Shown: piece after piece, positions 1-64,000 of the stretch
Numbering within the stretch: the first letter of the stretch is position 1
Layout: the number at the start of each line of letters is the position of its first letter
Source: Pseudomonadota bacterium
Lineage (GTDB): Bacteria; Pseudomonadota; Gammaproteobacteria; Xanthomonadales; Xanthomonadaceae
DNA length: 64,000 bases
Assembly: GCA_018241125.1 (NCBI GenBank)
Contig: JAFEEL010000020.1
Coordinates: forward strand, 1-64,000
Reading direction: 5' to 3'
Translations under genes and position numbers: made by a program
The notes under the pieces: model-generated
Told to the model about the DNA's origin: nothing
Database searches by the model: none
The model's input: the letters and a program-made list of their open reading frames with translations, nothing else

Positions 1-268
1 CCCTCCGCGGCGTGCAATCGGGTGCGTAGCGACCATCACCCATCAGGTGACGGGCAAGAACCCACCAAGCGACCACGTGCAAAGGCTTTCCCGAAGCGGG
101 TAAGCGGTCAACTGCGGAATCTAGGTTCAATGCTGCGGTTCCCGACGGTCGCGATCATGCGGGCCTCAAGTTCGGTCGCGACACGCTACAGGCCCGATGG
201 TGCGCCGACAAGCCGGCGCGGCGCGTCACCGCTTGAAACGCTCCGCCGCGAAGGGCGTGTCGCGGCAA
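1..268. other. Left edge, no gene recognised
   Basis: No reading frame here has a recognisable protein, a ribosome-binding site or homology I can name. The frames that stay open are GC-rich shadows that run into the dispersed repeat starting at about 269. The stretch could hold the degenerate end of a neighbouring gene outside the window, but nothing visible supports that. Confidence 0.5.
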
Positions 269-420
269 TGGTTCGATCGCGGCCTCGGGCTGCGCCCTCG
301 ATCCGCGCCTCACCACGAACGGGATATTCGATCGCGGCCTCAGCTTCTTCTTTCCCGTTCGTGGTGAGCCGAGCCGGTCGAGAACGGAGTTCGAGCCGGT
401 TCGTGTCGAACCACCACGGG
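269..420. repeat. Dispersed palindromic repeat, first copy
   Basis: Two sub-elements lie end to end. The first (about 270-341) carries GATCGCGGCCTC twice around TCACCACGAACGGGATAT. The second (about 354-418) runs from CGTTCGTGGTGAGCC to TGTCGAACCACCACGG and can fold on itself, with GTGGT pairing to ACCAC outside and GAGCCGG pairing to CCGGTTC inside. The same sequence, inverted and tandemly duplicated, is at 55259-55735, and a diverged copy is at about 31430-31490. It lies 43 bp upstream of the cco operator. Confidence 0.75.
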
Positions 421-462
421 CCATGCCGTGCCCGCCACACCACAACCACCGCCGGAGTCGCG

Positions 463-476
463 TTGATCTGGGTCAA
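463..476. promoter_or_regulatory. FNR/Anr-type box upstream of ccoN
   Basis: TTGATCTGGGTCAA matches the FNR/Anr dyad TTGAT-N4-ATCAA at nine of ten positions. Pseudomonas Anr sites often carry GTCAA in the second half. The centre is about 127 bp upstream of the ccoN start codon, so a class II promoter would start near 511 and leave a leader of about 85 nt. Low-oxygen induction by an FNR-family regulator is the usual control of cbb3 oxidase genes. The -10 element is not clear. Confidence 0.7.
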
Positions 477-596
477 GGACGCGCATGATCACGCCCGACA
501 CTGTGCCCGCCGGCCTCCATGCGTTGCGTCGACGTCGATAGCCGCTACACTTTCCCACCAACCCCGACCCGGGGCCGGTAACCGCCAGGCAGACGC

Positions 597-2063
597 ATGA
601 GCCAGATCGAAACCTACGACGACAAGGTGGTGCGGCTGTTTTTGTTCGCATCGGCCGTCTGGGGCATCATCGGCACCTTGGCGGGCATGTATCTGGCCGC
701 CGAACTGGCCTGGCCGGCGCTGAATCTGGACATCCCGTTCCTGACCTTCAGCCACCTGCGCCCGGACCACACCTTCGGGGTGATCTTCGCCTTCGGCGGG
801 TCGGCGCTGATGGGCACCTGTTATTACGTCGTGCAACGCACCGGCCACGCCCGCCTGGCCTTGCCGTGGCTGGCCGAGTTCACCTTCTGGGGCTGGCAAC
901 TGATCTGCGTGCTGGCGATGGTGACGATGCCGCTGGGCATCACCCAAGGCAAGGAGTACGCAGAGCCGGAGTGGTTGATCGACATCTTCATCGCGATCGT
1001 CTGGGTGAGCTTCGGGGTGGTGTTCTTCGCCTCACTGGCGCGCCGGCGGATCAAGCACATCTATGTGGCCAACTGGTACTACGGCGCCTTCATCATCGCC
1101 GTGGGCCTGTTGCACATCGTCAACAACCTCGCCATCCCGGTGTCGTTGACCAAGTCCTACCCGATCTACTCGGGCGCCGTGGATGCGATGGTGCAGTGGT
1201 GGTACGGCCACAACGCGGTGGCCTTCTTCCTCACCGCCGGCTTTCTGGGGATGATGTATTACTTCGTGCCGCGGCAGGCGCAGCAGCCGCTGTGGAGTTA
1301 TCGGTTTTCGATCGTGAACTTCTGGGCGCTGATCTCGGTGTACATGTGGGCCGGCTCCCACCACCTGATGTACACCGCCCTGCCCGACTGGGTGCAGTCG
1401 GTCGGCATGGCGTTCTCGCTGGTGCTGCTGATGCCCAGCTGGGGCTCGGCGGCCAACGGCCTGTTTACCTTCAATGGCTCGTGGCACAAGCTGCGCGACG
1501 ACCCGGCGGCGAAGTTCATGGTGATGTCGCTGGTGTTCTACGCCGCGGCCACCTTCGAGGGCTCGATGATGGCGATCAAGACCGTCAACTCGCTCTCGCA
1601 CTACACCGACTGGACCATCGCCCACGTGCATTCGGGCTCGCTGGGCTGGGTGGCGATGATCACCATCGGCTCGTTGTACGCGATGGCCCCGCGCGCGCTG
1701 GGCGTGCCGGCGATGTATTCGCGCAAGGGCATGGAAGTGCACTTCTGGCTGCACCTGTCGGGCACCTTGCTGTACGTGATCGCGATGTGGGCCGCCGGCG
1801 TCACCGAGGGTGAGATGTGGCGCGCCACCAACCCGGACGGTGGGCTGACCTACTCGTTCCTGGACAGCCTGATCGCGATCAAGCCGTTCTACATCATGCG
1901 CTGGGCCGGCGGCGTGCTGGTGTGGCTGGGCATGTGGGTGATGGCGTGGAACCTGTGGTACACCGCCGCCGATGCGCGCACACCGGTGATTTCGCCGATC
2001 CCGGTGCCGATCCCCGATCCGGAACCCCGGCAGACGCCTTCGCCGCTGCCGGCGCAGGGTTGA
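597..2063 (+). CDS. ccoN: Cytochrome cbb3 oxidase subunit I
   Basis: Catalytic haem-copper subunit of the high-affinity cbb3 terminal oxidase in the inner membrane; it reduces oxygen to water and pumps protons. The 488-residue product has about twelve hydrophobic segments. Candidate metal ligands are visible: H58 in LRPDHTFGV (low-spin haem), H205 in YGHNAVAFF and H255-H256 in GSHHLMY (copper B), and H343/H345 in [10 protein letters not shown] (haems). Length is normal for the family. The C-terminus ends in a Pro-rich tail. It is the first gene of the operon, 10 bp before ccoO, and follows an FNR/Anr box. Confidence 0.97.
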
Positions 2064-2073
2064 GGAGCGCACC

Positions 2074-2736
2074 ATGGCATACCGTCACTTCGAGTTCATC
2101 GAAAAACACGCCTGGGCGCTGGGCATCGGCACCGCGATCATGTGCTCGCTCGGCGGCCTGGCCGAGATCACCCCGATCTTCATGGAAGCCAACAAGGTGC
2201 AGCCGGCGCTGGGCGTGAAGCCCTACGACCCGCTGCGCCTGGCCGGGCGCGACATCTACGTGCGCGAAGGCTGCTACCTGTGCCATTCGCAGATGATCCG
2301 CGCGCTGCGTTTCGAAACCCAGCGCTACGGGCACTATTCGACCGCCAGCGAATCGGCCTACGACCGTCCGTTCCAGTGGGGTTCCAAGCGTACCGGGCCG
2401 GATCTGGCGCGGGTGGGCGGCAAGTATTCCGACGACTGGCAGCGCCTGCACCTGATGGATCCACGGCAGGTGGTGCCGCAATCGAACATGCCGGCCTACC
2501 CGTGGCTGTCGCTGGCATTGATCGACAGCAAGGACATCCAGCATCGCATGCGCACCCTGCGCTGGATGGGTGACCCTTACAGCGATGCCGACATCGCCGG
2601 CGCGCCCAAGGCGCTGGCCGGCAAGACCGAGCTCGATGCGCTGGTGGCTTACCTGCAGGGGCTGGGCATCGACAACGAACCGCCCAAGTCCGCCGCGGCA
2701 CCGGCTTCGCCGGCCGCCGATGGAGGTGCGCCATGA
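2074..2736 (+). CDS. ccoO: Cytochrome cbb3 oxidase subunit II
   Basis: Membrane-anchored monohaem cytochrome c subunit that passes electrons from CcoP to CcoN. The 220-residue protein starts with a single N-terminal transmembrane segment (about residues 13-33), followed by a periplasmic domain with the haem c motif CYLCH (C67, C70, H71). The sixth ligand is probably a Met in QSNMPAYPW. The C-terminus is rich in Ala and Pro. Its stop codon overlaps the ccoQ start (ATGA). Confidence 0.97.
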   Translation: MAYRHFEFIEKHAWALGIGTAIMCSLGGLAEITPIFMEANKVQPALGVKPYDPLRLAGRDIYVREGCYLCHSQMIRALRFETQRYGHYSTASESAYDRPFQWGSKRTGPDLARVGGKYSDDWQRLHLMDPRQVVPQSNMPAYPWLSLALIDSKDIQHRMRTLRWMGDPYSDADIAGAPKALAGKTELDALVAYLQGLGIDNEPPKSAAAPASPAADGGAP

Positions 2737-2909
2737 ACCCGGCCTGGGGCGTGGTCGCCGGCGTGTTCATCGTGTGCATGATGCTGACCTTCATCGGCAT
2801 CTGGATTTGGGCATGGCTGCCCTACCACAAGCGCAGCTTCGACGATCTGGCGCGCCTGCCGATGGAAGATGAGGACGCCGCCGCCATCGCCACGGAGGAC
2901 AAGCCATGA
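2733..2909 (+). CDS. ccoQ: Cytochrome cbb3 oxidase small subunit
   Basis: A 58-residue protein with one transmembrane helix (about residues 5-28, VVAGVFIVCMMLTFIGIWIW) and an acidic cytoplasmic tail. This is the usual form of CcoQ/FixQ, which stabilises the cbb3 complex. Its start overlaps the ccoO stop and its stop overlaps the ccoP start, so the three are probably translationally coupled. Confidence 0.93.
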   Translation: MNPAWGVVAGVFIVCMMLTFIGIWIWAWLPYHKRSFDDLARLPMEDEDAAAIATEDKP

Positions 2910-3817
2910 GCGCGTTCTGGTCGTGGTGGATCATGGGCCTGGTGGTGTTCAACATGGGCCTGACGTTCTTCCTGTTCCTGTGGGCACCGCGCGCCAAGGT
3001 GCCGGTGCTGCCCGACGGCACCACCGGGCACGTGTGGGCGCACGGTGTATTGCGCGAGGGCCTGGCCAACCTGCCGCGCTGGTGGATCGTGATGTCGTTT
3101 TCGATGTTCATCGCCGGCTTCATCTACCTGTATCGCTATCCCGGCTTCGGCGCACACAAGGGTTCGCTGGGCTGGACCGCGCGCGGCGAACTGGCTGCCG
3201 ATACCGCCGCCAACGACAAGAAACTGGCTGCGGCGATGAAGGGTTTTTCCAGCAAGTCGATCGAGCAGTTGTCCAAGGACGATGAGGCGGTCGGCATGGG
3301 CGAGGTGCTGTTCCGCGACAACTGCGCGGCTTGCCACGGCCGCGACGCGCGTGGCAATCACCTGCTGGGCGCGCCCAACCTGGTCGATCACGACTGGCTG
3401 TATGGCGGCGACGGCAATGCCATCCTCACCAGCATCCTCGACGGCCGCCACGGCGCGATGCCGGCGTGGGGCGCGCAGTTCAAGGACCCCGACATCGCCA
3501 ACCTCGCCAACTACGTGCGCAGCCTCGCCGGACAACCCCACGACAAAACCAAAGCCGCCGCCGGCAAGGAGTTGTTCACCGTGTGCGCGGCCTGCCACGG
3601 GCCCGACGGCCATGGCAACACCGCGATCGGCGCGCCCAACCTGACTGGCACCGTGCGCCTGTACGGGGGCGATCTGGAGACGCTGGAAACCACCATCCGC
3701 GACGGTCGCGGCGGCACCATGCCGTCGTGGCGCGAACGCCTGGGCGAAGACAAGGCGCGGGTGATCGCCGCCTACGTGTACCTGATCTCGCATGGCGGAT
3801 CGACTGCCACCCAGTGA
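2906..3817 (+). CDS. ccoP: Cytochrome cbb3 oxidase subunit III, dihaem
   Basis: Dihaem cytochrome c subunit that accepts electrons for the cbb3 oxidase. The 303-residue product has two N-terminal membrane segments (about 8-28 and 58-77) and two periplasmic cytochrome c domains with motifs CAACH at C140-H144 and CAACH at C227-H231. Both domains contain GAPNL and a Met-Pro element (GAMPAWG and GTMPSW) that can supply the axial Met. The start ATG overlaps the ccoQ stop. The 3' end overlaps the next small gene by 26 bp in another frame. Confidence 0.97.
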   Translation: MSAFWSWWIMGLVVFNMGLTFFLFLWAPRAKVPVLPDGTTGHVWAHGVLREGLANLPRWWIVMSFSMFIAGFIYLYRYPGFGAHKGSLGWTARGELAADTAANDKKLAAAMKGFSSKSIEQLSKDDEAVGMGEVLFRDNCAACHGRDARGNHLLGAPNLVDHDWLYGGDGNAILTSILDGRHGAMPAWGAQFKDPDIANLANYVRSLAGQPHDKTKAAAGKELFTVCAACHGPDGHGNTAIGAPNLTGTVRLYGGDLETLETTIRDGRGGTMPSWRERLGEDKARVIAAYVYLISHGGSTATQ

Positions 3818-4085
3818 CCTGCCGCGTGATCGCCACGCCGGTGCGTGGTGGCGGCAAGGCGTCGTGTGGTGGGGCATCGGCGTATTCGTCGCCTCGCTGG
3901 CCGGCTGCGTCTGGTTGATCGTGGTGGCGCAGCGCAGTGCCGACCCCCCTTTGCCGACGACCGGCCTGCACGTTCTGGGCATGCCGATGCAGCGGACGCC
4001 AGCCGCTGCCTCTGCTGCGTCGCCGCCGACCCGGCCGCCAGCCAGCGCATCGCCGGCATCGGCAGCGTCGGCCTCCGGCCAGTGA
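3792..4085 (+). CDS. Small membrane protein at the FixH position
   Basis: A 97-residue protein with one hydrophobic segment (about residues 20-46, WWGIGVFVASLAGCVWLIVV) and a C-terminal tail of almost only Ala, Ser and Pro. In many proteobacteria ccoG and fixH/ccoH lie between ccoP and ccoI. Here there is no ccoG and this is the only candidate for the FixH slot. The N-terminal segment resembles the FixH membrane anchor in pattern, but the usual periplasmic domain is missing. Its TGA overlaps the GTG start of ccoI. A reduced FixH or an unrelated accessory peptide are both possible. Confidence 0.6.
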   Translation: MADRLPPSDLPRDRHAGAWWRQGVVWWGIGVFVASLAGCVWLIVVAQRSADPPLPTTGLHVLGMPMQRTPAAASAASPPTRPPASASPASAASASGQ

Positions 4086-6736
4086 ACGCCGGCACCTGCT
4101 GGCACTGCGGGCAGCCGCTGCCGTCCGATCCGCCAACGGCGCTGGTCGCCGGTCAATCGCATCCGGTGTGCTGCATCGGCTGCCGCGCCGCCGCGCAGTG
4201 GATCGACCAACTGGGCCTGACCGATTATTACCGCCTGCGCAGCGCACCGGCGGTGCGCGCGCCCGATCCTGCCAGTGCGCAGCGCAGCGCACAGACATGG
4301 GCGCGGCCGGAGCTGGCGCGGCATGTGCTGCGCACGCTCGACCGATCGCAGTGCGAAGTGCTGCTGCTGGTCGATGGCATCCGCTGCGCGGCTTGCGTGT
4401 GGTTGCTCGAACGTGCGCTGGGCGCGACGCCCGGCGTGCTGTCGGTGCAGGTCAACGCCGCCGCCCGCCGCGCACGCGTGCTGTTCGACCCGCAACGCAG
4501 CGACCTGCCCGCGATCGTGTCCGCGTTCGCGCAAGCCGGCTACGCCGCGTTGCCCCTGGATGCCGCCGCGCTCGACGACGCCCGCCGCCGCGAGTCGCGC
4601 GCCGCGCTCAAGCGGCTGGTGGTGGCCGGCTTCGGCGCGATGCAGGCGATGATGTACGCCAGCGCGATCTACTTCGGCGCAGCGCAGGCCATCGACCCGC
4701 CCACGCGTGCGCTGATGCGCTGGCTGGGCCTGCTGGTGGCCACCCCGGTAGTGTTTTATGCGGCGCGCCCGTTCTTCGCTGGCGCATGGCGGGCACTGCG
4801 CGCGCGCACGCTGGGCATGGACGTGCCGGTGGCGCTGGCGATCGCGGCGATCTACGGCGCCAGCGTGGTCGAGGCGCTGCGCGGCGGCGGCGAGGTGTAT
4901 TTCGATTCGGTGAGCATGTTCGTGTTCTTCCTGCTGGTCGGGCGCTATCTGGAAATGCGCGCCCGCCACCGGGCCGGCGATCTGGTGGATGCGCTGGCAC
5001 GGATGACCCCGGTGTTCGCCGACCGCCTGCGCGACGACGGCGGTGTCGAACGCATCGGCGCGCTGGAACTTGTCGTCGGCGAGCGCGTGCAGGTCGCGCA
5101 GGGCGAGCGCGTGCCGGCCGATGGGCAACTCGAATCGACGGTGTGCCAGGTGGACGAATCCTTGCTCACCGGCGAATCGGCGGCGGTGCACAAGCGCCGC
5201 GGCGATGGCGTGATCGGCGGCAGCGTGTTGCTGGAAGGCCCGGCGATCGTGCGGGTGACGCGGGTCGGTGCCGACACCGCACTGGCCGGGATCGCCGCAC
5301 TGGTGGCGCGCGCGCAGGCGCAGCGCCCGCGCCTGGCCCTGGCCGGCGAACGCGCCGCTGCCCGCTTCGTGCTGCGCATCCTGACGCTGGCCAGCGTGTG
5401 CGCGATCGGCTGGAGCTTCGTCGATCCGGCGCGCGCGCTGGCCGCCACGCTGGCGGTGCTGGTGGTGTCGTGCCCGTGCGCGTTCGCGCTGGCCGTGCCG
5501 GCCGCGCTGACCCGCGCGCTGTCGGTGCTGGCCGCGCAGGGCGTATTCGTGGTGCACACCGATGCCATCGAAAAACTCGCGCGGGCCACGCACGCGGTAT
5601 TCGACAAGACCGGCACCCTCACGCAATCACGGTTGGATCTGTCTGCCATCGCGCTGGCCGATGGCGGTGACCTCGCGCAGGACGCGGCACTGGCGCTGGC
5701 GGCGGCAGTGGCGCGATCCAGCCAGCACCCGGTCGCACAGGCGATCACGCGCGCTGCCGCGCACCTGCCCATCGCGACTGCCAGCGAGGTGCGCAGCGTG
5801 GCCGGCGGCGGTATCGAGGGTGTGGTGCAAGGAAGACCGCTGCGCCTGGGCAGCCCGGAATTCGCCCTGCGCGGATGCACGCCCCCATCCGCCTTCGGCA
5901 CCTTCCCCCGCACGCGGGGGAAGGGACAGCCAGAGCGGCAGCAGGCTGCATGTGAATCCGTGCAACTTGCAGCAGCGAACGCTTCCCCCGCGCCGCCGAG
6001 GAAGGCACAGCCAGAGCCGCAGCAGGCCACCGGTGATAATGCCGATGCAGATGCAGATGCAGATGCAGATGCAGATGCAGATGCAGATGCAGATGCAGAT
6101 GAGGATGCCGTGATCCTCGCCGAGGATGGCAAGATCATCGCCGCCTTCCACCTGCGCGAAACCCTGCGCGCCGATGCGCGGGCGACGGTGGATGGCCTGC
6201 GCGCCGATGGCATGGCCGTGGAGATCGCCAGTGGCGATGCGCCGGCGAAGGTTGCGGCGGTGGCGCAGCAACTGGGCATCGCGAACTGGCAGGCGCGCAT
6301 GCGCCCGGCCGACAAGCTCGAGCGCCTGCGCACGCTGCGGGCAGGTGGCGCGCGCGTGCTGGCGGTCGGCGATGGCGTCAACGATGCGCCGGTGCTGGCC
6401 GGTGCCGATGTGGCGGTGGCGCTGGCATCGGGCGCCGAGCTGGCGCAGGCGGCGGGCGATATCGTGCTCGACGGCGCGCACCTGTCCGGTTTGCCGCGTG
6501 CCCGCGTGCTGGCGCGGGAAACCCTGTCCGTATTGGGCCAGAACCAGCGCTGGGCGCTGTTCTATAATCTGGCGGTGGTGCCGCTGGGCGCGCTGGGTTT
6601 CGTGCCGCCGTGGCTGGCGGCGATCGGCATGTCCGCCAGTTCACTGCTGGTGGTGCTCAACTCGCTGCGCATCGGAACGCGCACCCGCGCCCCGGCCGGA
6701 ACGCCCGCCCCTGTCCTTGCGCACGCGAACCGATGA
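4082..6736 (+). CDS. ccoI: Copper-exporting P-type ATPase for cbb3 assembly
   Basis: P1B-type ATPase of the CcoI/FixI group that supplies copper for cbb3 oxidase maturation. The start is taken as the GTG overlapping the previous stop, giving N-terminal CWHCGQPLP and a second Cys pair CCIGC; longer frames upstream would overlap the previous gene. An HMA domain with GIRCAAC, membrane helices, the TGES actuator motif, the CPC transport motif, the phosphorylation motif DKTGTLTQ and the hinge GDGVNDAP are all present. At 884 residues it is longer than usual because a repeat-derived segment (5876-6103) is inserted in frame in the nucleotide-binding region. It overlaps ccoS by four bases. Confidence 0.93.
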   Translation: MNAGTCWHCGQPLPSDPPTALVAGQSHPVCCIGCRAAAQWIDQLGLTDYYRLRSAPAVRAPDPASAQRSAQTWARPELARHVLRTLDRSQCEVLLLVDGIRCAACVWLLERALGATPGVLSVQVNAAARRARVLFDPQRSDLPAIVSAFAQAGYAALPLDAAALDDARRRESRAALKRLVVAGFGAMQAMMYASAIYFGAAQAIDPPTRALMRWLGLLVATPVVFYAARPFFAGAWRALRARTLGMDVPVALAIAAIYGASVVEALRGGGEVYFDSVSMFVFFLLVGRYLEMRARHRAGDLVDALARMTPVFADRLRDDGGVERIGALELVVGERVQVAQGERVPADGQLESTVCQVDESLLTGESAAVHKRRGDGVIGGSVLLEGPAIVRVTRVGADTALAGIAALVARAQAQRPRLALAGERAAARFVLRILTLASVCAIGWSFVDPARALAATLAVLVVSCPCAFALAVPAALTRALSVLAAQGVFVVHTDAIEKLARATHAVFDKTGTLTQSRLDLSAIALADGGDLAQDAALALAAAVARSSQHPVAQAITRAAAHLPIATASEVRSVAGGGIEGVVQGRPLRLGSPEFALRGCTPPSAFGTFPRTRGKGQPERQQAACESVQLAAANASPAPPRKAQPEPQQATGDNADADADADADADADADADADEDAVILAEDGKIIAAFHLRETLRADARATVDGLRADGMAVEIASGDAPAKVAAVAQQLGIANWQARMRPADKLERLRTLRAGGARVLAVGDGVNDAPVLAGADVAVALASGAELAQAAGDIVLDGAHLSGLPRARVLARETLSVLGQNQRWALFYNLAVVPLGALGFVPPWLAAIGMSASSLLVVLNSLRIGTRTRAPAGTPAPVLAHANR
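5876..6103 (+). repeat. Repeat-derived in-frame insertion in ccoI
   Basis: About 75 codons between GSPEFALRG and DEDAVILAEDGK of CcoI match no P-type ATPase sequence. The DNA includes the palindrome CCCCCGCACGCGGGGGAAGG, the same kind as the intergenic copies near 26749, 48107, 48305 and 48355. Two partial copies of an AGCCAGAGC-GCAGCAGGC unit follow, and then a hexanucleotide run. The protein segment is rich in Gln, Ala, Pro and Asp and lies where the nucleotide-binding domain normally has a short loop. Confidence 0.75.
6044..6097 (+). repeat. GATGCA hexanucleotide tandem repeat in ccoI
   Basis: Nine perfect GATGCA units, read as alternating Asp-Ala, followed by a variant GATGAG. Because the unit is six bases long, gain or loss of copies changes the length of the Asp-Ala spacer without breaking the frame. 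Confidence 0.95.
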
Positions 6737-7047
6737 ACATCCTCGTGGTCATGATCCCGCTGTCGATCATCTTGCTGATCGGCGCCGGCGTGGCGTTTTT
6801 CTGGGCGGTCGAGCACGATCAGTTCGACGACATGGATACACCCGGCCTGTTGCCGTTGCTCGATGCACCACCGCAGAAGCACGAGGACGCGGGCACAATC
6901 ACTGCCGAGCCGGTGGCGTCGGCCACGCCTGCTGCAACGGCCCCCACGACCCCAGCGCAAGCACCCACAGTGCGCGCCAGCGATGATCCACCCGAATGCC
7001 GTCATCCCGGCGCAAGCCGGGATCCATTGCGTCACCCACCGCAGTGA
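6733..7047 (+). CDS. ccoS: cbb3 oxidase maturation protein with extended tail
   Basis: CcoS is a small inner-membrane protein needed to insert cofactors into cbb3 oxidase. The first 40 residues show the family form: one N-terminal helix MNILVVMIPLSIILLIGAG, then FFWAVEHDQFDDMDTPG. CcoS proteins usually end near 50-70 residues. This one runs to 104 because the frame continues through an Ala/Thr/Pro stretch and into a palindromic repeat, whose sequence supplies the last 17 or so codons (CRHPGASRDPLRHPPQ) and the stop codon. Start overlaps the ccoI stop. Confidence 0.88.
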   Translation: MNILVVMIPLSIILLIGAGVAFFWAVEHDQFDDMDTPGLLPLLDAPPQKHEDAGTITAEPVASATPAATAPTTPAQAPTVRASDDPPECRHPGASRDPLRHPPQ

Positions 7048-7121
7048 ACGCTGACAGCATTGGTCGCATCGGTCATTGTGTCGAAGCGTCGAAGTGGATC
7101 CCGGCTTGCGCCGGGATGACG
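7000..7121. repeat. REPIN-like palindromic element at end of ccoS
   Basis: Two perfectly complementary 27-bp arms (7000-7026 and 7095-7121, outer end CGTCATCCCGG, inner end GGGATCCA) flank 68 bp. Each arm is itself a palindrome (CCCGGCGCAAGCCGGG). This is the layout of REP doublets that are mobilised by RAYT-type transposases. No transposase gene is in the window. The left arm lies inside the ccoS frame. Confidence 0.85.
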
Positions 7122-7149
7122 ACCCGATGACGTGTGTTCGCCGGCCACG

Positions 7150-7872
7150 ATGAACGACGCCCTCACCCTCGGCGCGGCCCTGCTGCTGGGCCTTGCCGCC
7201 AGCGGCCACTGCCTGTTGATGTGCGGCGGGATCTCGGCGGCGCTGGGCATCGCCACCGCCAAGCGCGCCGACGGCCGCCCGCGGCCGTGGCTGCTGGTGG
7301 CCTATCAACTCGGACGCACCAGTTCCTACGCGCTGGCCGGGTTGTTGTTCGCCGGAATCCTCGGCGCGCTGGTGCGCGTGCTCGACATCGAAAGCGTGCG
7401 CCGCAGTCTGCGCGCGCTGTCCGCGCTGGCCTTATTGATTGCCGCCGGGGTCGCGTTCGGCCGCATCCGCGAACCCGGGCACGGCCTCGGACAAAAGCTG
7501 TGGGCGCGCATCGCCCCGATCGGTCGCCGCCTGCTGCCGGTCACCAGCGGCGCGCGCGCGTGGGCGTTCGGCATGGTGTGGGGCTGGATGCCCTGCGGCT
7601 TCGTCTACACCGTGTTGCTGATCGCCACTGTGCAGATGGACGCCTGGCGCGGCGCGGCGACGATGGCCGCGTTCGGCCTTGGCACCTTGCCGGCGATGGC
7701 GCTGGCCGCGTTCGGCGCGCAGCGTTTCGCCGGATTCTCGGCACGCCCGGCGGCGCGCTGGATCGCCGGGTTCGCGTTGCTGGCCGCCGCCGCGCTCACG
7801 CTGGCCGGCCCGTGGCTGCCGGAGCTGCCGTGGCTGCACGCCTGCCTGCCGTTCGCGTGCAGCGCGCATTGA
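7150..7872 (+). CDS. TauE/SafE (UreH-2 type) membrane protein
   Basis: A 240-residue, roughly six-helix inner-membrane protein of the sulfite exporter TauE/SafE superfamily. The subgroup is the one that follows ccoS in many proteobacteria, with motifs SGHCLLMCGG near the N-terminus and WGWMPCGFVYTVLL in the middle. The paired Cys-containing helices resemble those of DsbD and copper transport proteins, and a role in cbb3 biogenesis or copper handling is inferred from position only. The ATG at 7150 is preferred over 7132 because it begins directly at the first helix. The ribosome-binding site is weak. Confidence 0.85.
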   Translation: MNDALTLGAALLLGLAASGHCLLMCGGISAALGIATAKRADGRPRPWLLVAYQLGRTSSYALAGLLFAGILGALVRVLDIESVRRSLRALSALALLIAAGVAFGRIREPGHGLGQKLWARIAPIGRRLLPVTSGARAWAFGMVWGWMPCGFVYTVLLIATVQMDAWRGAATMAAFGLGTLPAMALAAFGAQRFAGFSARPAARWIAGFALLAAAALTLAGPWLPELPWLHACLPFACSAH

Positions 7873-7936
7873 GGCACGACCGGCGGATGCTGGTGCGCCC
7901 GCAGCGCCATCCACCCACGCTCACTCGCGGACGGCC

Positions 7937-10690
7937 TCACTCGTGGATCGGGTTGGCCTTGTCCGGATCGAGCTTGAACAGCTTGATCGCGCGCGCCACG
8001 TCGGCCGCGCCCATCTTGCCGTCGGCGGCCAGCGCGACGATCGCCGCGTGCGCGATCCAGCGCGCATCGACCTCGAAAAAGTTGAGCAAGTTCACGCGGC
8101 TGTCCGAGCGCCCGTAGCCGTCGGTGCCCAGCGCGGTGAACCGGCGACCGTGCGGCACGCAGGCGCGGAGCTGGTCGGCGAAGGCGCGCACGTAGTCGGA
8201 CGCGGCGATCACCGGGCCGTCATGGCCGTCCAGGCACTGCGCCATGTATGCCGAGCGCTGCTGCTTGGGGTCGGGATGCAGGCGATTCCACCGCTCGCAA
8301 TCCACGCCGTCGCGCGCCACCTCGACAAAGCTCGGGCACGACCACACGTCGGCAGCCACCCCGAACTCCTTCTCCAGCAGGTCGGCGGCCTTGAGCGCCT
8401 CGCGCAGCACCACGCCACACGACAGTAACTGCACGCGCGGAATCTTGCTCTTGCCGTTGCCTTTGCTTTTACCCGAGTCCCGAGTCCCGAGTCCCGAGTC
8501 CCGGAACAAATACATCCCCTTGACGATGCCTTCCTCGCAGCCGGCCGGCATGTCCGGGTGCGGGTAGTTCTCGTTCATCGCGGTGAGGTAATAGAACACG
8601 TCCTGCTGCTCGTGCAGCATACGTTGGATACCGTCGCGCATGATCACCGCCACTTCATACGACCACGTCGGGTCGTACACCTTGCAGTTGGGCACGGTGC
8701 TGGCGACCAGCATCGAATCGCCGTCGGCGTGCTGCAAACCCTCGCCGGCGAAGCTGCGCCCGGCGGTGGCGCCGATCAGGAAGCCGCGCGTGCGCTGGTC
8801 GCCGGCGGCCCAGATCAGATCGCCGATGCGGCGGAAACCAAAACACGAATAGAAAATGTAGAACGGCAGCATCGGCTGGTCGGACACCGAATAGCTGGTG
8901 CCCGCAGCGATCCATGCCGACGCACCGCCGGCCTCGGAGATGCCTTCCTGCAACACCTGTCCGTCGGCGGCCTCGCGGTAATAGAGCAACTGGTCGGCAT
9001 CCTGCGGACGGTACTTTTGCCCTCCCGGTGCATAGATGCCGATCTGCCGGAACATGCCTTCCATGCCGAAGGTGCGCGCCTCGTCGACCACGATCGGCAC
9101 CACGTGGGTGGCAATGGCCTTGTCGCGCAGCAGCAGGTTCATGCCGCGCACCAGCGCCATCGTGGTGGAGATCTCGCGCTCGCCGGTGCCCTTGGTGATC
9201 GCATCGAAGGCAGCCAGCGGCGGCGCCGGCAGCGAGACGGTCGCCTTCTGCCGGCGGTGCGGCAGAAAGCCGCCGAGCGCGCGCCGACGTTCGAGCATGT
9301 ACTGCACTTCCGGCGAATCCTTGCCGGGGTGGTAGTACGGCACCGCGTCGATGCCGTCGCCTTCCAGTTGCGCATCGGTGAGTGGAATCTGGAAGCGGTC
9401 GCGGAACGCGTGCACCGCCGCCGAATCCATCTTCTTGGCTTGGTGGGCGATGTTCATCGACTCGCCGGCCCCGCCCATGCCGTAGCCCTTGACCGTCTTG
9501 GCCAGGATCACCGTCGGCATGCCCTTGGTGTTCACCGCCGCGTGGTAAGCCGCGTACACCTTGTGCGGATCGTGGCCGCCGCGGTTCAGGCGCCACACGT
9601 CGTCGTCGGACATGTGCCGCACCATCTCCAGCGTCTGCGGGTACTTGCCGAAGAAATGCTCGCGCGTGTACTTGCCGCCGAACGCCTTGCAGGCCTGATA
9701 CTCGCCGTCGAGGGTTTCCATGAACAGCTTGCGCAGCACGCCTTCGGAATCCTGCGCGATCAGCGGGTCCCAGTAGCTGCCCCAGATCACCTTGAGCACG
9801 TTCCAGCCGGCACCGCGGAACACGCCTTCCAGCTCCTGGATGATCTTGCCGTTGCCACGCACCGGGCCGTCGAGGCGCTGCAGGTTGCAGTTGATGACGA
9901 ACACGAGGTTGTCCAGCCCCTCGCGCCCGGCCACCGAAATCGCGCCCAGCGACTCGGGCTCGTCGCATTCGCCATCGCCCAGGAAGCACCACACCTTGCG
10001 GTCGGACTTGGGCACCAGCCCGCGCGCTTCCAGATACTTCAAAAACTGCGCCTGATAGATCGCCTGAATGGGGCCCAAGCCCATCGACACCGTCGGCACC
10101 TGCCAGTAATCGGGCATCAGCCACGGGTGCGGGTACGAGGGCAGGCCCTTGAAGCCGGGCGTGGTCTCGATGCGCAGGTGGTCGAGCTGCTGCGTGCTCA
10201 GGCGGCCTTCGAGGAACGAGCGCGCATAGATGCCGGGGCTGGCGTGGCCCTGATAGCAGATCAGATCGCCCGGATGCTCGGCCGAGGGTGCGCGCCAGAA
10301 GTGGTTGAAGCCCACGTCGTACAGCGTGGCCGAGGAGGCGAAGCTGGCGATGTGGCCGCCGAGGCTGCCGGGCTTGCGGTTGGCGCGCACCACCATCGCC
10401 ATCGCGTTCCAGCGGATCAGGCAGCGGATGCGCCACTCCATCGCCGCATCGCCCGGCGACTTGGCCTCCATCTGCGGTGGGATGGTGTTGACGTAGGCGG
10501 TGGTGGGCGAAATCGGGATCTGCGCACCGGCGCCGCGCGCCTCGTCGGCCAGCCGGTCGAGCAGGAAGTGCGCGCGATCGGCACCGTCGGCGCGGATCAC
10601 CGCGTTGAGCGAATCCAGCCACTCGCCGGTCTCGACCGGGTCGATGTCGGGATTGGGGGCATCGTGCCGCTCGCCGCTGTGCTGCATCAT
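7937..10690 (-). CDS. aceE: Pyruvate dehydrogenase E1, homodimeric type
   Basis: E1 component of the pyruvate dehydrogenase complex; it decarboxylates pyruvate with thiamine diphosphate and acetylates E2. The 917-residue product has the ThDP motif GDGECDEPESLG...NCNLQRLDGP and closely follows the AceE family throughout, including LLYYREAADGQVLQEGISEAG. The start is the ATG at 10690, seven bases after GGAGG. Near the C-terminus an insertion of about 15 residues (SGLGTRDSGKSKGNGKSK) is encoded by low-complexity DNA with a seven-base repeat. Genes for E2 and E3 are not adjacent. Confidence 0.96.
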   Translation of the reverse strand: MMQHSGERHDAPNPDIDPVETGEWLDSLNAVIRADGADRAHFLLDRLADEARGAGAQIPISPTTAYVNTIPPQMEAKSPGDAAMEWRIRCLIRWNAMAMVVRANRKPGSLGGHIASFASSATLYDVGFNHFWRAPSAEHPGDLICYQGHASPGIYARSFLEGRLSTQQLDHLRIETTPGFKGLPSYPHPWLMPDYWQVPTVSMGLGPIQAIYQAQFLKYLEARGLVPKSDRKVWCFLGDGECDEPESLGAISVAGREGLDNLVFVINCNLQRLDGPVRGNGKIIQELEGVFRGAGWNVLKVIWGSYWDPLIAQDSEGVLRKLFMETLDGEYQACKAFGGKYTREHFFGKYPQTLEMVRHMSDDDVWRLNRGGHDPHKVYAAYHAAVNTKGMPTVILAKTVKGYGMGGAGESMNIAHQAKKMDSAAVHAFRDRFQIPLTDAQLEGDGIDAVPYYHPGKDSPEVQYMLERRRALGGFLPHRRQKATVSLPAPPLAAFDAITKGTGEREISTTMALVRGMNLLLRDKAIATHVVPIVVDEARTFGMEGMFRQIGIYAPGGQKYRPQDADQLLYYREAADGQVLQEGISEAGGASAWIAAGTSYSVSDQPMLPFYIFYSCFGFRRIGDLIWAAGDQRTRGFLIGATAGRSFAGEGLQHADGDSMLVASTVPNCKVYDPTWSYEVAVIMRDGIQRMLHEQQDVFYYLTAMNENYPHPDMPAGCEEGIVKGMYLFRDSGLGTRDSGKSKGNGKSKIPRVQLLSCGVVLREALKAADLLEKEFGVAADVWSCPSFVEVARDGVDCERWNRLHPDPKQQRSAYMAQCLDGHDGPVIAASDYVRAFADQLRACVPHGRRFTALGTDGYGRSDSRVNLLNFFEVDARWIAHAAIVALAADGKMGAADVARAIKLFKLDPDKANPIHE
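8472..8499 (-). repeat. Seven-base tandem repeat inside aceE
   Basis: Four perfect CCCGAGT units (GGGACTC on the coding strand), followed by a partial unit. The period is not a multiple of three, so one unit more or less would shift the reading frame of the last 180 or so residues of AceE. Similar GGGAGAC/GGGAGCG runs occur between genes at 15285-15345 and 56420-56540. Confidence 0.9.
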
Positions 10691-11030
10691 GGCTTCCTCC
10701 ACCGCGCGGGCCGCCCGCGCTGCATTGATCCCAAGGGAAGGTGCAGTTTAGCGCAGGGCGGGGGCGGGGCCGCACACTGATCGAGCGCGCATCGCCGGAT
10801 CCCGCGCCAACCGGTTGCGGGTCGGCATGCGCCAGGGCAAACACATGATGGCCATCGCGTTGCGTGTGCGCCATCATGTCGCGCCGCGAAATCCCCGGTG
10901 GACGTTCATCAGCAGGGTCACCGAACCCGGAGGGCACACCGCATGCCGTCGTCGCCAACTGTCAGACTCCGATTCCATCCTGCGGCGGCAGCACCGTCGC
11001 CGGTCATGCCGGATCGCTGGATGTGAGCTG
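10691..11030. other. Intergenic region aceE / acyltransferase
   Basis: The two flanking genes diverge from this stretch of 340 bp. I see no RNA gene, convincing promoter box or repeat family member in it. A frame open on the + strand here is only the upstream extension of the acyltransferase frame and lacks coding character. Confidence 0.5.
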
Positions 11031-12902
11031 ATGGCCACGCTCGCTTACCGTAGAGAGATAGACGGACTGCGGGCAATCGCGGTACTCGCCGTCGTCTTTT
11101 TCCACGCAGTAGGGGTACCCGCAGCGGGCTATGTCGGGGTGGACATTTTCTTTGTCATCTCCGGATACCTGATCACGGGAATGCTGACAAACGAACACCA
11201 ACAAACGGGTCGAATCGACGTACTCGCTTTTTACGCGCGACGCGTGCGCCGCATTCTTCCCGCGGTCATCGTGGTGGTGTCCGCTGTACTGGCTGTCGGT
11301 GCGTTGTTGCTGCCCTACGCGGCGCTGATTCGCACCGCGAATTCGGCAAGTGCTTCGGCATTGTTTGCAGCGAACTTTTTCTTCCAGTTCACCACGGGAG
11401 GCTATTTCGACCCGAGCGTCGACAGCATGCCGCTGCTGCATCTTTGGTCGCTCGCGGTGGAGGAGCAGTTCTACCTCGTGTGGCCCGCACTGTTGATTGC
11501 AATGCTTTCGTGGTCGCCGCGGCGGACGATGTGGGTCACCGTCGCGATAGGGTTGGGATCGCTCGTGCTGGCGGAATACCTTGTCAGATCGGCCCCACAA
11601 GCGGCGTTTTATCAAATGCCGAGCCGTTTCTGGGAACTCGGCGCGGGCGCCCTGATTGCCGTGTCGCCCATCCCCAAGGGTCCGGATCGTTCCTGGCATG
11701 CCAACGTCGCCCTTGGCTGCATTGCTCTGGCTTGCTTTTTTCCGACCCCCAGGTTTCCAGGTGTCGGGGCGCTGCCCGTGGTGGCAGCGACGTCATTGCT
11801 GCTTTGGGCCATTCATCGACACGGCCCGCTTGGTCGGGCGGGAGCATTTCTGCGTTGGCGGCCAATTGTCGGGATCGGATTGGTCTCGTACTCGCTCTAT
11901 CTTTGGCATTGGCCACTATTGGCCTTCTACCGCGCGACGACCATCGGCGCCGGCTCGACGAATGTCAGACTTGCACTTTGCGGCGTCGCACTCGTACTTG
12001 CGGTGGTTTCGTGGCGTTACGTGGAGAGTCCGTTTCGTCGCCTGAAACCGAGCAAGACGGTGTTTGCTGTCGGCACCGCGTGTTCGATCGCGCTCGCGAT
12101 CACTGCATTTTCCTGGGTCGCGATGATCAAAGTCGATGAAGCGGCACAACCTCGCGACAATCCGTTGGCCGTCAAGGCCGAGGGTGATGTCCAGCCGAAC
12201 TTCAGGAAGTGCCACTACCAGGTCTACAGCACCGATTTTCCAAGGCCGGGGTGCGAGTCGATTCCTGGCGTCAAGCCGACGATCGTTCTCTGGGGTGACT
12301 CGATGGCCATGACATGGCATCCGTTGATCGATGCGATGGGACAGCGGCGCGGGAAGTCAGCCATCGATTATTCACGGGATTCGTGCGGGCCATTTGTCGG
12401 CTATCTGCCTCCGCATCCGATGCCGGGCGACTACAAGTGCCGCGACTGGAACGCGAAGGTACTCCAGCAAGCGGAGCAAGCTGATGTCGTCGTGCTGGTT
12501 GCGTTCTGGAACAACGGGGAAACGAACGGACATATTCAGGAATTCACGTCGCGGCTGCGCCCGACCCTGTTGGCACTTTCCCCTCACGTCGGGCACATCA
12601 TCCTCATCGGCGCCACGCCCATCATGCGGGACAAAGTCCCGCATTGCATCCGTTTGAATGCGGTGGACCGATGCGCAGTCGACCGCCGCGAATTCGATGT
12701 CGTCGCCATGGCCGCAATGACGCAACTGCGTGCGGCGGCAGCAGGCCTTGCCAACGTGGAATACATCGACCCCGCGGACTTCTTCTGTACCCGCACCACT
12801 TGCCCGGCAATCCGGTACGGAATCCCCCTCTATTACGACGACCACCATATCGCGCACTCGGCAGCGGTTCGATACGTGCACGACGTGTTTGATCGGCACT
12901 GA
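11031..12902 (+). CDS. Membrane O-acyltransferase with SGNH domain (OafA-like)
   Basis: Acyltransferase-3 family enzyme of about 623 residues, fused to a C-terminal SGNH domain. Such proteins O-acetylate lipopolysaccharide, exopolysaccharide or peptidoglycan. The N-terminus has YRREIDGLRAIAVLAVVFFH with the conserved R/H pattern, then YVGVDIFFVISGYLITG, and about ten helices. The SGNH part begins near residue 420 with the block-I motif WGDSMAMTW and ends with the catalytic dyad region YDDHHIAHSAA. The ATG at 11031 is used because the family N-terminus starts there. The gene is visibly less GC-rich than its neighbours, which suggests transfer, as is common for surface-modification genes. Confidence 0.9.
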   Translation: MATLAYRREIDGLRAIAVLAVVFFHAVGVPAAGYVGVDIFFVISGYLITGMLTNEHQQTGRIDVLAFYARRVRRILPAVIVVVSAVLAVGALLLPYAALIRTANSASASALFAANFFFQFTTGGYFDPSVDSMPLLHLWSLAVEEQFYLVWPALLIAMLSWSPRRTMWVTVAIGLGSLVLAEYLVRSAPQAAFYQMPSRFWELGAGALIAVSPIPKGPDRSWHANVALGCIALACFFPTPRFPGVGALPVVAATSLLLWAIHRHGPLGRAGAFLRWRPIVGIGLVSYSLYLWHWPLLAFYRATTIGAGSTNVRLALCGVALVLAVVSWRYVESPFRRLKPSKTVFAVGTACSIALAITAFSWVAMIKVDEAAQPRDNPLAVKAEGDVQPNFRKCHYQVYSTDFPRPGCESIPGVKPTIVLWGDSMAMTWHPLIDAMGQRRGKSAIDYSRDSCGPFVGYLPPHPMPGDYKCRDWNAKVLQQAEQADVVVLVAFWNNGETNGHIQEFTSRLRPTLLALSPHVGHIILIGATPIMRDKVPHCIRLNAVDRCAVDRREFDVVAMAAMTQLRAAAAGLANVEYIDPADFFCTRTTCPAIRYGIPLYYDDHHIAHSAAVRYVHDVFDRH

Positions 12903-12986
12903 TCAGCACCCCGGCCACTCCAGGCTTGGCCCCGGGGCAATGCCCGCCGCAGGTTCGCCGCACCGACCGGCCTGGAAACATCGGCA

Positions 12987-15287
<2,301 letters not shown>

Positions 15288-15469
15288 GGGAGCGGGAAGC
15301 GGGAGATGGGAGACGGGAGACGAGAGACGGGAGACGAGAGGCGACCGGACGGACTGCGAAATCTGCCGGCAAGCCGCCACGATACTACGCGATGGCGGCT
15401 ACGCTCGGTCGATCTTCCGCTGCGGTGCGCCGATTCCTGCCTCGAACCGGTAGCGTCGATTTTACCGCG

Positions 15470-15526
15470 ATGACAGCAGAATGATAATATGATCTCAATG
15501 ACCGTTACATTGTGGAGTGCTGTCAT
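15470..15526. promoter_or_regulatory. Candidate operator/promoter of FitAB-like module
   Basis: Perfect 9-bp inverted arms ATGACAGCA (15470-15478) and TGCTGTCAT (15518-15526) flank an AT-rich segment with a possible promoter TTTACC (15461-15466), 18 bp, TAATAT (15485-15490). The half-site TGCTGTCA is one base from the neisserial FitAB half-site TGCTATCA, but the spacing and arrangement differ. The right arm covers the antitoxin start codon, so binding could block initiation. Confidence 0.5.
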
Positions 15527-15776
15527 GGCAGTTCTGACCGTTCGCAACTTGCCCGATGAAGTGCACCGCGCCTTGCGCGTACGCGCCGCCCAGCATGGGC
15601 GCAGCACCGAGGCGGAGGTGCGTGCCGTGCTGGAAGAAGCGGTCAAGCCGCGCGGACGCCTGAAGCTGGGGTCGCTGCTGGCCGACATCGGCCGCAAGAT
15701 GAAGCTCACCGATGCGGAGGTGGCGTTGCTCAACCGGCGCGATCCGGCACCGCCGCGCCCGATGGACTTCGAATGA
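15525..15776 (+). CDS. FitA-like ribbon-helix-helix antitoxin
   Basis: An 83-residue antitoxin. The N-terminal ribbon-helix-helix part is TVRNLPDEVHRALRVRAAQHGRSTEAEVRAVLEEAV, typical of FitA/VapB DNA-binding antitoxins; the C-terminal tail would neutralise the PIN toxin. The ATG at 15525 is preferred because GGAG lies eight bases upstream and the family starts at MAVLTVRNLPD. The stop overlaps the toxin start (ATGA). Confidence 0.87.
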   Translation: MAVLTVRNLPDEVHRALRVRAAQHGRSTEAEVRAVLEEAVKPRGRLKLGSLLADIGRKMKLTDAEVALLNRRDPAPPRPMDFE

Positions 15777-16195
15777 TCCTGCTCGACACCAAGGTGATCT
15801 CTGAGCCCCTGCGCGCATCGCCATCGCAGCCGGTCGTGGCCTGGATCGATGCGCAGCCTCTGGAAACCCTCTTCCTGTCCGTGGTCACGATCGCCGAGCT
15901 GCGCTTTGGCGTGGCCCGCCTGCCTTCCGGTCGCCGGCGCAACGGCTTGATCGAGCAGCTGGAACACCGGGTGCTGCCGGCTTTCATCGGCCGCGTGCTC
16001 AACTTCGACCTCGCGGCAACCCAAAGCTACGCGACCGCAATGGCCAAGGCACAAGCACAAGGCTTGGCGGTAGGCGTGGCCGACGGATTCATCGCCGCCA
16101 TCGCCGCTGCCAATGGCTTGAGTGTGGCCACCCGCGACACCTCGCCGTTCACGGCGATGGGGGTCGCGGTCGTCGATCCGTGGGCTGGCGAATAG
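15773..16195 (+). CDS. FitB/VapC-like PIN-domain toxin
   Basis: A 140-residue PIN-domain ribonuclease toxin. Acidic active-site residues expected for the fold are present: D5 in MILLDTKVISE, the Glu of TIAELRFG, the Asp of GVADGFIAAIA and the Asp of ATRDTSPF. The usual Asn after the first Asp-Thr is Lys here (LDTK rather than LDTN), which could weaken metal binding. Translationally coupled to the antitoxin. Its stop codon is the first base pair of a multi-hairpin element. Confidence 0.87.
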   Translation: MILLDTKVISEPLRASPSQPVVAWIDAQPLETLFLSVVTIAELRFGVARLPSGRRRNGLIEQLEHRVLPAFIGRVLNFDLAATQSYATAMAKAQAQGLAVGVADGFIAAIAAANGLSVATRDTSPFTAMGVAVVDPWAGE

Positions 16196-16300
16196 GGAAC
16201 CGCTGACGTATCAGCGTTTCCCGCACGCCGTGGAAGGCGTGGCCGTGGATCCATCACGCAAGTGATCGATCCACGGGAATCAGGTTCGGGCATGAACCCG
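16195..16300 (+). repeat. Multi-hairpin element, copy A (3' of PIN toxin)
   Basis: Hairpins in gene-sense order: S1 16195-16222 (arms GGGAACCGCTGA and TCAGCGTTTCCC, loop CGTA); S2 16224-16241 (CACGCC, loop GTGGAA, GGCGTG); S3 16244-16275 (outer CGTGGAT with ATCCACG, inner ATCAC and GTGAT, loop GCAA, a GNRA tetraloop); S4 about 16283-16300 (weak; CGGG and CCCG around CATGAA). No S5 is seen. S1 starts at the last base of the toxin stop codon. This is the shortest of four copies. Confidence 0.75.
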
Positions 16301-16337
16301 GCTCAAGCGCAACACAGTCCGCGAGTTCCAGTCGTAC

Positions 16338-17156
16338 TCACACCACCCGCACCTTGCGCAGGTTCAGCGCCGGGTCGCGCCAGAAGGCGTCGTTCTCGAA
16401 GCGACGGAACAGGTCCGGCGGCAGGATGGTCTGGCGCTCGTTCGGGTGCACCTTGGAGCCGACCACGTGCAAGCCCGGCGTGCCGGCGCGCATGTCGAAC
16501 TCGTTGGCCTCGTAATCGACGTTGTCGAAGTCGTGCTGGAAGAATGGCTCGCCGATGAAATCGTAGATCGCCGCCATCGTGCGCGCCGGTTCGCGGGTCA
16601 GGCTCTCGTACTGCACCAGCATCAACTGCTTGCCGGCGCCCTCGTCGTTGTAGGCCTCTTTCAATGCGTTGAACGGGAACCCGACCAGGCCCTCGTTGCC
16701 GGCCATCGAGTCGGCGCGCTGGTACACCGTGCCGCCGGGCGCGTAGCCGAAGATCGACGACGGCTGGAAGGTGTTCTTGCGCACCAGCCGCTCCACCGAA
16801 TCGATCACCCACGGGATGTGGCGCACGCAGGCGATCACCTTGCTTTCCGGCAGCAGTTCGCGCAGGTGGCGCAGCTTGATGCACCACATGCGGTTGGTGT
16901 CGAAGATCACCGGACGGTCGAACTCCGGGCCGTAGTAGTTGTCGAACAAGCCGCGCAGCACGCGCTTGCGCTGTTCGTCGGAGATGAACACCGAGAACTC
17001 GTTGCGCGCGCTCATCTCGCCGGTGATGGTGTTGAACATGCCGGCCACCGGGCCGCTCATGCCGGCGTGGAAGCGTGGATTCTGGCGCAGCAGGCCCGAC
17101 AACAACGTGGAGCCCGAGCGCGGCAGGCCGGAAATGAAGTGGAACGTGTGCGGCAT
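16338..17156 (-). CDS. Sulfotransferase family protein
   Basis: A 272-residue PAPS-dependent sulfotransferase-like protein. The N-terminal motif GLPRSGSTLLSGLL is the 5'-phosphosulfate-binding loop. VIACVRHIPWVIDSVERL matches the 3'-phosphate-binding element with its Arg and Ser. LVQYESLTREPARTM and a C-terminal Phe/Trp region complete the fold. The start at MPHTFHFISGLPRSGS is supported by AGGGGAAACC just before the ATG. The substrate cannot be told from sequence. Confidence 0.88.
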   Translation of the reverse strand: MPHTFHFISGLPRSGSTLLSGLLRQNPRFHAGMSGPVAGMFNTITGEMSARNEFSVFISDEQRKRVLRGLFDNYYGPEFDRPVIFDTNRMWCIKLRHLRELLPESKVIACVRHIPWVIDSVERLVRKNTFQPSSIFGYAPGGTVYQRADSMAGNEGLVGFPFNALKEAYNDEGAGKQLMLVQYESLTREPARTMAAIYDFIGEPFFQHDFDNVDYEANEFDMRAGTPGLHVVGSKVHPNERQTILPPDLFRRFENDAFWRDPALNLRKVRVV

Positions 17157-17302
17157 GGTTTCCCCTGGGTGAACCCGGACGGCTGGCGAGCGCTGGATTA
17201 TGCCTGTTTGCCGGCCAACGCGCCGGCAGGCGCGGCACGATGACGTGTGGTGCCCAGTCGCCGGCGCTGGCGATTCCACTCGCCGGTGTTCATGCTGTAC
17301 GC

Positions 17303-18139
17303 ATGCCGAAGCCAGCGCGGCCCGGGCGCTCGGGCGCAAGCACACGCCAACCCGCCGGGCACAAGATGGCCCGGCCGCACGGGCTTGCCCGCGTGCTCTC
17401 CAAACTGGGCATCGCCTCGCGCACGCAGGCGGCGCAATGGATCGGGCTCGGGCGCGTGCGGGTCAACGGCCGCGTGCAATGCGACCCGGAGTTCCCGACG
17501 TGGCAAGGCCGCGATCGCATCACGCTGGACGGCAACGAAATCGGTGCCAGCGCGCGGCACTACCTGATGCTCAACAAGCCGCGCGGCCTGCTCACCAGCA
17601 CCCGCGACGAGCGCGGGCGCGACACCGTGTACCGCTGCCTCGATGGCGCGAACTTGCCGTGGCTGCTGCCAGTCGGCCGCCTCGACAAGGCCAGCGAAGG
17701 GCTGCTGCTGTTCTGCAACGACCCCGAATGGGCTGCGCGCATCACCGACCCCGGCAGCGCCCCGAACGCAGGTGTGGGAGGGGCTTCCAGCCCCGAGTCG
17801 CGCAGCCCGGACAAGACCTATCACGTACAGATCGATTGCATTCCGGATGCCGCCCTGCTGACCCGTCTCGTGCAGGGCATCGACTGCGACGGCGAGCACT
17901 TGTCAGTGAAGTCGGCGACGTTGCTGCGGCATGGCGCACGCAACGCATGGCTGGAGATCGTGCTCGACGAAGGCCGCAACCGGCAGATCCGGCGCCTCCT
18001 CGCCGCGCACCACATCGGCGTGCTGCGCCTGCTGCGCATCGCCATCGGCTCGCTGCCACTGGGCGACCTGCCCAAAGGGCAATGGCGGATGCTTACCGAT
18101 GCGGAAGCCGAAGCGCTCGCGCCGACAGCGCGCCAGTAG
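17303..18139 (+). CDS. rRNA pseudouridine synthase, RsuA/RluE family
   Basis: Isomerises a uridine in rRNA to pseudouridine. An S4 RNA-binding domain comes first (LARVLSKLGIASRTQAAQWIGLGRVRVNG), followed by the synthase domain with the catalytic Asp in GRLDKASEGLLLF and the C-terminal block EGRNRQIRRLLAA. The family is clear; RluE versus RsuA or RluB is not. About ten residues near 156-166 (GVGGASSPES) are encoded by a short repeat, GTGGGAGGGGCTTCCAGCCC, of a kind common elsewhere in this sequence, in place of the usual loop. The start could also be 17240 or 17366. Confidence 0.88.
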   Translation: MPKPARPGRSGASTRQPAGHKMARPHGLARVLSKLGIASRTQAAQWIGLGRVRVNGRVQCDPEFPTWQGRDRITLDGNEIGASARHYLMLNKPRGLLTSTRDERGRDTVYRCLDGANLPWLLPVGRLDKASEGLLLFCNDPEWAARITDPGSAPNAGVGGASSPESRSPDKTYHVQIDCIPDAALLTRLVQGIDCDGEHLSVKSATLLRHGARNAWLEIVLDEGRNRQIRRLLAAHHIGVLRLLRIAIGSLPLGDLPKGQWRMLTDAEAEALAPTARQ

Positions 18140-18311
18140 CCTGTTCGGTATTCGCGACAGTGCTTCTGGAAACGGTCTGGCCGCTGTCGCACAGCCGATG
18201 GAAATATGCGGATCAACGCGACCGCGACTACCGCTTCATAGCAAGCACATTCTTCACTTGCCTCGCTGCCACCCTTCTTCGGTATAGGATTCCTGTCGAG
18301 GCTGGATGCGA

Positions 18312-18391
18312 AACGAAAAACCCGCCTTGCGGCGGGTCTGGATTCGATTGAATCTTATTGTAGCAACGGCTCTCACCCCGGAAAGCTACGG
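18312..18391 (-). ncRNA. tracrRNA of the type II-C CRISPR system
   Basis: Read on the minus strand, 18391 to about 18314. The anti-repeat GTAGCTTTCCGGGGTGAGAG (about 18389-18370) is complementary to the array repeat. It is followed by CCGTTGCTACAATAAG, which matches the corresponding part of the Neisseria meningitidis tracrRNA. Next come a small hairpin GATTC-AATC-GAATC (18341-18354) and a Rho-independent terminator. The antirepeat pairs with the 5' part of the crRNA repeat, with a bulge at CCGTTG against the repeat sequence GCTCCCG, as in NmeCas9. At about 80 nt it is short. Confidence 0.88.
18316..18337 (-). terminator. Terminator of the tracrRNA
   Basis: On the minus strand ACCCGCC-GCAA-GGCGGGT is followed by TTTTTCG. 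The 7-bp GC stem with a GCAA loop and U run is a standard Rho-independent terminator and would form the last hairpin of the tracrRNA. Confidence 0.9.
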
Positions 18392-18396
18392 TGGTG

Positions 18397-18426
18397 AATC
18401 TAGCACAGGGGACGAACATGCAACAA
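18397..18426 (-). promoter_or_regulatory. Candidate tracrRNA promoter inside the cas9 start region
   Basis: On the minus strand TTGTTG (18426-18421), 18 bp, then TAGATT (18402-18397) preceded by TG one base upstream, an extended -10. Initiation about seven bases on would start the RNA near 18390, exactly where the anti-repeat begins. The -10 is next to the cas9 ribosome-binding site and the -35 lies in the first cas9 codons, so tracrRNA transcription and cas9 expression must interfere. Confidence 0.6.
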
Positions 18427-21400
18427 GCCATTCGCTATGCGCTGGGTCTGGACATCGGCATCGCTTCCGTCGGCTGGTGCGTGCTTGGCGACCACCGCAT
18501 CATCGACCTCGGCGTGCGCGCATTCGACAAGGCGGAGACGCCGGACAGGGGCGAATCGCTGAACAAGGTGCGGCGCGATGCGCGTCTGTTGCGACGCCGC
18601 CTGTATCGACGCGCATGGCGTTTGACCAAGCTGGCGCGCCTGCTTGCGCATCATGGCCTGATTGCCAACGCCGATGTACTCAAGCACCAGCCGAGCAAGG
18701 GCTTCAAGACGCCGAACCTGTGGGAGCTGCGCGTCGAGGCGCTGGATCGCAAGCTGAGCGGCGAAGAATGGGGGCGGGTGATCTACCACCTGTGCAAACA
18801 TCGCGGCTTCCACTGGTACAGCAAGGCCGAACAAGCGAAGCAGGAAAACGAGGCCGGCGCAAAAGGCGGTAGCGTGAAATATGGCTTGGGCGAAACCGAA
18901 AAGCTGATGGCCAAATGGAACACGCGTACTATTGGCGAAGCGATTTGGCGGGAACACTTCAGACAAGAAGAACGAAATGGACATACGCTGTTTGTCGGCA
19001 CTGCCAGAAACAAGGCCGGCAATTACGACAAAGCCTTGTCCCGCGTACTGCTGGATGCCGAGCTGGGCGAGTTGTTCGCGGCACAGCGTGGCTTTGGCAA
19101 TCCGCACGCCAACGAAGCACTCGAAGCGCGGGTTCGCGGCAACGGCGACCAGCGCACGGGCCTGTTCTGGGAAGTGAAACCCGCGCTTTCCGGCGAAAAC
19201 CTGCTGAAGATGCTCGGCCACTGCACTTTCGAAAAATCGGAAAAGCGCGCGCCAAAAGCCAGTTTCACGACAGAACGCCATGTGTGGCTGACTCGACTCA
19301 ACAACCTGCGCATCGTGGTCAATGGCGTATCTCGCGCCTTGAGCGACGATGAGCGTCGCATCGCGCTCCCACTACCCTATGGCTATGCCAATGGGTCGGT
19401 GACATACAAACAATTGCGTGCGGCCTTGGGGCAAATCGGCCTCGACCACTTCAATTTCATCGGCATCAACGACGACAAGGAAAAGGATGTTCTTGGCAAA
19501 GTGCCCGCCTTCGCCGCCCTGTCCAAAGCCATGAAGGATGCAGGGTTGGAAAGCGAATGGAAGAAGATTTCCACCAACGCACTGGGAGGCCGCCCCGAAC
19601 AACTGGATGACATTGCCCGCATCCTGAGCGTCTTCAAGGATGACGCGGAAGTCGAACGCGAACTGCGCAAGTTGAACCTCCCCGGTGGCGACCGGATGGT
19701 CGAAGCCTTGTTGCCGATCAGCTTCGACAAGTTCAGCAGCCTGTCGCTGAAGGCCTTGCGCAAGATCGTGCCGGAAATGGAGAAGGGCCTGCGCTTCGAC
19801 GAGGCGGTGAAAGCCGCAGGCTACGAACACCACAGCCAGATCCAGCGCAGCGAAGGCAAGCGACCATACCTGCCGCCGTTCTATGCAGGCCGCGACGGCA
19901 ACGGCAAGATGCTGTTCCGCGACGACATCGACGTGCCGCGCAACCCGGTCGTGCTGCGCGCGCTGAACCAGGCGCGCAAGGTGGTCAACGCCATCATCCG
20001 CGAGTACGGTGCGCCGGCGCAAGTGCATATCGAGATGGCGCGCGATTTGTCGCGGCCGCTGGACGAGCGGCGCGACATCGAGAAGCAACAAAAAGAGTTC
20101 CGCGAACGCAACGATCATGCTCGCGACCAATTCACGGGCACCTTCGAGCGCCGGCCCAACGGTCGGGATTTCGAGAAATGGCTGCTGTACCGCGAGCAGG
20201 ACGGGAAATGCGCGTATTGCCTGAGTCCGCTTGCCGCAGGCAGCGATGTGGCTTCCATCTTCGTCGAAAACCGGACGCAGGTCGATCACGCCCTGCCCTA
20301 CTCGCGCAGTTTCGACGACAGCCGGAACAACAAGGTCGTCGTCCACACCCGGTGCAATCAGGACAAGGGCAATCGGACGCCCTACGAATACCTGGACGGC
20401 GCGGGCGACAGCGAACGCTGGCAGACATTTGCCGCGTGGGTGCAAAGCAACCATTCCTATCGCCTGGCCAAGCGCAATCGGCTGCTGCGCAAGAACTACG
20501 GGCGCGAAGAGCAGGAAGGCTTCAAGGACCGCAACCTCAACGACACCCGCTACATCTGCAAGTTTTTCAAGCAATACGTGGAAGACAACCTGCAACTGAG
20601 CAGCGACAGCAAGCGCTGCGTGGTGCTCAGCGGCCAGTTGACCGGGTTCCTGCGCGCACGCTGGGGCCTGACCAAGCTGCGCGAAGGCAGCGACCGCCAC
20701 CATGCGCTGGACGCCGCCGTGGTCGCGGCATGCAGCCATGCCATGGTCAAGCGCCTGTCCGACCATGCGCGGCGCAAGGAGCTGGCTGCGGTTCGCGATG
20801 GCTACGTCGATGCGGAAACAGGCGAAGTCATCGACATTGCTGCCCTGCGCAGGCTGGAAGCGCACTTTCCGGTGCCATTCCCGGATTTCGCCGACGAACT
20901 GTGCGCACGCGCCGGACTGGATCGCAGCACCGGCAAGGTGCTGGACGACACGTCCATCGAAGCCTTGCGCGAATCCTTGAAGTGGCTGAAGGATGACGAT
21001 GGCAACCCGCGCTACGACGAGGATGCCTTGAACGGCGTGCGACCCTTGTTCGTGTCGCGCGCACCGCAACGTCGCAATGGCGGCGCCGCGCACAAAGACA
21101 CGATTTACGCCAAGCCCAGCGAGTATCAACGCTTGATGGTTGACGTAAAGACCAAGCAAGGCAAGCAGTCACGTCCCGCCACGCCCGATGAATTGAAAGG
21201 CATGGCCATCGAAAACATCGGCGTGTTCGATGAAATCGGGCAAGGTGCGGCACGAAAGTATCGGCTGACCGCCGAGCGCCTCGACGACATGGTCGATGCG
21301 CATCGCAATCAGCGGATGATTCACGCCCTAAGCTTGTGGCTGGAAGAGCGCGGTGAAAAACCGGGCAAGGACAAGCCGAAAGCATATCCGCGCAAGCCAC

Positions 21401-22074
21401 TGAAAAGCGACCCTAAAAATGGGCCGTTTACCGGCCCGGAAATCAATGCGGTGAGACTCAATGCCGGCAGCATGACCGGCCTCGACCTGCGGGGTGGCCT
21501 CGCACAAAACGCGTCCATGCTGCGGGTCGATGTATTCCGAAAGGATGACAAGTTCCACCTCGTCCCCATCTACGTGCATCACCGCGTCAAAGGCTTGCCA
21601 AGCCACGCCATTGTGGCCTTCAAGGACGAAGATCAATGGACGCCCGTCAGTGACGATCAGTTCTTGTTCTCCCTGCATCCCAATGACCTCATTCTGCTTC
21701 AACAGAAAGGCAGGCAACCGCTGGTGGGCTACTTCGGCGGTTGTGACCGGAACAATGGGAACATCAATGTCTGGGCCCAGGACCGAAGCAAGGCCATTGG
21801 TAACGACGGGCAGATTAGAGGCCTTGGTGTCAAGACCGCATTGCGGCTGGAAAAGTTGCACGTCGATGTCCTTGGCCGCGTCTACGCGCGCATCGTCAAC
21901 GGCATGGACGCCGTGGCCAAGCACCAGCAGCGCCTTGCCGCGAACCTGCCGAAGAAAGGCTCGGTGCGCTGCATGAAGGTGAGCGAAAAGCAGTACGCCG
22001 CGATGGAAATCCTGGTGGGCACTCAGACCGTTCAGGAAGAAACCGTGTCGATGCGCCAGCTGGTGTTGCTTTGA
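18418..22074 (+). CDS. cas9: CRISPR-associated endonuclease Cas9, type II-C
   Basis: RNA-guided DNA endonuclease of 1218 residues. RuvC-I has D12 in LGLDIGIASVGW; an Arg-rich bridge helix follows (about 50-76). RuvC-II has E539 in VHIEMARDLSR. The HNH domain (about 590-660) has D623-H624 in QVDHALPYSRSFDD and N647 in CNQDKGN. RuvC-III has H762 and D765 in DRHHALDAAVV. The C-terminal part with MLRVDVFRKDDKFHLVPIYVHH resembles the WED/PAM-interacting region of NmeCas9. All nuclease residues are intact. The ATG at 18418 is chosen for AGGGGA six bases upstream; the GTG at 18391 lies in the tracrRNA anti-repeat. It is longer than NmeCas9 (1082 residues). No cas1 or cas2 is nearby. Confidence 0.97.
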   Translation: MQQAIRYALGLDIGIASVGWCVLGDHRIIDLGVRAFDKAETPDRGESLNKVRRDARLLRRRLYRRAWRLTKLARLLAHHGLIANADVLKHQPSKGFKTPNLWELRVEALDRKLSGEEWGRVIYHLCKHRGFHWYSKAEQAKQENEAGAKGGSVKYGLGETEKLMAKWNTRTIGEAIWREHFRQEERNGHTLFVGTARNKAGNYDKALSRVLLDAELGELFAAQRGFGNPHANEALEARVRGNGDQRTGLFWEVKPALSGENLLKMLGHCTFEKSEKRAPKASFTTERHVWLTRLNNLRIVVNGVSRALSDDERRIALPLPYGYANGSVTYKQLRAALGQIGLDHFNFIGINDDKEKDVLGKVPAFAALSKAMKDAGLESEWKKISTNALGGRPEQLDDIARILSVFKDDAEVERELRKLNLPGGDRMVEALLPISFDKFSSLSLKALRKIVPEMEKGLRFDEAVKAAGYEHHSQIQRSEGKRPYLPPFYAGRDGNGKMLFRDDIDVPRNPVVLRALNQARKVVNAIIREYGAPAQVHIEMARDLSRPLDERRDIEKQQKEFRERNDHARDQFTGTFERRPNGRDFEKWLLYREQDGKCAYCLSPLAAGSDVASIFVENRTQVDHALPYSRSFDDSRNNKVVVHTRCNQDKGNRTPYEYLDGAGDSERWQTFAAWVQSNHSYRLAKRNRLLRKNYGREEQEGFKDRNLNDTRYICKFFKQYVEDNLQLSSDSKRCVVLSGQLTGFLRARWGLTKLREGSDRHHALDAAVVAACSHAMVKRLSDHARRKELAAVRDGYVDAETGEVIDIAALRRLEAHFPVPFPDFADELCARAGLDRSTGKVLDDTSIEALRESLKWLKDDDGNPRYDEDALNGVRPLFVSRAPQRRNGGAAHKDTIYAKPSEYQRLMVDVKTKQGKQSRPATPDELKGMAIENIGVFDEIGQGAARKYRLTAERLDDMVDAHRNQRMIHALSLWLEERGEKPGKDKPKAYPRKPLKSDPKNGPFTGPEINAVRLNAGSMTGLDLRGGLAQNASMLRVDVFRKDDKFHLVPIYVHHRVKGLPSHAIVAFKDEDQWTPVSDDQFLFSLHPNDLILLQQKGRQPLVGYFGGCDRNNGNINVWAQDRSKAIGNDGQIRGLGVKTALRLEKLHVDVLGRVYARIVNGMDAVAKHQQRLAANLPKKGSVRCMKVSEKQYAAMEILVGTQTVQEETVSMRQLVLL

Positions 22075-22102
22075 CCATCGTTTTTCGGCGCAAAAAAAGA
22101 AA

Positions 22103-22126
22103 AAGCCCCTGCAAAAACAGGGGCTT
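22103..22126 (-). terminator. Terminator at the distal end of the CRISPR array
   Basis: The 9-bp stem AAGCCCCTG/CAGGGGCTT with a CAAAAA-side loop is followed on the minus strand by TTTTTCTTTTTTT. The long U run exists only for transcripts moving leftwards, i.e. pre-crRNA leaving the array. On the plus strand the hairpin is followed only by TTAAGCTTT, so it is at best a weak terminator for cas9. Confidence 0.85.
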
Positions 22127-22137
22127 AAGCTTTGCAG

Positions 22138-23230
22138 ATTGTAGCTTTCCGGGGTGAGAGCGGGAGCTACAACCGCGTAGGATGCCACTCAACCGCGGGG
22201 CTGATTGTAGCTTTCCGGGGTGAGAGCGGGAGCTACAACAGCTGCACGCCGCTGAGCCGCGCGACCAGCATTGTAGCTTTCCGGGGTGAGAGCGGGAGCT
22301 ACAACGCGTGGCAATCGCTTCGTCGAGCGCGCGCGATTGTAGCTTTCCGGGGTGAGAGCGGGAGCTACAACGCTCGGGCGATGTACGAGCGGGCTGAGTC
22401 GATTGTAGCTTTCCGGGGTGAGAGCGGGAGCTACAACCGTGACCGCTGCGGTGTCTCATGCTCTCGTATTGTAGCTTTCCGGGGTGAGAGCGGGAGCTAC
22501 AACGCAGTCGTAGATGCCGATGCACGCCTTGCCATTGTAGCTTTCCGGGGTGAGAGCGGGAGCTACAACTGTCTCTAGCGCATGACTAGAACTGCGCGGA
22601 TTGTAGCTTTCCGGGGTGAGAGCGGGAGCTACAACCACGGGCCAGCCGCAGACGTGTCGAGATTGATTGTAGCTTTCCGGGGTGAGAGCGGGAGCTACAA
22701 CATGGATCAAGCGCGGTGCCTGATCAAAGCGATTGTAGCTTTCCGGGGTGAGAGCGGGAGCTACAACAGGCAGAGGTCAAGAACGCGGACAAGAACGATT
22801 GTAGCTTTCCGGGGTGAGAGCGGGAGCTACAACGGGTGAAACGCCGATGACCGATGCCGAGATATTGTAGCTTTCCGGGGTGAGAGCGGGAGCTACAACG
22901 TACTTGCGCGCTGCGACGACCGATCCGAGATTGTAGCTTTCCGGGGTGAGAGCGGGAGCTACAACGCTGAGCCGCGCGACCATGCGGTCCAGCTGATTGT
23001 AGCTTTCCGGGGTGAGAGCGGGAGCTACAACAAAAGCCCGCGATGGGGAAGAAAGAGGAGGAATTGTAGCTTTCCGGGGTGAGAGCGGGAGCTACAACCT
23101 GCGGAAGGTGCAGGTCTGTGGGCGGTGTATTGTAGCTTTCCGGGGTGAGAGCGGGAGCTACAACGGAATGGCGCCATGCACATCCAGGCTCGCCATTGTA
23201 GCTTTCCGGGGTGAGAGCGGGAGCTACAAC
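22138..23230 (-). CRISPR. CRISPR array, 17 identical repeats, 16 spacers
   Basis: Repeats of 36 bp start at 22138 and recur every 66 bp. Spacers are 30 bp, except the fourteenth at 23032-23062, which is 31 bp. All 17 repeats are identical, including both terminal ones. In crRNA orientation (minus strand) the repeat starts GTTGTAGCTCCC and ends AAGCTACAAT, close to the N. meningitidis type II-C repeat. Orientation is set by this match, by the tracrRNA anti-repeat and by the left-hand terminator. Each repeat ends in TACAAT, a -10-like box that could drive a crRNA from every unit, as in Neisseria. Spacers 2 and 13 share 17 bases. Confidence 0.98.
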
Positions 23231-23271
23231 GATTTTTTTGGACAGGGGACAAGCCCCTGTCCAAAAAAATC
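23231..23271. repeat. Perfect long palindrome abutting the last CRISPR repeat
   Basis: Arms GATTTTTTTGGACAGGGG (23231-23248) and its complement (23254-23271) around ACAAG. It touches the leader-side end of the array. The stem is followed by A residues on both strands, so it lacks the U run of a terminator. It may be a mobile palindrome that has replaced or interrupted the array leader, or a structure limiting read-through. The rest of the stretch to 23545 shows no gene. Confidence 0.85.
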
Positions 23272-23545
23272 GACGCACTCCGTGCGGTCAGCAGAAGAAA
23301 CAAAAAAACCACGGCGCGCCACGTCAAATTGCTCGCGTCGCAGCGAGCACGGGGTCGCGTCTTGTATCGACACATCACGCAAGCACGCGCTGTGCGCCTA
23401 TTCCTCGGCGGCAGTCGCCGGAGCTTTGGATGTGGAAGTGGCCTTGAAGCGCGCAACGCAAAGCCGAATCGGGTTTGTGTGAGGGTGCATCGAGTCACGG
23501 ATACAGTGGCAATCGTGCGCCATATGGATCATTATGACCATAACG

Positions 23546-23560
23546 ACCATACCGTATGGT
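23546..23560. promoter_or_regulatory. Candidate operator of the Phd-PIN module
   Basis: ACCATACCGTATGGT is a perfect palindrome with 7-bp arms, preceded by direct copies of the half-site GACCATA (23536 and 23545 region). It covers the alternative start at 23556 and lies eight bases before the preferred start, as expected for autorepression by the antitoxin. Confidence 0.6.
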
Positions 23561-23567
23561 GGCCATC

Positions 23568-23840
23568 ATGATCACCGAAGTCAGTGCCGTGAACTTCCGG
23601 CAGAATCTGGGCGAGATGCTCAATCAGGTGCAATACCGCAACGACAGTATCGTCATCACCAAGGACGGCAAGCCGGTGGCCGCGCTGGTGGACGCCGAGC
23701 TATTCGCGCGCATCCGCCGCCTGCGCGAGCGTTTCGACGCGCTCAGCGCACGCATTGCCCGAGCCTACGCCGACGTGCCGGCCACGGACGGGCTGACCGA
23801 GATCGACGCGGTGGTGGCTGCGGTGCGGAAGCGGCGCTGA
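23568..23840 (+). CDS. Phd/YefM-type antitoxin
   Basis: A 90-residue protein with the Phd/YefM N-terminal fold: ITEVSAVNFRQNLGEMLNQVQYRNDSIVITKDGKPVAALVDAELFARI. The C-terminal helix region would wrap the PIN toxin. The ATG at 23568 is chosen because the alternative at 23556 lies inside the operator palindrome. Stop and toxin start overlap (TGATG). The module sits about 340 bp beyond the CRISPR array. Confidence 0.85.
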   Translation: MITEVSAVNFRQNLGEMLNQVQYRNDSIVITKDGKPVAALVDAELFARIRRLRERFDALSARIARAYADVPATDGLTEIDAVVAAVRKRR

Positions 23841-24253
23841 TGGCGGGCCTGCGCGTGGTGCTGGACACCAACGTGCTGGTGTCCGGGCTGGCCTATCCGC
23901 AGAGCCTTCCCGGCCGCATCGTCGGGGCTTGGCGCGCAGGCGGCTTGGATGTGGCGCTGTCGCATGACATCCTTGACGAACTGGCCCGCGTGCTGCCGCG
24001 CCTGCCGCGCATCGGCCTTGCGCCGGCTGCAATCCGCGACCTGACCGAAAGCCTCGTGTTCCTCGCCGATATCGTGGAACCCGCAGGCGCAACCGACCCC
24101 GGTTTGCGCGATGCTGCCGACCAGCCCGTCCTGCTGACACTGCTGGCAGCCAAGGCCGACTATCTGGTCACGGGCGACAAGGATTTGCTGGCGCTGGCCG
24201 ACCGCTACCCAATCCTCGCGCCCGCCGACTTCTGGGCCAGACATGGTGGCTGA
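23840..24253 (+). CDS. PIN-family putative toxin
   Basis: A 137-residue PIN-domain protein of the group of putative toxin-antitoxin toxins (COG1569 type). The first active-site Asp is in LRVVLDTNVLVSGL; HDILDELARVL supplies the Glu; and the block DYLVTGDKDLLALADRYPILAPADFW is characteristic of this group. Probably a ribonuclease. Translationally coupled to the Phd-like antitoxin upstream. Confidence 0.87.
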   Translation: MAGLRVVLDTNVLVSGLAYPQSLPGRIVGAWRAGGLDVALSHDILDELARVLPRLPRIGLAPAAIRDLTESLVFLADIVEPAGATDPGLRDAADQPVLLTLLAAKADYLVTGDKDLLALADRYPILAPADFWARHGG

Positions 24254-24336
24254 AGCAGCGATGGCGTCGCTGTCATACCCAGCAACGCTGATGCTCACCC
24301 ACCTCGCGCGCAACCTGCGAGGATGTTTTGCGCGGC

Positions 24337-25617
24337 TCACATCCCCAGCACCAGATCGCCGGCATCGACGTGATCCAGGCGGATGCGGTTGGCGAACAGC
24401 GAGAACGCCAGCATCCCGGCCAACCCGTTGGCGCGCTGCACCCACGGCGGCAGGTACAGCGGCGGCGCGATGAAACCTTGCTCGAACAGCGGTTCGAAGC
24501 GCAGTACGTCCTGCAACGCCATCTTGCCAGCGAACAGCAACCGGCACAGCGACAGCTTGCCGTGGCGCAGCGCCCAGCGGAAAAACGTGTGCACCGACAA
24601 CAGCCCGTGCAGGTACACGGTGTCCTTGGTGAACGCGCTGCCGCCGGTCAGCGGCGCGCCGCGGAACACGCGCTGCGCGGAAGTGAAACTTTCGATGTCG
24701 GTTTGCCCGGAATCGACGAAAAACTCGAACACATCCAGGAAGTCGGCGCCGTGCAGGGCCATGTCGATCGCCAGGATGCGCAGGCTGATGCGCTTCATGC
24801 GCGCGATGTCGATCGCGCCGGTGATCTGTTCGGCGAACGTCGCCAATCCTTCCTGGGTGGCGGTGACGCGCGGCGAAGAGCGCGCGAACGACTTCAGCCA
24901 CGGCTGCTCGCGCCCGTTGAGTGCAGTCAGCGAGTGCACGAAGGCCTCGTGTTCGAGCAATTGCTGGCGGTCGTAATCGCTGAACGCCGCATTGGTGCGC
25001 AGGCGGATGCGGGTCGGCCCGGCGGCGGCCTTGGAGATCAGGTTCGGATCGAGCAGCACCTTGATCTTGTGGCGGCTGAAAAAGGCATCGAGCCGGGCTT
25101 GCAGTTCGACCTGCAACGCCTCGGCCGGAATGTTCTCCGGCAGTTGCGCCGTGCCCAGCTCGCGGTCGATCTCGTCGGCGATGGCGATGAAGTGCCGCGC
25201 GGCCTCGATGTTGGTCGGCCCGTCGCCCGGCAGGCGGTCGCCGGGGCGCCCGAACAGGCGGATCGAATGCTCGGTGATCTCCGCCGTGCCCAACGCCTCG
25301 AACAGCTCGGTGACGATCCGCCAGCTCTGGCAAGTGCGCGCGATGTAGTCGCCGAGCGGATGGGCGGGGTCGGTGTGCGCGACGATGGCGTCGAGCTCGG
25401 CACGGATCGCGGCGTGCTGCTGGCGCGGATACTGGATGTTCGGGTACTGGCGCACACCGCGCGCGCGCGCGTCGAGAAACTCGGCCTGCGCCTGCGCCGG
25501 CCAGCTCACCGTGGCCAGCAGGTCGGTGCCCTTGACGGCGGTGACCATGCGCGCATCCAGCGCCGCGTAGTGCGCCAGTTCCGGGGTGGGCGGCGTGTTG
25601 GATTCGATGGGTTTCAT
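24337..25617 (-). CDS. QEGLA-motif (DUF1704) peptidase-like protein
   Basis: A 426-residue protein of the family annotated as flavohemoglobin expression-modulating QEGLA motif protein (DUF1704). Two marker motifs are present: LLEHEAFVHSLT, a metallopeptidase-like HExxxH, and TQEGLATFAE. Eukaryotic relatives of this fold are zinc tyrosine carboxypeptidases, so a metallopeptidase activity is likely but unproven here. Its start overlaps the stop of rsgA by four bases, so the two are probably one transcript. Confidence 0.88.
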   Translation of the reverse strand: MKPIESNTPPTPELAHYAALDARMVTAVKGTDLLATVSWPAQAQAEFLDARARGVRQYPNIQYPRQQHAAIRAELDAIVAHTDPAHPLGDYIARTCQSWRIVTELFEALGTAEITEHSIRLFGRPGDRLPGDGPTNIEAARHFIAIADEIDRELGTAQLPENIPAEALQVELQARLDAFFSRHKIKVLLDPNLISKAAAGPTRIRLRTNAAFSDYDRQQLLEHEAFVHSLTALNGREQPWLKSFARSSPRVTATQEGLATFAEQITGAIDIARMKRISLRILAIDMALHGADFLDVFEFFVDSGQTDIESFTSAQRVFRGAPLTGGSAFTKDTVYLHGLLSVHTFFRWALRHGKLSLCRLLFAGKMALQDVLRFEPLFEQGFIAPPLYLPPWVQRANGLAGMLAFSLFANRIRLDHVDAGDLVLGM

Positions 25618-26702
25618 GCGCCGCGCCGGTACTTGTCACGCGCACGCGGTCGCGCTGTCGCCGCCTTCGCGCGCCCTTCGGCTCGGCGTGCCTGCTGCGC
25701 GGCGAAGCCTTGCGCGGCGGCGGCGACCTCCGCGCCGAGCTTGCGGTAGTTCGCAAATCGCGCCGGGTCCAGGGTGCCGGCATCCAGGGCCGCGCGCACC
25801 GCGCAACCCGGCTCGGCCCCATGCGCGCAATCGCGGAAGCGGCACTGCGCGGTCAACGCCACTATGTCATCGAACGCGCCGGCGTCGATGGCTTCCTCGC
25901 CGGTGGGCTTGAGCTCGCGCATGCCCGGCGAATCGATCAACACGCCGCCCTGTGGCAATGGAATCAACGCGCGATGGGTGGTGGTGTGGCGGCCGCGCGC
26001 ATCGTGGGCGCGCACCGCCGCAGTCTTCATCTTCTGCGTGCCCAGCAAGGTGTTGGTCAACGTGGACTTGCCGGCGCCCGACGAACCCACCAGCACCACC
26101 GAACGCCCGGCGCCCAGCCACGGATGCAATGCCGACACGCTCGCCGGGTCCTTGGCGTTCACGCGCACGATCGGCACACCCTGCGCGGCGATGCCGGCAA
26201 GCTGAGCGTCGGCATCCACATCGGCATGCAAGTCGAGCTTGGTCAACACGAGAACCGGTTGCGCGCCGCTGGCCTGCACCAGCACGAGGTAGCGCTCGAG
26301 CCGACGCGGGTTGAAATCCAGATCCAGCCCGCTGACCACGAACACGATATCGACATTGGCCGCAATCGGTTGCCGGCGATACGACTCGCCGGCGGCGGCG
26401 CGTTGCAACAGGCTACGCCGTGGCAGCAGGGCCACGATCTGGTCGCGCGCCGATTCCAGCAACACCCAATCGCCGATGGCCGGACGGTTCTCCGGCGCAC
26501 AGTCGCGCCGCGTCCACGCCGCCAGCGCCTGCGCCGGGAACTCGCGGCCGATGGCGGTGGCGACGATGTAACCGGAGCGATGCTGCGCGCTCACGCGGGC
26601 GATGCGTCCGGCGGGCAGTTCATTCAGCGCGGCGCACGCGGGCGCATCGTCGGGCCAGCCGAGGGCAAGCAGTTGCTGGCGTGCGTCGGGAGATGGCTGC
26701 AT
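25614..26702 (-). CDS. rsgA: Small ribosomal subunit biogenesis GTPase
   Basis: Circularly permuted GTPase that tests maturation of the 30S decoding centre. Of 362 residues, the N-terminal OB fold includes RPAIGDWVLLE. The permuted GTPase motifs follow as G4 LTKLDL, G1 GSSGAGKSTLTN, G2 near GRHTTT and G3 DSPGMRE. The zinc-binding C-terminal region has CRFRDCAHGAEPGCAV. The start is at MQPSPDARQQLL; upstream extension would run through a palindromic repeat. A basic Ala/Arg-rich tail ends the protein. Confidence 0.95.
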   Translation of the reverse strand: MQPSPDARQQLLALGWPDDAPACAALNELPAGRIARVSAQHRSGYIVATAIGREFPAQALAAWTRRDCAPENRPAIGDWVLLESARDQIVALLPRRSLLQRAAAGESYRRQPIAANVDIVFVVSGLDLDFNPRRLERYLVLVQASGAQPVLVLTKLDLHADVDADAQLAGIAAQGVPIVRVNAKDPASVSALHPWLGAGRSVVLVGSSGAGKSTLTNTLLGTQKMKTAAVRAHDARGRHTTTHRALIPLPQGGVLIDSPGMRELKPTGEEAIDAGAFDDIVALTAQCRFRDCAHGAEPGCAVRAALDAGTLDPARFANYRKLGAEVAAAAQGFAAQQARRAEGRAKAATARPRARDKYRRGA

Positions 26703-26745
26703 GTGCGCCGATTGTGCAGGAAAAACCATGCGTGCGAGCAAGTTC

Positions 26746-26890
26746 CTCCTCCCCCGCTTGCGGGGGAAGGGGCACTCAACATGCGCAAACGCTACCGGCT
26801 TCCCGCTCACCGCTTCCCGCTCACCGCTTCCCGCTCACCGCTTCCCGCTTCCCTCGTCCCTGCTCCCTGCTCCCTGCTCCCTGCTACTGC
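26746..26890. repeat. Palindrome and tandem low-complexity repeats
   Basis: CCCCCGCTTGCGGGGGAAGG (about 26752-26772) is one of the GC palindromes scattered through the window. It is followed by three and a half copies of the 14-mer CTTCCCGCTCACCG (26799-26848) and then four copies of TCCCTGC (26857-26887). The block lies between the divergent rsgA and aminotransferase genes and probably separates their promoters. Confidence 0.9.
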
Positions 26891-26931
26891 TACCCTGTGC
26901 GCCCCACGCCGCAGCCTCGCCACACACCCGC

Positions 26932-28152
26932 ATGACCGCCACCCCCATCGCCACCCGCGAGCGCCTGCGCGAGGTGCGTTACGAAATCCGCGGCGAACTG
27001 GCCCGTCGCGCGCGCGAACTCGAAGCCCGCGGCCAGCAGCTGATCAAGCTCAACATCGGCAACCCGGGCGCGTTCGGCTTCCGTGCGCCCGAGCACATGC
27101 AGCAGGCGATCGCCGAACACTTGCCGCAATCCGACGCCTACACTCAGCAGCAGGGCCTGCCGGCGGCGCGCGAGGCGCTGGCCGCGCACTATTCGCAGCG
27201 CGACGGCGAGGCGATCCTGCCCGAGCAGGTGTTCATCGGCAATGGCGTGAGCGAGCTGATCGACATCGCCCTGCGCGCCCTGCTCAATCCCGGCGAAGAA
27301 GTGCTGCTGCCCAGCCCCGACTACCCGCTGTGGAGCGCAGCGACCATCCTCAACGACGGCAAGCCGGTGTATTACGACTGCCGCGCGGACAACGGCTGGC
27401 TGCCCGATCCCGAGCAAATCGAAGCCCTCGTCACCGGGCGAACGCGCGCGCTGGTGGTCATCAACCCCAACAACCCGACTGGCGCCAGCTACCCGCGCGA
27501 GTTGCTCGAACGCCTGGTCGCGATCGCGGCCAAACACCGCTTGCTGATCCTCGCCGACGAAATCTACGAAGGCATCCTCTACGACGGCGCTCCGTTCATC
27601 CCGCTGGGCTCGCTGGCCGGCGAGGTGCCGTGCCTGAGTTTCGGCGGGCTGTCGAAACTGCACCGCGCCTGCGGCTGGCGGGTGGGCTGGGGCGTGCTCG
27701 GCGGCGACCTGTGGCGGCTGGCCGATTACCTGCACTCGCTCGACCTGCTCAGCGCGCTGCGCCTGTGCGCGAACGTGCCCGGACAGTGGGCGATTCCAGC
27801 CGCGCTGTCCGGCCCGGAGACGATCCGCCCGCTGTGCTCGCCGGGCGGGCGACTGTACGAAACCCGGCGTGCAGTGATCGAGTGCTGCGAGTCCAGCCGC
27901 TTCCTCGATCTGGTCGCGCCCGATGCGGCGCTGTACGCCTTCCCGGCATTCCGCCGCGAGCTGCTGCCGCATCTGGACGATCATCGCTTCGCGCTGGAAC
28001 TGCTCGAACACGAGCGCGTGCTGATCGTGCCCGGGTCGAGTTTCAACGTGCGCCAGCGCAACCACTTCCGCATCACCCTGCTGCCCGAAGCCGATACCAT
28101 CCGCGAGGTGTTCGGACGCATCGAACGGGCGCTGGGGCGGTATGCGGGCTAG
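26932..28152 (+). CDS. PLP-dependent aminotransferase, AlaA-like
   Basis: A 406-residue class I/II aminotransferase. PINPNNPTG-type block VVINPNNPTGASYP, ILADEIYEGILYDG and the Schiff-base Lys in FGGLSKLHRACGWRVGW are present. Length and sequence pattern fit the AlaA group that makes alanine from pyruvate and glutamate, but related aspartate aminotransferases share these motifs. The ATG at 26932 is used because the upstream frame is repeat DNA. It is followed by an inverted repeat (CCGTTT/AAACGG) at about 28153-28182 without a U run. Confidence 0.88.
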   Translation: MTATPIATRERLREVRYEIRGELARRARELEARGQQLIKLNIGNPGAFGFRAPEHMQQAIAEHLPQSDAYTQQQGLPAAREALAAHYSQRDGEAILPEQVFIGNGVSELIDIALRALLNPGEEVLLPSPDYPLWSAATILNDGKPVYYDCRADNGWLPDPEQIEALVTGRTRALVVINPNNPTGASYPRELLERLVAIAAKHRLLILADEIYEGILYDGAPFIPLGSLAGEVPCLSFGGLSKLHRACGWRVGWGVLGGDLWRLADYLHSLDLLSALRLCANVPGQWAIPAALSGPETIRPLCSPGGRLYETRRAVIECCESSRFLDLVAPDAALYAFPAFRRELLPHLDDHRFALELLEHERVLIVPGSSFNVRQRNHFRITLLPEADTIREVFGRIERALGRYAG

Positions 28153-28240
28153 CCGTTTTCCCTGCTCCGGGCGGGAAACGGCACACAAAACGGATGCGCG
28201 GCCAGCACCGGCAATCCACGCTGCGCTCGCCCCTCACCCC

Positions 28241-28266
28241 AACCCCTCTCCCGACGGGAGAGGGGC
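28241..28266. repeat. GC palindrome before the SGNH hydrolase gene
   Basis: Arms CCCCTCTCCC (28243-28252) and GGGAGAGGGG (28256-28265) preceded by CCCTCACCCCAA. The same element occurs twice near 56300 and 56385. It ends 20 bp before the start codon of the next gene and would form a hairpin in its leader. Confidence 0.85.
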
Positions 28267-28285
28267 TTTGCACAGCGAAGACGCG

Positions 28286-28918
28286 ATGCGCACGAGCCGA
28301 TTCCTCGCTCTCGGCGATTCCTACACCATCGGTGAAGCGGTGGACGCACGCGCGCGCTGGCCGATGCAACTGGTCGCGCGCCTGCGCGAGCGCGACATCG
28401 CCATCGACGACCCGCAGATCATCGCCGTCACCGGCTGGACGACCGACGAACTGGCGGCGGCGATGGATCATGCGCAGTTCGACCCGCCCTACGCGCTGGT
28501 GAGCCTGCTGATCGGCGTCAACAATCAATACCGTGGGCGCGATCTGCGCCAGTACGCGCAGCAGTTCGACGCGCTGTTGAGGCGCGCGATCGATCTGGCC
28601 GGCAACGATCCAACACGGGTGCTCGTGGTGTCGATTCCCGACTGGGGCGCGACCCCGTTCGGTCACGCCAGCGGCCGCGACCTGGCCGGCGTTTCGGCGC
28701 AGATCGACGCCTTCAACGCCGCCGCACGCGAACACGTCATACAGCGTGGCGCGTACTGGATCGACATCACCCCGATCAGCCGCGATGCCGCGCACGATCC
28801 GGCGCTGACCGCGCCCGATGGCTTGCATCCGTCGGCGGCGATGTATGCGCGCTGGGTCGATCTGATCGCGCCGGTGGCACAACGGCGGCTGGCCGCGGAC
28901 ACCGCCCCCCGCCGCTGA
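28286..28918 (+). CDS. SGNH/GDSL hydrolase family protein
   Basis: A 210-residue esterase-like protein. The four SGNH blocks are recognisable: the nucleophile in FLALGDSYTIGE, a Gly in block II, GVNNQYRG for the Asn, and the Asp-His pair in PDGLHPSAAMY. There is no signal peptide, so a cytoplasmic enzyme acting on small esters is likely. It may share a transcript with the aminotransferase 133 bp upstream. Confidence 0.88.
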   Translation: MRTSRFLALGDSYTIGEAVDARARWPMQLVARLRERDIAIDDPQIIAVTGWTTDELAAAMDHAQFDPPYALVSLLIGVNNQYRGRDLRQYAQQFDALLRRAIDLAGNDPTRVLVVSIPDWGATPFGHASGRDLAGVSAQIDAFNAAAREHVIQRGAYWIDITPISRDAAHDPALTAPDGLHPSAAMYARWVDLIAPVAQRRLAADTAPRR

Positions 28919-28929
28919 CGATCACGCCG

Positions 28930-30717
28930 TCAGAACAACGCCGCGTCCATCTCCATCAACGCGGTCGCGCCCGAGCGCGCCTGATCGATCATCGCGCGGC
29001 TTTCGGGGTAGAGCTTGGCGAAGTAGAAACGCGCGGTCATCAGCTTGGACTGGTAGAACGGATCGCCGCTGCCTTGCTTGCGCAGTGCCACCGCCGCCGC
29101 ATGGCACCACGAGAACGAAAACACCAGGTGGCCGATCACCCGCAGGTAGGGCACGGCCGCCGCACCCATCTCGTCGGGATTGGCCATCGCCTTGCCGCCG
29201 ATTTCCATGGTCAGCTTCTGCACCTCGCGACCGAGCGCTTCCAGCGGCGCGGTGAACTCTTGCATGGCCTGGTTGCCGGCGTGTTCTTCCAGCAGCTCGG
29301 CGATCACCTTGCCGAACTTCATCAACTTCGCCCCGCCATCGGCGAGCACCTTGCGCCCAAGCAGGTCCAGCGCCTGCACGGTGTTGGTGCCCTCGTAGAT
29401 CATGTTGATGCGCGCATCGCGCACGTATTGCTCCAGCCCGGATTCGGCGATGTAGCCGTGCCCGCCGAGCACCTGCATCGCCAGCGTGGTGCACTCGTAA
29501 CCGTTGTCGGTGATGAAGCCCTTGATGACCGGCGTGAGCAGGGCGACGAGGTCGGCGCTGTCGGCGCGCACCTTTTCGCTGGGGTGCTTGTGCTCGCGGT
29601 CGATCGCAAGGCCGGCCCAGTAGGTGAAGGCGCGCGCGGCCTCGACGTAGGCCTTTTGCGTGAGCAGCATGCGCCGCACGTCGGGATGGAAGATGATCGG
29701 ATCGGCCGGCTGATCGGGTGCCTTGGGGCCGGTGAGGGAACGGCTTTGCAGGCGCTGCTTGGCGTATGCCAGCGAGTTCTGGTAGGCCACCTCGGCCAGC
29801 CCCACCGACTGCATGCCCACGCCCAGCCGCGCGGTGTTCATCATCACGAACATCGCGTTGAGGCCGCGGTTGGGCTCACCGACCAGCCAGCCCTTGGCGG
29901 CGTCGAAGTTGATCACGCAGGTGGCGTTGCCGTGGATGCCCATCTTGTGTTCGATCGCCCCGCAGGTCACCGCATTGCGCGGCCCGACTTCGCCATTGGC
30001 ATCGGGCACGAACTTCGGGACGACGAACAGCGAGATGCCCTTGGTGCCGGCCGGCGCATCCGGCAACCGCGCCAGCACGAGGTGGATGATGTTGGCCGAC
30101 AAGTCGTGCTCACCGGCGGAGATGAAGATCTTGCTGCCGGTGATGGCGAAGCTGCCGTCGCCGGCGGGCTGCGCGCGGGTGCGGATCAGGCCCAGGTCGG
30201 TGCCGGCCTGCGCTTCGGTCAGGCACATGGTGCCGGTCCATTCGCCCGACACCAACTTGGGCAGGTAGGTTTTTTTCTGCGCATCGGTGCCGAACGCCAT
30301 CAGCGCGTTGTAGGCGCCGTGGGTGAGTCCGGGGTACATCGACCACGCCTGATTGGCCGAGTTGAGCATCTCCAGCATGGCGTTGTGCACCACGTGCGGC
30401 AGGCCCTGCCCGCCCCACGCCGGATCGGCGCCCAGCGCCGGCCAGCCAGCGGCGACGAAGGCTTCATAGGCCTCCTTGAATCCCTTAGGCGTGCTCACGC
30501 TGCCGTCGGGGTGATGGGTGCAACCCTCGCGGTCGCCGGATTGATTGAGCGGGAACACCACCTCGGCGCAGAACTTGCCGCCCTCCTCCAGCACCGCGTC
30601 GATGGTGGCACGGTCGATGTCGGCGTGGCCATCGAGCTTGCGCAGGGCGTTCTCGACGTCGAGCAACTCGTGCAGGACGAACTGCATGTCGCGCAGCGGC
30701 GGGGTGTAGTGCGGCAT
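28930..30717 (-). CDS. Acyl-CoA dehydrogenase, long form
   Basis: FAD-dependent acyl-CoA dehydrogenase of 595 residues, first step of fatty-acid beta-oxidation. MCLTEAQAGTDLGLIRTRA is the FAD/substrate segment, CTTLAMQVLGGHGYIAESGLEQYVRDARINMIYEGTNTVQ carries the catalytic region, and a C-terminal extension from about 470 matches the long bacterial ACADs with an extra helical domain. It converges with the SGNH hydrolase gene, leaving 11 bp between stops. A thiolase gene (fadI) lies further on but is not linked. Confidence 0.95.
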   Translation of the reverse strand: MPHYTPPLRDMQFVLHELLDVENALRKLDGHADIDRATIDAVLEEGGKFCAEVVFPLNQSGDREGCTHHPDGSVSTPKGFKEAYEAFVAAGWPALGADPAWGGQGLPHVVHNAMLEMLNSANQAWSMYPGLTHGAYNALMAFGTDAQKKTYLPKLVSGEWTGTMCLTEAQAGTDLGLIRTRAQPAGDGSFAITGSKIFISAGEHDLSANIIHLVLARLPDAPAGTKGISLFVVPKFVPDANGEVGPRNAVTCGAIEHKMGIHGNATCVINFDAAKGWLVGEPNRGLNAMFVMMNTARLGVGMQSVGLAEVAYQNSLAYAKQRLQSRSLTGPKAPDQPADPIIFHPDVRRMLLTQKAYVEAARAFTYWAGLAIDREHKHPSEKVRADSADLVALLTPVIKGFITDNGYECTTLAMQVLGGHGYIAESGLEQYVRDARINMIYEGTNTVQALDLLGRKVLADGGAKLMKFGKVIAELLEEHAGNQAMQEFTAPLEALGREVQKLTMEIGGKAMANPDEMGAAAVPYLRVIGHLVFSFSWCHAAAVALRKQGSGDPFYQSKLMTARFYFAKLYPESRAMIDQARSGATALMEMDAALF

Positions 30718-30846
30718 GGTCGGCTCCGGGCGTGGGCTATGGATCGTACTCTGGCACGGGACGAGTCGAGGGTTTGCTCGATTTGGCGGGCGGCCTTGCC
30801 GCAGGTCGTAATCCTCTGCGCAACGTCGGCCCGACCTGCGAGTCGC

Positions 30847-31089
30847 TCAACGCTCGGCGATGCGTGGGCGCGCCGTTGGCCAGGCGATTTCCAGCCGGCG
30901 GTGGTTGCGCACGCAATCGCGCAGGTACAGGTTGATCAGGCTCTGATAGGGCACTCCTGACTGCCGGGCCATGTCCTTGAAGTAGCCCAGCACGTCCTCC
31001 GATAACCGCATCGACACCGGTTTCTTGAGCTTGGCCGCATACGGATTCTTGCGCGCGCGCAGGGTGGACAGGTCGTATTCGGATTTCAT
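30847..31089 (-). CDS. brnA: BrnA-type antitoxin
   Basis: An 80-residue protein with a C-terminal ribbon-helix-helix: KKPVSMRLSEDVLGYFKDMARQSGVPYQSLINLYLRDCV. The form and its position directly after a BrnT-like toxin identify it as the BrnA antitoxin, which neutralises BrnT and represses the operon. The start overlaps the brnT stop (ATGA). Gene order toxin first, antitoxin second is normal for brnTA. Confidence 0.88.
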   Translation of the reverse strand: MKSEYDLSTLRARKNPYAAKLKKPVSMRLSEDVLGYFKDMARQSGVPYQSLINLYLRDCVRNHRRLEIAWPTARPRIAER

Positions 31090-31373
31090 GGCGACACCTT
31101 GGCGTAGTGGGCGCTTTCCCTCGCGGTGGCCTTGCGGGCGGAGATGATGCGGATCGTGTGTCCGCCAGCGCGTTCGCAATGGCAGACCAGCAGCAGATTC
31201 GCCAGCGCGCTCAGGCCCAGCAGCAAGAAGCGATCTTCCAGATCGGCATGCGCATCGTCGAAAAACTGGATCGCGAACTCGTCATGGAACACCGTCTGCG
31301 CTTCGGCGAACGTCACGCCATGCTTGCGCGCGTTGGCAGCCGCTTTTGCCGGATCCCAAGCGAATTTCAGCAT
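31086..31373 (-). CDS. brnT: BrnT-type ribonuclease toxin
   Basis: A 95-residue RelE-like ribonuclease. Family marks are FAWDPAKAAANARKHGVTFAEAQTVFHD near the N-terminus, DRFLLLGLS in the middle, and the C-terminal block HTIRIISARKATARESAHYAK. A promoter is visible just upstream, and the predicted transcription start falls on the start codon. Confidence 0.92.
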   Translation of the reverse strand: MLKFAWDPAKAAANARKHGVTFAEAQTVFHDEFAIQFFDDAHADLEDRFLLLGLSALANLLLVCHCERAGGHTIRIISARKATARESAHYAKVSP

Positions 31374-31375
31374 CC

Positions 31376-31408
31376 ATACAATGTATTGAAACCTGCCGGC
31401 ATGCGCAA
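31376..31408 (-). promoter_or_regulatory. Promoter and operator of brnTA
   Basis: On the minus strand TTGCGC (31408-31403), 17 bp, TACATT (31385-31380). The start codon A is the seventh base after the -10, so the transcript is probably leaderless. The perfect palindrome ATACAATGTAT (31376-31386) covers the -10 and is a likely BrnA operator. Confidence 0.65.
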
Positions 31409-31429
31409 GCCGGCCGGTTGCGAAAGAAC

Positions 31430-31560
31430 CCGTTCGTGGTGAGCCGGCACGGTCGAGAACGCAGTTCGAGACGGGCCGTGTCGAACCACGGCAGGTAAGG
31501 TAGTCACCGCCTGCGGCCTTGACAAACCCTCCTCACCACGAACGCGCAAGTTGATGGAAT
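31430..31560. repeat. Dispersed palindromic repeat, diverged copy
   Basis: TTCGTGGTGAGCCGGCACGG (about 31432-31451) to GGCCGTGTCGAACCAC (to about 31489) is the same element as at 354-418, but the inner pair is now CACGG/CCGTG instead of GAGCCGG/CCGGTTC. A fragment with CCTCACCACGAACG follows at about 31531-31546. The two protein genes around it are both on the minus strand. Confidence 0.75.
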
Positions 31561-31602
31561 TGCGAGCCAGCCGGGACACGGTGGCCCGCCGATTCCGACC
31601 CA

Positions 31603-31932
31603 TCAAGCCGATCCGTTGCGCTGCCGCTTCCAGCCGTGGTGGCGGATATCCAGATACAGGCTGTAGCTGGCGGTGAAGGCCGGGAACAGGTTCTGCAACA
31701 CGCCCACCGAGTCGGACTTGGGCGAGAAGATGAAATAGCTCAGGGTGGTGATGGAGCCGACGATGGACATGTACCAGAACGCCCGTGGCACCTCGGGCTT
31801 GCCGGCCTTGCGCGAGGCGTGCATCTGCACGAACCAGCGTGCCGAGAACATCAGCGCGCCGGTGTAGCCGATCAGCTTCCACACGGTGATGTGGATGCCG
31901 GTCCAGGCCAGCCAGAGGATTTCGTCGTTCAT
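31603..31932 (-). CDS. LABN-domain membrane protein
   Basis: A 109-residue integral membrane protein with the lipid-A-disaccharide synthase N-terminal (LABN) domain: three helices, with TGALMFSARWFVQMHASRKAGKPEVPRAFWYMSIVGS and the C-terminal LFPAFTASYSLYLDIRHHGW. Stand-alone LABN proteins commonly sit next to a glycosyltransferase 2 of the dolichol-phosphate-mannose type, as here. A role in handling a lipid-linked sugar is inferred. GGAG lies seven bases before the start. The 122 bp to the next gene hold GC-rich palindromes. Confidence 0.9.
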   Translation of the reverse strand: MNDEILWLAWTGIHITVWKLIGYTGALMFSARWFVQMHASRKAGKPEVPRAFWYMSIVGSITTLSYFIFSPKSDSVGVLQNLFPAFTASYSLYLDIRHHGWKRQRNGSA

Positions 31933-32054
31933 CGCATGACTCCGGTGGGATCTCCTCCCCTTGCGCAACGCGCAGGGGGAGGTCGGGAGGGGGTTGCTTC
32001 GCAGGCCGGAGCAGTCGTACCCCTCCCCCTGCGCTTCGCACAAGGCAGACGGCT

Positions 32055-32789
32055 TCAGTCGTCCGCTCGCATCTCGACCACCTGCGTGCGTTTGCTGCGC
32101 AAGATCAACCACGCCACCCCGCGCAAGTCGCGGATACCCACCAGCGCGCGATTGAGGTTGTTGTATTTGGATACGCCGGCGGTGCGGTGGCGATGGTTGA
32201 CTGGCACGCTCACCGTCTTCCAGCCGGCGCGCTGCATCAGGGCGGGCAGGAAGCGGTGCATGTGGTCGAAGTAGGGCAGGTCGAGGAAGGCCTCGCGTTC
32301 GAACAGCTTGATGCCGCAGCCGGTATCGGGGGTGGCGTCGCGCAGCATCCGCGAACGGATGCGGTTGGCCCAGCGCGAGGCCCAGCGCTTGGAGCCCGAA
32401 TCGCGCCGGTTCACCCGCCAGCCGGCGAACAGCTTGATCGCCGCATCGGCGCTGGCGCGCGCGGCCAGCAGCTTGGGGATGTCGGCCGGGTCGTTCTGCC
32501 CGTCGCCATCGAGCGTTGCGATCCACACCCCGCGCGCAGCTTTCACGCCATTGCGGATGGCGGTGCTCTGCCCGGCCTGTTGCAAGTGCCGCAGCACGCG
32601 CAGTTCCGGCGTGCCGGCTTGCAGGGTTTGCAGCGCGGCCACGCTGCCGTCGCGGCTGAGGTCATCGACGTACACGATCTCGAACGCGACCTGCCCGCGC
32701 AGCGCGGCCACGATCTCACCCACCAACGGGGCGATGTTGGCCTGCTCGTTGTGCACCGGCACGACCACCGACAATTCGGGCGTGGTCAT
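32055..32789 (-). CDS. Glycosyltransferase family 2, DPM1-like
   Basis: A 244-residue cytoplasmic-facing glycosyltransferase of the polyprenyl-phosphate sugar transferase group. SVVVPVHNEQANIAPLV, EIVYVDDLSRDGS and the metal-binding TLDGDGQNDPADIPKLL are clear, and the acceptor region KLFEREAFLDLPYFDHMHRFLPAL is conserved. There is no C-terminal membrane domain. It probably uses a nucleotide sugar and undecaprenyl phosphate; the following LABN protein may act with it. Confidence 0.9.
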   Translation of the reverse strand: MTTPELSVVVPVHNEQANIAPLVGEIVAALRGQVAFEIVYVDDLSRDGSVAALQTLQAGTPELRVLRHLQQAGQSTAIRNGVKAARGVWIATLDGDGQNDPADIPKLLAARASADAAIKLFAGWRVNRRDSGSKRWASRWANRIRSRMLRDATPDTGCGIKLFEREAFLDLPYFDHMHRFLPALMQRAGWKTVSVPVNHRHRTAGVSKYNNLNRALVGIRDLRGVAWLILRSKRTQVVEMRADD

Positions 32790-32880
32790 GAGCGCAGTAA
32801 CGAGGGGTGAGGGGCGAGAGACGAGCGAAAACGTCGCGCCGGCAGGGAGAGGTTCATGCGCGCATTATCGCGGGTGTCGA

Positions 32881-33783
32881 TCAGTTTTTCCCGCGCAGCC
32901 GTTCGAGCACGCCGTCGAGCGCGTCCAGCCCGTGGTAGTGGATCACCAGCTTGCCGCGCCCGCCGCGTCCGTGCTGGATGGCCACCCGCGAGCCGATGGC
33001 CTCGGACAGCTCGCGCTCGAGCGCGACGACGTCGGCATCGGCGCGGGCCAGCGTTTTTTTCGCCGGCGGTTGCGGCTTGGCCGCCTGCGCCAGTTGCGCG
33101 CGGCGCTCGGTCTCGCGCACCGACCAGCCTTGCGCGGCGGCCTCGTTGGCCAGCGCCTGCGCGAAGTGCGTTGGCAGGGTGAGCAGGGCGCGGGCGTGGC
33201 CCATTTCCAGTTGGTGGCCGGCCAGCAATTGCCGGATCGCTTCGGGCAGTTCGAGCAGGCGCAGCAGGTTGGACACCGCCGCGCGCGAGCGCCCGACCGC
33301 CTCGGCGGTCTGCTGGTGGGTCAGGCCGAACTCGTCGATCAGGCGGGTCAGCGCCTGGGCTTCTTCCAATGGATTGAGATCCTCGCGCTGGATGTTCTCG
33401 ATCAGCGCCATCGCCACCGCCGAGCGATCATCGACCTCGCGCAGCACCACCGGGACTTCAGTCAGCCCGGCGATCTGCGCGGCGCGCCAGCGGCGTTCGC
33501 CGGCGATGATTTCGTGGGTGGCCTTGGATCCTTTCACCGGCGCCACGGCGCGCACCACGATCGGTTGGATCAAGCCCTGCGCGCGGATCGAATCGGCCAG
33601 TTCGGCCAAGCGCTCGGCGTCCATCCCGGTGCGCGGCTGGTAACGACCCGGGCGCAGCGCCGTCACCGGCAGCGTGTGCGCGGACGCGCCGCTGGCCGTC
33701 GCATCGGGCTCGGGCGCGGCCTTGCCGGCCGGGCCGAGCAACGCGTCCAGTCCGCGACCCAAGCCACGCTTCTTGGCTGCCAT
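32881..33783 (-). CDS. parB: Chromosome partitioning protein ParB
   Basis: Centromere-binding CTP switch protein of 300 residues. LPVTALRPGRYQPR leads into the N-terminal CTPase domain with GERRWRAAQIAG. Next come the helix-turn-helix LTHQQTAEAVGRSRAAVSNLLRLLELP and a C-terminal dimerisation domain. It follows parA, with a multi-hairpin element in the gap. No parS site (TGTTTCACGTGAAACA type) was seen in the window. Confidence 0.97.
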   Translation of the reverse strand: MAAKKRGLGRGLDALLGPAGKAAPEPDATASGASAHTLPVTALRPGRYQPRTGMDAERLAELADSIRAQGLIQPIVVRAVAPVKGSKATHEIIAGERRWRAAQIAGLTEVPVVLREVDDRSAVAMALIENIQREDLNPLEEAQALTRLIDEFGLTHQQTAEAVGRSRAAVSNLLRLLELPEAIRQLLAGHQLEMGHARALLTLPTHFAQALANEAAAQGWSVRETERRAQLAQAAKPQPPAKKTLARADADVVALERELSEAIGSRVAIQHGRGGRGKLVIHYHGLDALDGVLERLRGKN

Positions 33784-33806
33784 GTCAGGTTTTCTCCGAT
33801 GTTGTT

Positions 33807-33957
33807 GGTTGGAAAAGGGCCATCCTGCCCTTTTCCAACTCGCCCGATCCGGTACATGCCCGGATCGGGCTCCGACGAATCAAGCACTCTCGTGCTTGAT
33901 TCGCGAGCGATCCGTCCACGCATCGCGGTAGCAGGTCGTTGTTCAACGCCCTGCTAC
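33807..33957 (-). repeat. Multi-hairpin element, copy C (parA-parB gap)
   Basis: In gene-sense order on the minus strand: S1 33957-33928 (arms GTAGCAGG and CCTGCTAC with inner CGTTG/CAACG) spanning the parA stop codon; S2 about 33925-33906 (GCGAT, loop with GTGGAC, ATCGC); S3 33903-33876 (CGAATCAAGCAC, loop GAGA, GTGCTTGATTCG); S4 33870-33842 (GCCCGATCCGG, loop GCATGTA, CCGGATCGGGC); S5 33840-33807 (TTGGAAAAGGGC, loop AGGATG, GCCCTTTTCCAA). The element ends 24 bases before the parB start. Confidence 0.85.
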
Positions 33958-34737
33958 TTCCTTTTTGCGTTCGCGCCCGCGGCGCACGATCTCGCCGGCC
34001 AGCCCCAAATAGGCGATGCCGCCGCGCGAGCCGCGATCATAGGCGATGATGCTCTGGCCGTGGCTGGGCGCCTCGGCCAGACGCACGTTGCGCGGGATGA
34101 TGGTGCGCAGCACGCGCTCGCCGAAGTGCGATGCCAGGTCCGCCGACACGCCGTTGTCGAGGTTGTTGCGCAGGTCGTACATGGTGCGCACGATGCCCTC
34201 GATCACCAGCGCCGGGTTCAGCCGCTTCATCAATGCGTCGATGGTGCCCAGCATCGCGGTCAGGCCTTCGAGCGCGAGAAACTCGCACTGCGTGGGCACC
34301 AGCACGCCGTCGGCGGCAGCCAGCGCGTTCAAGGTCAGCAGCGACAGCGACGGCGGGCAGTCGATGATGATGTAGGCGTAGCGCTCGCGCAGCGGCTCCA
34401 GCGCCTGTTTCAAGCGCTGCTCGCGGCCGGACTCGTCCATCAGCCGGATCTCGGCGGCGGTGAGGTCGCCGTTGCCCGGCAGGATGTCGTAGTGTTCCGG
34501 GCTGCGCTGGAGCACCTGTTCCAGCGGCGCTTCATGCAGCAGCAGCTCGCAGGTGGTGGCCTCCAGTTCGCGCTTGTCGATGCCCGCCGCGGTAGTGGCG
34601 TTGCCCTGCGGGTCCAGATCCACCAGCAGCACTTTCGCGCCGGTATCGGCCAGCGCCGCGGCGAGATTGACCGAGGTGGTGGTCTTGCCCACCCCACCTT
34701 TCTGGTTGGCCACTGCGATGATCCGCGCCTTGCCCAT
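33943..34737 (-). CDS. parA: Chromosome partitioning ATPase ParA
   Basis: Deviant Walker-type ATPase of 264 residues that moves ParB-bound origins. It has ANQKGGVGKTTTSVNLA, LLVDLDPQGNAT and IIIDCPPSLSLLTLNAL. The start MGKARIIAVANQKGG is the family start. Its last four codons and stop lie inside the first hairpin of the multi-hairpin element. rsmG lies 22 bp upstream, so rsmG-parA-parB is probably one operon, as in many bacteria near the origin of replication. Confidence 0.97.
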   Translation of the reverse strand: MGKARIIAVANQKGGVGKTTTSVNLAAALADTGAKVLLVDLDPQGNATTAAGIDKRELEATTCELLLHEAPLEQVLQRSPEHYDILPGNGDLTAAEIRLMDESGREQRLKQALEPLRERYAYIIIDCPPSLSLLTLNALAAADGVLVPTQCEFLALEGLTAMLGTIDALMKRLNPALVIEGIVRTMYDLRNNLDNGVSADLASHFGERVLRTIIPRNVRLAEAPSHGQSIIAYDRGSRGGIAYLGLAGEIVRRGRERKKEVAGR

Positions 34738-34759
34738 GCGTAGCGATTCCTTGATGTGT

Positions 34760-35428
34760 CTACGTCGTTGCGTCGCGCACGATTTCCAGCACGTGCCGCT
34801 GCGCGTCCAGCCCGGGCACCGTGAGCGCGTGGGTGGCCGCCAGTTTCCAGCCCGCCGGCAACTGCGCGACTTCGCCGATTGGATCGGCACCCTTCATCGC
34901 CAGCAGCCGCCCGCCGGGTGCCAGCAGGTGGCCGCCCACGCGCACGAACTGCGCAAGACTACCGAAGGCCCGCGACACAAGACAGTCGAACGGTCGTTCG
35001 GATCGAAAATCTTCCGCCCGCGCCTGCACCGGGTGCAGGTTCTCCAGCCCCAGTTGGCGTTGCACTTCGCGCTGGAAGCGCACCTTCTTGCCGTTGGACT
35101 CGATGCAGGTCACCTCCAGATCGGGCCGCGCCAGCGCCAGTGGAATGCCCGGCAAGCCGGCACCGGCGCCGATGTCGGCCAGCCGACCGCGCACGAAGGG
35201 CGCGATGGACAGCGAATCGAGCAGGTGCAGGGTCAACATCTGCGCCGGGTCGCGGATCGCGGTGAGGTTGTAGGCACCGTTCCAGCGTTCCAGCAGCGCC
35301 AGATATTCCAGCAGACGCGCCACCAGCGCCTCGTTCGCCAGCCCGAGCGCCACCAGCCCGGCAACGAGCGTCGGGCGCAGGTGCGCCAGCGCGGAAGCCT
35401 GCGACGGGATGGGCGAATCGGAAGTCAT
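34760..35428 (-). CDS. rsmG: 16S rRNA (guanine527-N7)-methyltransferase
   Basis: SAM-dependent methyltransferase of 222 residues (GidB). LLEYLALLERWNGAYNLTAIRDP, HLLDSLSIAPF, the SAM-binding ADIGAGAGLPGIPLALARPDLEVTCIES and VSRAFGSLAQF are all typical. It heads the rsmG-parA-parB cluster. The usual neighbour mnmG is not in the window. Confidence 0.95.
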   Translation of the reverse strand: MTSDSPIPSQASALAHLRPTLVAGLVALGLANEALVARLLEYLALLERWNGAYNLTAIRDPAQMLTLHLLDSLSIAPFVRGRLADIGAGAGLPGIPLALARPDLEVTCIESNGKKVRFQREVQRQLGLENLHPVQARAEDFRSERPFDCLVSRAFGSLAQFVRVGGHLLAPGGRLLAMKGADPIGEVAQLPAGWKLAATHALTVPGLDAQRHVLEIVRDATT

Positions 35429-35518
35429 GCGCGATGCGGCGACGGCAGGCGCGCATTGTCCCGCATTGGCCGCGCCCGCGCAGTGTCAGGTGAACTCGCG
35501 ATAGCGAACGCAAATCAC

Positions 35519-35546
35519 TTGACGATACTGCTAATGATACTAAACT
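35519..35546 (+). promoter_or_regulatory. Promoter of hicAB
   Basis: TTGACG (35519-35524), 16 bp, TAAACT (35541-35546). Direct repeats GATACT (35524 and 35536) lie between and over the boxes and may be operator half-sites. The predicted transcription start falls at the hicA start codon (35552), so the message is probably leaderless. Confidence 0.65.
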
Positions 35547-35551
35547 ATGGC

Positions 35552-35803
35552 ATGGATCGTATCGCCGCACTGCTGGACGCCCTGCGGCGCAATCCGCAGA
35601 ACGTGCGCTTTGTCGACCTGGCCAGGATCTGCGCACATTTCTTCGGGCCACCGCGGCACAGCGGCGGCAGCCACCACGTCTACCGCACGCCGTGGGCCGG
35701 CGACCCACGAGTGAACATCCAGTGCGGCCCCGCCGGCAAGGCCAAGACCTATCAAGTGCGGCAAGTGCTGGCCGCGATCGACCGATTGGAGAAGCGCCCA
35801 TGA
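35552..35803 (+). CDS. hicA: HicA-type mRNA interferase toxin
   Basis: An 83-residue double-stranded-RNA-binding-fold toxin. The catalytic His lies in GGSHHVYRTPW, and the C-terminal KAKTYQVRQVLAAIDRL is characteristic. It is slightly longer at the N-terminus than the smallest HicA proteins (MDRIAALLDALRRNPQNVRFVDLARICAHFFG). The ATG at 35534 in the same frame is an alternative, but it lies upstream of the predicted transcription start. Overlaps hicB by four bases. Confidence 0.85.
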   Translation: MDRIAALLDALRRNPQNVRFVDLARICAHFFGPPRHSGGSHHVYRTPWAGDPRVNIQCGPAGKAKTYQVRQVLAAIDRLEKRP

Positions 35804-36123
35804 ACGCTCGCCATTACACCTATCGCGTGTCGTGGTCTGAGGAAGACCGCGAATACGTCGGCCTGTGCGCGGAGCTGCCCGGCCTGTCGTGGCTCGACGG
35901 CACGCAAGAAGGCGCGCTTCGCGGCATCGTCAAGGTCGTCGCCGGGGTCGTCGCCGACTTGCACGCACAAGGAGAAGCGATCCCCGAAGCGCTAGGCACT
36001 CGACGCTATTCGGGCAAGTTTCAGGTGCGCATTCCACCCGAACGCCATCGCCAACTCGCGGTGGCCGCCGCCGAAGCAGGCATCAGCCTCAATCGCTTGG
36101 TGAGCGACCGCTTGGCGGTCTGA
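35800..36123 (+). CDS. hicB: HicB-type antitoxin
   Basis: A 107-residue antitoxin. The N-terminal partial RNase-H-like HicB fold is YTYRVSWSEEDREYVGLCAELPGLSWLDG, and the C-terminal ribbon-helix-helix DNA-binding part is FQVRIPPERHRQLAVAAAEAGISLNRLVSDRLA. GGAG lies eight bases upstream of the ATG inside hicA. Confidence 0.88.
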   Translation: MNARHYTYRVSWSEEDREYVGLCAELPGLSWLDGTQEGALRGIVKVVAGVVADLHAQGEAIPEALGTRRYSGKFQVRIPPERHRQLAVAAAEAGISLNRLVSDRLAV

Positions 36124-36125
36124 TC

Positions 36126-36165
36126 GAAAAACCCCCGCCGCGGCCGGAGACAGTCCGCGGCGGGG
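36126..36165 (-). terminator. Terminator of the band-7-like gene
   Basis: Stem CCCCGCCGCGG (36133-36143) with CCGCGGCGGGG (36155-36165). Read leftwards the stem is followed by GTTTTTCGAT, a U run. It would stop transcription from the 36182-36652 gene before hicB. Confidence 0.8.
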
Positions 36166-36181
36166 TATGAAAAACGCGGAT

Positions 36182-36652
36182 TCAGGCGTTGGCGTGCAGG
36201 GCGCAGCGCACCACGCGCAGGCCCTTGCCGTCGAGGCGGCGGTTGACCTCGGCCTTGAGCGCGTCGGCCATGCCGGCGTCGCCCGGCGACGTGGGCCGCT
36301 GGCCGTCGGCGATCCGCGCCAGCGCGGCATCGACGTGCGCGCGCACCAGTTCATCCACCGCATCCAGATCGTTGCCGGCACGCAGCGGGTCGAGAATCTG
36401 GAAATACAGGTCGGCGCTGGCCCGTTCGTCGCCCAGCCCGGACGTACGCAATTCGAGGTGATGGCCGGTCAGCGGCACGTGGTGGACGATGCGATCCAGC
36501 AGCGGCCACAGCGCGTGGCGGCCCGGTTGCAGCGTGCGCGAGTAGCGCCCGAAGCGATGCACCGTCCACGCCTGCCCCTCGGGCACACGCCGCACCGCCA
36601 GCGCGAACAGCGCCAGAGCGGTCAGGGTGGCCAAGGCAAGGCTGATTTCCAT
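36182..36652 (-). CDS. Short band-7/SPFH-like membrane protein
   Basis: A 156-residue protein with one N-terminal transmembrane helix (MEISLALATLTALALFALAV) followed by the start of an SPFH/band-7 domain: RRVPEGQAWTVHRFGRYSRTLQPGRHALWPLLDRI, then DLYFQILDPLRAG. Stomatin-like proteins usually run beyond 250 residues with a coiled-coil tail; here the protein ends shortly after the SPFH region. It is either a naturally short member or a truncated one. Start at 36652 is preferred over 36667 because it begins at the helix. Confidence 0.75.
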   Translation of the reverse strand: MEISLALATLTALALFALAVRRVPEGQAWTVHRFGRYSRTLQPGRHALWPLLDRIVHHVPLTGHHLELRTSGLGDERASADLYFQILDPLRAGNDLDAVDELVRAHVDAALARIADGQRPTSPGDAGMADALKAEVNRRLDGKGLRVVRCALHANA

Positions 36653-36811
36653 GATCAGAAGATACAAACGGTTGCGAGAGTTTCGTCAGGAACTTCTCTA
36701 ACAGATTAACGAAATGTTTGCAAGAGCCTAACGAAAAAATATCAACTGGCCGCGCGTCACGCGGTGGCAGCCGTACCCGGATGTGTGTGGCAGGTCGTGT
36801 GCCGCAGGCCG

Positions 36812-36840
36812 TTGACGCGCATCCGTACAATTCGTACAGT
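36812..36840 (+). promoter_or_regulatory. Promoter and operator of the second Phd-PIN module
   Basis: TTGACG (36812-36817), 17 bp, TACAGT (36835-36840). Direct copies of CGTACA at 36824 and 36833 also form the imperfect palindrome GTACAATTCGTAC over the -10, a likely operator. The start codon at 36848 is eight bases after the -10, so the message is probably leaderless; no ribosome-binding site is present. Confidence 0.65.
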
Positions 36841-36847
36841 TCGCAGG

Positions 36848-37108
36848 ATGACCGCCGTATCCAGAAAAATATCCAAAGGCGTCGAAGAAGCTCGGCGGCA
36901 GTTGCCGGCCATCCTGACCGCCGCCGCCGCAGGACACACGACCCTCATCACGCGGCGTGGCCGCACGGTGGCTGCGGTGGTGCCCGCCGATCAGGTCAGG
37001 GCGGCGAAGCCGGTTTCGTTGCACGCGCTGGCCGGAACCGGTCGTGGACTGTGGGGCAGGGACAGCCGGCGAACGATCGACGACCTGCGCGCCGAATGGA
37101 GCCGCTGA
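36848..37108 (+). CDS. Phd-type antitoxin
   Basis: An 86-residue prevent-host-death family protein: ISKGVEEARRQLPAILTAAAAGHTTLITRRGRTVAAVVPADQV. This is the DNA-binding fold; the tail RGLWGRDSRRTIDDLRAEWSR is a typical toxin-neutralising segment. It overlaps the toxin gene by 11 bases. The toxin reading frame is broken, so this antitoxin may now be an orphan. Confidence 0.82.
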   Translation: MTAVSRKISKGVEEARRQLPAILTAAAAGHTTLITRRGRTVAAVVPADQVRAAKPVSLHALAGTGRGLWGRDSRRTIDDLRAEWSR

Positions 37109-37522
37109 AGGCTGCCGCGCTGCACGACGGTGCACTGGTGCTGGTGGACAGCGCGCCGATCATCTACACGCTGGAAGCGCACCCGCGATTCGCAGCACGT
37201 TTCGCGCACTTGTTCGAGCGCCATGCCGACGGGGGAGATCACGTTGGCGGTAACCCCCATTACCATCGCCGAAGTGCTGACCGGCCCGCTGAAGGCCGGA
37301 GAGGAAGCCCTCGCCAAGCGCTACCGCGCAGTGCTGGAAGCCTGGCAGGTGGTGACGTTCGACTGCGACATCGCCGAGAGCGCGGCGCGTCTGCGTGGCA
37401 AGTACGCGCTCAAACTTCCTGATGCCGTTCAGGTGGCAAGCGCTTTGTCGATCAATGCCGACGCGCTGGTCACGCATGATCGGGATTTCACGAAAGTGCG
37501 TGGATTGCGGGTGTTGAGCTGA
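37098..37522 (+). pseudogene. PIN-domain toxin with a frameshift
   Basis: The N-terminal half (MEPLKAAALHDGALVLVDSAPIIYTLEAHPRFAARF, from the ATG at 37098) is in one frame. The C-terminal half (EITLAVTPITIAEVLTGPL to RDFTKVRGLRVL) is in another. The break is at a run of five G at 37231-37235; with four G the sequence reads HADGEITLAV and gives a complete PIN protein of about 141 residues, with Asp in LVDSAP, Glu in TIAEVL and Asp in LPDAVQVA and THDRDF. It is a recent inactivation, a slippage site, or a sequencing error. Confidence 0.8.
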
Positions 37523-37564
37523 GCGATCTCGCCCAACGCGCACGCCAATGTCGCGTAACGCGAT

Positions 37565-39145
37565 TCAGTGCAGCCCGCTGGCGGCCATCGCCCCAATACC
37601 GCGCAGGCAGGCGTCGAGCAGTTCGCGGGTGTACGGGTGTCGCGGGGCGGCGAATATCTCACTCGCAGGCCCAGCCTCGACGATTGCGCCGTCATGCATC
37701 ACCGCGATGGCATCGGCCAGCGCGCACGCCGCGTCCATGTCGTGGGTGATGAACAACAACGCCAGACCGCGTTCGGATTTCAAGCGCGCCAGCAGGTGCA
37801 GGATCGCGGCGCGACTGCGCGCGTCCAGCGCCGATACCGCCTCGTCGCAGACCAGCAGCTGTGGATCGGTGATCAATGCGCGGGCGATGGCGATGCGCTG
37901 GCACTGCCCGCCGGAAAACTGGTGCGGGTAGCGATCGGCGGCGCTGGCATCGATGCCGACGGCGGTGAGCCGCTCGATGGCGCACGCACGCCGCTGCGCG
38001 GCATCGCCCTGACCGTGGATGCGCAGCGGCTCGGCGACGATCTGCGCGGCGCTCATGCGTGGATCGAGCGAGGCGAATGGATCCTGAAACACCACGCCGA
38101 TGCGCCGGCGCAGCGGTCGCAATGCGCGTGGCCCCAGCGCGTCGATCGCCACGCCATCGAGGGTGATGCCCCCGCGCACGCCGCCGCGCAACAGGCGCAG
38201 CGCGGCCCGCGCCAACGTGGACTTGCCCGAACCCGATTCACCGACCAACGCCAGACACTGGCCACGATGCAGTTCGATGCGTGTCGGCGCCAGCGCGTCA
38301 CGCGGTGCGCGCGGATAACGCACGGCCAGATCATCGGTGCGCAGCAACACCGCGCCGGGCATCGCCGGTACGGCTGGCGGCAGGTGCGCGGCGGCCAGCA
38401 GCTCTTGCGTGTAGGTCGCCTGCGGATTCGCGAACAGGTCCGCCGTCGTGCCGGCTTCCACGCAGCGCCCGTGTTGCAGCACCAGCGCATGCTGGGAGAG
38501 CATCGACACCAGTGGCAGGTCGTGGCTGACCAGCAGCAGCGCCAATCCGAGATCACGACGCAAGCCATCGAGCAGGTCGAGGATGCCGCGGCCCACGCGC
38601 GGATCGAGCGCCGAGGTCGGCTCGTCGGCCAACAACGCACGCGGATTTTGCGCCAACGCCAAGGCGACACACACGCGCTGGCGTTGCCCGCCGGACAGCT
38701 CATGCGGGTAGCGATCCAGCAGTGCCTGCGCCGAGGGCAACTCGACCCGCGCCAGCAGCTCCAGCGCCCGCGCCCGTACATCCGCGCGCGCCACACCGAC
38801 CACGCGCAGCACTTCGCCCAGTTGCGCGCCGATCCGCCGCAGCGGGTGCAATGCCGCCAGCGCGTCCTGCGGCACCCACGCCAGCGTGCGCCCGCGCAGG
38901 GCGAGGTGTTCGCGTGAACCCAGGGCGATCTCGCGGCCATCCACGCACAACCGTCCGCTGGCCTGCAACGCCGGCGGCAGCAGTCCCAGCAACGCCAACG
39001 TCGTCAGGCTCTTGCCCGCACCCGATTCCCCGACGATGCCAAGACACTGTCCGGCCTGCAGTTGCAGGTCGAGCGGGCCGAGCAGTTCACGCCCGCCTGC
39101 GCCGACGGTGACGCGCAGATTCCGCAAGTCCAGCAGCGCACTCAT
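37565..39145 (-). CDS. Oligopeptide-type ABC transporter, fused ATPases
   Basis: A 526-residue protein with two ABC ATPase domains, as in YejF and other DppD-DppF fusions. Walker A motifs are GESGAGKS (about residue 40) and GESGSGKS (about 315). Signatures are LSGGQRQR and FSGGQCQR, with Walker B LLADEPTSALD and LLVCDEAVSALD. It powers uptake of peptides or similar solutes. Its start overlaps the stop of the permease gene (ATGA). The second permease and the binding protein are not in the window. Confidence 0.93.
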   Translation of the reverse strand: MSALLDLRNLRVTVGAGGRELLGPLDLQLQAGQCLGIVGESGAGKSLTTLALLGLLPPALQASGRLCVDGREIALGSREHLALRGRTLAWVPQDALAALHPLRRIGAQLGEVLRVVGVARADVRARALELLARVELPSAQALLDRYPHELSGGQRQRVCVALALAQNPRALLADEPTSALDPRVGRGILDLLDGLRRDLGLALLLVSHDLPLVSMLSQHALVLQHGRCVEAGTTADLFANPQATYTQELLAAAHLPPAVPAMPGAVLLRTDDLAVRYPRAPRDALAPTRIELHRGQCLALVGESGSGKSTLARAALRLLRGGVRGGITLDGVAIDALGPRALRPLRRRIGVVFQDPFASLDPRMSAAQIVAEPLRIHGQGDAAQRRACAIERLTAVGIDASAADRYPHQFSGGQCQRIAIARALITDPQLLVCDEAVSALDARSRAAILHLLARLKSERGLALLFITHDMDAACALADAIAVMHDGAIVEAGPASEIFAAPRHPYTRELLDACLRGIGAMAASGLH

Positions 39146-40395
39146 GCACCGGCCGCCGGAAACGCAGCCACAGAGTGAGCGGCTTGTGTGGGTGTGGCTT
39201 TTGTGGGAGCAGCTTTTGTGAGTGTGGTCCTTGTGGGAGCGGCTTCCAGCCGCGAACTTCCATCCCCAGCCCGCCACCCATCGGGCCTGGAAGGCCCTCC
39301 CACAACAGCCGAGGCAGCGGCAGCTGTGGAAGCACCTTGTGTGAGTGTGGCTTGTGTGGAAGCAGGTTTTGTGAGTGTGGCTCTTGTGAGAGCGGCTTTT
39401 GTGGGAGCGGCTTCCAGCCGCGAACCCTGATCCTCGACCGGCCACCCATCGGGCCTGGAAGGCCCTCCCACAACAGCAGCTCCGGGCCTGGAAGGCCCTC
39501 CCACAGCGCCAGTTTCGGGCCTGGAAGGCCCTCCCACTTCCGCTGATTCGCCACCCGCAGACCCTCCCGCATCGGTCGCATTGCGCACATCCAGCGCATC
39601 GCGCAGGGCATCACCCAGTTGCTGAAAGCTCGCCAGCGTCGCCACCAGCAGCAGCGCCGGTGCCAGCAGCGTCCACGGCGCGCTGTCCAGTTCCTGCGCG
39701 CCCTCTTCGAGCAAAGTGCCCAAGCCCGCCGAAGGTTGATCCACCGACAATCCGAGGAAGCCGAGAAAGCTCTCGACGAGGATGGCTTGCGCCGCCAGCA
39801 GGCTCGCGTACACCAGCGCCAGCCCCAGCAGATTGGGCACGATGTGCCAGCGCAGGATCTGCCAACCGCTGGCACCGGCGGCGCGCGCGGCTTGCACGAA
39901 AGGCAACTCGCGCAAGCGCGCGGCCTCGGCACGCACCACCCGCGCCAGGTCGATCCACACGTAGCCGCCGATCGCCGCCAGCAGCAATGGCAACGAGCGG
40001 TCGAACAAGGTCAGCAGCAAGATCACGATCAGCAGGAACGGCAGCGCGCTGAGCACGTCCAGACCACGCATCAGCAGGCGTTCGACGCGGCCACCGAAAT
40101 AGCCGGCGCAGGCGCCGTAGCTCAGGCCGATGACCAGCGCGATCGCGGTCGCGCCGAACCCCAGCAGCAGCGACAGGCGCAGGCCGTACATGCAGCGCAC
40201 GAAGGTGTCGCGGCCGATGGCGTCGGTACCCAGCCAGTGCCGCGTCGATGGCGCCGACGACAGCGCGTTCCAGTCCGGGTGCTCGGGCGCATACGGCGCC
40301 AGCCACGGGCCGACCAGCGCGGCCAGCGCCAGGGCGGCCAGCACGCCCACGCAGATTTTCGCCGAGAGCGGCCAGCGCCGCGGTGACAGGTGCAT
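39142..40395 (-). CDS. ABC transporter permease (DppC-like) with repeat tail
   Basis: The first 276 or so residues are a normal inner-membrane permease of the DppC/OppC/YejE group: N-terminal helix, HWLGTDAIGRDTFVRCMYGLRLSLLLG, and the EAA loop AARAAGASGWQILRWHIVPN. Residues 277-417 are repeats of GGPSRP-, GSRLEAAPT- and ALTRATLT-type blocks, encoded by tandem copies of short intergenic repeats. Family members end at about 280-300 residues, so the tail is extra. The start MHLSPRRWPLSAK is used since the upstream frame lacks family similarity. Confidence 0.88.
   Translation of the reverse strand: MHLSPRRWPLSAKICVGVLAALALAALVGPWLAPYAPEHPDWNALSSAPSTRHWLGTDAIGRDTFVRCMYGLRLSLLLGFGATAIALVIGLSYGACAGYFGGRVERLLMRGLDVLSALPFLLIVILLLTLFDRSLPLLLAAIGGYVWIDLARVVRAEAARLRELPFVQAARAAGASGWQILRWHIVPNLLGLALVYASLLAAQAILVESFLGFLGLSVDQPSAGLGTLLEEGAQELDSAPWTLLAPALLLVATLASFQQLGDALRDALDVRNATDAGGSAGGESAEVGGPSRPETGAVGGPSRPGAAVVGGPSRPDGWPVEDQGSRLEAAPTKAALTRATLTKPASTQATLTQGASTAAAASAVVGGPSRPDGWRAGDGSSRLEAAPTRTTLTKAAPTKATPTQAAHSVAAFPAAGA
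39168..39567. repeat. Repeat block encoding the permease tail
   Basis: At least four copies of GGGCCTGGAAGGCCCTCCCA and several of GTGGGAGCGGCTTCCAGCCG, interleaved with TTTGTGAGTGTGG-type units. The whole block stays in frame with the permease and adds about 140 codons. Both motif types are palindromic; the second also occurs inside the pseudouridine synthase gene. Confidence 0.88.
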
Positions 40396-40499
40396 GCACG
40401 CATCATCGCGCACGTCGCGGCGTCCGTGCCAGCAGCAGCGATCACCCGTCGGCCAGCCTCGCCGCCACGCCAGCGCGCAGGCGGGCGCCTCGCGGTGGG

Positions 40500-40940
40500 T
40501 CAGTTCTGCGGCGAGATGTCCGGCAGCCCGCTGCTCAACCACCAGTGCTTGAGGGTCGGATCCCAGCGCCAGTGTTCATGGTAAGTCACCGTACGCGGAA
40601 TCTGCGTATTGCGATTGACCAGATCGAGCTTGATCTTGCGATCGATGGTGTCGGTTCCTTGCACGTTGGCGACCACCTCGTAACCGGCCACTTCGACCTG
40701 CTTGAAGCGCTCGCGCTCGAGATCGGTGAGCGGGTGGTCCTTCTTGGTTTCCGGATCGACGAAATCGTAGGCGGCGTTGAAATCGCCCCAGCGCATGGCG
40801 CTGGTGAAATCGTAGAGGGTCAGTTCCTGGGCGCGATCCTGGCTGGGCTTGATGCCGCCGCAGGCCGCCAGTGCAAGCACGATGCCGGCCAGCGCCACAT
40901 GGGTACCGCGCAGCAAGGATCGATGGGGACGATGGATCAT
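40500..40940 (-). CDS. Conserved lipoprotein of unknown function
   Basis: A 146-residue protein with a lipoprotein signal peptide: basic start, hydrophobic core and lipobox LALAACGG. The mature part contains DFTSAMRWGDFNAAYDFVDPETKKDHPLTDLERERFKQVEVAGYEV and a C-terminal YHEHWRWDPTLKHWWLSSGLPDI. It looks like a small NTF2-like or similar envelope protein conserved in xanthomonads. I cannot give it a function. Confidence 0.82.
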   Translation of the reverse strand: MIHRPHRSLLRGTHVALAGIVLALAACGGIKPSQDRAQELTLYDFTSAMRWGDFNAAYDFVDPETKKDHPLTDLERERFKQVEVAGYEVVANVQGTDTIDRKIKLDLVNRNTQIPRTVTYHEHWRWDPTLKHWWLSSGLPDISPQN

Positions 40941-40985
40941 CGACGGGCCTCGAACGGAAATGGGCGAACGCGCCCGCCTGCAAGA

Positions 40986-41531
40986 CTAGCGCATCGGACG
41001 CATGGCGACGAAGCGCCCGGACAATACCGCCGCCTCGCCGCCGGCGCGCATCGGCACGCGCGCGCGCATCTGGATGCGGGCCTTGCCGTGCCGTTGCAGG
41101 GTGTCCGCGAACGCGGCGAAAGCGTCCACCTCCACCGGCGCGGCTTCGGCGACGAGGTCTTCGTACAGCGGCGCGATGTACTTGACCTGGCTGTCGGCGA
41201 CGAATACCTCCGCTGCCAAGCCCGCCAGTTGCAGGTGCAAGGTGACCCAGCCCCACGCGGCCAGCGTCATCATCCCGCACAGGCTGCCCCCGAAGGCGCA
41301 ACCCTTGTCGTTGATGTTGGCCGCCAGCGGCGCCGCCAGTTTCAGCGCGCGCCCGTCGAAGGCCAGCGGACGTACCGCCAGCGCGGCCACCGGCGGCATC
41401 TTGCGCAGGTGCAGCGCCAACTGCGCTAGCGCGGCGGCGATGCGGTCGTCCGGGTGGCCGCCGGCCGCTGGCGCGTCGTGCGCCACGGTTGTGCCAAGCT
41501 GTACCGATGCGCGCGTCGCCGCTTCCATCAT
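40986..41531 (-). CDS. YiiD_C-type thioesterase domain protein
   Basis: A 181-residue hotdog-fold protein. LAANINDKGCAFGGSLCGMMTLAAWGWVTLHLQLAG is the central helix region of YiiD C-terminal-type thioesterases, followed by VFVADSQVKYIAPLYEDL and KARIQMRARVPM. It probably hydrolyses or binds an acyl thioester. The start overlaps the start of the divergent hemD by 25 bp. Two adjacent ATG codons (41531 and 41528) are possible. Confidence 0.78.
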   Translation of the reverse strand: MMEAATRASVQLGTTVAHDAPAAGGHPDDRIAAALAQLALHLRKMPPVAALAVRPLAFDGRALKLAAPLAANINDKGCAFGGSLCGMMTLAAWGWVTLHLQLAGLAAEVFVADSQVKYIAPLYEDLVAEAAPVEVDAFAAFADTLQRHGKARIQMRARVPMRAGGEAAVLSGRFVAMRPMR

Positions 41532-42319
41532 CCCTGTCTCCGTCGCTGCCGTTGTCGAACTGGTGGGTGGTGTCGCTACGCCCGTGCGGCCAGCACCAGC
41601 GCCTGCTGCGTCCGGCCATCGCGCTGGGCGCCGAAGGGATCGGCTTGCCCGGACTGCGTCTGGTCGCGCGCGCCGAGGCCTCGGCGCGCGACGCATTGGA
41701 CACTGTCTGGCGTTGTGAAAACGTTATTTTCACCAGCCCGGCGGCGGTACGTTTCGCCATGCGCTTGCGTACGGCGCCGCTCGCAGGGGCACAATTGTTG
41801 ATACGCGCTTTCGCGCTGGGCGCGGCCACCGCCGCCGCGTTGCGCCGTGCCGGGTTCGCGCAGGTGGTGGTTGCGGCGCGTGCCGACAGCGAAGGCTTGC
41901 TGGCCCTGCCGGAATGGCGCACGTTGCCCACCACGCGCGTCGGCTTGGTGACGGCGCCCGGCGGTCGTGGCGTGATCGCGGCCAGCTTGCGCGCGCGCGG
42001 CCACAAGCTGGCCATCGCCGAGGTGTATCAGCGCCAGCCGGCGCGACTGGATGCGCGCCACAGCCGGCGCGTGCTCGCCGTCGGCGACGAACTGGCCGTG
42101 TGCGTCACCAGCGCGCAGGCCTTGACCAACGTGCTGGCCGCGCTGCCGGAAGCCGCCCGCAGCAAGCTGCTCGCGGGCGTGGCGGTGGTCAGCAGCCCGC
42201 GGCTGGAAGCCATTGCGCACGAGGCTGGATTTGCCGGCACCTTGCGCGCCACCGGGCCTACCCCGCGGGAACTGCTGGACGCGCTCGTGGCGCATGCCCG
42301 ACGCTTGCGCTTCGGGTAG
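41507..42319 (+). CDS. hemD: Uroporphyrinogen-III synthase
   Basis: Cyclises hydroxymethylbilane to uroporphyrinogen III in haem synthesis. The 270-residue product shows the loose HemD pattern: an N-terminal SNWWVVSLRPCGQHQRLLRPA, NVIFTSPAAVRFA, GLVTAPGGRGVIAASLRARGHKLAIAEVYQR, and AVCVTSAQALTNVL. HemD is poorly conserved, but the following hemX-hemY make the call firm. hemC is not next to it. Starts at 41489 and 41507 are both possible. Confidence 0.88.
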   Translation: MRASPLPSSLSPSLPLSNWWVVSLRPCGQHQRLLRPAIALGAEGIGLPGLRLVARAEASARDALDTVWRCENVIFTSPAAVRFAMRLRTAPLAGAQLLIRAFALGAATAAALRRAGFAQVVVAARADSEGLLALPEWRTLPTTRVGLVTAPGGRGVIAASLRARGHKLAIAEVYQRQPARLDARHSRRVLAVGDELAVCVTSAQALTNVLAALPEAARSKLLAGVAVVSSPRLEAIAHEAGFAGTLRATGPTPRELLDALVAHARRLRFG

Positions 42320-42320
42320 C

Positions 42321-43448
42321 ATGATCGCGTTCCAGCACGCGGCTTCGGCAATGCCCGGCAATCCATCTTCCGCCCCGTCCACCGCGACGCCGCAGCGGCC
42401 CCGCGGGCGTGGCCTGCTGTGGCTGGTCGTGCTCGCGGTGGCGGCGCTGGCCACTTGGCAGGCGTGGACGTGGTGGCACGGCGCGCAACGAGCGAACCCA
42501 GGTGCCGCCGCCGATGGCGGTGTCGGCACGGATACTGCCCAGGACATCGGCGATCCGGCGGCTGCGATCGCCGCTGTGCGCCGCGACCAGCGCGAACTGG
42601 CGCAACGCATGACCGACGTCGTCGCCGGCCAGCGCGTGCTGCGCGAAGAGGTGCTGGGGGTGGGTGAGCGAGCCGCCTTGGTCGAGCAATCCGTCGCCCG
42701 CATCGCCGCCAATCCGCCCACCGCCGGCGAGCAGGCACTGCGCCTGGACGAGGCCGAGCTGCTGCTGACCATCGGCCAGCAGCAGCTCGAACTGTCGGCA
42801 GATGCCGGCGCGGCTTTGCATGCCTATGCGCTGGCCGACGACGTGCTGGCCGGCTCGACCGATCCGGCGACGATCAACCTGCGGCAGTCGCTGGCCGCCG
42901 AGATGGCGGCGCTGCGGGCACTGCCGCCCGACCCGCGCACCGTGCTGGGCGGTCGGCTGGATGCGTTCGCGGCCACCGTCGATGTCCCGCCCTTCGCCGT
43001 TCCGGCACCGGCGCCAGCCAAGGGCTCGGGCCTGTTCGACCGGATCGTGGGCAGCATGGTGGAAGTGCACCGGGATTCGGCGCAGGACTTGCTCGATCCG
43101 GCCAGTCGGCAGGCCGGGCTGACCGCGGTGCGTTTGGAGATCACCTTGGCGCGGCTGGCGCTGGAACGGCGCGACACGGCGGCCTTCCATGCGGCGCTCG
43201 GGCGCATCGACGGCTGGCTGGTGCGTCTGTTCGATCCGGCCACGGTGGCGCGCCAGCGTGCGCTGCTGGCGCCGTTGCAACACGAAAACCTGCGCATCGA
43301 GCTGCCCGCCTTGGGCGGCACCTTGCGCGAACTGCGCCGGCTGCGGCTCGATCGTCCGGCACTGCCGCCAGCCGCGCCGCCGCCAGCCCCAAGCGCGCAC
43401 AGCGCAACGCCGGGCCGAGCACCGGCCGCGCGCCCGGCGCACCCGTGA
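42321..43448 (+). CDS. hemX: HemX-family membrane protein
   Basis: A 375-residue single-span inner-membrane protein of the HemX (uroporphyrinogen-III methyltransferase-like) family, which lacks methyltransferase residues. A Pro-rich cytoplasmic N-terminus is followed by the helix GLLWLVVLAVAALATWQAW, a coiled coil and an all-helical periplasmic domain with LRLDEAELLLTIGQQQLELSADAGAALHAYALAD. It lies between hemD and hemY and overlaps hemY by four bases. The exact role in haem synthesis is unsettled. Confidence 0.88.
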   Translation: MIAFQHAASAMPGNPSSAPSTATPQRPRGRGLLWLVVLAVAALATWQAWTWWHGAQRANPGAAADGGVGTDTAQDIGDPAAAIAAVRRDQRELAQRMTDVVAGQRVLREEVLGVGERAALVEQSVARIAANPPTAGEQALRLDEAELLLTIGQQQLELSADAGAALHAYALADDVLAGSTDPATINLRQSLAAEMAALRALPPDPRTVLGGRLDAFAATVDVPPFAVPAPAPAKGSGLFDRIVGSMVEVHRDSAQDLLDPASRQAGLTAVRLEITLARLALERRDTAAFHAALGRIDGWLVRLFDPATVARQRALLAPLQHENLRIELPALGGTLRELRRLRLDRPALPPAAPPPAPSAHSATPGRAPAARPAHP

Positions 43449-44623
43449 AGCCATTTCGTACCCTGCTGCTGTGCCTGACGCTGGCGGTGCTGGGCGCGCT
43501 GGCGTGGCAGACGCTGGCCGACGACCCGGGGCAGGTGATCGTGCGCCTGCGCGGCACCGTGTACGTCACCACGGTGGGCAAGGCGATGCTGCTGCTGATC
43601 GTGGGCATGACCGCCATCGGCGCGCTGGCATTGCTGCTGCGCCTGCCGTTCCAGTGGTGGCGGCGCAATCGCGAGCGGCAGGCGTTGGCGCGTCTGGGCG
43701 GCGGTTTGCAGGCCTTGCACGAAGGCCGCTGGACGCGGGCGGAAAAACTGTTGCTGCAAGCGGCCGCGCACCCTCCGTTGCAAACCTGTGCGCGACTGGC
43801 CGCCGCGCAGGCGGCGCAGGCGCGCGGCGATACGCCGGCCGCCGAGCAACATCTGGTCGCCGCCCAAGCCGCCTCGGGCGCGGCGTTGGCGCGGGCGCAA
43901 GCGCAGATCGAAGCCGGCCAGCCCGAACAGGCGCTGGCTAGCCTCGATGCCATCGCCGAGGACAGCTTGCCGCCACGGGCGCTGTTGCTGCGCGTGCAGG
44001 CCCTGCTGGCCGCCCATCGCGCCGAGGAAGCCTGCACCCTGCTGGGCGCGCTCAAAGGTGCGCAGGTGCTGGCCGATACCGAGCTGACCTTGCTCGAAGC
44101 GCGCGCCAGCGCGCAGGCATTGCGCGAAGCGGTCGACGGCGATGCCCTGAACGCGTTGCGCGATCGCCTGTCGGCAACGCTGTGCGTCCGCGACGACGTG
44201 GTGAGTGCCTACGTCGCGCGTGCGCTCGAACTGCATCAGCCGGACGCTGCGGCAGAAGCCGTCGAGGGCGCCCTGAACCACCAGTGGGACGAGGCGCTGG
44301 CGCTGGCGTTCGGGCGTATTCCCGATGGCCCCGATACGCCGCCGGGTGCACGCCTGAAGACCGCCGAACACTGGCTGGGCGCGCATGCCGACAGTCCGGG
44401 CCTGGCGGTCAGCCTGGGCCGCCTGAGTGCGGGGCGGGCGCTATGGGACAAGGCCGAGGCGTATCTGTTGCAGGCGATCGCACACGGCGGCGGTGGCGCG
44501 GCCTGGGAAGAACTCGGACATGTGTTCGTCGCCGGCAAGGACGACCTGCGCGCCCGCATCTGCTACGCCAACGCCCTGCGCGCGGCGCGTGGTGAGACGC
44601 TCGAACCGCTGCCGGCGCATTGA
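43445..44623 (+). CDS. hemY: HemY-family TPR membrane protein
   Basis: A 392-residue protein with two N-terminal membrane helices (about 5-24 and 40-64), around GQVIVRLRGTVYVTT, followed by TPR-like helical repeats. It matches proteobacterial HemY, thought to act late in protoheme synthesis with HemX; it is not the Bacillus HemY oxidase. Last gene of the hemD-hemX-hemY operon. Confidence 0.92.
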   Translation: MKPFRTLLLCLTLAVLGALAWQTLADDPGQVIVRLRGTVYVTTVGKAMLLLIVGMTAIGALALLLRLPFQWWRRNRERQALARLGGGLQALHEGRWTRAEKLLLQAAAHPPLQTCARLAAAQAAQARGDTPAAEQHLVAAQAASGAALARAQAQIEAGQPEQALASLDAIAEDSLPPRALLLRVQALLAAHRAEEACTLLGALKGAQVLADTELTLLEARASAQALREAVDGDALNALRDRLSATLCVRDDVVSAYVARALELHQPDAAAEAVEGALNHQWDEALALAFGRIPDGPDTPPGARLKTAEHWLGAHADSPGLAVSLGRLSAGRALWDKAEAYLLQAIAHGGGGAAWEELGHVFVAGKDDLRARICYANALRAARGETLEPLPAH

Positions 44624-44645
44624 CCCCGGCGCCGGTGCGACGCGC

Positions 44646-45938
44646 TCAGCGCTCCACGATCGCCGCCACGCCCATGCCGCCGGCGGTGCAGATCGAGATC
44701 AGCGCACGCCCGGAGCCTTTTTCCTTGAGCAGCTTGGCGGCGGTGGCGACGATGCGCGCGCCGGTGGCGGCGAACGGATGCCCGAAGGCGAGCGAGGAAC
44801 CGACCACGTTCATGCGCGCCGGGTCGATGCGGCCGAGCGCGCTACGCCCGAGTTTCTCGCGGCAGTAATCCTCCGATTCCCACGCCTGCAAGGTGCACAG
44901 CACCTGCGCGGCGAAGGCTTCGTGGATTTCGTAAAAATCGAAGTCCTGCAAGCTCAATCCGTTGCGTGCCAGCAGCTGCGGCACCGCCAGCGTGGGCGCC
45001 ATCAGCAGGCCCTCGCCGTGCACGAAATCCACCGCAGCCACCTGCGCATCGCGCAGGTATGCCAGCGGCTCGTGGCCGTGCGCCCCGGCCCAGTCGTCGC
45101 TGGCCAGCAGGCAAGCGGCGGCACCATCGGTGAGCGGCGTCGAGTTGCCGGCGGTGAGCGTGCCCTGCCCCGAGGTCTTGTCGAATGCGGGCTTGAGGCC
45201 GGCGAGTTTTTCGAGGGTGGAATCGGCGCGCAGGTTGTTGTCGCGTTCCACCCCGCGAAACGGCGCGATCAGATCGGCGAAGAAACCGCGCTCGTAGGCG
45301 GCGGCGGCTTTGCGGTGCGAGGCCAGCGCCAGCTCATCCTGAGCTTGGCGTGAAATCTTCCACTCCTTGGCCATCGCCTCGCAGTGATCGCCCATCGACT
45401 TGCCGGTACGCGGCTCGGCCACGCCGGGGAACTCGGGCTTCAACTCGCGCAGCGAGAACCCGCCGAACGCCCGCAACTTCTGGCCGAAGCTGCGACCGCG
45501 CGCGGCCGCGAGCAGCCGACCACGCAACTTCGCGCCATAGGCGATGGGTACGTCGGAAGTGGTATCCGAACCGCCGCCGATGCCCGAATCGATCTGCCCG
45601 AGCGCGATCTTGTTGGCGATATACACCAGCGTATCCAGACTGGTGCCGCAGGCGCGCTGCATGGTGATGCCCGGCGTGTACGGCGACAGCCCCGAGGACA
45701 GCGTCGCCTCGCGCCCGAGGTTCCAGTCGGACGAATGCTTGATCACCGCGCCCATCGCCACCTCGCCGACCTGCGCGCCCTGCAGGCCGAAGCGCTCGAC
45801 CAGCGAGCCCAGCGCGCGCGTGGACAACCCGAGGTTGCCCACGTCCACGTAAGCGGTGTTGGAGCGGCAGAACGGGATGCGCACACCGCCGAGCACGGCG
45901 ACGGGGCGGGCGGTGGCGTGGCGGGCAGACAGGCTCAT
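44646..45938 (-). CDS. fadI: Acetyl-CoA C-acyltransferase (thiolase)
   Basis: A 430-residue thiolase of the FadI type that cleaves 3-ketoacyl-CoA in beta-oxidation. The nucleophilic Cys is in MQRACGTSLDTLVY. The His of the second active-site block is in EIHEAFAAQ, and GHPFAATGARIV and CTAGGMGVAAIVE carry the last His and Cys. It converges with hemY, leaving 22 bp. No fadJ lies beside it. Confidence 0.94.
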   Translation of the reverse strand: MSLSARHATARPVAVLGGVRIPFCRSNTAYVDVGNLGLSTRALGSLVERFGLQGAQVGEVAMGAVIKHSSDWNLGREATLSSGLSPYTPGITMQRACGTSLDTLVYIANKIALGQIDSGIGGGSDTTSDVPIAYGAKLRGRLLAAARGRSFGQKLRAFGGFSLRELKPEFPGVAEPRTGKSMGDHCEAMAKEWKISRQAQDELALASHRKAAAAYERGFFADLIAPFRGVERDNNLRADSTLEKLAGLKPAFDKTSGQGTLTAGNSTPLTDGAAACLLASDDWAGAHGHEPLAYLRDAQVAAVDFVHGEGLLMAPTLAVPQLLARNGLSLQDFDFYEIHEAFAAQVLCTLQAWESEDYCREKLGRSALGRIDPARMNVVGSSLAFGHPFAATGARIVATAAKLLKEKGSGRALISICTAGGMGVAAIVER

Positions 45939-46056
45939 GGGCTCGCTTCCAGTTCGAATGTCGCCGGTGATCTTGCGGCAGGACGCTAGAGCAAAGGCAC
46001 GCCGCTGGCATACAGTAACGGCTTTGCGCGTTCGCGCCGATGCTCGCCCGCTGCCG

Positions 46057-46998
46057 ATGTCGATAACCCCTGCGACCTTCCTCGGCGCGCTGGCGCTGGA
46101 ACTGCGCCCCGGCGCGCACGCTGAGCGCGACGCGCTGGAAACCGCCGCCGCCGGCCAGCTCGCCGGACAGGTGGCGCACGACCTGCACCAGCTCGTCCCT
46201 GCCGTCGCCGACTTCGACTTGGCCCTGCTGGCCGCGCACTACGACCCGGTCGAGCTGCTGCGCCCGGGCTGGCCGCTGCACGCGGCCATCGCGGCACTGG
46301 TGGAGCGCGCGCCGGGGCTGTCGCCCCGCCCATCCTCCCCCGACGCGCAGCGGGAGGCACCAATGGCGGCGTCACGCATCCTTGCCTTCGGCGCCCGCGA
46401 CGGCGTACTGCCGGCCGCCGTGCCAGCGCCCGAATCCGATTACGCGCAGGGCGCACTGCGGCTGGTGCCGTTCCTGCTGCGCGGCGCTGCCGATGCCGGG
46501 CAGCGCATGGCCGAGGTGGCCTCCGCGCTGGAGGAAACCCTGTTCGATCGCGGCATGGTTGGTGCGGCCACCGCACTGTACGCGCAGGAGGCGTTCGCCG
46601 CGCCGCTCGAACACGCCCGCTACGCCAGCATCCACGACCTGGCGGTGCTGATGGCGATGCAGTACGAACACGCCGGGCTGACGGCGTTGTGGCCGCTGAT
46701 CGAAACCGCCTTGCTGGCGCCCGGTGCGGAGTCGTGGCTCGACGCCGCGCCCGAACCGCTGGCGCGTTACGCGCACGGCGAAGTGCGCATCGCCCTGCTG
46801 GATGCCGACGGCTGGCGCGCCGGCGGGTTTGCGCCGGCCGCGCTGGGCGCGGATGCCGGCAAACTCGAACGCGCCTTCGCGCAGTTCGAGGCGCGGCAGC
46901 GGCAGTTCGCCGCGATCCTCGGCGCGCACGCGATCGCGGTGCGGTTCGACCACTGCCCGCCCGCGAGCGATCCGCGTGCCACCTTGCGGGACGCCTGA
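46057..46998 (+). CDS. Conserved protein of unknown function
   Basis: A 313-residue Ala-rich, mostly helical soluble protein with no signal peptide. Recognisable segments such as EETLFDRGMVGAATALYAQEAF and IHDLAVLMAMQYEHAGLTALWPLIETALL suggest a helical repeat fold, but I do not recognise a named family. Codon use and third-position GC are like its neighbours, so it is a real gene. It lies 77 bp upstream of hemB. Confidence 0.75.
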   Translation: MSITPATFLGALALELRPGAHAERDALETAAAGQLAGQVAHDLHQLVPAVADFDLALLAAHYDPVELLRPGWPLHAAIAALVERAPGLSPRPSSPDAQREAPMAASRILAFGARDGVLPAAVPAPESDYAQGALRLVPFLLRGAADAGQRMAEVASALEETLFDRGMVGAATALYAQEAFAAPLEHARYASIHDLAVLMAMQYEHAGLTALWPLIETALLAPGAESWLDAAPEPLARYAHGEVRIALLDADGWRAGGFAPAALGADAGKLERAFAQFEARQRQFAAILGAHAIAVRFDHCPPASDPRATLRDA

Positions 46999-47072
46999 CC
47001 CGACCACTCGCACGCGACCCGAGCCGACCGCGCCGGCGCGGGTAAAATGGCGCCATTCCATCGCGTGGATAG

Positions 47073-48068
<996 letters not shown>

Positions 48069-48496
48069 TCTGCGGGAAGCTGATTGATCGGTCGGGTTTC
48101 ATTTTCCTCCCCCGCAAGCAGCGGAAGGGGCTTGTGTGGGAGGGCCGCGCCCGGCCCGATCGACGCCTTCCCCCGCCTGCGGGGTGCTGAGGCCCGTTTA
48201 CGAACTGCCTGTGGCAGTTCGTGCGCCGAAGAACGCCCGACAGGGCCGGAGGATTGAGGTGAGGGTGCTTTCGGCGCTTGTGGCGTCCCTGCCCCCATCC
48301 CAGCCTTCCCCCGCAAGCGGGGGAAGGGGCAAGTGCGTCACGCCGGGCGACCCCCTCCCCCGCTTGCGGGGGAGGGTTGGGGTGGGGGCGTTCTCGCGCC
48401 GAAATCCTGCCCCCAGCCCCGTCTTCCCCACCAGGAGGGGAAGGAGCCATCGACGCCTGCCATCACGGGCGGCCCGTGGGATAGTCTGCACTTGCC
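48069..48496. repeat. Intergenic block of GC palindromes (hemB-aroE)
   Basis: No gene is seen in these 428 bp. Four or more members of the CCCCCGCAAGCGGGGGAAGG palindrome family occur (about 48107, 48170, 48305, 48355). The segment 48192-48250 is a near-identical inverted copy of 52671-52730 and contains the perfect hairpin CGAACTGCC-TGT-GGCAGTTCG. AAGCTGATTGATC is duplicated at 48058 and 48078 directly after hemB. Confidence 0.85.
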
Positions 48497-49336
48497 ATGA
48501 CCGCCCGCTTCGCCCTGTTCGGCCATCCCGTCGCGCACTCCCTGTCGCCACGCATCCACGCCGCGTTCGCGCGCCAGACGGGCGTGGCGATGGATTACCA
48601 CTTGATCGATGCCACGCCGGATGATTTTTCCGCGGCGCTGGCGGATTTCGCGCACGCCGGCGGCGTGGGCGGCAACGTCACCGTCCCGCACAAGGCCGCC
48701 GCGTTCGCGCTGTGTGCCGCCACCAGCACGCGCGCGCAACGCGCCGGCGCGGTGAACACCCTCGTGCGCCGCGACGACGGCTGGTTCGGCGACAACACCG
48801 ACGGCATCGGCTTGGTGCGCGACCTCACCACCCGCCATCGCCACGATCTGCGCGAACGCCGCACCCTGCTGCTCGGCGCCGGCGGCGCGGCCGCCGGCAT
48901 CGCCCCGGCGCTGCTGGATGCCGGCATTGGCGAACTGACCATCGTCAATCGCAATCGCGCACGCGCCGACGCACTGGCCGCGATGCTCGCGCAACCGCAG
49001 CGCGTACGATCACGCGACTGGCGCGATCTGGAAACGCTGGGCCACTTCGACCTCATCATCAACGCGACATCCGCCGCGCGTTGCGACGCGCCGCTCGACC
49101 TGCCCATGTCCATCGCCTCGCGCCACACGCTGGCGGTGGATCTGGGCTACGCGCAAGCGGCCGTCAACTTTCTGGCCTTCGCGCGCGCCGCGCACTGCCA
49201 GCACACCGTCGACGGACTGGGCATGCTGGTCGAACAAGCCGCCGCAGCCTTCGAGCTCTGGCACCGCCTGCGCCCGCAGACCGAGCCGGTGTACGCCATG
49301 CTGCGCCGCGAACTGCCGTTGCGGGCCACGGACTGA
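48497..49336 (+). CDS. aroE: Shikimate dehydrogenase
   Basis: NADPH-dependent reduction of 3-dehydroshikimate in aromatic amino-acid synthesis. Of 279 residues: [22 protein letters not shown] (shikimate Ser-x-Ser), [13 protein letters not shown] with the catalytic Lys, [31 protein letters not shown] for NADP, and [17 protein letters not shown] near the end. All expected residues are present. The next gene starts one base after its stop. Confidence 0.96.
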
Positions 49337-49337
49337 A

Positions 49338-49598
49338 ATGGGATTCGCCTGTCGTGCCGGCTGCGGCGCCTGCTGCATCGCGCCGTCGATCTCCTCGTCG
49401 ATTCCCGGCATGCCGGACGGCAAGCCGGCGGGCGTGCGCTGCGTGCAGCTCACCGATGACAACCGCTGCGCAATCTTCGGCCATCCCAACCGGCCGGATG
49501 TCTGTGCCTCGCTGCGCCCGTCGCCCAGCATGTGCGGGGGCAGCCGCGACGAGGCGCTCGCATGGCTTCGGACGCTCGAAAGCGCCACGCGACCGTGA
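49338..49598 (+). CDS. YkgJ-family cysteine cluster protein
   Basis: An 86-residue protein with the Cys pattern of the YkgJ/UPF0153 group: [14 protein letters not shown] at the N-terminus, [23 protein letters not shown] in the middle and a late Cys. These are probable zinc or iron-sulfur ligands. It directly follows aroE and probably shares its transcript. The 124 bp after it carry no gene, and then a multi-hairpin element begins. Confidence 0.88.
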
Positions 49599-49722
49599 AG
49601 TGGCCGGCCACGCTGCGCAACGAGCCAGTCCGCGAGGGCGCCGGCAAGCGGATGCGCCGCGCAGGACCGCCAGCCGGGGCGATCCGGTTGCTGGAAAGCC
49701 GCCTGTCGTCGCGGCCGTGCCA

Positions 49723-49868
49723 GGGATCCTCTGAACAAGTTCAGACGATCCCGCAGTGCATGGACGCACCGCCGCGAACAACGACGCAAGTCGTTGATTC
49801 GCGAGCACCGAGTCCGCACATGTACCTGACTCGGTGCGCCTGAAGAAGTCCAGGATGGACTTGTTCAG
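49723..49868 (+). repeat. Multi-hairpin element, copy D (3' of YkgJ gene)
   Basis: S1 49723-49752 (GGGATC and GATCCC outside, TCTGAAC and GTTCAGA inside); S2 49756-49769 (GTGC, loop ATGGAC, GCAC); S3 49773-49803 (CGCGAA/TTCGCG outside, AACGAC/GTCGTT inside, loop GCAA); S4 49805-49837 (GCACCGAGTC and GACTCGGTGC around CGCACATGTACCT); S5 49840-49868 (CTGAAGAAGTCCA, loop GGA, TGGACTTGTTCAG). It has the same order and orientation relative to the upstream gene as the other copies. Confidence 0.85.
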
Positions 49869-49875
49869 ACCATCC

Positions 49876-50586
49876 CTAGTGGTTGCCCAGCTCCGTGATC
49901 GCTTGCATCAGCCGGGAAAATACGAACATCCCGAGGAAGCCGACCATGCACAATGCGATCAGCGCCCGCCACCATGCACACCGGAAGAAGCGTTTGAGGC
50001 TGATCGTCCAGTAGACCGGAACGAACACGAGCGCATAGAAGACACCCACCCAGACGGCAAGGTTCAGGAAAACCGACGCCATCAGCGAGAACACCACCAT
50101 CCAGCCCAGCACGGCTCCGCTGAGCGCGTAACAGACAAACGCCACGACTTCGACGATGTCCTGCTGGCGGGTTACGCAGAAAAACCGCAGCAGGTAGGCC
50201 ATGGGCAGGGTGTAGGCGATCAGCGCGACGGACAGCCATTGCGAATGCGCCCCGTCCTGCGAGCCCGAATACGTGCTCAAGGCACTGTTGACGAGGACCA
50301 GCAGGCCGAGCATGACGAGCATGAACCGCAGCGGGCCCACGTGGTCCACGCGTCTACCTTCGACGTAGTCGCGGGCGAGCGTGCCGCATTCCGGGAAGAT
50401 CGCCCGCAGGGTCCTGAGCGAGGGTCGGTCCAGCGAGGTGATGTCGCTCAGCGCGCCATCCACCAGGGCGCGCAGCTGCAACCGACGGTAGCGATGGTCC
50501 TGCCCGCAATGTCCGCAGTAACGGGTGGAGGGCGGCATGGGCTCGCCACAATTCATGCACGTCGCCGGGGAGCCCTCGGGTTCCAT
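49876..50586 (-). CDS. DUF3667 membrane protein with zinc ribbon
   Basis: A 236-residue protein with an N-terminal zinc ribbon (CMNCGEPMPPSTRYCGHCGQ, residues about 10-29). A cytoplasmic stretch with LDRPSLRTLRAIFPECGTLARDYVEGRRVDHVGPLRFMLVM follows, then five or so membrane helices. This matches the DUF3667 family; its function is unknown. It ends seven bases from multi-hairpin copy D, towards which it converges. Confidence 0.88.
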   Translation of the reverse strand: MEPEGSPATCMNCGEPMPPSTRYCGHCGQDHRYRRLQLRALVDGALSDITSLDRPSLRTLRAIFPECGTLARDYVEGRRVDHVGPLRFMLVMLGLLVLVNSALSTYSGSQDGAHSQWLSVALIAYTLPMAYLLRFFCVTRQQDIVEVVAFVCYALSGAVLGWMVVFSLMASVFLNLAVWVGVFYALVFVPVYWTISLKRFFRCAWWRALIALCMVGFLGMFVFSRLMQAITELGNH

Positions 50587-50592
50587 CGCCGG

Positions 50593-51126
50593 TTAACCGC
50601 GCCCGCCGTTCAGGTACCGATCCTTGAGCCGCACGTAGTGCGCGGCCGAGTAGTAGAGTTGCTCGATCTGCGCGTCGTCGAGCACGCGCACGCGGCGCGC
50701 CGGGTTGCCCATCCACAGTTCGCGCTCGCCGACCACCTTGCCCGGCGCGATCACCGCGCCGGCGGCGACGAAGCCGTGTTTTTTCACCACCGCGCCGTCG
50801 AGCACGGTGGCGTGCATGCCGATCAGGCAGGCGTCCTCGATGGTGCAGGCGTGTACCACCGCCGCGTGGCCGATGGTGACATCGGCGCCGATCACGCAGG
50901 GGAAGCCATCGCCGGTGTACGGGCCGGCGTGGGTGACATGCAAGATCGCGCCATCTTGCACATTGGTGCGCGCGCCGATGCGGATGTGGTGCACGTCACC
51001 GCGCACCACCGCCATCGGCCAAATCGAGGCATCCTCGCCGAGCACGACATCGCCGATCACGCACGCGGCCGGGTCGATGTAGGCGCGTGCGCCGAGTCGG
51101 GGGAATGTGTCGAGGTAGGGGCGCAT
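50593..51126 (-). CDS. Gamma-carbonic anhydrase family protein
   Basis: A 177-residue left-handed beta-helix protein of the YrdA/gamma-carbonic anhydrase group. Hexapeptide repeats run through IGDVVLGEDASIWPMAVVRGDVHHIRIGARTNVQDGAILHVTH. The zinc-type histidines are in GHAAVVHACTI and GMHATV, and the C-terminal helix ENAAHYVRLKDRYL-like segment is present. Enzymatic activity in this subgroup is uncertain. It is divergent from the aldehyde dehydrogenase gene, with 58 bp between. Confidence 0.92.
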   Translation of the reverse strand: MRPYLDTFPRLGARAYIDPAACVIGDVVLGEDASIWPMAVVRGDVHHIRIGARTNVQDGAILHVTHAGPYTGDGFPCVIGADVTIGHAAVVHACTIEDACLIGMHATVLDGAVVKKHGFVAAGAVIAPGKVVGERELWMGNPARRVRVLDDAQIEQLYYSAAHYVRLKDRYLNGGRG

Positions 51127-51184
51127 GGGGGCTCGCGGTTCGATTGGAGTGATTGTACGACCGCCCGGCACTACACTGCCGCGC

Positions 51185-52615
51185 ATGGAACCCTTCGCCG
51201 CCCCGCCCGACACCCCGGTCGAGTCCCTGCTGCCGACCTTGCGCAAGCTGCGCGCCGCGCAGGCCGCACGCATACCCGACTACGCGCAGCGCCGCGACGA
51301 TCTGGATCGCCTGCGCCGCGCCTTTCAGGGCAAGGTCGAGGAAATGGCCAAGGTGGTGAGCGCCGACTTCGGCAATCGCTCGCGGCATGAGTCGCTGGTG
51401 GCCGACGGCATGACCGTGCTGGGCGAGATCGACTTCATCCGCTCACACCTGAAATCGTGGATGCGCCCACGCGCGCGGCGGGTGAACTGGCTGTTTCTGC
51501 CGGCGCGCGCACAAGTGCTGATGCAGCCGCTGGGCGTGGTCGGGGTGATCGCGCCGTGGAACTACCCGGTGAGCCTGGCGCTCAAGCCGCTGGCGGCCGC
51601 CATCGCCGCGGGCAATCACGTGATGGTCAAACCCTCCGAGCACACGCCGCGCACCAGCGCGTTCTTGCGCGAGTTGCTCGACGAGGTGTTCCCGGCCGAG
51701 CGGGTGGCGGTGGCCCTGGGCGCCGCCGCGGTGGCGGGCGCGTTCGCGGCACTGCCGTTCGATCATCTGTTTTTCACCGGTTCGACTGCGGTCGGCCGCA
51801 AGGTGATGGCCGCCGCCGCGCAAAACCTGACGCCAGTGACATTGGAGCTGGGCGGCAAGTCGCCGTGCGTGATCGGCGAGGGTTACCCACTGCCGCTGGC
51901 CGCCGCGCGCATCGCCGCCGGCAAATGGCTCAACGCCGGCCAGACCTGCATCGCGCCCGATTACCTCCTCGTGCCGCACGCGGCCCGCGACGACTTCATC
52001 ACCGCGCTGGGCAGCGAAGTGCGTGCGCGCTTTCCGACCATCGCCGGCAACCCGGATTACACCAGCATCGTCAACGACGGCCAGTACCGCCGCCTGCGCG
52101 GCTACCTCGACGAGGCGAGCGCGCACGGTGTGCGCACACTTGAACTCGTGCCCTGCCCGCGCGAGCAGGCCGACGCGCAGCGTTTGCTTCCGCCGACGCT
52201 GCTGATCGACCCGCCCGAAGATCTGGCGGTGATGCGCGAGGAAATCTTCGGCCCGATCCTGCCGATCAAGAGCTATCGCACGCTCGACGAGGCGATCGCC
52301 TATATCAACGCGCACCCGCGGCCGCTGGCGCTGTACCACTTCGACAACGACCGCGCGCGGGTGCAGCAGATGCTCGAACGCACCGTCGCCGGCGGGGTAT
52401 CGATCAACGACACCGTGATGCACTACGCGCAAGAGCGCCTGCCGTTCGGCGGCGTCGGGCCATCTGGCATGGGCCGCTACCACGGCTATGACGGCTTTGC
52501 CACCTTCAGCCATCCCAAGGCGGTGCTGCGACAGGCGCGACTGTCGTCGATGGCGCTGTTCAAGCCGCCCTATCGGCGGCTGGCGGATCGGCTGGTGAAG
52601 TTCTTGACGCGGTAA
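51185..52615 (+). CDS. calB: Coniferyl aldehyde dehydrogenase
   Basis: NAD-dependent aldehyde dehydrogenase of 476 residues in the CalB group. GVIAPWNYPVSLALKPL, FFTGSTAVGRKVM, the catalytic Glu in LELGGKSPCVI and Cys in NAGQTCIAPDYLLV, and EEIFGPILPI are present. Its C-terminal hydrophobic/basic end is normal for the group. Coniferyl aldehyde may not be the natural substrate, as many bacteria lacking lignin catabolism carry this enzyme. The 255 bp after it are intergenic repeat DNA. Confidence 0.92.
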   Translation: MEPFAAPPDTPVESLLPTLRKLRAAQAARIPDYAQRRDDLDRLRRAFQGKVEEMAKVVSADFGNRSRHESLVADGMTVLGEIDFIRSHLKSWMRPRARRVNWLFLPARAQVLMQPLGVVGVIAPWNYPVSLALKPLAAAIAAGNHVMVKPSEHTPRTSAFLRELLDEVFPAERVAVALGAAAVAGAFAALPFDHLFFTGSTAVGRKVMAAAAQNLTPVTLELGGKSPCVIGEGYPLPLAAARIAAGKWLNAGQTCIAPDYLLVPHAARDDFITALGSEVRARFPTIAGNPDYTSIVNDGQYRRLRGYLDEASAHGVRTLELVPCPREQADAQRLLPPTLLIDPPEDLAVMREEIFGPILPIKSYRTLDEAIAYINAHPRPLALYHFDNDRARVQQMLERTVAGGVSINDTVMHYAQERLPFGGVGPSGMGRYHGYDGFATFSHPKAVLRQARLSSMALFKPPYRRLADRLVKFLTR

Positions 52616-52670
52616 ACCGTGCCGGATGAGGGGCAGCACCTCGGCGCGGCCATCGCCCCCATCCCAACCT

Positions 52671-52730
52671 TCCGGCCCTACCGGGCGTTCTTCGGCGCAC
52701 GAACTGCCACAGGCAGTTCGTAAACGCGCC
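52671..52730. repeat. Inverted partner of the 48192-48250 repeat
   Basis: TTCGGCGCACGAACTGCCAC and flanks match the complement of 48192-48250 at about 55 of 60 positions, including the perfect hairpin CGAACTGCC-ACA-GGCAGTTCG. It lies between calB and the MFS gene with another GC palindrome (about 52738-52756). Confidence 0.85.
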
Positions 52731-52870
52731 TCATCACCCCCCGCGAGCGGGGGAAGGAGACAAGCCCGATCCGCCTGCTTGCCCCGCAGCCTTCGGCGCA
52801 CTGTGTTGGCGGGAGAGAGAATGCGGCAGGGCGCGGTTCGTGATCGCCGCCAGCCTGCGACAATGCGCGA

Positions 52871-54301
52871 ATGAAACAAGGCCGCCTGCTGCCGCTGATC
52901 GTCGCCTGCGCCTTGTTCATCGAGAACATGGATTCCACCGCGATCGCCACCTCGCTGCCGATGATGGCGCGCGATCTGGGCACCGATCCGATCGCGCTCA
53001 AGCTGGCGCTGACCGCCTACCTGCTGGCGCTGGCGGTGTTCATCCCGGTCAGCGGCTGGATCGCCGACCGCTTCGGCGCGCGGCGCACCTTCATGGCGGC
53101 GATCGGCGTGTTCCTGCTCGGCTCGCTGGCCTGCGCGGCGTGCCACTCGTTGGAGACATTGGTCGCGGCGCGTTTCGTGCAGGGCATGGGCGGGGCGCTG
53201 ATGGTGCCGGTCGGGCGGCTGGTGCTGCTGCGGGCGATTCCGAAAAGCGAGCTGGTCGCGGCGTGGAGCTGGCTGGCGATTCCCGCGCTGGTAGCGCCGG
53301 TGCTCGGCCCGCCGCTGGGCGGCTTCATCACCACCTATTTCCACTGGCGCTGGATCTTTGGCATCAACCTGCCGATGGGCATGCTCGGCATCGAGCTGGC
53401 GCGGCGCTACATCCCGGATGTGCGCGAAGACGTGAAGCCGCTGGATTGGCGCGGCTTCGCGCTGTCCGGGTTCGGGCTGGCGCTGGCGATGTTCGGCTTC
53501 TCCACCCTCGGCCGCCACCTGGTGTCGCTGCCGGTGGCGCTGGGCTGTCTGGCGGTGGGGCTGGCCGCACTGATCGGCTACGTCGTGCATGCGCGCCGCC
53601 ACCCGCACCCGCTGCTGGACCTGCGCCTGTTCCGGCTGCCGACGTTCCGCGCCGGCGTGCTCGGCGGCGGTGTGTTCCGGGTCGGCATCGGCGCCATTCC
53701 GTTCCTGTTGCCGCTGATGCTGCAACTGGGCTTCGGCCTCGACCCGCTGCATTCGGGCCTGCTCACGTTTGCCTCGGCGATCGGGGCGATCGGCATGAAG
53801 ACGATCGCCACGCGCGTGCTCAAGCGCTTCGGGTTTCGCGACGTGCTGCGTTTCAACGCGCTGGTGTGCGCGGCGATGCTGGCCGGCTACGGCCTGTTCC
53901 GATCCAGTACGCCGCACGCGCTGATCGTGGGCACGCTGATCGTCGCCGGGTGTTTTCGTTCGTTGCAGTTCACCAGTTTGAACGCAATCAGCTTTGCCGA
54001 AGTTGAGCCGGCGCACATGAGCCAGGCCACCAGCCTGTCGGGGATGATGCAGCAGTTCTCGCTGTCGCTGGGCGTGGCGGTGGCCGGCTACGCCTTGCAA
54101 CTGGTCGGCTGGGTCACCGGCCACGCGCCGACGGCGGCGGCCAGCTTCGGCCCGGCGTTCGTCATCGTCGGCGCGCTCAGCGGCGTGTCGGCGTGGTGGA
54201 TGTGGCGCTTGCCGGTCGATGCCGGTCAGGAGCTGGCCGGGCGCGCGGTGCCCGACGAGGAAATCGCGCAACCGCAGGCCGCGCAACGCCCCGCGACGTG
54301 A
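52871..54301 (+). CDS. MFS drug transporter, DHA2 (EmrB-like) family
   Basis: A 476-residue inner-membrane exporter with about 14 helices. Motif C-like VIPALVAPVLGPPLGGFI, FIENMDSTAIATSLPMM at the start (motif D1), ADRFGARRTFMAAIG (motif A) and INLPMG are characteristic of the DHA2 group of proton-driven multidrug pumps. No EmrA-like partner is next to it, so it may work alone. It converges with ampE. Confidence 0.9.
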   Translation: MKQGRLLPLIVACALFIENMDSTAIATSLPMMARDLGTDPIALKLALTAYLLALAVFIPVSGWIADRFGARRTFMAAIGVFLLGSLACAACHSLETLVAARFVQGMGGALMVPVGRLVLLRAIPKSELVAAWSWLAIPALVAPVLGPPLGGFITTYFHWRWIFGINLPMGMLGIELARRYIPDVREDVKPLDWRGFALSGFGLALAMFGFSTLGRHLVSLPVALGCLAVGLAALIGYVVHARRHPHPLLDLRLFRLPTFRAGVLGGGVFRVGIGAIPFLLPLMLQLGFGLDPLHSGLLTFASAIGAIGMKTIATRVLKRFGFRDVLRFNALVCAAMLAGYGLFRSSTPHALIVGTLIVAGCFRSLQFTSLNAISFAEVEPAHMSQATSLSGMMQQFSLSLGVAVAGYALQLVGWVTGHAPTAAASFGPAFVIVGALSGVSAWWMWRLPVDAGQELAGRAVPDEEIAQPQAAQRPAT

Positions 54302-54311
54302 GGCGTTGGCC

Positions 54312-55202
54312 TCAACCGATCAAGCGGGCGAGCACGAAGATCGCCACCACCGCCAGCCACAGCAGCAACATGCGCCAGACCAGACTCATCGCGTCGCGCA
54401 GCTCCAGCAGCGCCGGCGTGGACGCCAGTGCGTCGGCTTCGGGCAAGTCGGTATCGTGGCGTTCGACCTCGATGTCCACGCTGGCGCGCGCGGCGGTGGC
54501 CAGAAAGCCGGTGTCCAGGCGTATGCCTTCGGCGTGCCATTGCCGCCACGCGCGAAAAACCGCGTCGAAGTTCGCGGCCAGCGCCAAGGCCAGCGTCATC
54601 AACTGCGCCACCGGCCAGTCCATGATCGACAGCAGCCCGCGCGCATCGTCGCGTTGCGCGGCCGGCGCATCGGCATGCGCCGTCTCCGCGCCCAGCTCGG
54701 CGACGATGCGGTATGCCAGCACGCCGCCGGCACCGAGCAGCAAGAACCAGAACAGCGGCCCGAACCAGCGCCGCAACGCGCCGGCAAACACCGCTTCGAC
54801 CCAGGCGTGGCCATCCATCGTCTCCGGCGGCGGCCCGTGCAGCAAGTCGGCGGTCGCCTCGCGACGTGCGTCGGCGTCCGGCGCGTCCACCACCGCGTCC
54901 ACGTCCAGATCCAGATCGCGCGGGCCCCAGCACCAGAACAGCAGCAGTGTCGCCAACACGAACGCCGGTACGCCCCACCATACGTTGCGCAAACCCAGTT
55001 GCAACAGGCCGATCAACAGCACCGGCAGACCGGCGATCAGGAACAGCCCGAACCGACCGGCCATCGCACCCTCGGGCGCGCCGGTGGCGACGATGTACTG
55101 CCGCCACGCCACCAGCCAGTTGAAATGGCGCATGCCCGCCAGCGCCGGCGCGAGATGCCCGGCCAGCAGAACCAGCACGACGGCGATCAGGGCGACGGAC
55201 AT
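54312..55202 (-). CDS. ampE: AmpE/CobD-family membrane protein
   Basis: A 296-residue membrane protein with about four helices: an N-terminal helix SVALIAVVLVLLAGHLAP, a pair of helices around residue 50-90, and a C-terminal helix. The AmpE marks LLHGPPPETMDGHAWVEAVFAGALRRWFGPLFWFLLLGAGGVLAYRI and DWPVAQLMTLALALAANFDAVFRAW are clear. AmpE has been linked to signalling in beta-lactamase induction together with AmpD, which is not in the window. Confidence 0.9.
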   Translation of the reverse strand: MSVALIAVVLVLLAGHLAPALAGMRHFNWLVAWRQYIVATGAPEGAMAGRFGLFLIAGLPVLLIGLLQLGLRNVWWGVPAFVLATLLLFWCWGPRDLDLDVDAVVDAPDADARREATADLLHGPPPETMDGHAWVEAVFAGALRRWFGPLFWFLLLGAGGVLAYRIVAELGAETAHADAPAAQRDDARGLLSIMDWPVAQLMTLALALAANFDAVFRAWRQWHAEGIRLDTGFLATAARASVDIEVERHDTDLPEADALASTPALLELRDAMSLVWRMLLLWLAVVAIFVLARLIG

Positions 55203-55258
55203 GGCGACGCTCGGTGCATGGCGTCGATTCTAGCCTGCCCGCGGTGGCGGTACCGCGG

Positions 55259-55735
55259 CAAGCCGCGATCGAGCTTCCCGTTCGTGGCCAGGCGCGGATC
55301 GAGGCCGAAGGCCGAGGCCGCGATCGGATATCCCGTTCGTGGTGAGGCGCGGATCGAGGCCGAAGGCCGAGGCCGCGATCGAACCATTGTTTGTTTCAGA
55401 ACGAGCAACGGCAAACCGTTGTGGTTCGACACGAGCCGGCTCGAACTCCGTTCTCGACCGGCTCGGCTCACCACGAACGGTGACTTGGAGGCCGCGATCG
55501 GATATCCCGTTCGTGGTGAGGCGCGGATCGAGGGCGCAGCCCGAGGCCGCGATCGAACCATTGTTTGTTTCAGAACGAGCAACGGCAAACCGTTGTGGTT
55601 CGAGACGGACGTGCTCGATCTTCGATCTCGACACGTCCTCCTCACCACGAACGGTGACTTGGAGGCCGCGATCGGATATCCCGTTCGTGGTGAGGCGCGG
55701 ATCGAGGGCGCAGCCCGAGGCCGCGATCGAACCAC
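55259..55735. repeat. Tandem 174-bp repeat with swapped hairpin stems
   Basis: The only content of the 581 bp between ampE and erpA. Two full units start at 55381 and 55555, with the head of a third at 55729 and a partial unit before. The units are nearly identical except for one hairpin: unit 1 pairs GAGCCGG with CCGGCTC and unit 2 pairs GGACGTG with CACGTCC, while the flanks stay the same. These are inverted copies of the element at 269-420. Confidence 0.9.
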
Positions 55736-55783
55736 CGCCTCGGAGGCTTCCCCGCACAGCGCCTTGGCGGCGACCGGAATACC

Positions 55784-56155
55784 TCAGGTGGTGAACGAAC
55801 TGCCGCAGCCGCAGGTGGTCTTGGCGTTGGGATTGCGGATGGTGAACTGCGCCCCGTGCAGGTTCTCGCTGTAATCGACCTCCGCGCCCAGCAGGTACTG
55901 CAGGCTCAACGGATCGACCAGCAAGGTGGCCTCGTCGGTGTGGATCGCCAGATCGTCCTGCGCTTGTTCCTCGTCGAAGGAAAATCCGTACTGGAACCCC
56001 GAGCAGCCGCCACCTTGAATATAGACGCGCAACATCAACGCGGCGTTGCCCTCTTCGCGCACCAGTTCGGCGACCTTGCGCGCGGCCGCGTGGGTGAACG
56101 CCAGCGGCGCGGCGGGCACGCCCTGATCGGGGTGGATCGAAAGCAGGTCGGACAT
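55784..56155 (-). CDS. erpA: Iron-sulfur cluster insertion protein ErpA
   Basis: A-type iron-sulfur carrier of 123 residues. The three conserved cysteines are in [11 protein letters not shown] and [49 protein letters not shown] is typical. The ATG at 56155 is preferred over the GTG at 56161. The 388 bp between it and the next gene hold only repeats. Confidence 0.95.
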
Positions 56156-56265
56156 ACGCACAGGATGGGGCGCGGCGGGCGGGGAATCAAGTGAAGGCGC
56201 GGAGGCACGAGCGGCGAGCTGTGAGCAGGGAGCGGTGAGCGGACAAGCCGATCATTCTTTTCTCC

Positions 56266-56540
56266 CGGCTCCCGGCTCACTGTTCCCGACTGCGCACCCC
56301 TCACCCCAACCCCTCTCCCGAAGGGAGAGGGGCTTTGGCTCCCCGCTCCCGGCTCCCGGCTCACTGTTCCCGACTGCGCACCCCTCACCCCAACCCCTCT
56401 CCCGAAGGGAGAGGGGCTTTGGCTCCCCGCTCCCTGCTCCCTGCTCCCCGCTCCCTGCTCCCTGCTCCCCGCTCCCTGCCCCCTGCTCCCCGCTCCCTGC
56501 TCCCTGCTCCCTACTCCCGCTCCCCGCTCCCGTCTCCCGC
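56266..56540. repeat. Tandem palindromes and GCTCCC low-complexity run
   Basis: An 84-bp unit is duplicated in tandem (TCACTGTTCCCGAC at 56277 and 56361), each copy carrying the palindrome CCCCTCTCCCGAAGGGAGAG seen also near 28243. It is followed by about 130 bp of TCCCTGC/TCCCCGC heptamers that run up to the stop codon of the next minus-strand gene. Confidence 0.9.
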
Positions 56541-56543
56541 CCC

Positions 56544-57287
56544 TTACAGCCCCTCGCCACCATCGGGCGTGGCGGCATCCGGGCTGGTGGCATCGGCCCA
56601 CGAGAACGCCTGGGTGATGGTGCTGCCTTCCGATTGCAACTGCACGGTGACCTTGTGCGGGGTGAAGCCCGTCGGCAGCATCAGGTTGCCTTCGACCTTC
56701 TGGAAGTAGCGAAACTCGAAGGTTTGCCCGGGCGCATTGGCCTTCTGCAGCAGATCGGCCCATTGCAGGGTTTGCAGCTTGCCACCCTTGGCACCATCGA
56801 CCTGCAAGGTCAACGTACCCTGCGTGATCTTGCCGCGATTGAGGTTCTGGGTGAGCGTTGCCGCGTAATGCCAACTGCCGTTGGCATTGCTGGCCAGCTT
56901 CACGCTGTGCACCGCCAAACCGCGTCGCTGCGCGCCCGATCCGACCAGGCGCTCGTAGAAGGCCACGTCGGCGCGCAGGGCCGACACTTCCTCGTCGCGC
57001 CCGGAAAGGCTGGTTTGCAGTTCCTGATTGGCGGCGCGACTGATCGCGTCGGAGTTCTTCAGGTTGGCGACCTGCTGGCGCAGCGAGTCGATCTGCTTGA
57101 GCTGCGTGCGCAAGCTGGCATTGTCCCGGCGCAACGCCGAGATATCCGGAGAAGCCCAGCGCGCCGCCGCCCACCCGGCCAGCAACAGGCTGGCGATCCA
57201 CAAGCCAACCAACACGCCGATCCAGCGGTGCGGGCGCGAGCTGGGCACGTGGGCTGCCGTGGACGGGTCGGGGGCAGCTCGATCCAT
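56544..57287 (-). CDS. DUF6776-like single-span coiled-coil protein
   Basis: A 247-residue protein with a short cytoplasmic N-terminus, one membrane helix (WIGVLVGLWIASLLLAGW, about 22-40), and a coiled coil (SALRRDNASLRTQLKQIDSLRQQVANLKN, about 50-100). A periplasmic beta-rich domain follows, with SWHYAATLTQNLNRGKITQGTLTLQVDG and FEFRYFQKVEGNLMLP. This matches the uncharacterised family next to erpA in xanthomonads. The last residues border a repeat run, so the true C-terminus may have been altered. Confidence 0.82.
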   Translation of the reverse strand: MDRAAPDPSTAAHVPSSRPHRWIGVLVGLWIASLLLAGWAAARWASPDISALRRDNASLRTQLKQIDSLRQQVANLKNSDAISRAANQELQTSLSGRDEEVSALRADVAFYERLVGSGAQRRGLAVHSVKLASNANGSWHYAATLTQNLNRGKITQGTLTLQVDGAKGGKLQTLQWADLLQKANAPGQTFEFRYFQKVEGNLMLPTGFTPHKVTVQLQSEGSTITQAFSWADATSPDAATPDGGEGL

Positions 57288-57385
57288 GCCAAACGTATAG
57301 CCGCCGACGTGGACGAACGTCAAGCCCGCGTGGCTATACTGCCGATCCCGCCGTCCGGCGGGGCGGCCGAGGTCGAGATTGCGCG

Positions 57386-57802
57386 ATGTTGTGGCTCAAG
57401 GCCTTCCATATCGTGTTCGTGGTGGCATGGTTCGCCGGATTGTTCTATCTGCCGCGCCTGTTCATCTATCATGCCCAGAGCTCGGACACGCTCTCGCATG
57501 CGCGCTTCGTGGTCATGGAGCGCCGCCTGTTGGGCATCACCCACATCGGTGCGGCGCTCGCCCTGACCTGCGGCGTGGGTTTGCTCATGCTGGCGCCGGG
57601 TTTCCTGCAGCAGGGCTGGATGCACGCCAAGCTCGGGCTGGTGGCGGCGCTGATCGGTTACCACGGCTGGTGCGCGAAGATCGCCGCCGATTTCCGCCTT
57701 GGCCGGCAAATTCCCGGGTCGACGTGGCTGCGCTGGTTCAATGAGATCCCCGGCCTGCTGCTGATCGGCATCGTCTGTCTGGTGGTGGTCAAGCCGTTCT
57801 GA
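57386..57802 (+). CDS. hemJ: Protoporphyrinogen oxidase HemJ
   Basis: A 138-residue, four-helix membrane protein. WLKAFHIVFVVAWFAGLFYLPRLFIYHA carries the conserved His in the first helix and YLPRLF; the second key region MHAKLGLVAALIGYHGW has the conserved His-Lys. HemJ oxidises protoporphyrinogen IX and replaces HemG or HemY-type oxidases. This fits the hemB and hemD genes elsewhere in the window. Codon start at 57386 follows the family exactly. Confidence 0.92.
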   Translation: MLWLKAFHIVFVVAWFAGLFYLPRLFIYHAQSSDTLSHARFVVMERRLLGITHIGAALALTCGVGLLMLAPGFLQQGWMHAKLGLVAALIGYHGWCAKIAADFRLGRQIPGSTWLRWFNEIPGLLLIGIVCLVVVKPF

Positions 57803-57863
57803 ACGCCCGCCGCGCCCACGACGCCCGGCGCAGGGGCATAATCGGCGCACAAGGGGAGTCCCG

Positions 57864-60410
57864 ATGAACACGACCGCCTCGTCGCAGCACGACGAATACC
57901 GCCAGGCATTCCTCCGCCACCTGCCCAAGCGGATCGAGTCGCTGGAACAACGCATCCAGCGCTACCGCCGCGACGGCTGGGAAGCCGACGGGCTGCTGAT
58001 GCTCAACGACGACATCCAGCGCCTGGCCGGCGCCGCCGGTCGTTACGATCTGGTCGAACCCAGTCAGCACCTGCTCACCCTCGAACAGGCGCTCGGCGAA
58101 CACGTCGCGCAGCGCACCTTGCCCAACCCGCAGCAGTCCGACCGCATGCTGCAGTTGACCGCAGCGGTGGCCGCGGCGCTGGTGGCGCGGCCAGTCGGTC
58201 CGGCGCGGATCGCGCACAGCGAAGTGCCGCCACCGGCGTATTGGCGGCGCTGGGCCGGCGATGCGCCGCCGCCGCAGGCCGCGCTGGCCGCCCACGCCGC
58301 GTCGCCCGCCGCAACCGCCAGCCCCAAGGCCACCGGCATCGCCCGGCGCATCTACCTGCTCAGCGACGGCAACGCCTTCGCCACCGACCTGAGCAAGCAC
58401 CTGGAAGGCGAGGGTTTCGAGGTCGAGCCGATCGACACGCTCGCCGACCTGACCGAGCTGCTCATGAACCTGTCGCCGCACCTGGTGCTGGTGGACGCCT
58501 CGCGCATGGCCGACATCCTCGCCGTGGGCGCGGCCCGCCGCGAGGCGCAACAGCGCGGCAGCGGACAGCGCATCCAGTTGGTCGCGCTGGCTGCCGCCGA
58601 CGACCTGCAATCGCGGCTGGATGCGCGCCGCGCCGGTGCCGACAGCCTGCTGTTCCCGCCATTCAACGTACCCGAGGTGGCCCGCCAACTGCACGGGTTG
58701 CTGGCGCCGGCCACCGAAGAAAAACTGCGCGTGCTGATCGTCGAGGACGACCGCGCGCAGGGCCTGTTCGCGCAAAGCGTGCTGACCAACGCCGGCATGC
58801 AGGCGATGGTCGAACAAGAACCGCTGCACGTGCTCGAAGCGCTCGAGTCGTTGCACCCGGACTTGATCCTGATGGACTTGCACATGCCGCACGCCAACGG
58901 CGTGGAGTTGACCGCGTTGATCCGCGAGCACGCCAGTTTCAAGAACACCCCGATCGTGTTCTTGTCCGGCGAGAACGACCCCGAGATCCGCTTCGATGCG
59001 ATCAATGCCGGCGGCGACGACTTCCTGAGCAAACCCATCCGCCCCAAGCACCTGATCGCGGCCGTGCAAAATCGCGTGCGCCGCACCCGCACCTTGCAGC
59101 AGCAGCAGCAACCACAGCAGGCCGAGCCCGGGCTGGCTGCGCGCGACGAGGCCACCGGCCTGCACCGGCGCATGTACGTGCTCGATCGCATCAACGAGGC
59201 GCTGGCGACCAGCGCCGAGAGCCGCGACGCGGTCGGCGGCGCGCTGTACGTGGAGATCGACAACGCCGCGACCTTGCGCGAGCGCATGGGTCTGGGCGCG
59301 CTGGAACATTTGGTCACCAGCGCCGGGCGCGTGATCAACGACGAGTTGATGGATCAGCACGTCGGCGCGCGCATCAACGACACCGCCTTCCTGGTGCTGG
59401 CCACCAACCTGGACGACGCCGGTCTGGACGCGCTGGCCAAGCGCTTGCACGACGGCATCGCCGAGCACGCTTTCGAGGCGGTCGGCCGACCGATGCGCCT
59501 GCGCGCATCGGTGGGCATCTGCGCCTTGCGGTTCGGCTTCGGCGACGCCAGCGCCCTGCTCAATACCGCCGAACGCACCTGTCGCGAGGCGCACGCCAGC
59601 GCCCGCGGCATCAAGCGTTTCGAGCCGCCCAAGGACAGCGATCTGGACGAGGAATCGCAGCTGATCGCGCAACTGCGCGAGGCGGTGGACAACGACGGTT
59701 TCGGCCTGATCTACCAGCCCATCGCCGCGGTGCAGGGCGGGCAGGACGCGCAATACCAGACCCTGCTGCGCATGCGCGATGCTGGCGGCAAGCGAGTGGC
59801 GGCAGCCACCATCCTGCCGCTGGCCGAACGCGCCAAGCTGATGATCGACATCGATCGCTGGGTGCTGACCCGGGCCATGAGCGTGCTTGGGCAGCACCAC
59901 GGCGACTCCCGCACCATGCGCCTGTTCGTGCCGCAATCGATGACCACCCTGGCCGCACGCGAGCAGGCCGGCTGGCTGAAGGGCGAACTGGCCGCCAACG
60001 AGGCGGCCGGCTCGTGTCTGGTGATCGAGTGCCGCTTCGAGGACGCCCTGCTCAACCCGCCGGCGCTGGCCGCCTTCGCCAACGCCATGCGCGGTGATGG
60101 CGTGCGCCTGTGCGTGGCGCAGTTCGAACACTCGCTGGACGCCACCCGCCTGCTCGACACCGCGCCGCTGGGGTTCATCAAACTGGCGCCCCGCTACGCG
60201 GCGGCCGACGCCTCGCCGGTGGTGCGCGACGAACTGCGCGCCATCGTCGAACACGCCCATCGTCTGGGCGTGCAGGTCATCGGCCACTGCGTGGAGGATG
60301 CGCGCGCGGCGGCTACCTTGTGGTCGTCGGGCGTCGACTTCATCCAGGGCAATCTGGTGCAAGGCGCCAGTGGCGGCCTGGACTTCGACTTCAACTCCAC
60401 GGTGATGTGA
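57864..60410 (+). CDS. REC-GGDEF-EAL protein with degenerate output domains
   Basis: An 848-residue cytoplasmic signalling protein. It has an Hpt-like helical N-terminus, an atypical receiver-like segment (about 160-280), a receiver domain with D338 in LILMDLHMPHANG, a GGDEF-type domain (about 430-590) and an EAL-type domain (about 600-845). The diguanylate cyclase motif is replaced by GARINDTAF and the EAL motif by YQTLL, with few catalytic acids left. Both output domains are therefore probably non-catalytic and may act as c-di-GMP receptors, as in FimX. It is overlapped by or adjacent to the kinase gene. Confidence 0.85.
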   Translation: MNTTASSQHDEYRQAFLRHLPKRIESLEQRIQRYRRDGWEADGLLMLNDDIQRLAGAAGRYDLVEPSQHLLTLEQALGEHVAQRTLPNPQQSDRMLQLTAAVAAALVARPVGPARIAHSEVPPPAYWRRWAGDAPPPQAALAAHAASPAATASPKATGIARRIYLLSDGNAFATDLSKHLEGEGFEVEPIDTLADLTELLMNLSPHLVLVDASRMADILAVGAARREAQQRGSGQRIQLVALAAADDLQSRLDARRAGADSLLFPPFNVPEVARQLHGLLAPATEEKLRVLIVEDDRAQGLFAQSVLTNAGMQAMVEQEPLHVLEALESLHPDLILMDLHMPHANGVELTALIREHASFKNTPIVFLSGENDPEIRFDAINAGGDDFLSKPIRPKHLIAAVQNRVRRTRTLQQQQQPQQAEPGLAARDEATGLHRRMYVLDRINEALATSAESRDAVGGALYVEIDNAATLRERMGLGALEHLVTSAGRVINDELMDQHVGARINDTAFLVLATNLDDAGLDALAKRLHDGIAEHAFEAVGRPMRLRASVGICALRFGFGDASALLNTAERTCREAHASARGIKRFEPPKDSDLDEESQLIAQLREAVDNDGFGLIYQPIAAVQGGQDAQYQTLLRMRDAGGKRVAAATILPLAERAKLMIDIDRWVLTRAMSVLGQHHGDSRTMRLFVPQSMTTLAAREQAGWLKGELAANEAAGSCLVIECRFEDALLNPPALAAFANAMRGDGVRLCVAQFEHSLDATRLLDTAPLGFIKLAPRYAAADASPVVRDELRAIVEHAHRLGVQVIGHCVEDARAAATLWSSGVDFIQGNLVQGASGGLDFDFNSTVM

Positions 60411-60418
60411 CCGCGCGC

Positions 60419-63124
60419 ATGCCACCGTCTTCGCCGCTGCTGCCCGCCTTGCGCTGGGTCACGCTGGCCACGATCGCCGGAACCATCGTGGCGATGGTGG
60501 TGGATCTGCTCAGCATGCACGGGCCGTGGCTGATCGTCGCCCTCGCTCTGGGCGTGGTGTCGTTCGTCTGCTGTTTCACCGCGCTGCGCCTGCTCGACCG
60601 CGCCATCGAGAACGCCGCCGCCGGGATTCGCAAGGCCAGCGATGCCGCCCAGCAGGCCAGCCACGACGCCAGCGAGCAGAACGCGCAGTTCGACTCGATG
60701 CGCAACCAGCTGGAGGAATACCGCCGCCTGCAGGAGGAACTGACCGCCGCCAAGCAGGCCGCCGAACAAGGAGCGCTGGCCAAGAGCGAGTTCCTGGCCA
60801 CCATGAGCCACGAGGTCCGCACGCCGCTCAACGGCATCGTGCCGATCCTGGAGTTGCTGCAATCCTCGCGGCTCGAACTCGATCAACGCGAACTGCTGAA
60901 TACCGCGCTGCAATCGGCACGGCAACTGCTGCGCATCGTCGACGACATCCTCGATTATTCCAAGCTCGAAGCGCACAAGCTGCAGCTCGAAAGCGTGACC
61001 TTGAACCTACGCGAGACCCTGGATTCGGTGATCCGCCTGCTCGAACGGCAAGCACAGAGCAAGGGCTTGCGCTTGAGCCTGCACATCGGCCCGGACGTGC
61101 GTGCGGTATTCCGCGGCGACCCGGTGCGCCTGCGCCAGATCGTCAGCAACCTGGTCAGCAACGCGCTCAAGTTCACCGAGCGCGGCTCGATCACCGTGCA
61201 GGTGGCCAAGCTCAAAGAAACGCGCACCCACCACCAGCTGCGTTTCGAGGTGCAAGACACCGGTGTGGGCATTTCGCCGGAAGCGGCCGGCAAGCTGTTC
61301 AGTGCTTTTTCGCAGGCCGACGCCTCCACCACCCGGGTGTACGGCGGCACCGGCTTGGGGCTGGCGATCTGCAAGCGCATCGTGGATTTGATGGGTGGGC
61401 GCATCGGCGTCGATTCGGAAGTCGGGCGCGGCTCGACGTTCTGGTTCGAGATCCCCATGCTCAAGGTGTCGGGCGACATCGAGGGCCCGCGCAGCGGCCT
61501 GCAAGGCGCTCGCCTGCTGGTGCTGACCAACGACGCCACGCTGCACAAACGCATCGCCGCCAGCCTGGCGCAGACCGGCGCCAGCGTGCAGTTCGTGGAG
61601 AACACGCAAGATGCCCTGGCGCAGTTGCGCGCCGTCGCCGCCGCGCCCGGCCGCGGCTTCGACGTGCTCATCGTCGATGCGGCCTCGATCAAGCACACCT
61701 TGGTCGCCTTGCAACGCAATCTGGCGACGATGAGCGACGCGGAGCGCATGCGCGTGTTGATCCTCGAACCCCCGGAGCCGCTGCCCGAGGACGTGCGCGA
61801 ACTGCCCAATACGGTGATCGTGCAACGCGCGCTGGCCGAGAGCGACCTGCGTCCGAAGCTGGTCGAGTTGATGGCGGGCGAGGCGATCAGCACCTCCGGG
61901 CGCGATTCGTCGCCGGCAGTGACCCTCACCGCCGGCGATGCGTCGATGACCGCACCGCCGCCGCGGGCACCGGCACCGGCGCCGGCGCCGGCCCCCAGCG
62001 CCGAGCGCGCCGCGCTCATCGGCCCCTTGCGCGGCCGCCTGCTGCTGGTGGAAGACAACCCGGTCAACCTGATGGTGGCGCAGCGGCTGATCGCGTTGCT
62101 CGGCCTGCAATGCGACACCGCCGAGAACGGCGAGCAGGCGATCGAGAAAATCAAGCGCGGTCGTTACGACATCGTGCTGATGGACTGCCAGATGCCGGTG
62201 CTCGACGGGTACTCCGCCACCCGCGCGTGGCGCGTGCACGAAGCCCAACACCACCTGCGGCCGCTGCCGATCATCGCCATGACCGCCAACGCGATGGCCG
62301 GCGACCGCCAGAAATGCCTGGACGCGGGCATGGACGACTACCTGTCCAAGCCGGTGGCCCGCGACCAACTCGAATCCACGCTGCGACGCTGGCTGGCTTC
62401 GCGGGCGCACGCCGTGGGGGATCTGCCACTGCCGGAGGAGCCCGCCCCCGTGGTCGGCGCCGCGCCGCTACCGGCATCGCCGCCTGCAAAGGCCGTGCTG
62501 AGCGTGCTCACCGCCGACGAAATCGCGGCAGCCGGCCAACTTCTGGAACAAGCCACCGCGCAGTTCGTCGCCGAAATGGGTGCCGAGGCCGAGCACGCCA
62601 GCGACGCGCTCGCCGCGCCACCGACGCGCGCTGCGGGCGCCACGCCCACCGCGCCCACCGCGCCCACCGCGCCCGCCACTGCAGCCACACCGGCAGCGGC
62701 ACCGACGCCGCCACCGCCTGCCCCCGCGCCACCGCCTGTCCCCGCGCCAGCGCCAGAAGCCGCGCCGGCAGCGCCGCGCAAGCTGCCACCGGCGCTGGAG
62801 GCGGAGATCGTCGAGGACCTGTGGAGCGCGATGGGCGACTCCTTCCGCGATCTGGTCAACGTCTACCTCGAGGATGCCCCGGTGCATCTGGGCAAGCTCG
62901 ATGCCGCAGTGGCCAGCAACGACGTCGGCGCCCTGGTCGGCCCGGCGCACGCGCTGAAGTCTTCCAGCGCCAACCTCGGCGCGATGCAGGTTTCGGCGGC
63001 GGCCAAGCACGTCGAACACGGCGCCCGCAACGGCACCCTCACCCAGCCGCAGGTGGCGGTGAAGGTGCTGCACTACGAGTTCAAGCGCGCCGAGGCCGAA
63101 CTGCGCAGTCTGCTCGGCGATTGA
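60419..63124 (+). CDS. Hybrid histidine kinase with REC and Hpt domains
   Basis: A 901-residue membrane sensor kinase. Two N-terminal helices (about 10-55) with almost no periplasmic part are followed by a coiled coil, the H-box [13 protein letters not shown] (H131), and the ATPase core [25 protein letters not shown] and [10 protein letters not shown] pseudo-receiver (about 360-490), a receiver with D589 in [14 protein letters not shown], an Ala/Pro linker and a C-terminal Hpt domain with H844 in [12 protein letters not shown] complete it. Similar in layout to BarA/RpfC-type kinases. A GTG at 60407 overlapping the previous stop is an alternative start. Confidence 0.92.
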
Positions 63125-63130
63125 TGCCGA

Positions 63131-63685
63131 TCAGCGCCAGCCGGTGCGCCGACGCCCGGGCTCGGGGCCGACATCGGCCGCCGCCGGGCGCTCGCCCAGC
63201 GTGCCGGTGGCGCGGGCCGCCGCCTGCGGGGCGAGGTGGTCGAGCGCGCGCGCGTACACGCTGCGCTTGAACGTCACCACGTGTTCGATCGGGTACCAGA
63301 AATCCACCCAGCGCCAGCGATCGAACTCGGGCTTCTCGGTCGCATCCAGACGCACGTCCTCGTCGCGCGCCAGCAGGCGCAGCAGGAACCACACCTGCTT
63401 CTGGCCGATGCACACCGCCCGCCCATCGCGGCGCGGGTTGCGCCACGGCAGCCGATAGCGCAGCCAGCCGGGCGTGGCGCCCAGCACTTCGACGTGCTCG
63501 GGCAGCAGGCCGGTTTCCTCGCGCAGCTCGCGATACATCGCTTCCAGCGGCGTCTCGTCGGTGTTCATCCCGCCTTGCGGGAACTGCCAACCGTCGCGGT
63601 GCACGCGCCGCGCCCAGAACACCTGCCCGTCTTCGCGCATCAGCACGATGCCCACGTTGGGGCGATAGCCGTCCGGATCGATCAC
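63131..63685 (-). CDS. rppH: RNA pyrophosphohydrolase
   Basis: Nudix hydrolase of 184 residues that removes pyrophosphate from mRNA 5' ends and triggers decay. [15 protein letters not shown] is the RppH N-terminus, so the GTG at 63685 is the start, with GGAG nine bases upstream. The Nudix box is complete: [30 protein letters not shown] and [10 protein letters not shown] are typical. The C-terminal tail is basic. It converges with the kinase gene, with six bases between the stop codons. Confidence 0.94.
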
Positions 63686-63769
63686 GGCACGGACTCCAAA
63701 AACTGCAATGCCCCGACTGTGCCACAGCGCGGCGTGCGGCCACAAGCGCGGCGCACGCGCAAACGAAAA

Positions 63770-63791
63770 AGCCGGCGCACCCGCGCCGGCT
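63770..63791 (-). terminator. Terminator after the right-edge gene
   Basis: Stem AGCCGGCGC and GCGCCGGCT around a four-base loop, followed on the minus strand by TTTTCG. It would end transcripts that come from the gene at the right edge after they pass multi-hairpin copy B. Confidence 0.85.
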
Positions 63792-63813
63792 CTCCCGCTT
63801 GCAACCTAAGGAG

Positions 63814-63963
63814 TCGCTGAACAAATCCATCGTGGATTTGTCAGCGATCGCCCAGCCCGGTACACGCCCGGACTGGGCTCACACGGATCAATCACTTGCG
63901 TGATGGATCCGTGACCACGCCATCCATGGCGTGGGGGGAAACGCTGATAAATCAGCGTTTCCC
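63814..63963 (-). repeat. Multi-hairpin element, copy B (3' of right-edge gene)
   Basis: Gene-sense order on the minus strand: S1 63963-63936 (GGGAAACGCTGAT and ATCAGCGTTTCCC); S2 63934-63915 (CCACGCCAT, GG, ATGGCGTGG); S3 63913-63882 (CACGGATC/GATCCGTG outside, ATCAC/GTGAT inside, loop GCAA); S4 63878-63850 (GCCCAG/CTGGGC and CCGG/CCGG, loop GCGTGTA); S5 63847-63814 (TCGCTG/CAGCGA outside, ACAAATCCA/TGGATTTGT inside, loop CGA). It is the most regular of the four copies and is followed by a terminator. Confidence 0.88.
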
Positions 63964-63978
63964 TAATGCGACCGCCGC

Positions 63979-64000
63979 TCAGAACTTCCAGTTCACCTCG
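63979..64000 (-). CDS. C-terminal end of a probable outer-membrane protein
   Basis: Only the last six codons and the stop are in the window: EVNWKF. A final Phe after alternating polar and aromatic residues is the usual C-terminal signal of outer-membrane beta-barrel proteins such as porins and TonB-dependent receptors. The 3' context (16 bp to the multi-hairpin element, then a terminator on the same strand) supports a gene ending here. Identity cannot be given. Confidence 0.45.

Follow-up and report, generated by a model that had tools for sequence, protein, structure and literature searches.

The window, that is, the whole stretch of 64,000 nucleotides of a Xanthomonadaceae draft genome that was analysed, contains four copies of an element made up of successive hairpins, S1 to S5 (Table 1). 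Genes were called by a home-made codon-usage caller trained on the window, and copies were matched with R1, a covariance model built on 14 copies. The initial annotation had described five hairpins in all four elements. Three copies carry them, but in the 16196 copy the 3' end has decayed. The borders first proposed for the 63810 and 49724 copies were corrected by the target duplication, and the flanks of the 33802 copy hold no recognisable duplication. The minus-strand gene that ends at 49876 has its TAG stop in the CTAG flank of the 49724 copy, and the TAG at 16193-16195, bordering the 16196 copy, is the stop of the gene at 15773-16195. All four arrays fold far beyond their dinucleotide shuffles (z of -13.7, -8.3, -10.0 and -6.7; 0/200 shuffles equalled each).

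Table 1. Copies of the element in the window, with the hairpins and target duplications of the 63810 copy
Feature	Position	Strand	Basis and remarks
Element copy, subfamily A, complete	63810-63962	-	R1 match of 149 bits; borders from the 4-bp duplication
Target duplication CTAA, sense 5' side of the 63810 copy	63963-63966		Sequence
Target duplication CTAA, sense 3' side of the 63810 copy	63806-63809		Sequence
Hairpin S1, 63810 copy	63936-63963	-	Fold; holds inverted-repeat end 1, GGAAACGCTGA; outermost pair takes one duplication base
Hairpin S2, 63810 copy	63915-63934	-	Fold; hexaloop ATGGAT, whose outer A-T can pair to leave TGGA
Hairpin S3, 63810 copy	63882-63913	-	Fold; GCAA tetraloop
Hairpin S4, 63810 copy	63850-63878	-	Fold; loop GCGTGTA
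Hairpin S5, 63810 copy	63814-63847	-	Fold; 3' arm enters inverted-repeat end 2; loop CGA (family mostly GGA)
Element copy, subfamily C	49724-49875	+	Flanks CCAG (49720-49723) and CTAG (49876-49879), one mismatch
Element copy, diverged subfamily B	33802-33953	-	Between parA (33943-34737, minus strand) and parB (32881-33783, minus strand)
Element copy, subfamily A, 3' end lost	16196-16328	+	S1-S3 clear, S4 partial, S5 gone

The loops reported for S2 (TGGA) and S3 (GCAA or GAGA) were present on the sense strand as claimed. The GGA loop of S5 was confirmed in the 49724 and 33802 copies, but not in the 63810 copy, nor in the 16196 copy, from which it is absent. The stems differ yet stay paired, as had been noticed before: over the 14 copies, 95.6% of the cells were paired and 16 of 34 pairs showed two-sided changes.

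The 33802 copy separates parA from parB and has rewritten the C-terminus of parA, which now reads VAGR and ends inside the element (33943-33953). Other repeats were also seen in the window. Another recurring inverted repeat, CCTCACCACGAACGG ... CCGTTCGTGGTGAGG, has arms 26-28 nt apart and occurs at 306-371, 55464-55523 and 55640-55695. Positions 23230-23272 hold a perfect 19-nt hairpin with a T run (CGATTTTTTTGGACAGGGG), and an inverted repeat of 39 nt that resembles a REP lies at 48291-48389.

Family members and their hosts

When the own genome (3.07 Mb in 67 contigs) was searched at the DNA level, the 63814, 33807 and 49723 copies gave 17, 41 and 2 matches, respectively, each including itself. 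R1 gave 81 matches at E<=0.01, among them 54 sense-strand places at E<1e-7; the remainder consisted of antisense echoes or fragments of these places, plus two weaker ones. A contig end cuts ten of the 54 places, and the count may therefore include a few elements two times. At least three subfamilies were distinguished: A (63810 and 16196), B (33802 and most others), which is the largest in this genome, and C (49724). The element is mostly 150-153 bp long and has no transposase gene inside. R1 matches of 149-155 bp made up 68/74 in alignment A2, 26/30 in A5 and 28/51 in A3, an alignment that includes contig-end cuts and nested REPs; the others measured 111-147 and 164-225 bp and were truncated, held a nested hairpin, or were shorter or longer variants.

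Two short derivatives were observed in the own genome (G000), one of 83 bp (C33:105333-105415, L008) and one of 95 bp (C65:37571-37665, L168) by the length of the model match; both kept S1, S2 and S5, and S3-S4 were absent. Furthermore, 14 of the 52 own loci scanned (L006, L023, L024, L026, L032, L035, L037, L044-L047 and L050-L052) had a REP-like hairpin (CCTGCCCCCGCGCAGGCGGGGG type), some 23 bp long, nested in the S5 loop. It sits at a nearly identical point of the loop in A and B copies, as if one mobile hairpin had entered the loop of another repeatedly. The same genome has a gene resembling a REP-associated tyrosine transposase (RAYT) at L088:381-1091 (Y1_Tnp, PF01797, 51.4 bits; NF047646, 72.7 bits against a cut-off of 80), and the nested REP may be moved by its product.

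The search of related genomes with a covariance model, which the initial annotation had proposed, brought out a large family with a wide set of members outside the own genome. At E<=1e-6, and with the own genome included in each count, R1 matched 48/149 relatives in 34/88 genera, 43/369 genomes of an even class-wide draw and 39/398 of a phylum sample. In the latter, a single family (f217) supplied 29 of the 39 carriers, and it is presumably zetaproteobacterial, judging from Mariprofundus titles. These counts rest on the R1 score, and one weak carrier that was inspected (G156, among the 43 of the class) proved false: its match (L331) was coding-like and had no hairpins. A scan of named genomes for the S3 pattern gave at least 96 stretches, and among the matches listed were Rehaibacterium terrae, Lysobacter chinensis, Dyella choica, Immundisolibacter, Chromatiales and Acidiferrobacterales MAGs, and the zetaproteobacterium Mariprofundus. 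Run on 80 of these loci, R1 yielded 108 matches at E<=0.001, echoes included; at L228 the match was confined to the S3 pattern itself. The architecture and the loops persist across Gamma- and Zetaproteobacteria, and the stems change with compensation. A plasmid blastn search with two elements as query returned no match.

Ends, target sites and IS5 transposases

The flanks were compared at 120 distinct places from the own and other genomes, with both flanks available for 112. The border 4-mers were identical in 57 of the 112 pairs, against 0-2 of 114 in outward-shifted controls, and 42 of the 57 were YTAR, i.e., CTAG, TTAG, CTAA or TTAA. The elements end in IS5-type inverted repeats, GGAANCTCTGAWCAA in the A and C types and CAGGYTGTTGARAAA in the B types.

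A PF01609 search of 18 genomes found 56 matches in 16 of them, and 31 of the 56 loci entered a scan for ends with flanking duplication. At 8 of the 31, in 5 of the 18 genomes, a transposase gene lay within IS5-like ends and CTAG, CTAA or TTAG duplications (L086 in the own genome; L178 and L193 in G078; L181 in G026; L182, L195 and L204 in G090; L190 in G098). Other hits of the end scan, matching at 12-16 of 16, did not have the pattern GGNNNNTCTGA or CASGYTGTTGA; we treated them as chance or other repeats. The ends of the insertion sequences were close to those of resident elements in the own genome (subfamily C), G090 and G098, fairly similar in G026 and loosely similar in G078. For example, L086 ends in GGATGGTCTGATCAA and the C copy in GGATGGTCTGAACAAG; the corresponding pairs are GGAGGGTCTGAACAAG and GGAGGGTCTGAATAAG in G090, and CASGYTGTTGAGAA and CASKYTGTTGAGAA in G098. 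The three transposases tested (L086, L182 and L190) all belonged to IS5, with NF033581 scores of 361, 325 and 261 bits. We failed to find a transposase with B-type ends in the own draft genome, despite B being its largest subfamily, and the remaining 13 of the 18 genomes searched yielded no autonomous partner whose ends matched.

An empty site was found at one locus. The genes at the parA-parB junction (Pfam AAA_31/CbiA for parA; ParB_N/HTH_ParB/ParB_C for parB) adjoin without the element in all 11 relatives read, three of the same genus and eight further. R1 gave no match at the junction of these relatives, and its sole match, of 9.6 bits, lay elsewhere in L342. No parA ortholog was found in a twelfth relative (G004).

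Thus the element resembles a MITE: it is shorter than about 300 bp and carries no transposase gene, and it has inverted repeats, a duplication, an autonomous partner and an empty site. The IS5-type ends, the 4-bp duplications, the IS partners and the empty junction together argue strongly that the family is a non-autonomous, MITE-like transposon of about 152 bp mobilised by IS5, and we hold this part of our reading with high confidence. An IS5-family transposase supplied from elsewhere would recognise ends of 15-19 bp and insert the element at YTAR, giving the 4-bp duplication. S1 and S5, which carry the ends, would vary with the transposase used, and S2-S4 would retain their loops and lengths. 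The interior does not look like a leftover of a parent IS but like a conserved five-hairpin module, of which the 45 bp read at either end of the IS5 elements showed no sign.

Conserved hairpins and loops

In the 14-copy alignment, values as high as those observed were reached by 0/500 shuffles on four of five measures and by 10/500 on the fifth. Stems that change without compensation in a larger alignment would, according to the initial annotation, have refuted its view. They proved compensated. Alignment A4 was made from sequence only and held 43 of 45 elements (G141 and gam207 were left out, and retained in the loop counts of 45 and 38 elements); in S2-S4, 93.7% of the cells were paired and 21/27 pairs showed two-sided change. 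The covariation score was 0.423, compared with 0.135 (sd 0.009) for shuffles and at most 0.073 for slid controls; relatedness inflates such figures, and the effect size is large.

The loops were counted in a non-redundant set of 38 elements with less than 80% identity, from which L331, L333 and three truncated matches in L314 had been excluded; a loop length of six bases was set for S2 and one of four for S3. S2 was an ANGGAN hexaloop in 33/38, closed by a C-G pair in 31 of the 33. Both N positions were variable (the second was G in 14, T in 12, C in 4 and A in 3). S5 carried GGA in 32/38, mostly outside the ANGGAN register. The GNRA loop of S3 was found in 40/45 elements of the earlier set but in 27/38 of the non-redundant one. 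When G.T and A.C were treated alike by symmetric scoring, sense G.U exceeded A.C in S2-S4 by 30 to 9 (one-sided p 5e-4) and in all stems by 43 to 19 (38 elements). These cells may share ancestry, and counted once per pair in the covariance-model alignments (by helix, with three antisense rows dropped) the excess was 16 vs 10 in own copies and 20 vs 15 in others. Such an excess would be expected if the sense RNA, rather than the DNA or the antisense strand, is selected; since it is small when counted once per pair, we take it as support, not as proof.

Could these patterns have arisen in a plain MITE, whose hairpins persist by self-repair of palindromes and whose paired changes need no selection on RNA? 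In templated mutation at quasi-palindromes, one arm serves as the template for the other while the DNA is replicated. Among near-identical copies there are indeed single pairs in which both bases have changed and pairing is retained (S3 of L025; S4 of L013 and L024), and templated correction would yield these in one step. However, it would leave the loops unconserved, yet the S2 and S5 loops are kept on one strand, and it predicts no excess of sense G.U over A.C. We regard this explanation as unlikely, though it is the strongest of the competitors. The selection on RNA structure proposed by the initial annotation thus gained from the covarying stems and the conserved sense loops of the wider set, and the structure appears to be under selection; what did not survive is the fixed 3' element to which it had been assigned, for the element is mobile.

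GGA in hairpin loops is a CsrA site (SELEX consensus RUACARGGAUGU), and the ANGGAN hexaloop is a described contact of RsmE, according to a review (PMC7652899). S2 and S5 have the loop sequences of a CsrA/RsmA-binding RNA. By our tally, csrA was present in 41/43 carriers, compared with 313/369 genomes overall (Fisher p 0.025), a weak association because csrA is common anyway. A real carrier with no csrA match, G270 (a draft of 470 contigs, 95% complete), keeps the ANGGAN loop. In the proposed mechanism, transcription from neighbouring genes would read through the element, the sense RNA would fold, and CsrA/RsmA would bind the S2 (ANGGAN) and S5 (GGA) loops. The binding could tune the stability or the visibility of the transcript, and this tuning could help the element to be tolerated or to spread. 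A folded sense RNA that binds CsrA/RsmA is a tentative reading of the loops, and we place it well below the MITE-like nature of the family because the register of S5 mostly differs and G270 keeps the loop.

Gene context, known relatives and meaning

The 54 own places comprised 14 convergent, 10 sense, 12 antisense, 5 divergent and 13 undecided ones; the 120 combined places comprised 34, 24, 21, 12 and 29, respectively. The initial annotation had taken the elements for 3' elements in one orientation to the upstream gene. This held for the four window copies with our own gene calls, but not for the family of 54 places. Both orientations, a finding that the initial annotation itself had listed as refuting, occurred nearly evenly in the combined set (24 sense, 21 antisense), so a fixed 3'-UTR element was ruled out and no sense-strand 3'-UTR role at the host level is favoured.

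A transcription terminator or a protector of mRNA 3' ends kept by the host at gene ends would agree with the surplus of adjacent gene 3' ends over 5' ends at own places (60 vs 35) and of convergent over divergent gaps (34 vs 12). It does not agree with sense and antisense placement being about equal, with the junction that is empty in relatives (one locus) or with the copies inspected by eye, which had no T-run past the last hairpin. Moreover, much of the position is accounted for by the target. Of 126 adjacent gene 3' ends, 35 have their stop codon directly at the border and thus inside the flanking 4-mer, and 0 of 76 adjacent 5' ends lay within 1 bp of the border. The TAR of the target overlaps stop codons, which explains part of the 3' position. 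As YTAR includes the TAR stops, a GC-rich genome would offer the target largely at stop codons, and copies would then come to lie at gene 3' ends in either orientation. We consider the terminator or protector improbable. Least credible by far is an element of the REP/BIME type with a REP-associated tyrosine transposase as its mover. The RAYT-like gene of the own genome and the REP-like hairpins within S5 loops speak for it, but the nested REP seems to be an element in its own right, the pairing of the inverted ends, their similarity to IS5 ends and the target duplications all suggest a DDE transposase, and small single palindromes with no 4-bp duplication would be expected instead of five hairpins in about 152 bp with such duplications.

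The MITE-like transposon that we favour has a close published counterpart. MITEPsy1 of Pseudomonas syringae pv. phaseolicola is 100 nt long, has no coding sequence and was shown to transpose; it has the IS5-related ends GGAAGGTCTGAAAAAGCC and GTATCCTCTGAAAAAGCC and duplicates 4 nt, CTAG or YTAA, and its authors suggest that similar sequences are widespread (accessible part of PMC3189936). An IS5-related MITE with CTAG/YTAA duplications is thus already known, and in the text accessible to us MITEPsy1 is the closest known relative. Its two ends have the same GGTCTGA/CCTCTGA asymmetry as our GG-type elements. MITEPsy1 is shorter than the elements described here (100 nt vs about 152), and a hairpin architecture, covariation and GGA loops are unreported for it in the accessible part of that source; since the comparison covers the ends and the target, MITEPsy1 may be a short member of the five-hairpin family.

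Insertion sequences of the IS5 type (NCBIfam transpos_IS5_4, NF033581) share ends, the 4-bp YTAR target and host genomes with the element, but they are about 1.2-1.3 kb long and carry a transposase gene. REP/BIME elements with their RAYTs are likewise short palindromic high-copy repeats, but are moved by tyrosine transposases and are much smaller, 20-40 bp (as far as seen in PMC2817692, PMC3733652 and PMC8266576). CsrB, RsmY and RsmZ have hairpins with GGA in the loop as our element does, with the ANGGAN hexaloop in its S2; they are dedicated sRNAs of the host, whereas the element is dispersed, mobile and has two candidate sites (accessible part of PMC7652899). A known Rfam RNA was rejected: no match at the gathering score was obtained in the window or at seven loci, which gave just RF02271 at 21.5 bits (cut-off 120). 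The earlier statement that no named family has this layout agrees with the Rfam result, but a related MITE with similar ends and target has been published (PMC3189936). No five-hairpin IS5 MITE family and no CsrA-binding MITE was recognised in the literature searched, a search largely outside subscription papers and thus not proof of absence. The five-hairpin architecture, its broad conservation with swapping of ends and the GGA sense loops were not found in Rfam or in that literature.

Taken together, we propose that these elements may form an old lineage of non-autonomous transposons of Gamma- and Zetaproteobacteria that has its own conserved CsrA/RsmA-binding RNA and survives by exchanging ends borrowed from different IS5 transposases (probability about 0.4). 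It would be a mobile RNA decoy scattering CsrA sites through transcriptomes, not a decayed IS remnant. For the own genome, one covariance model annotates about 8 kb of repeats (54 places of about 152 bp each), and the family may account for some assembly breaks, as ten places lie at contig ends. More generally, the ends vary and the interior is conserved between classes, in a manner that looks RNA-like and strand-specific. This makes testable whether small bacterial DNA transposons are selected via the RNA they carry, and whether mobile sites rewire CsrA/RsmA networks.
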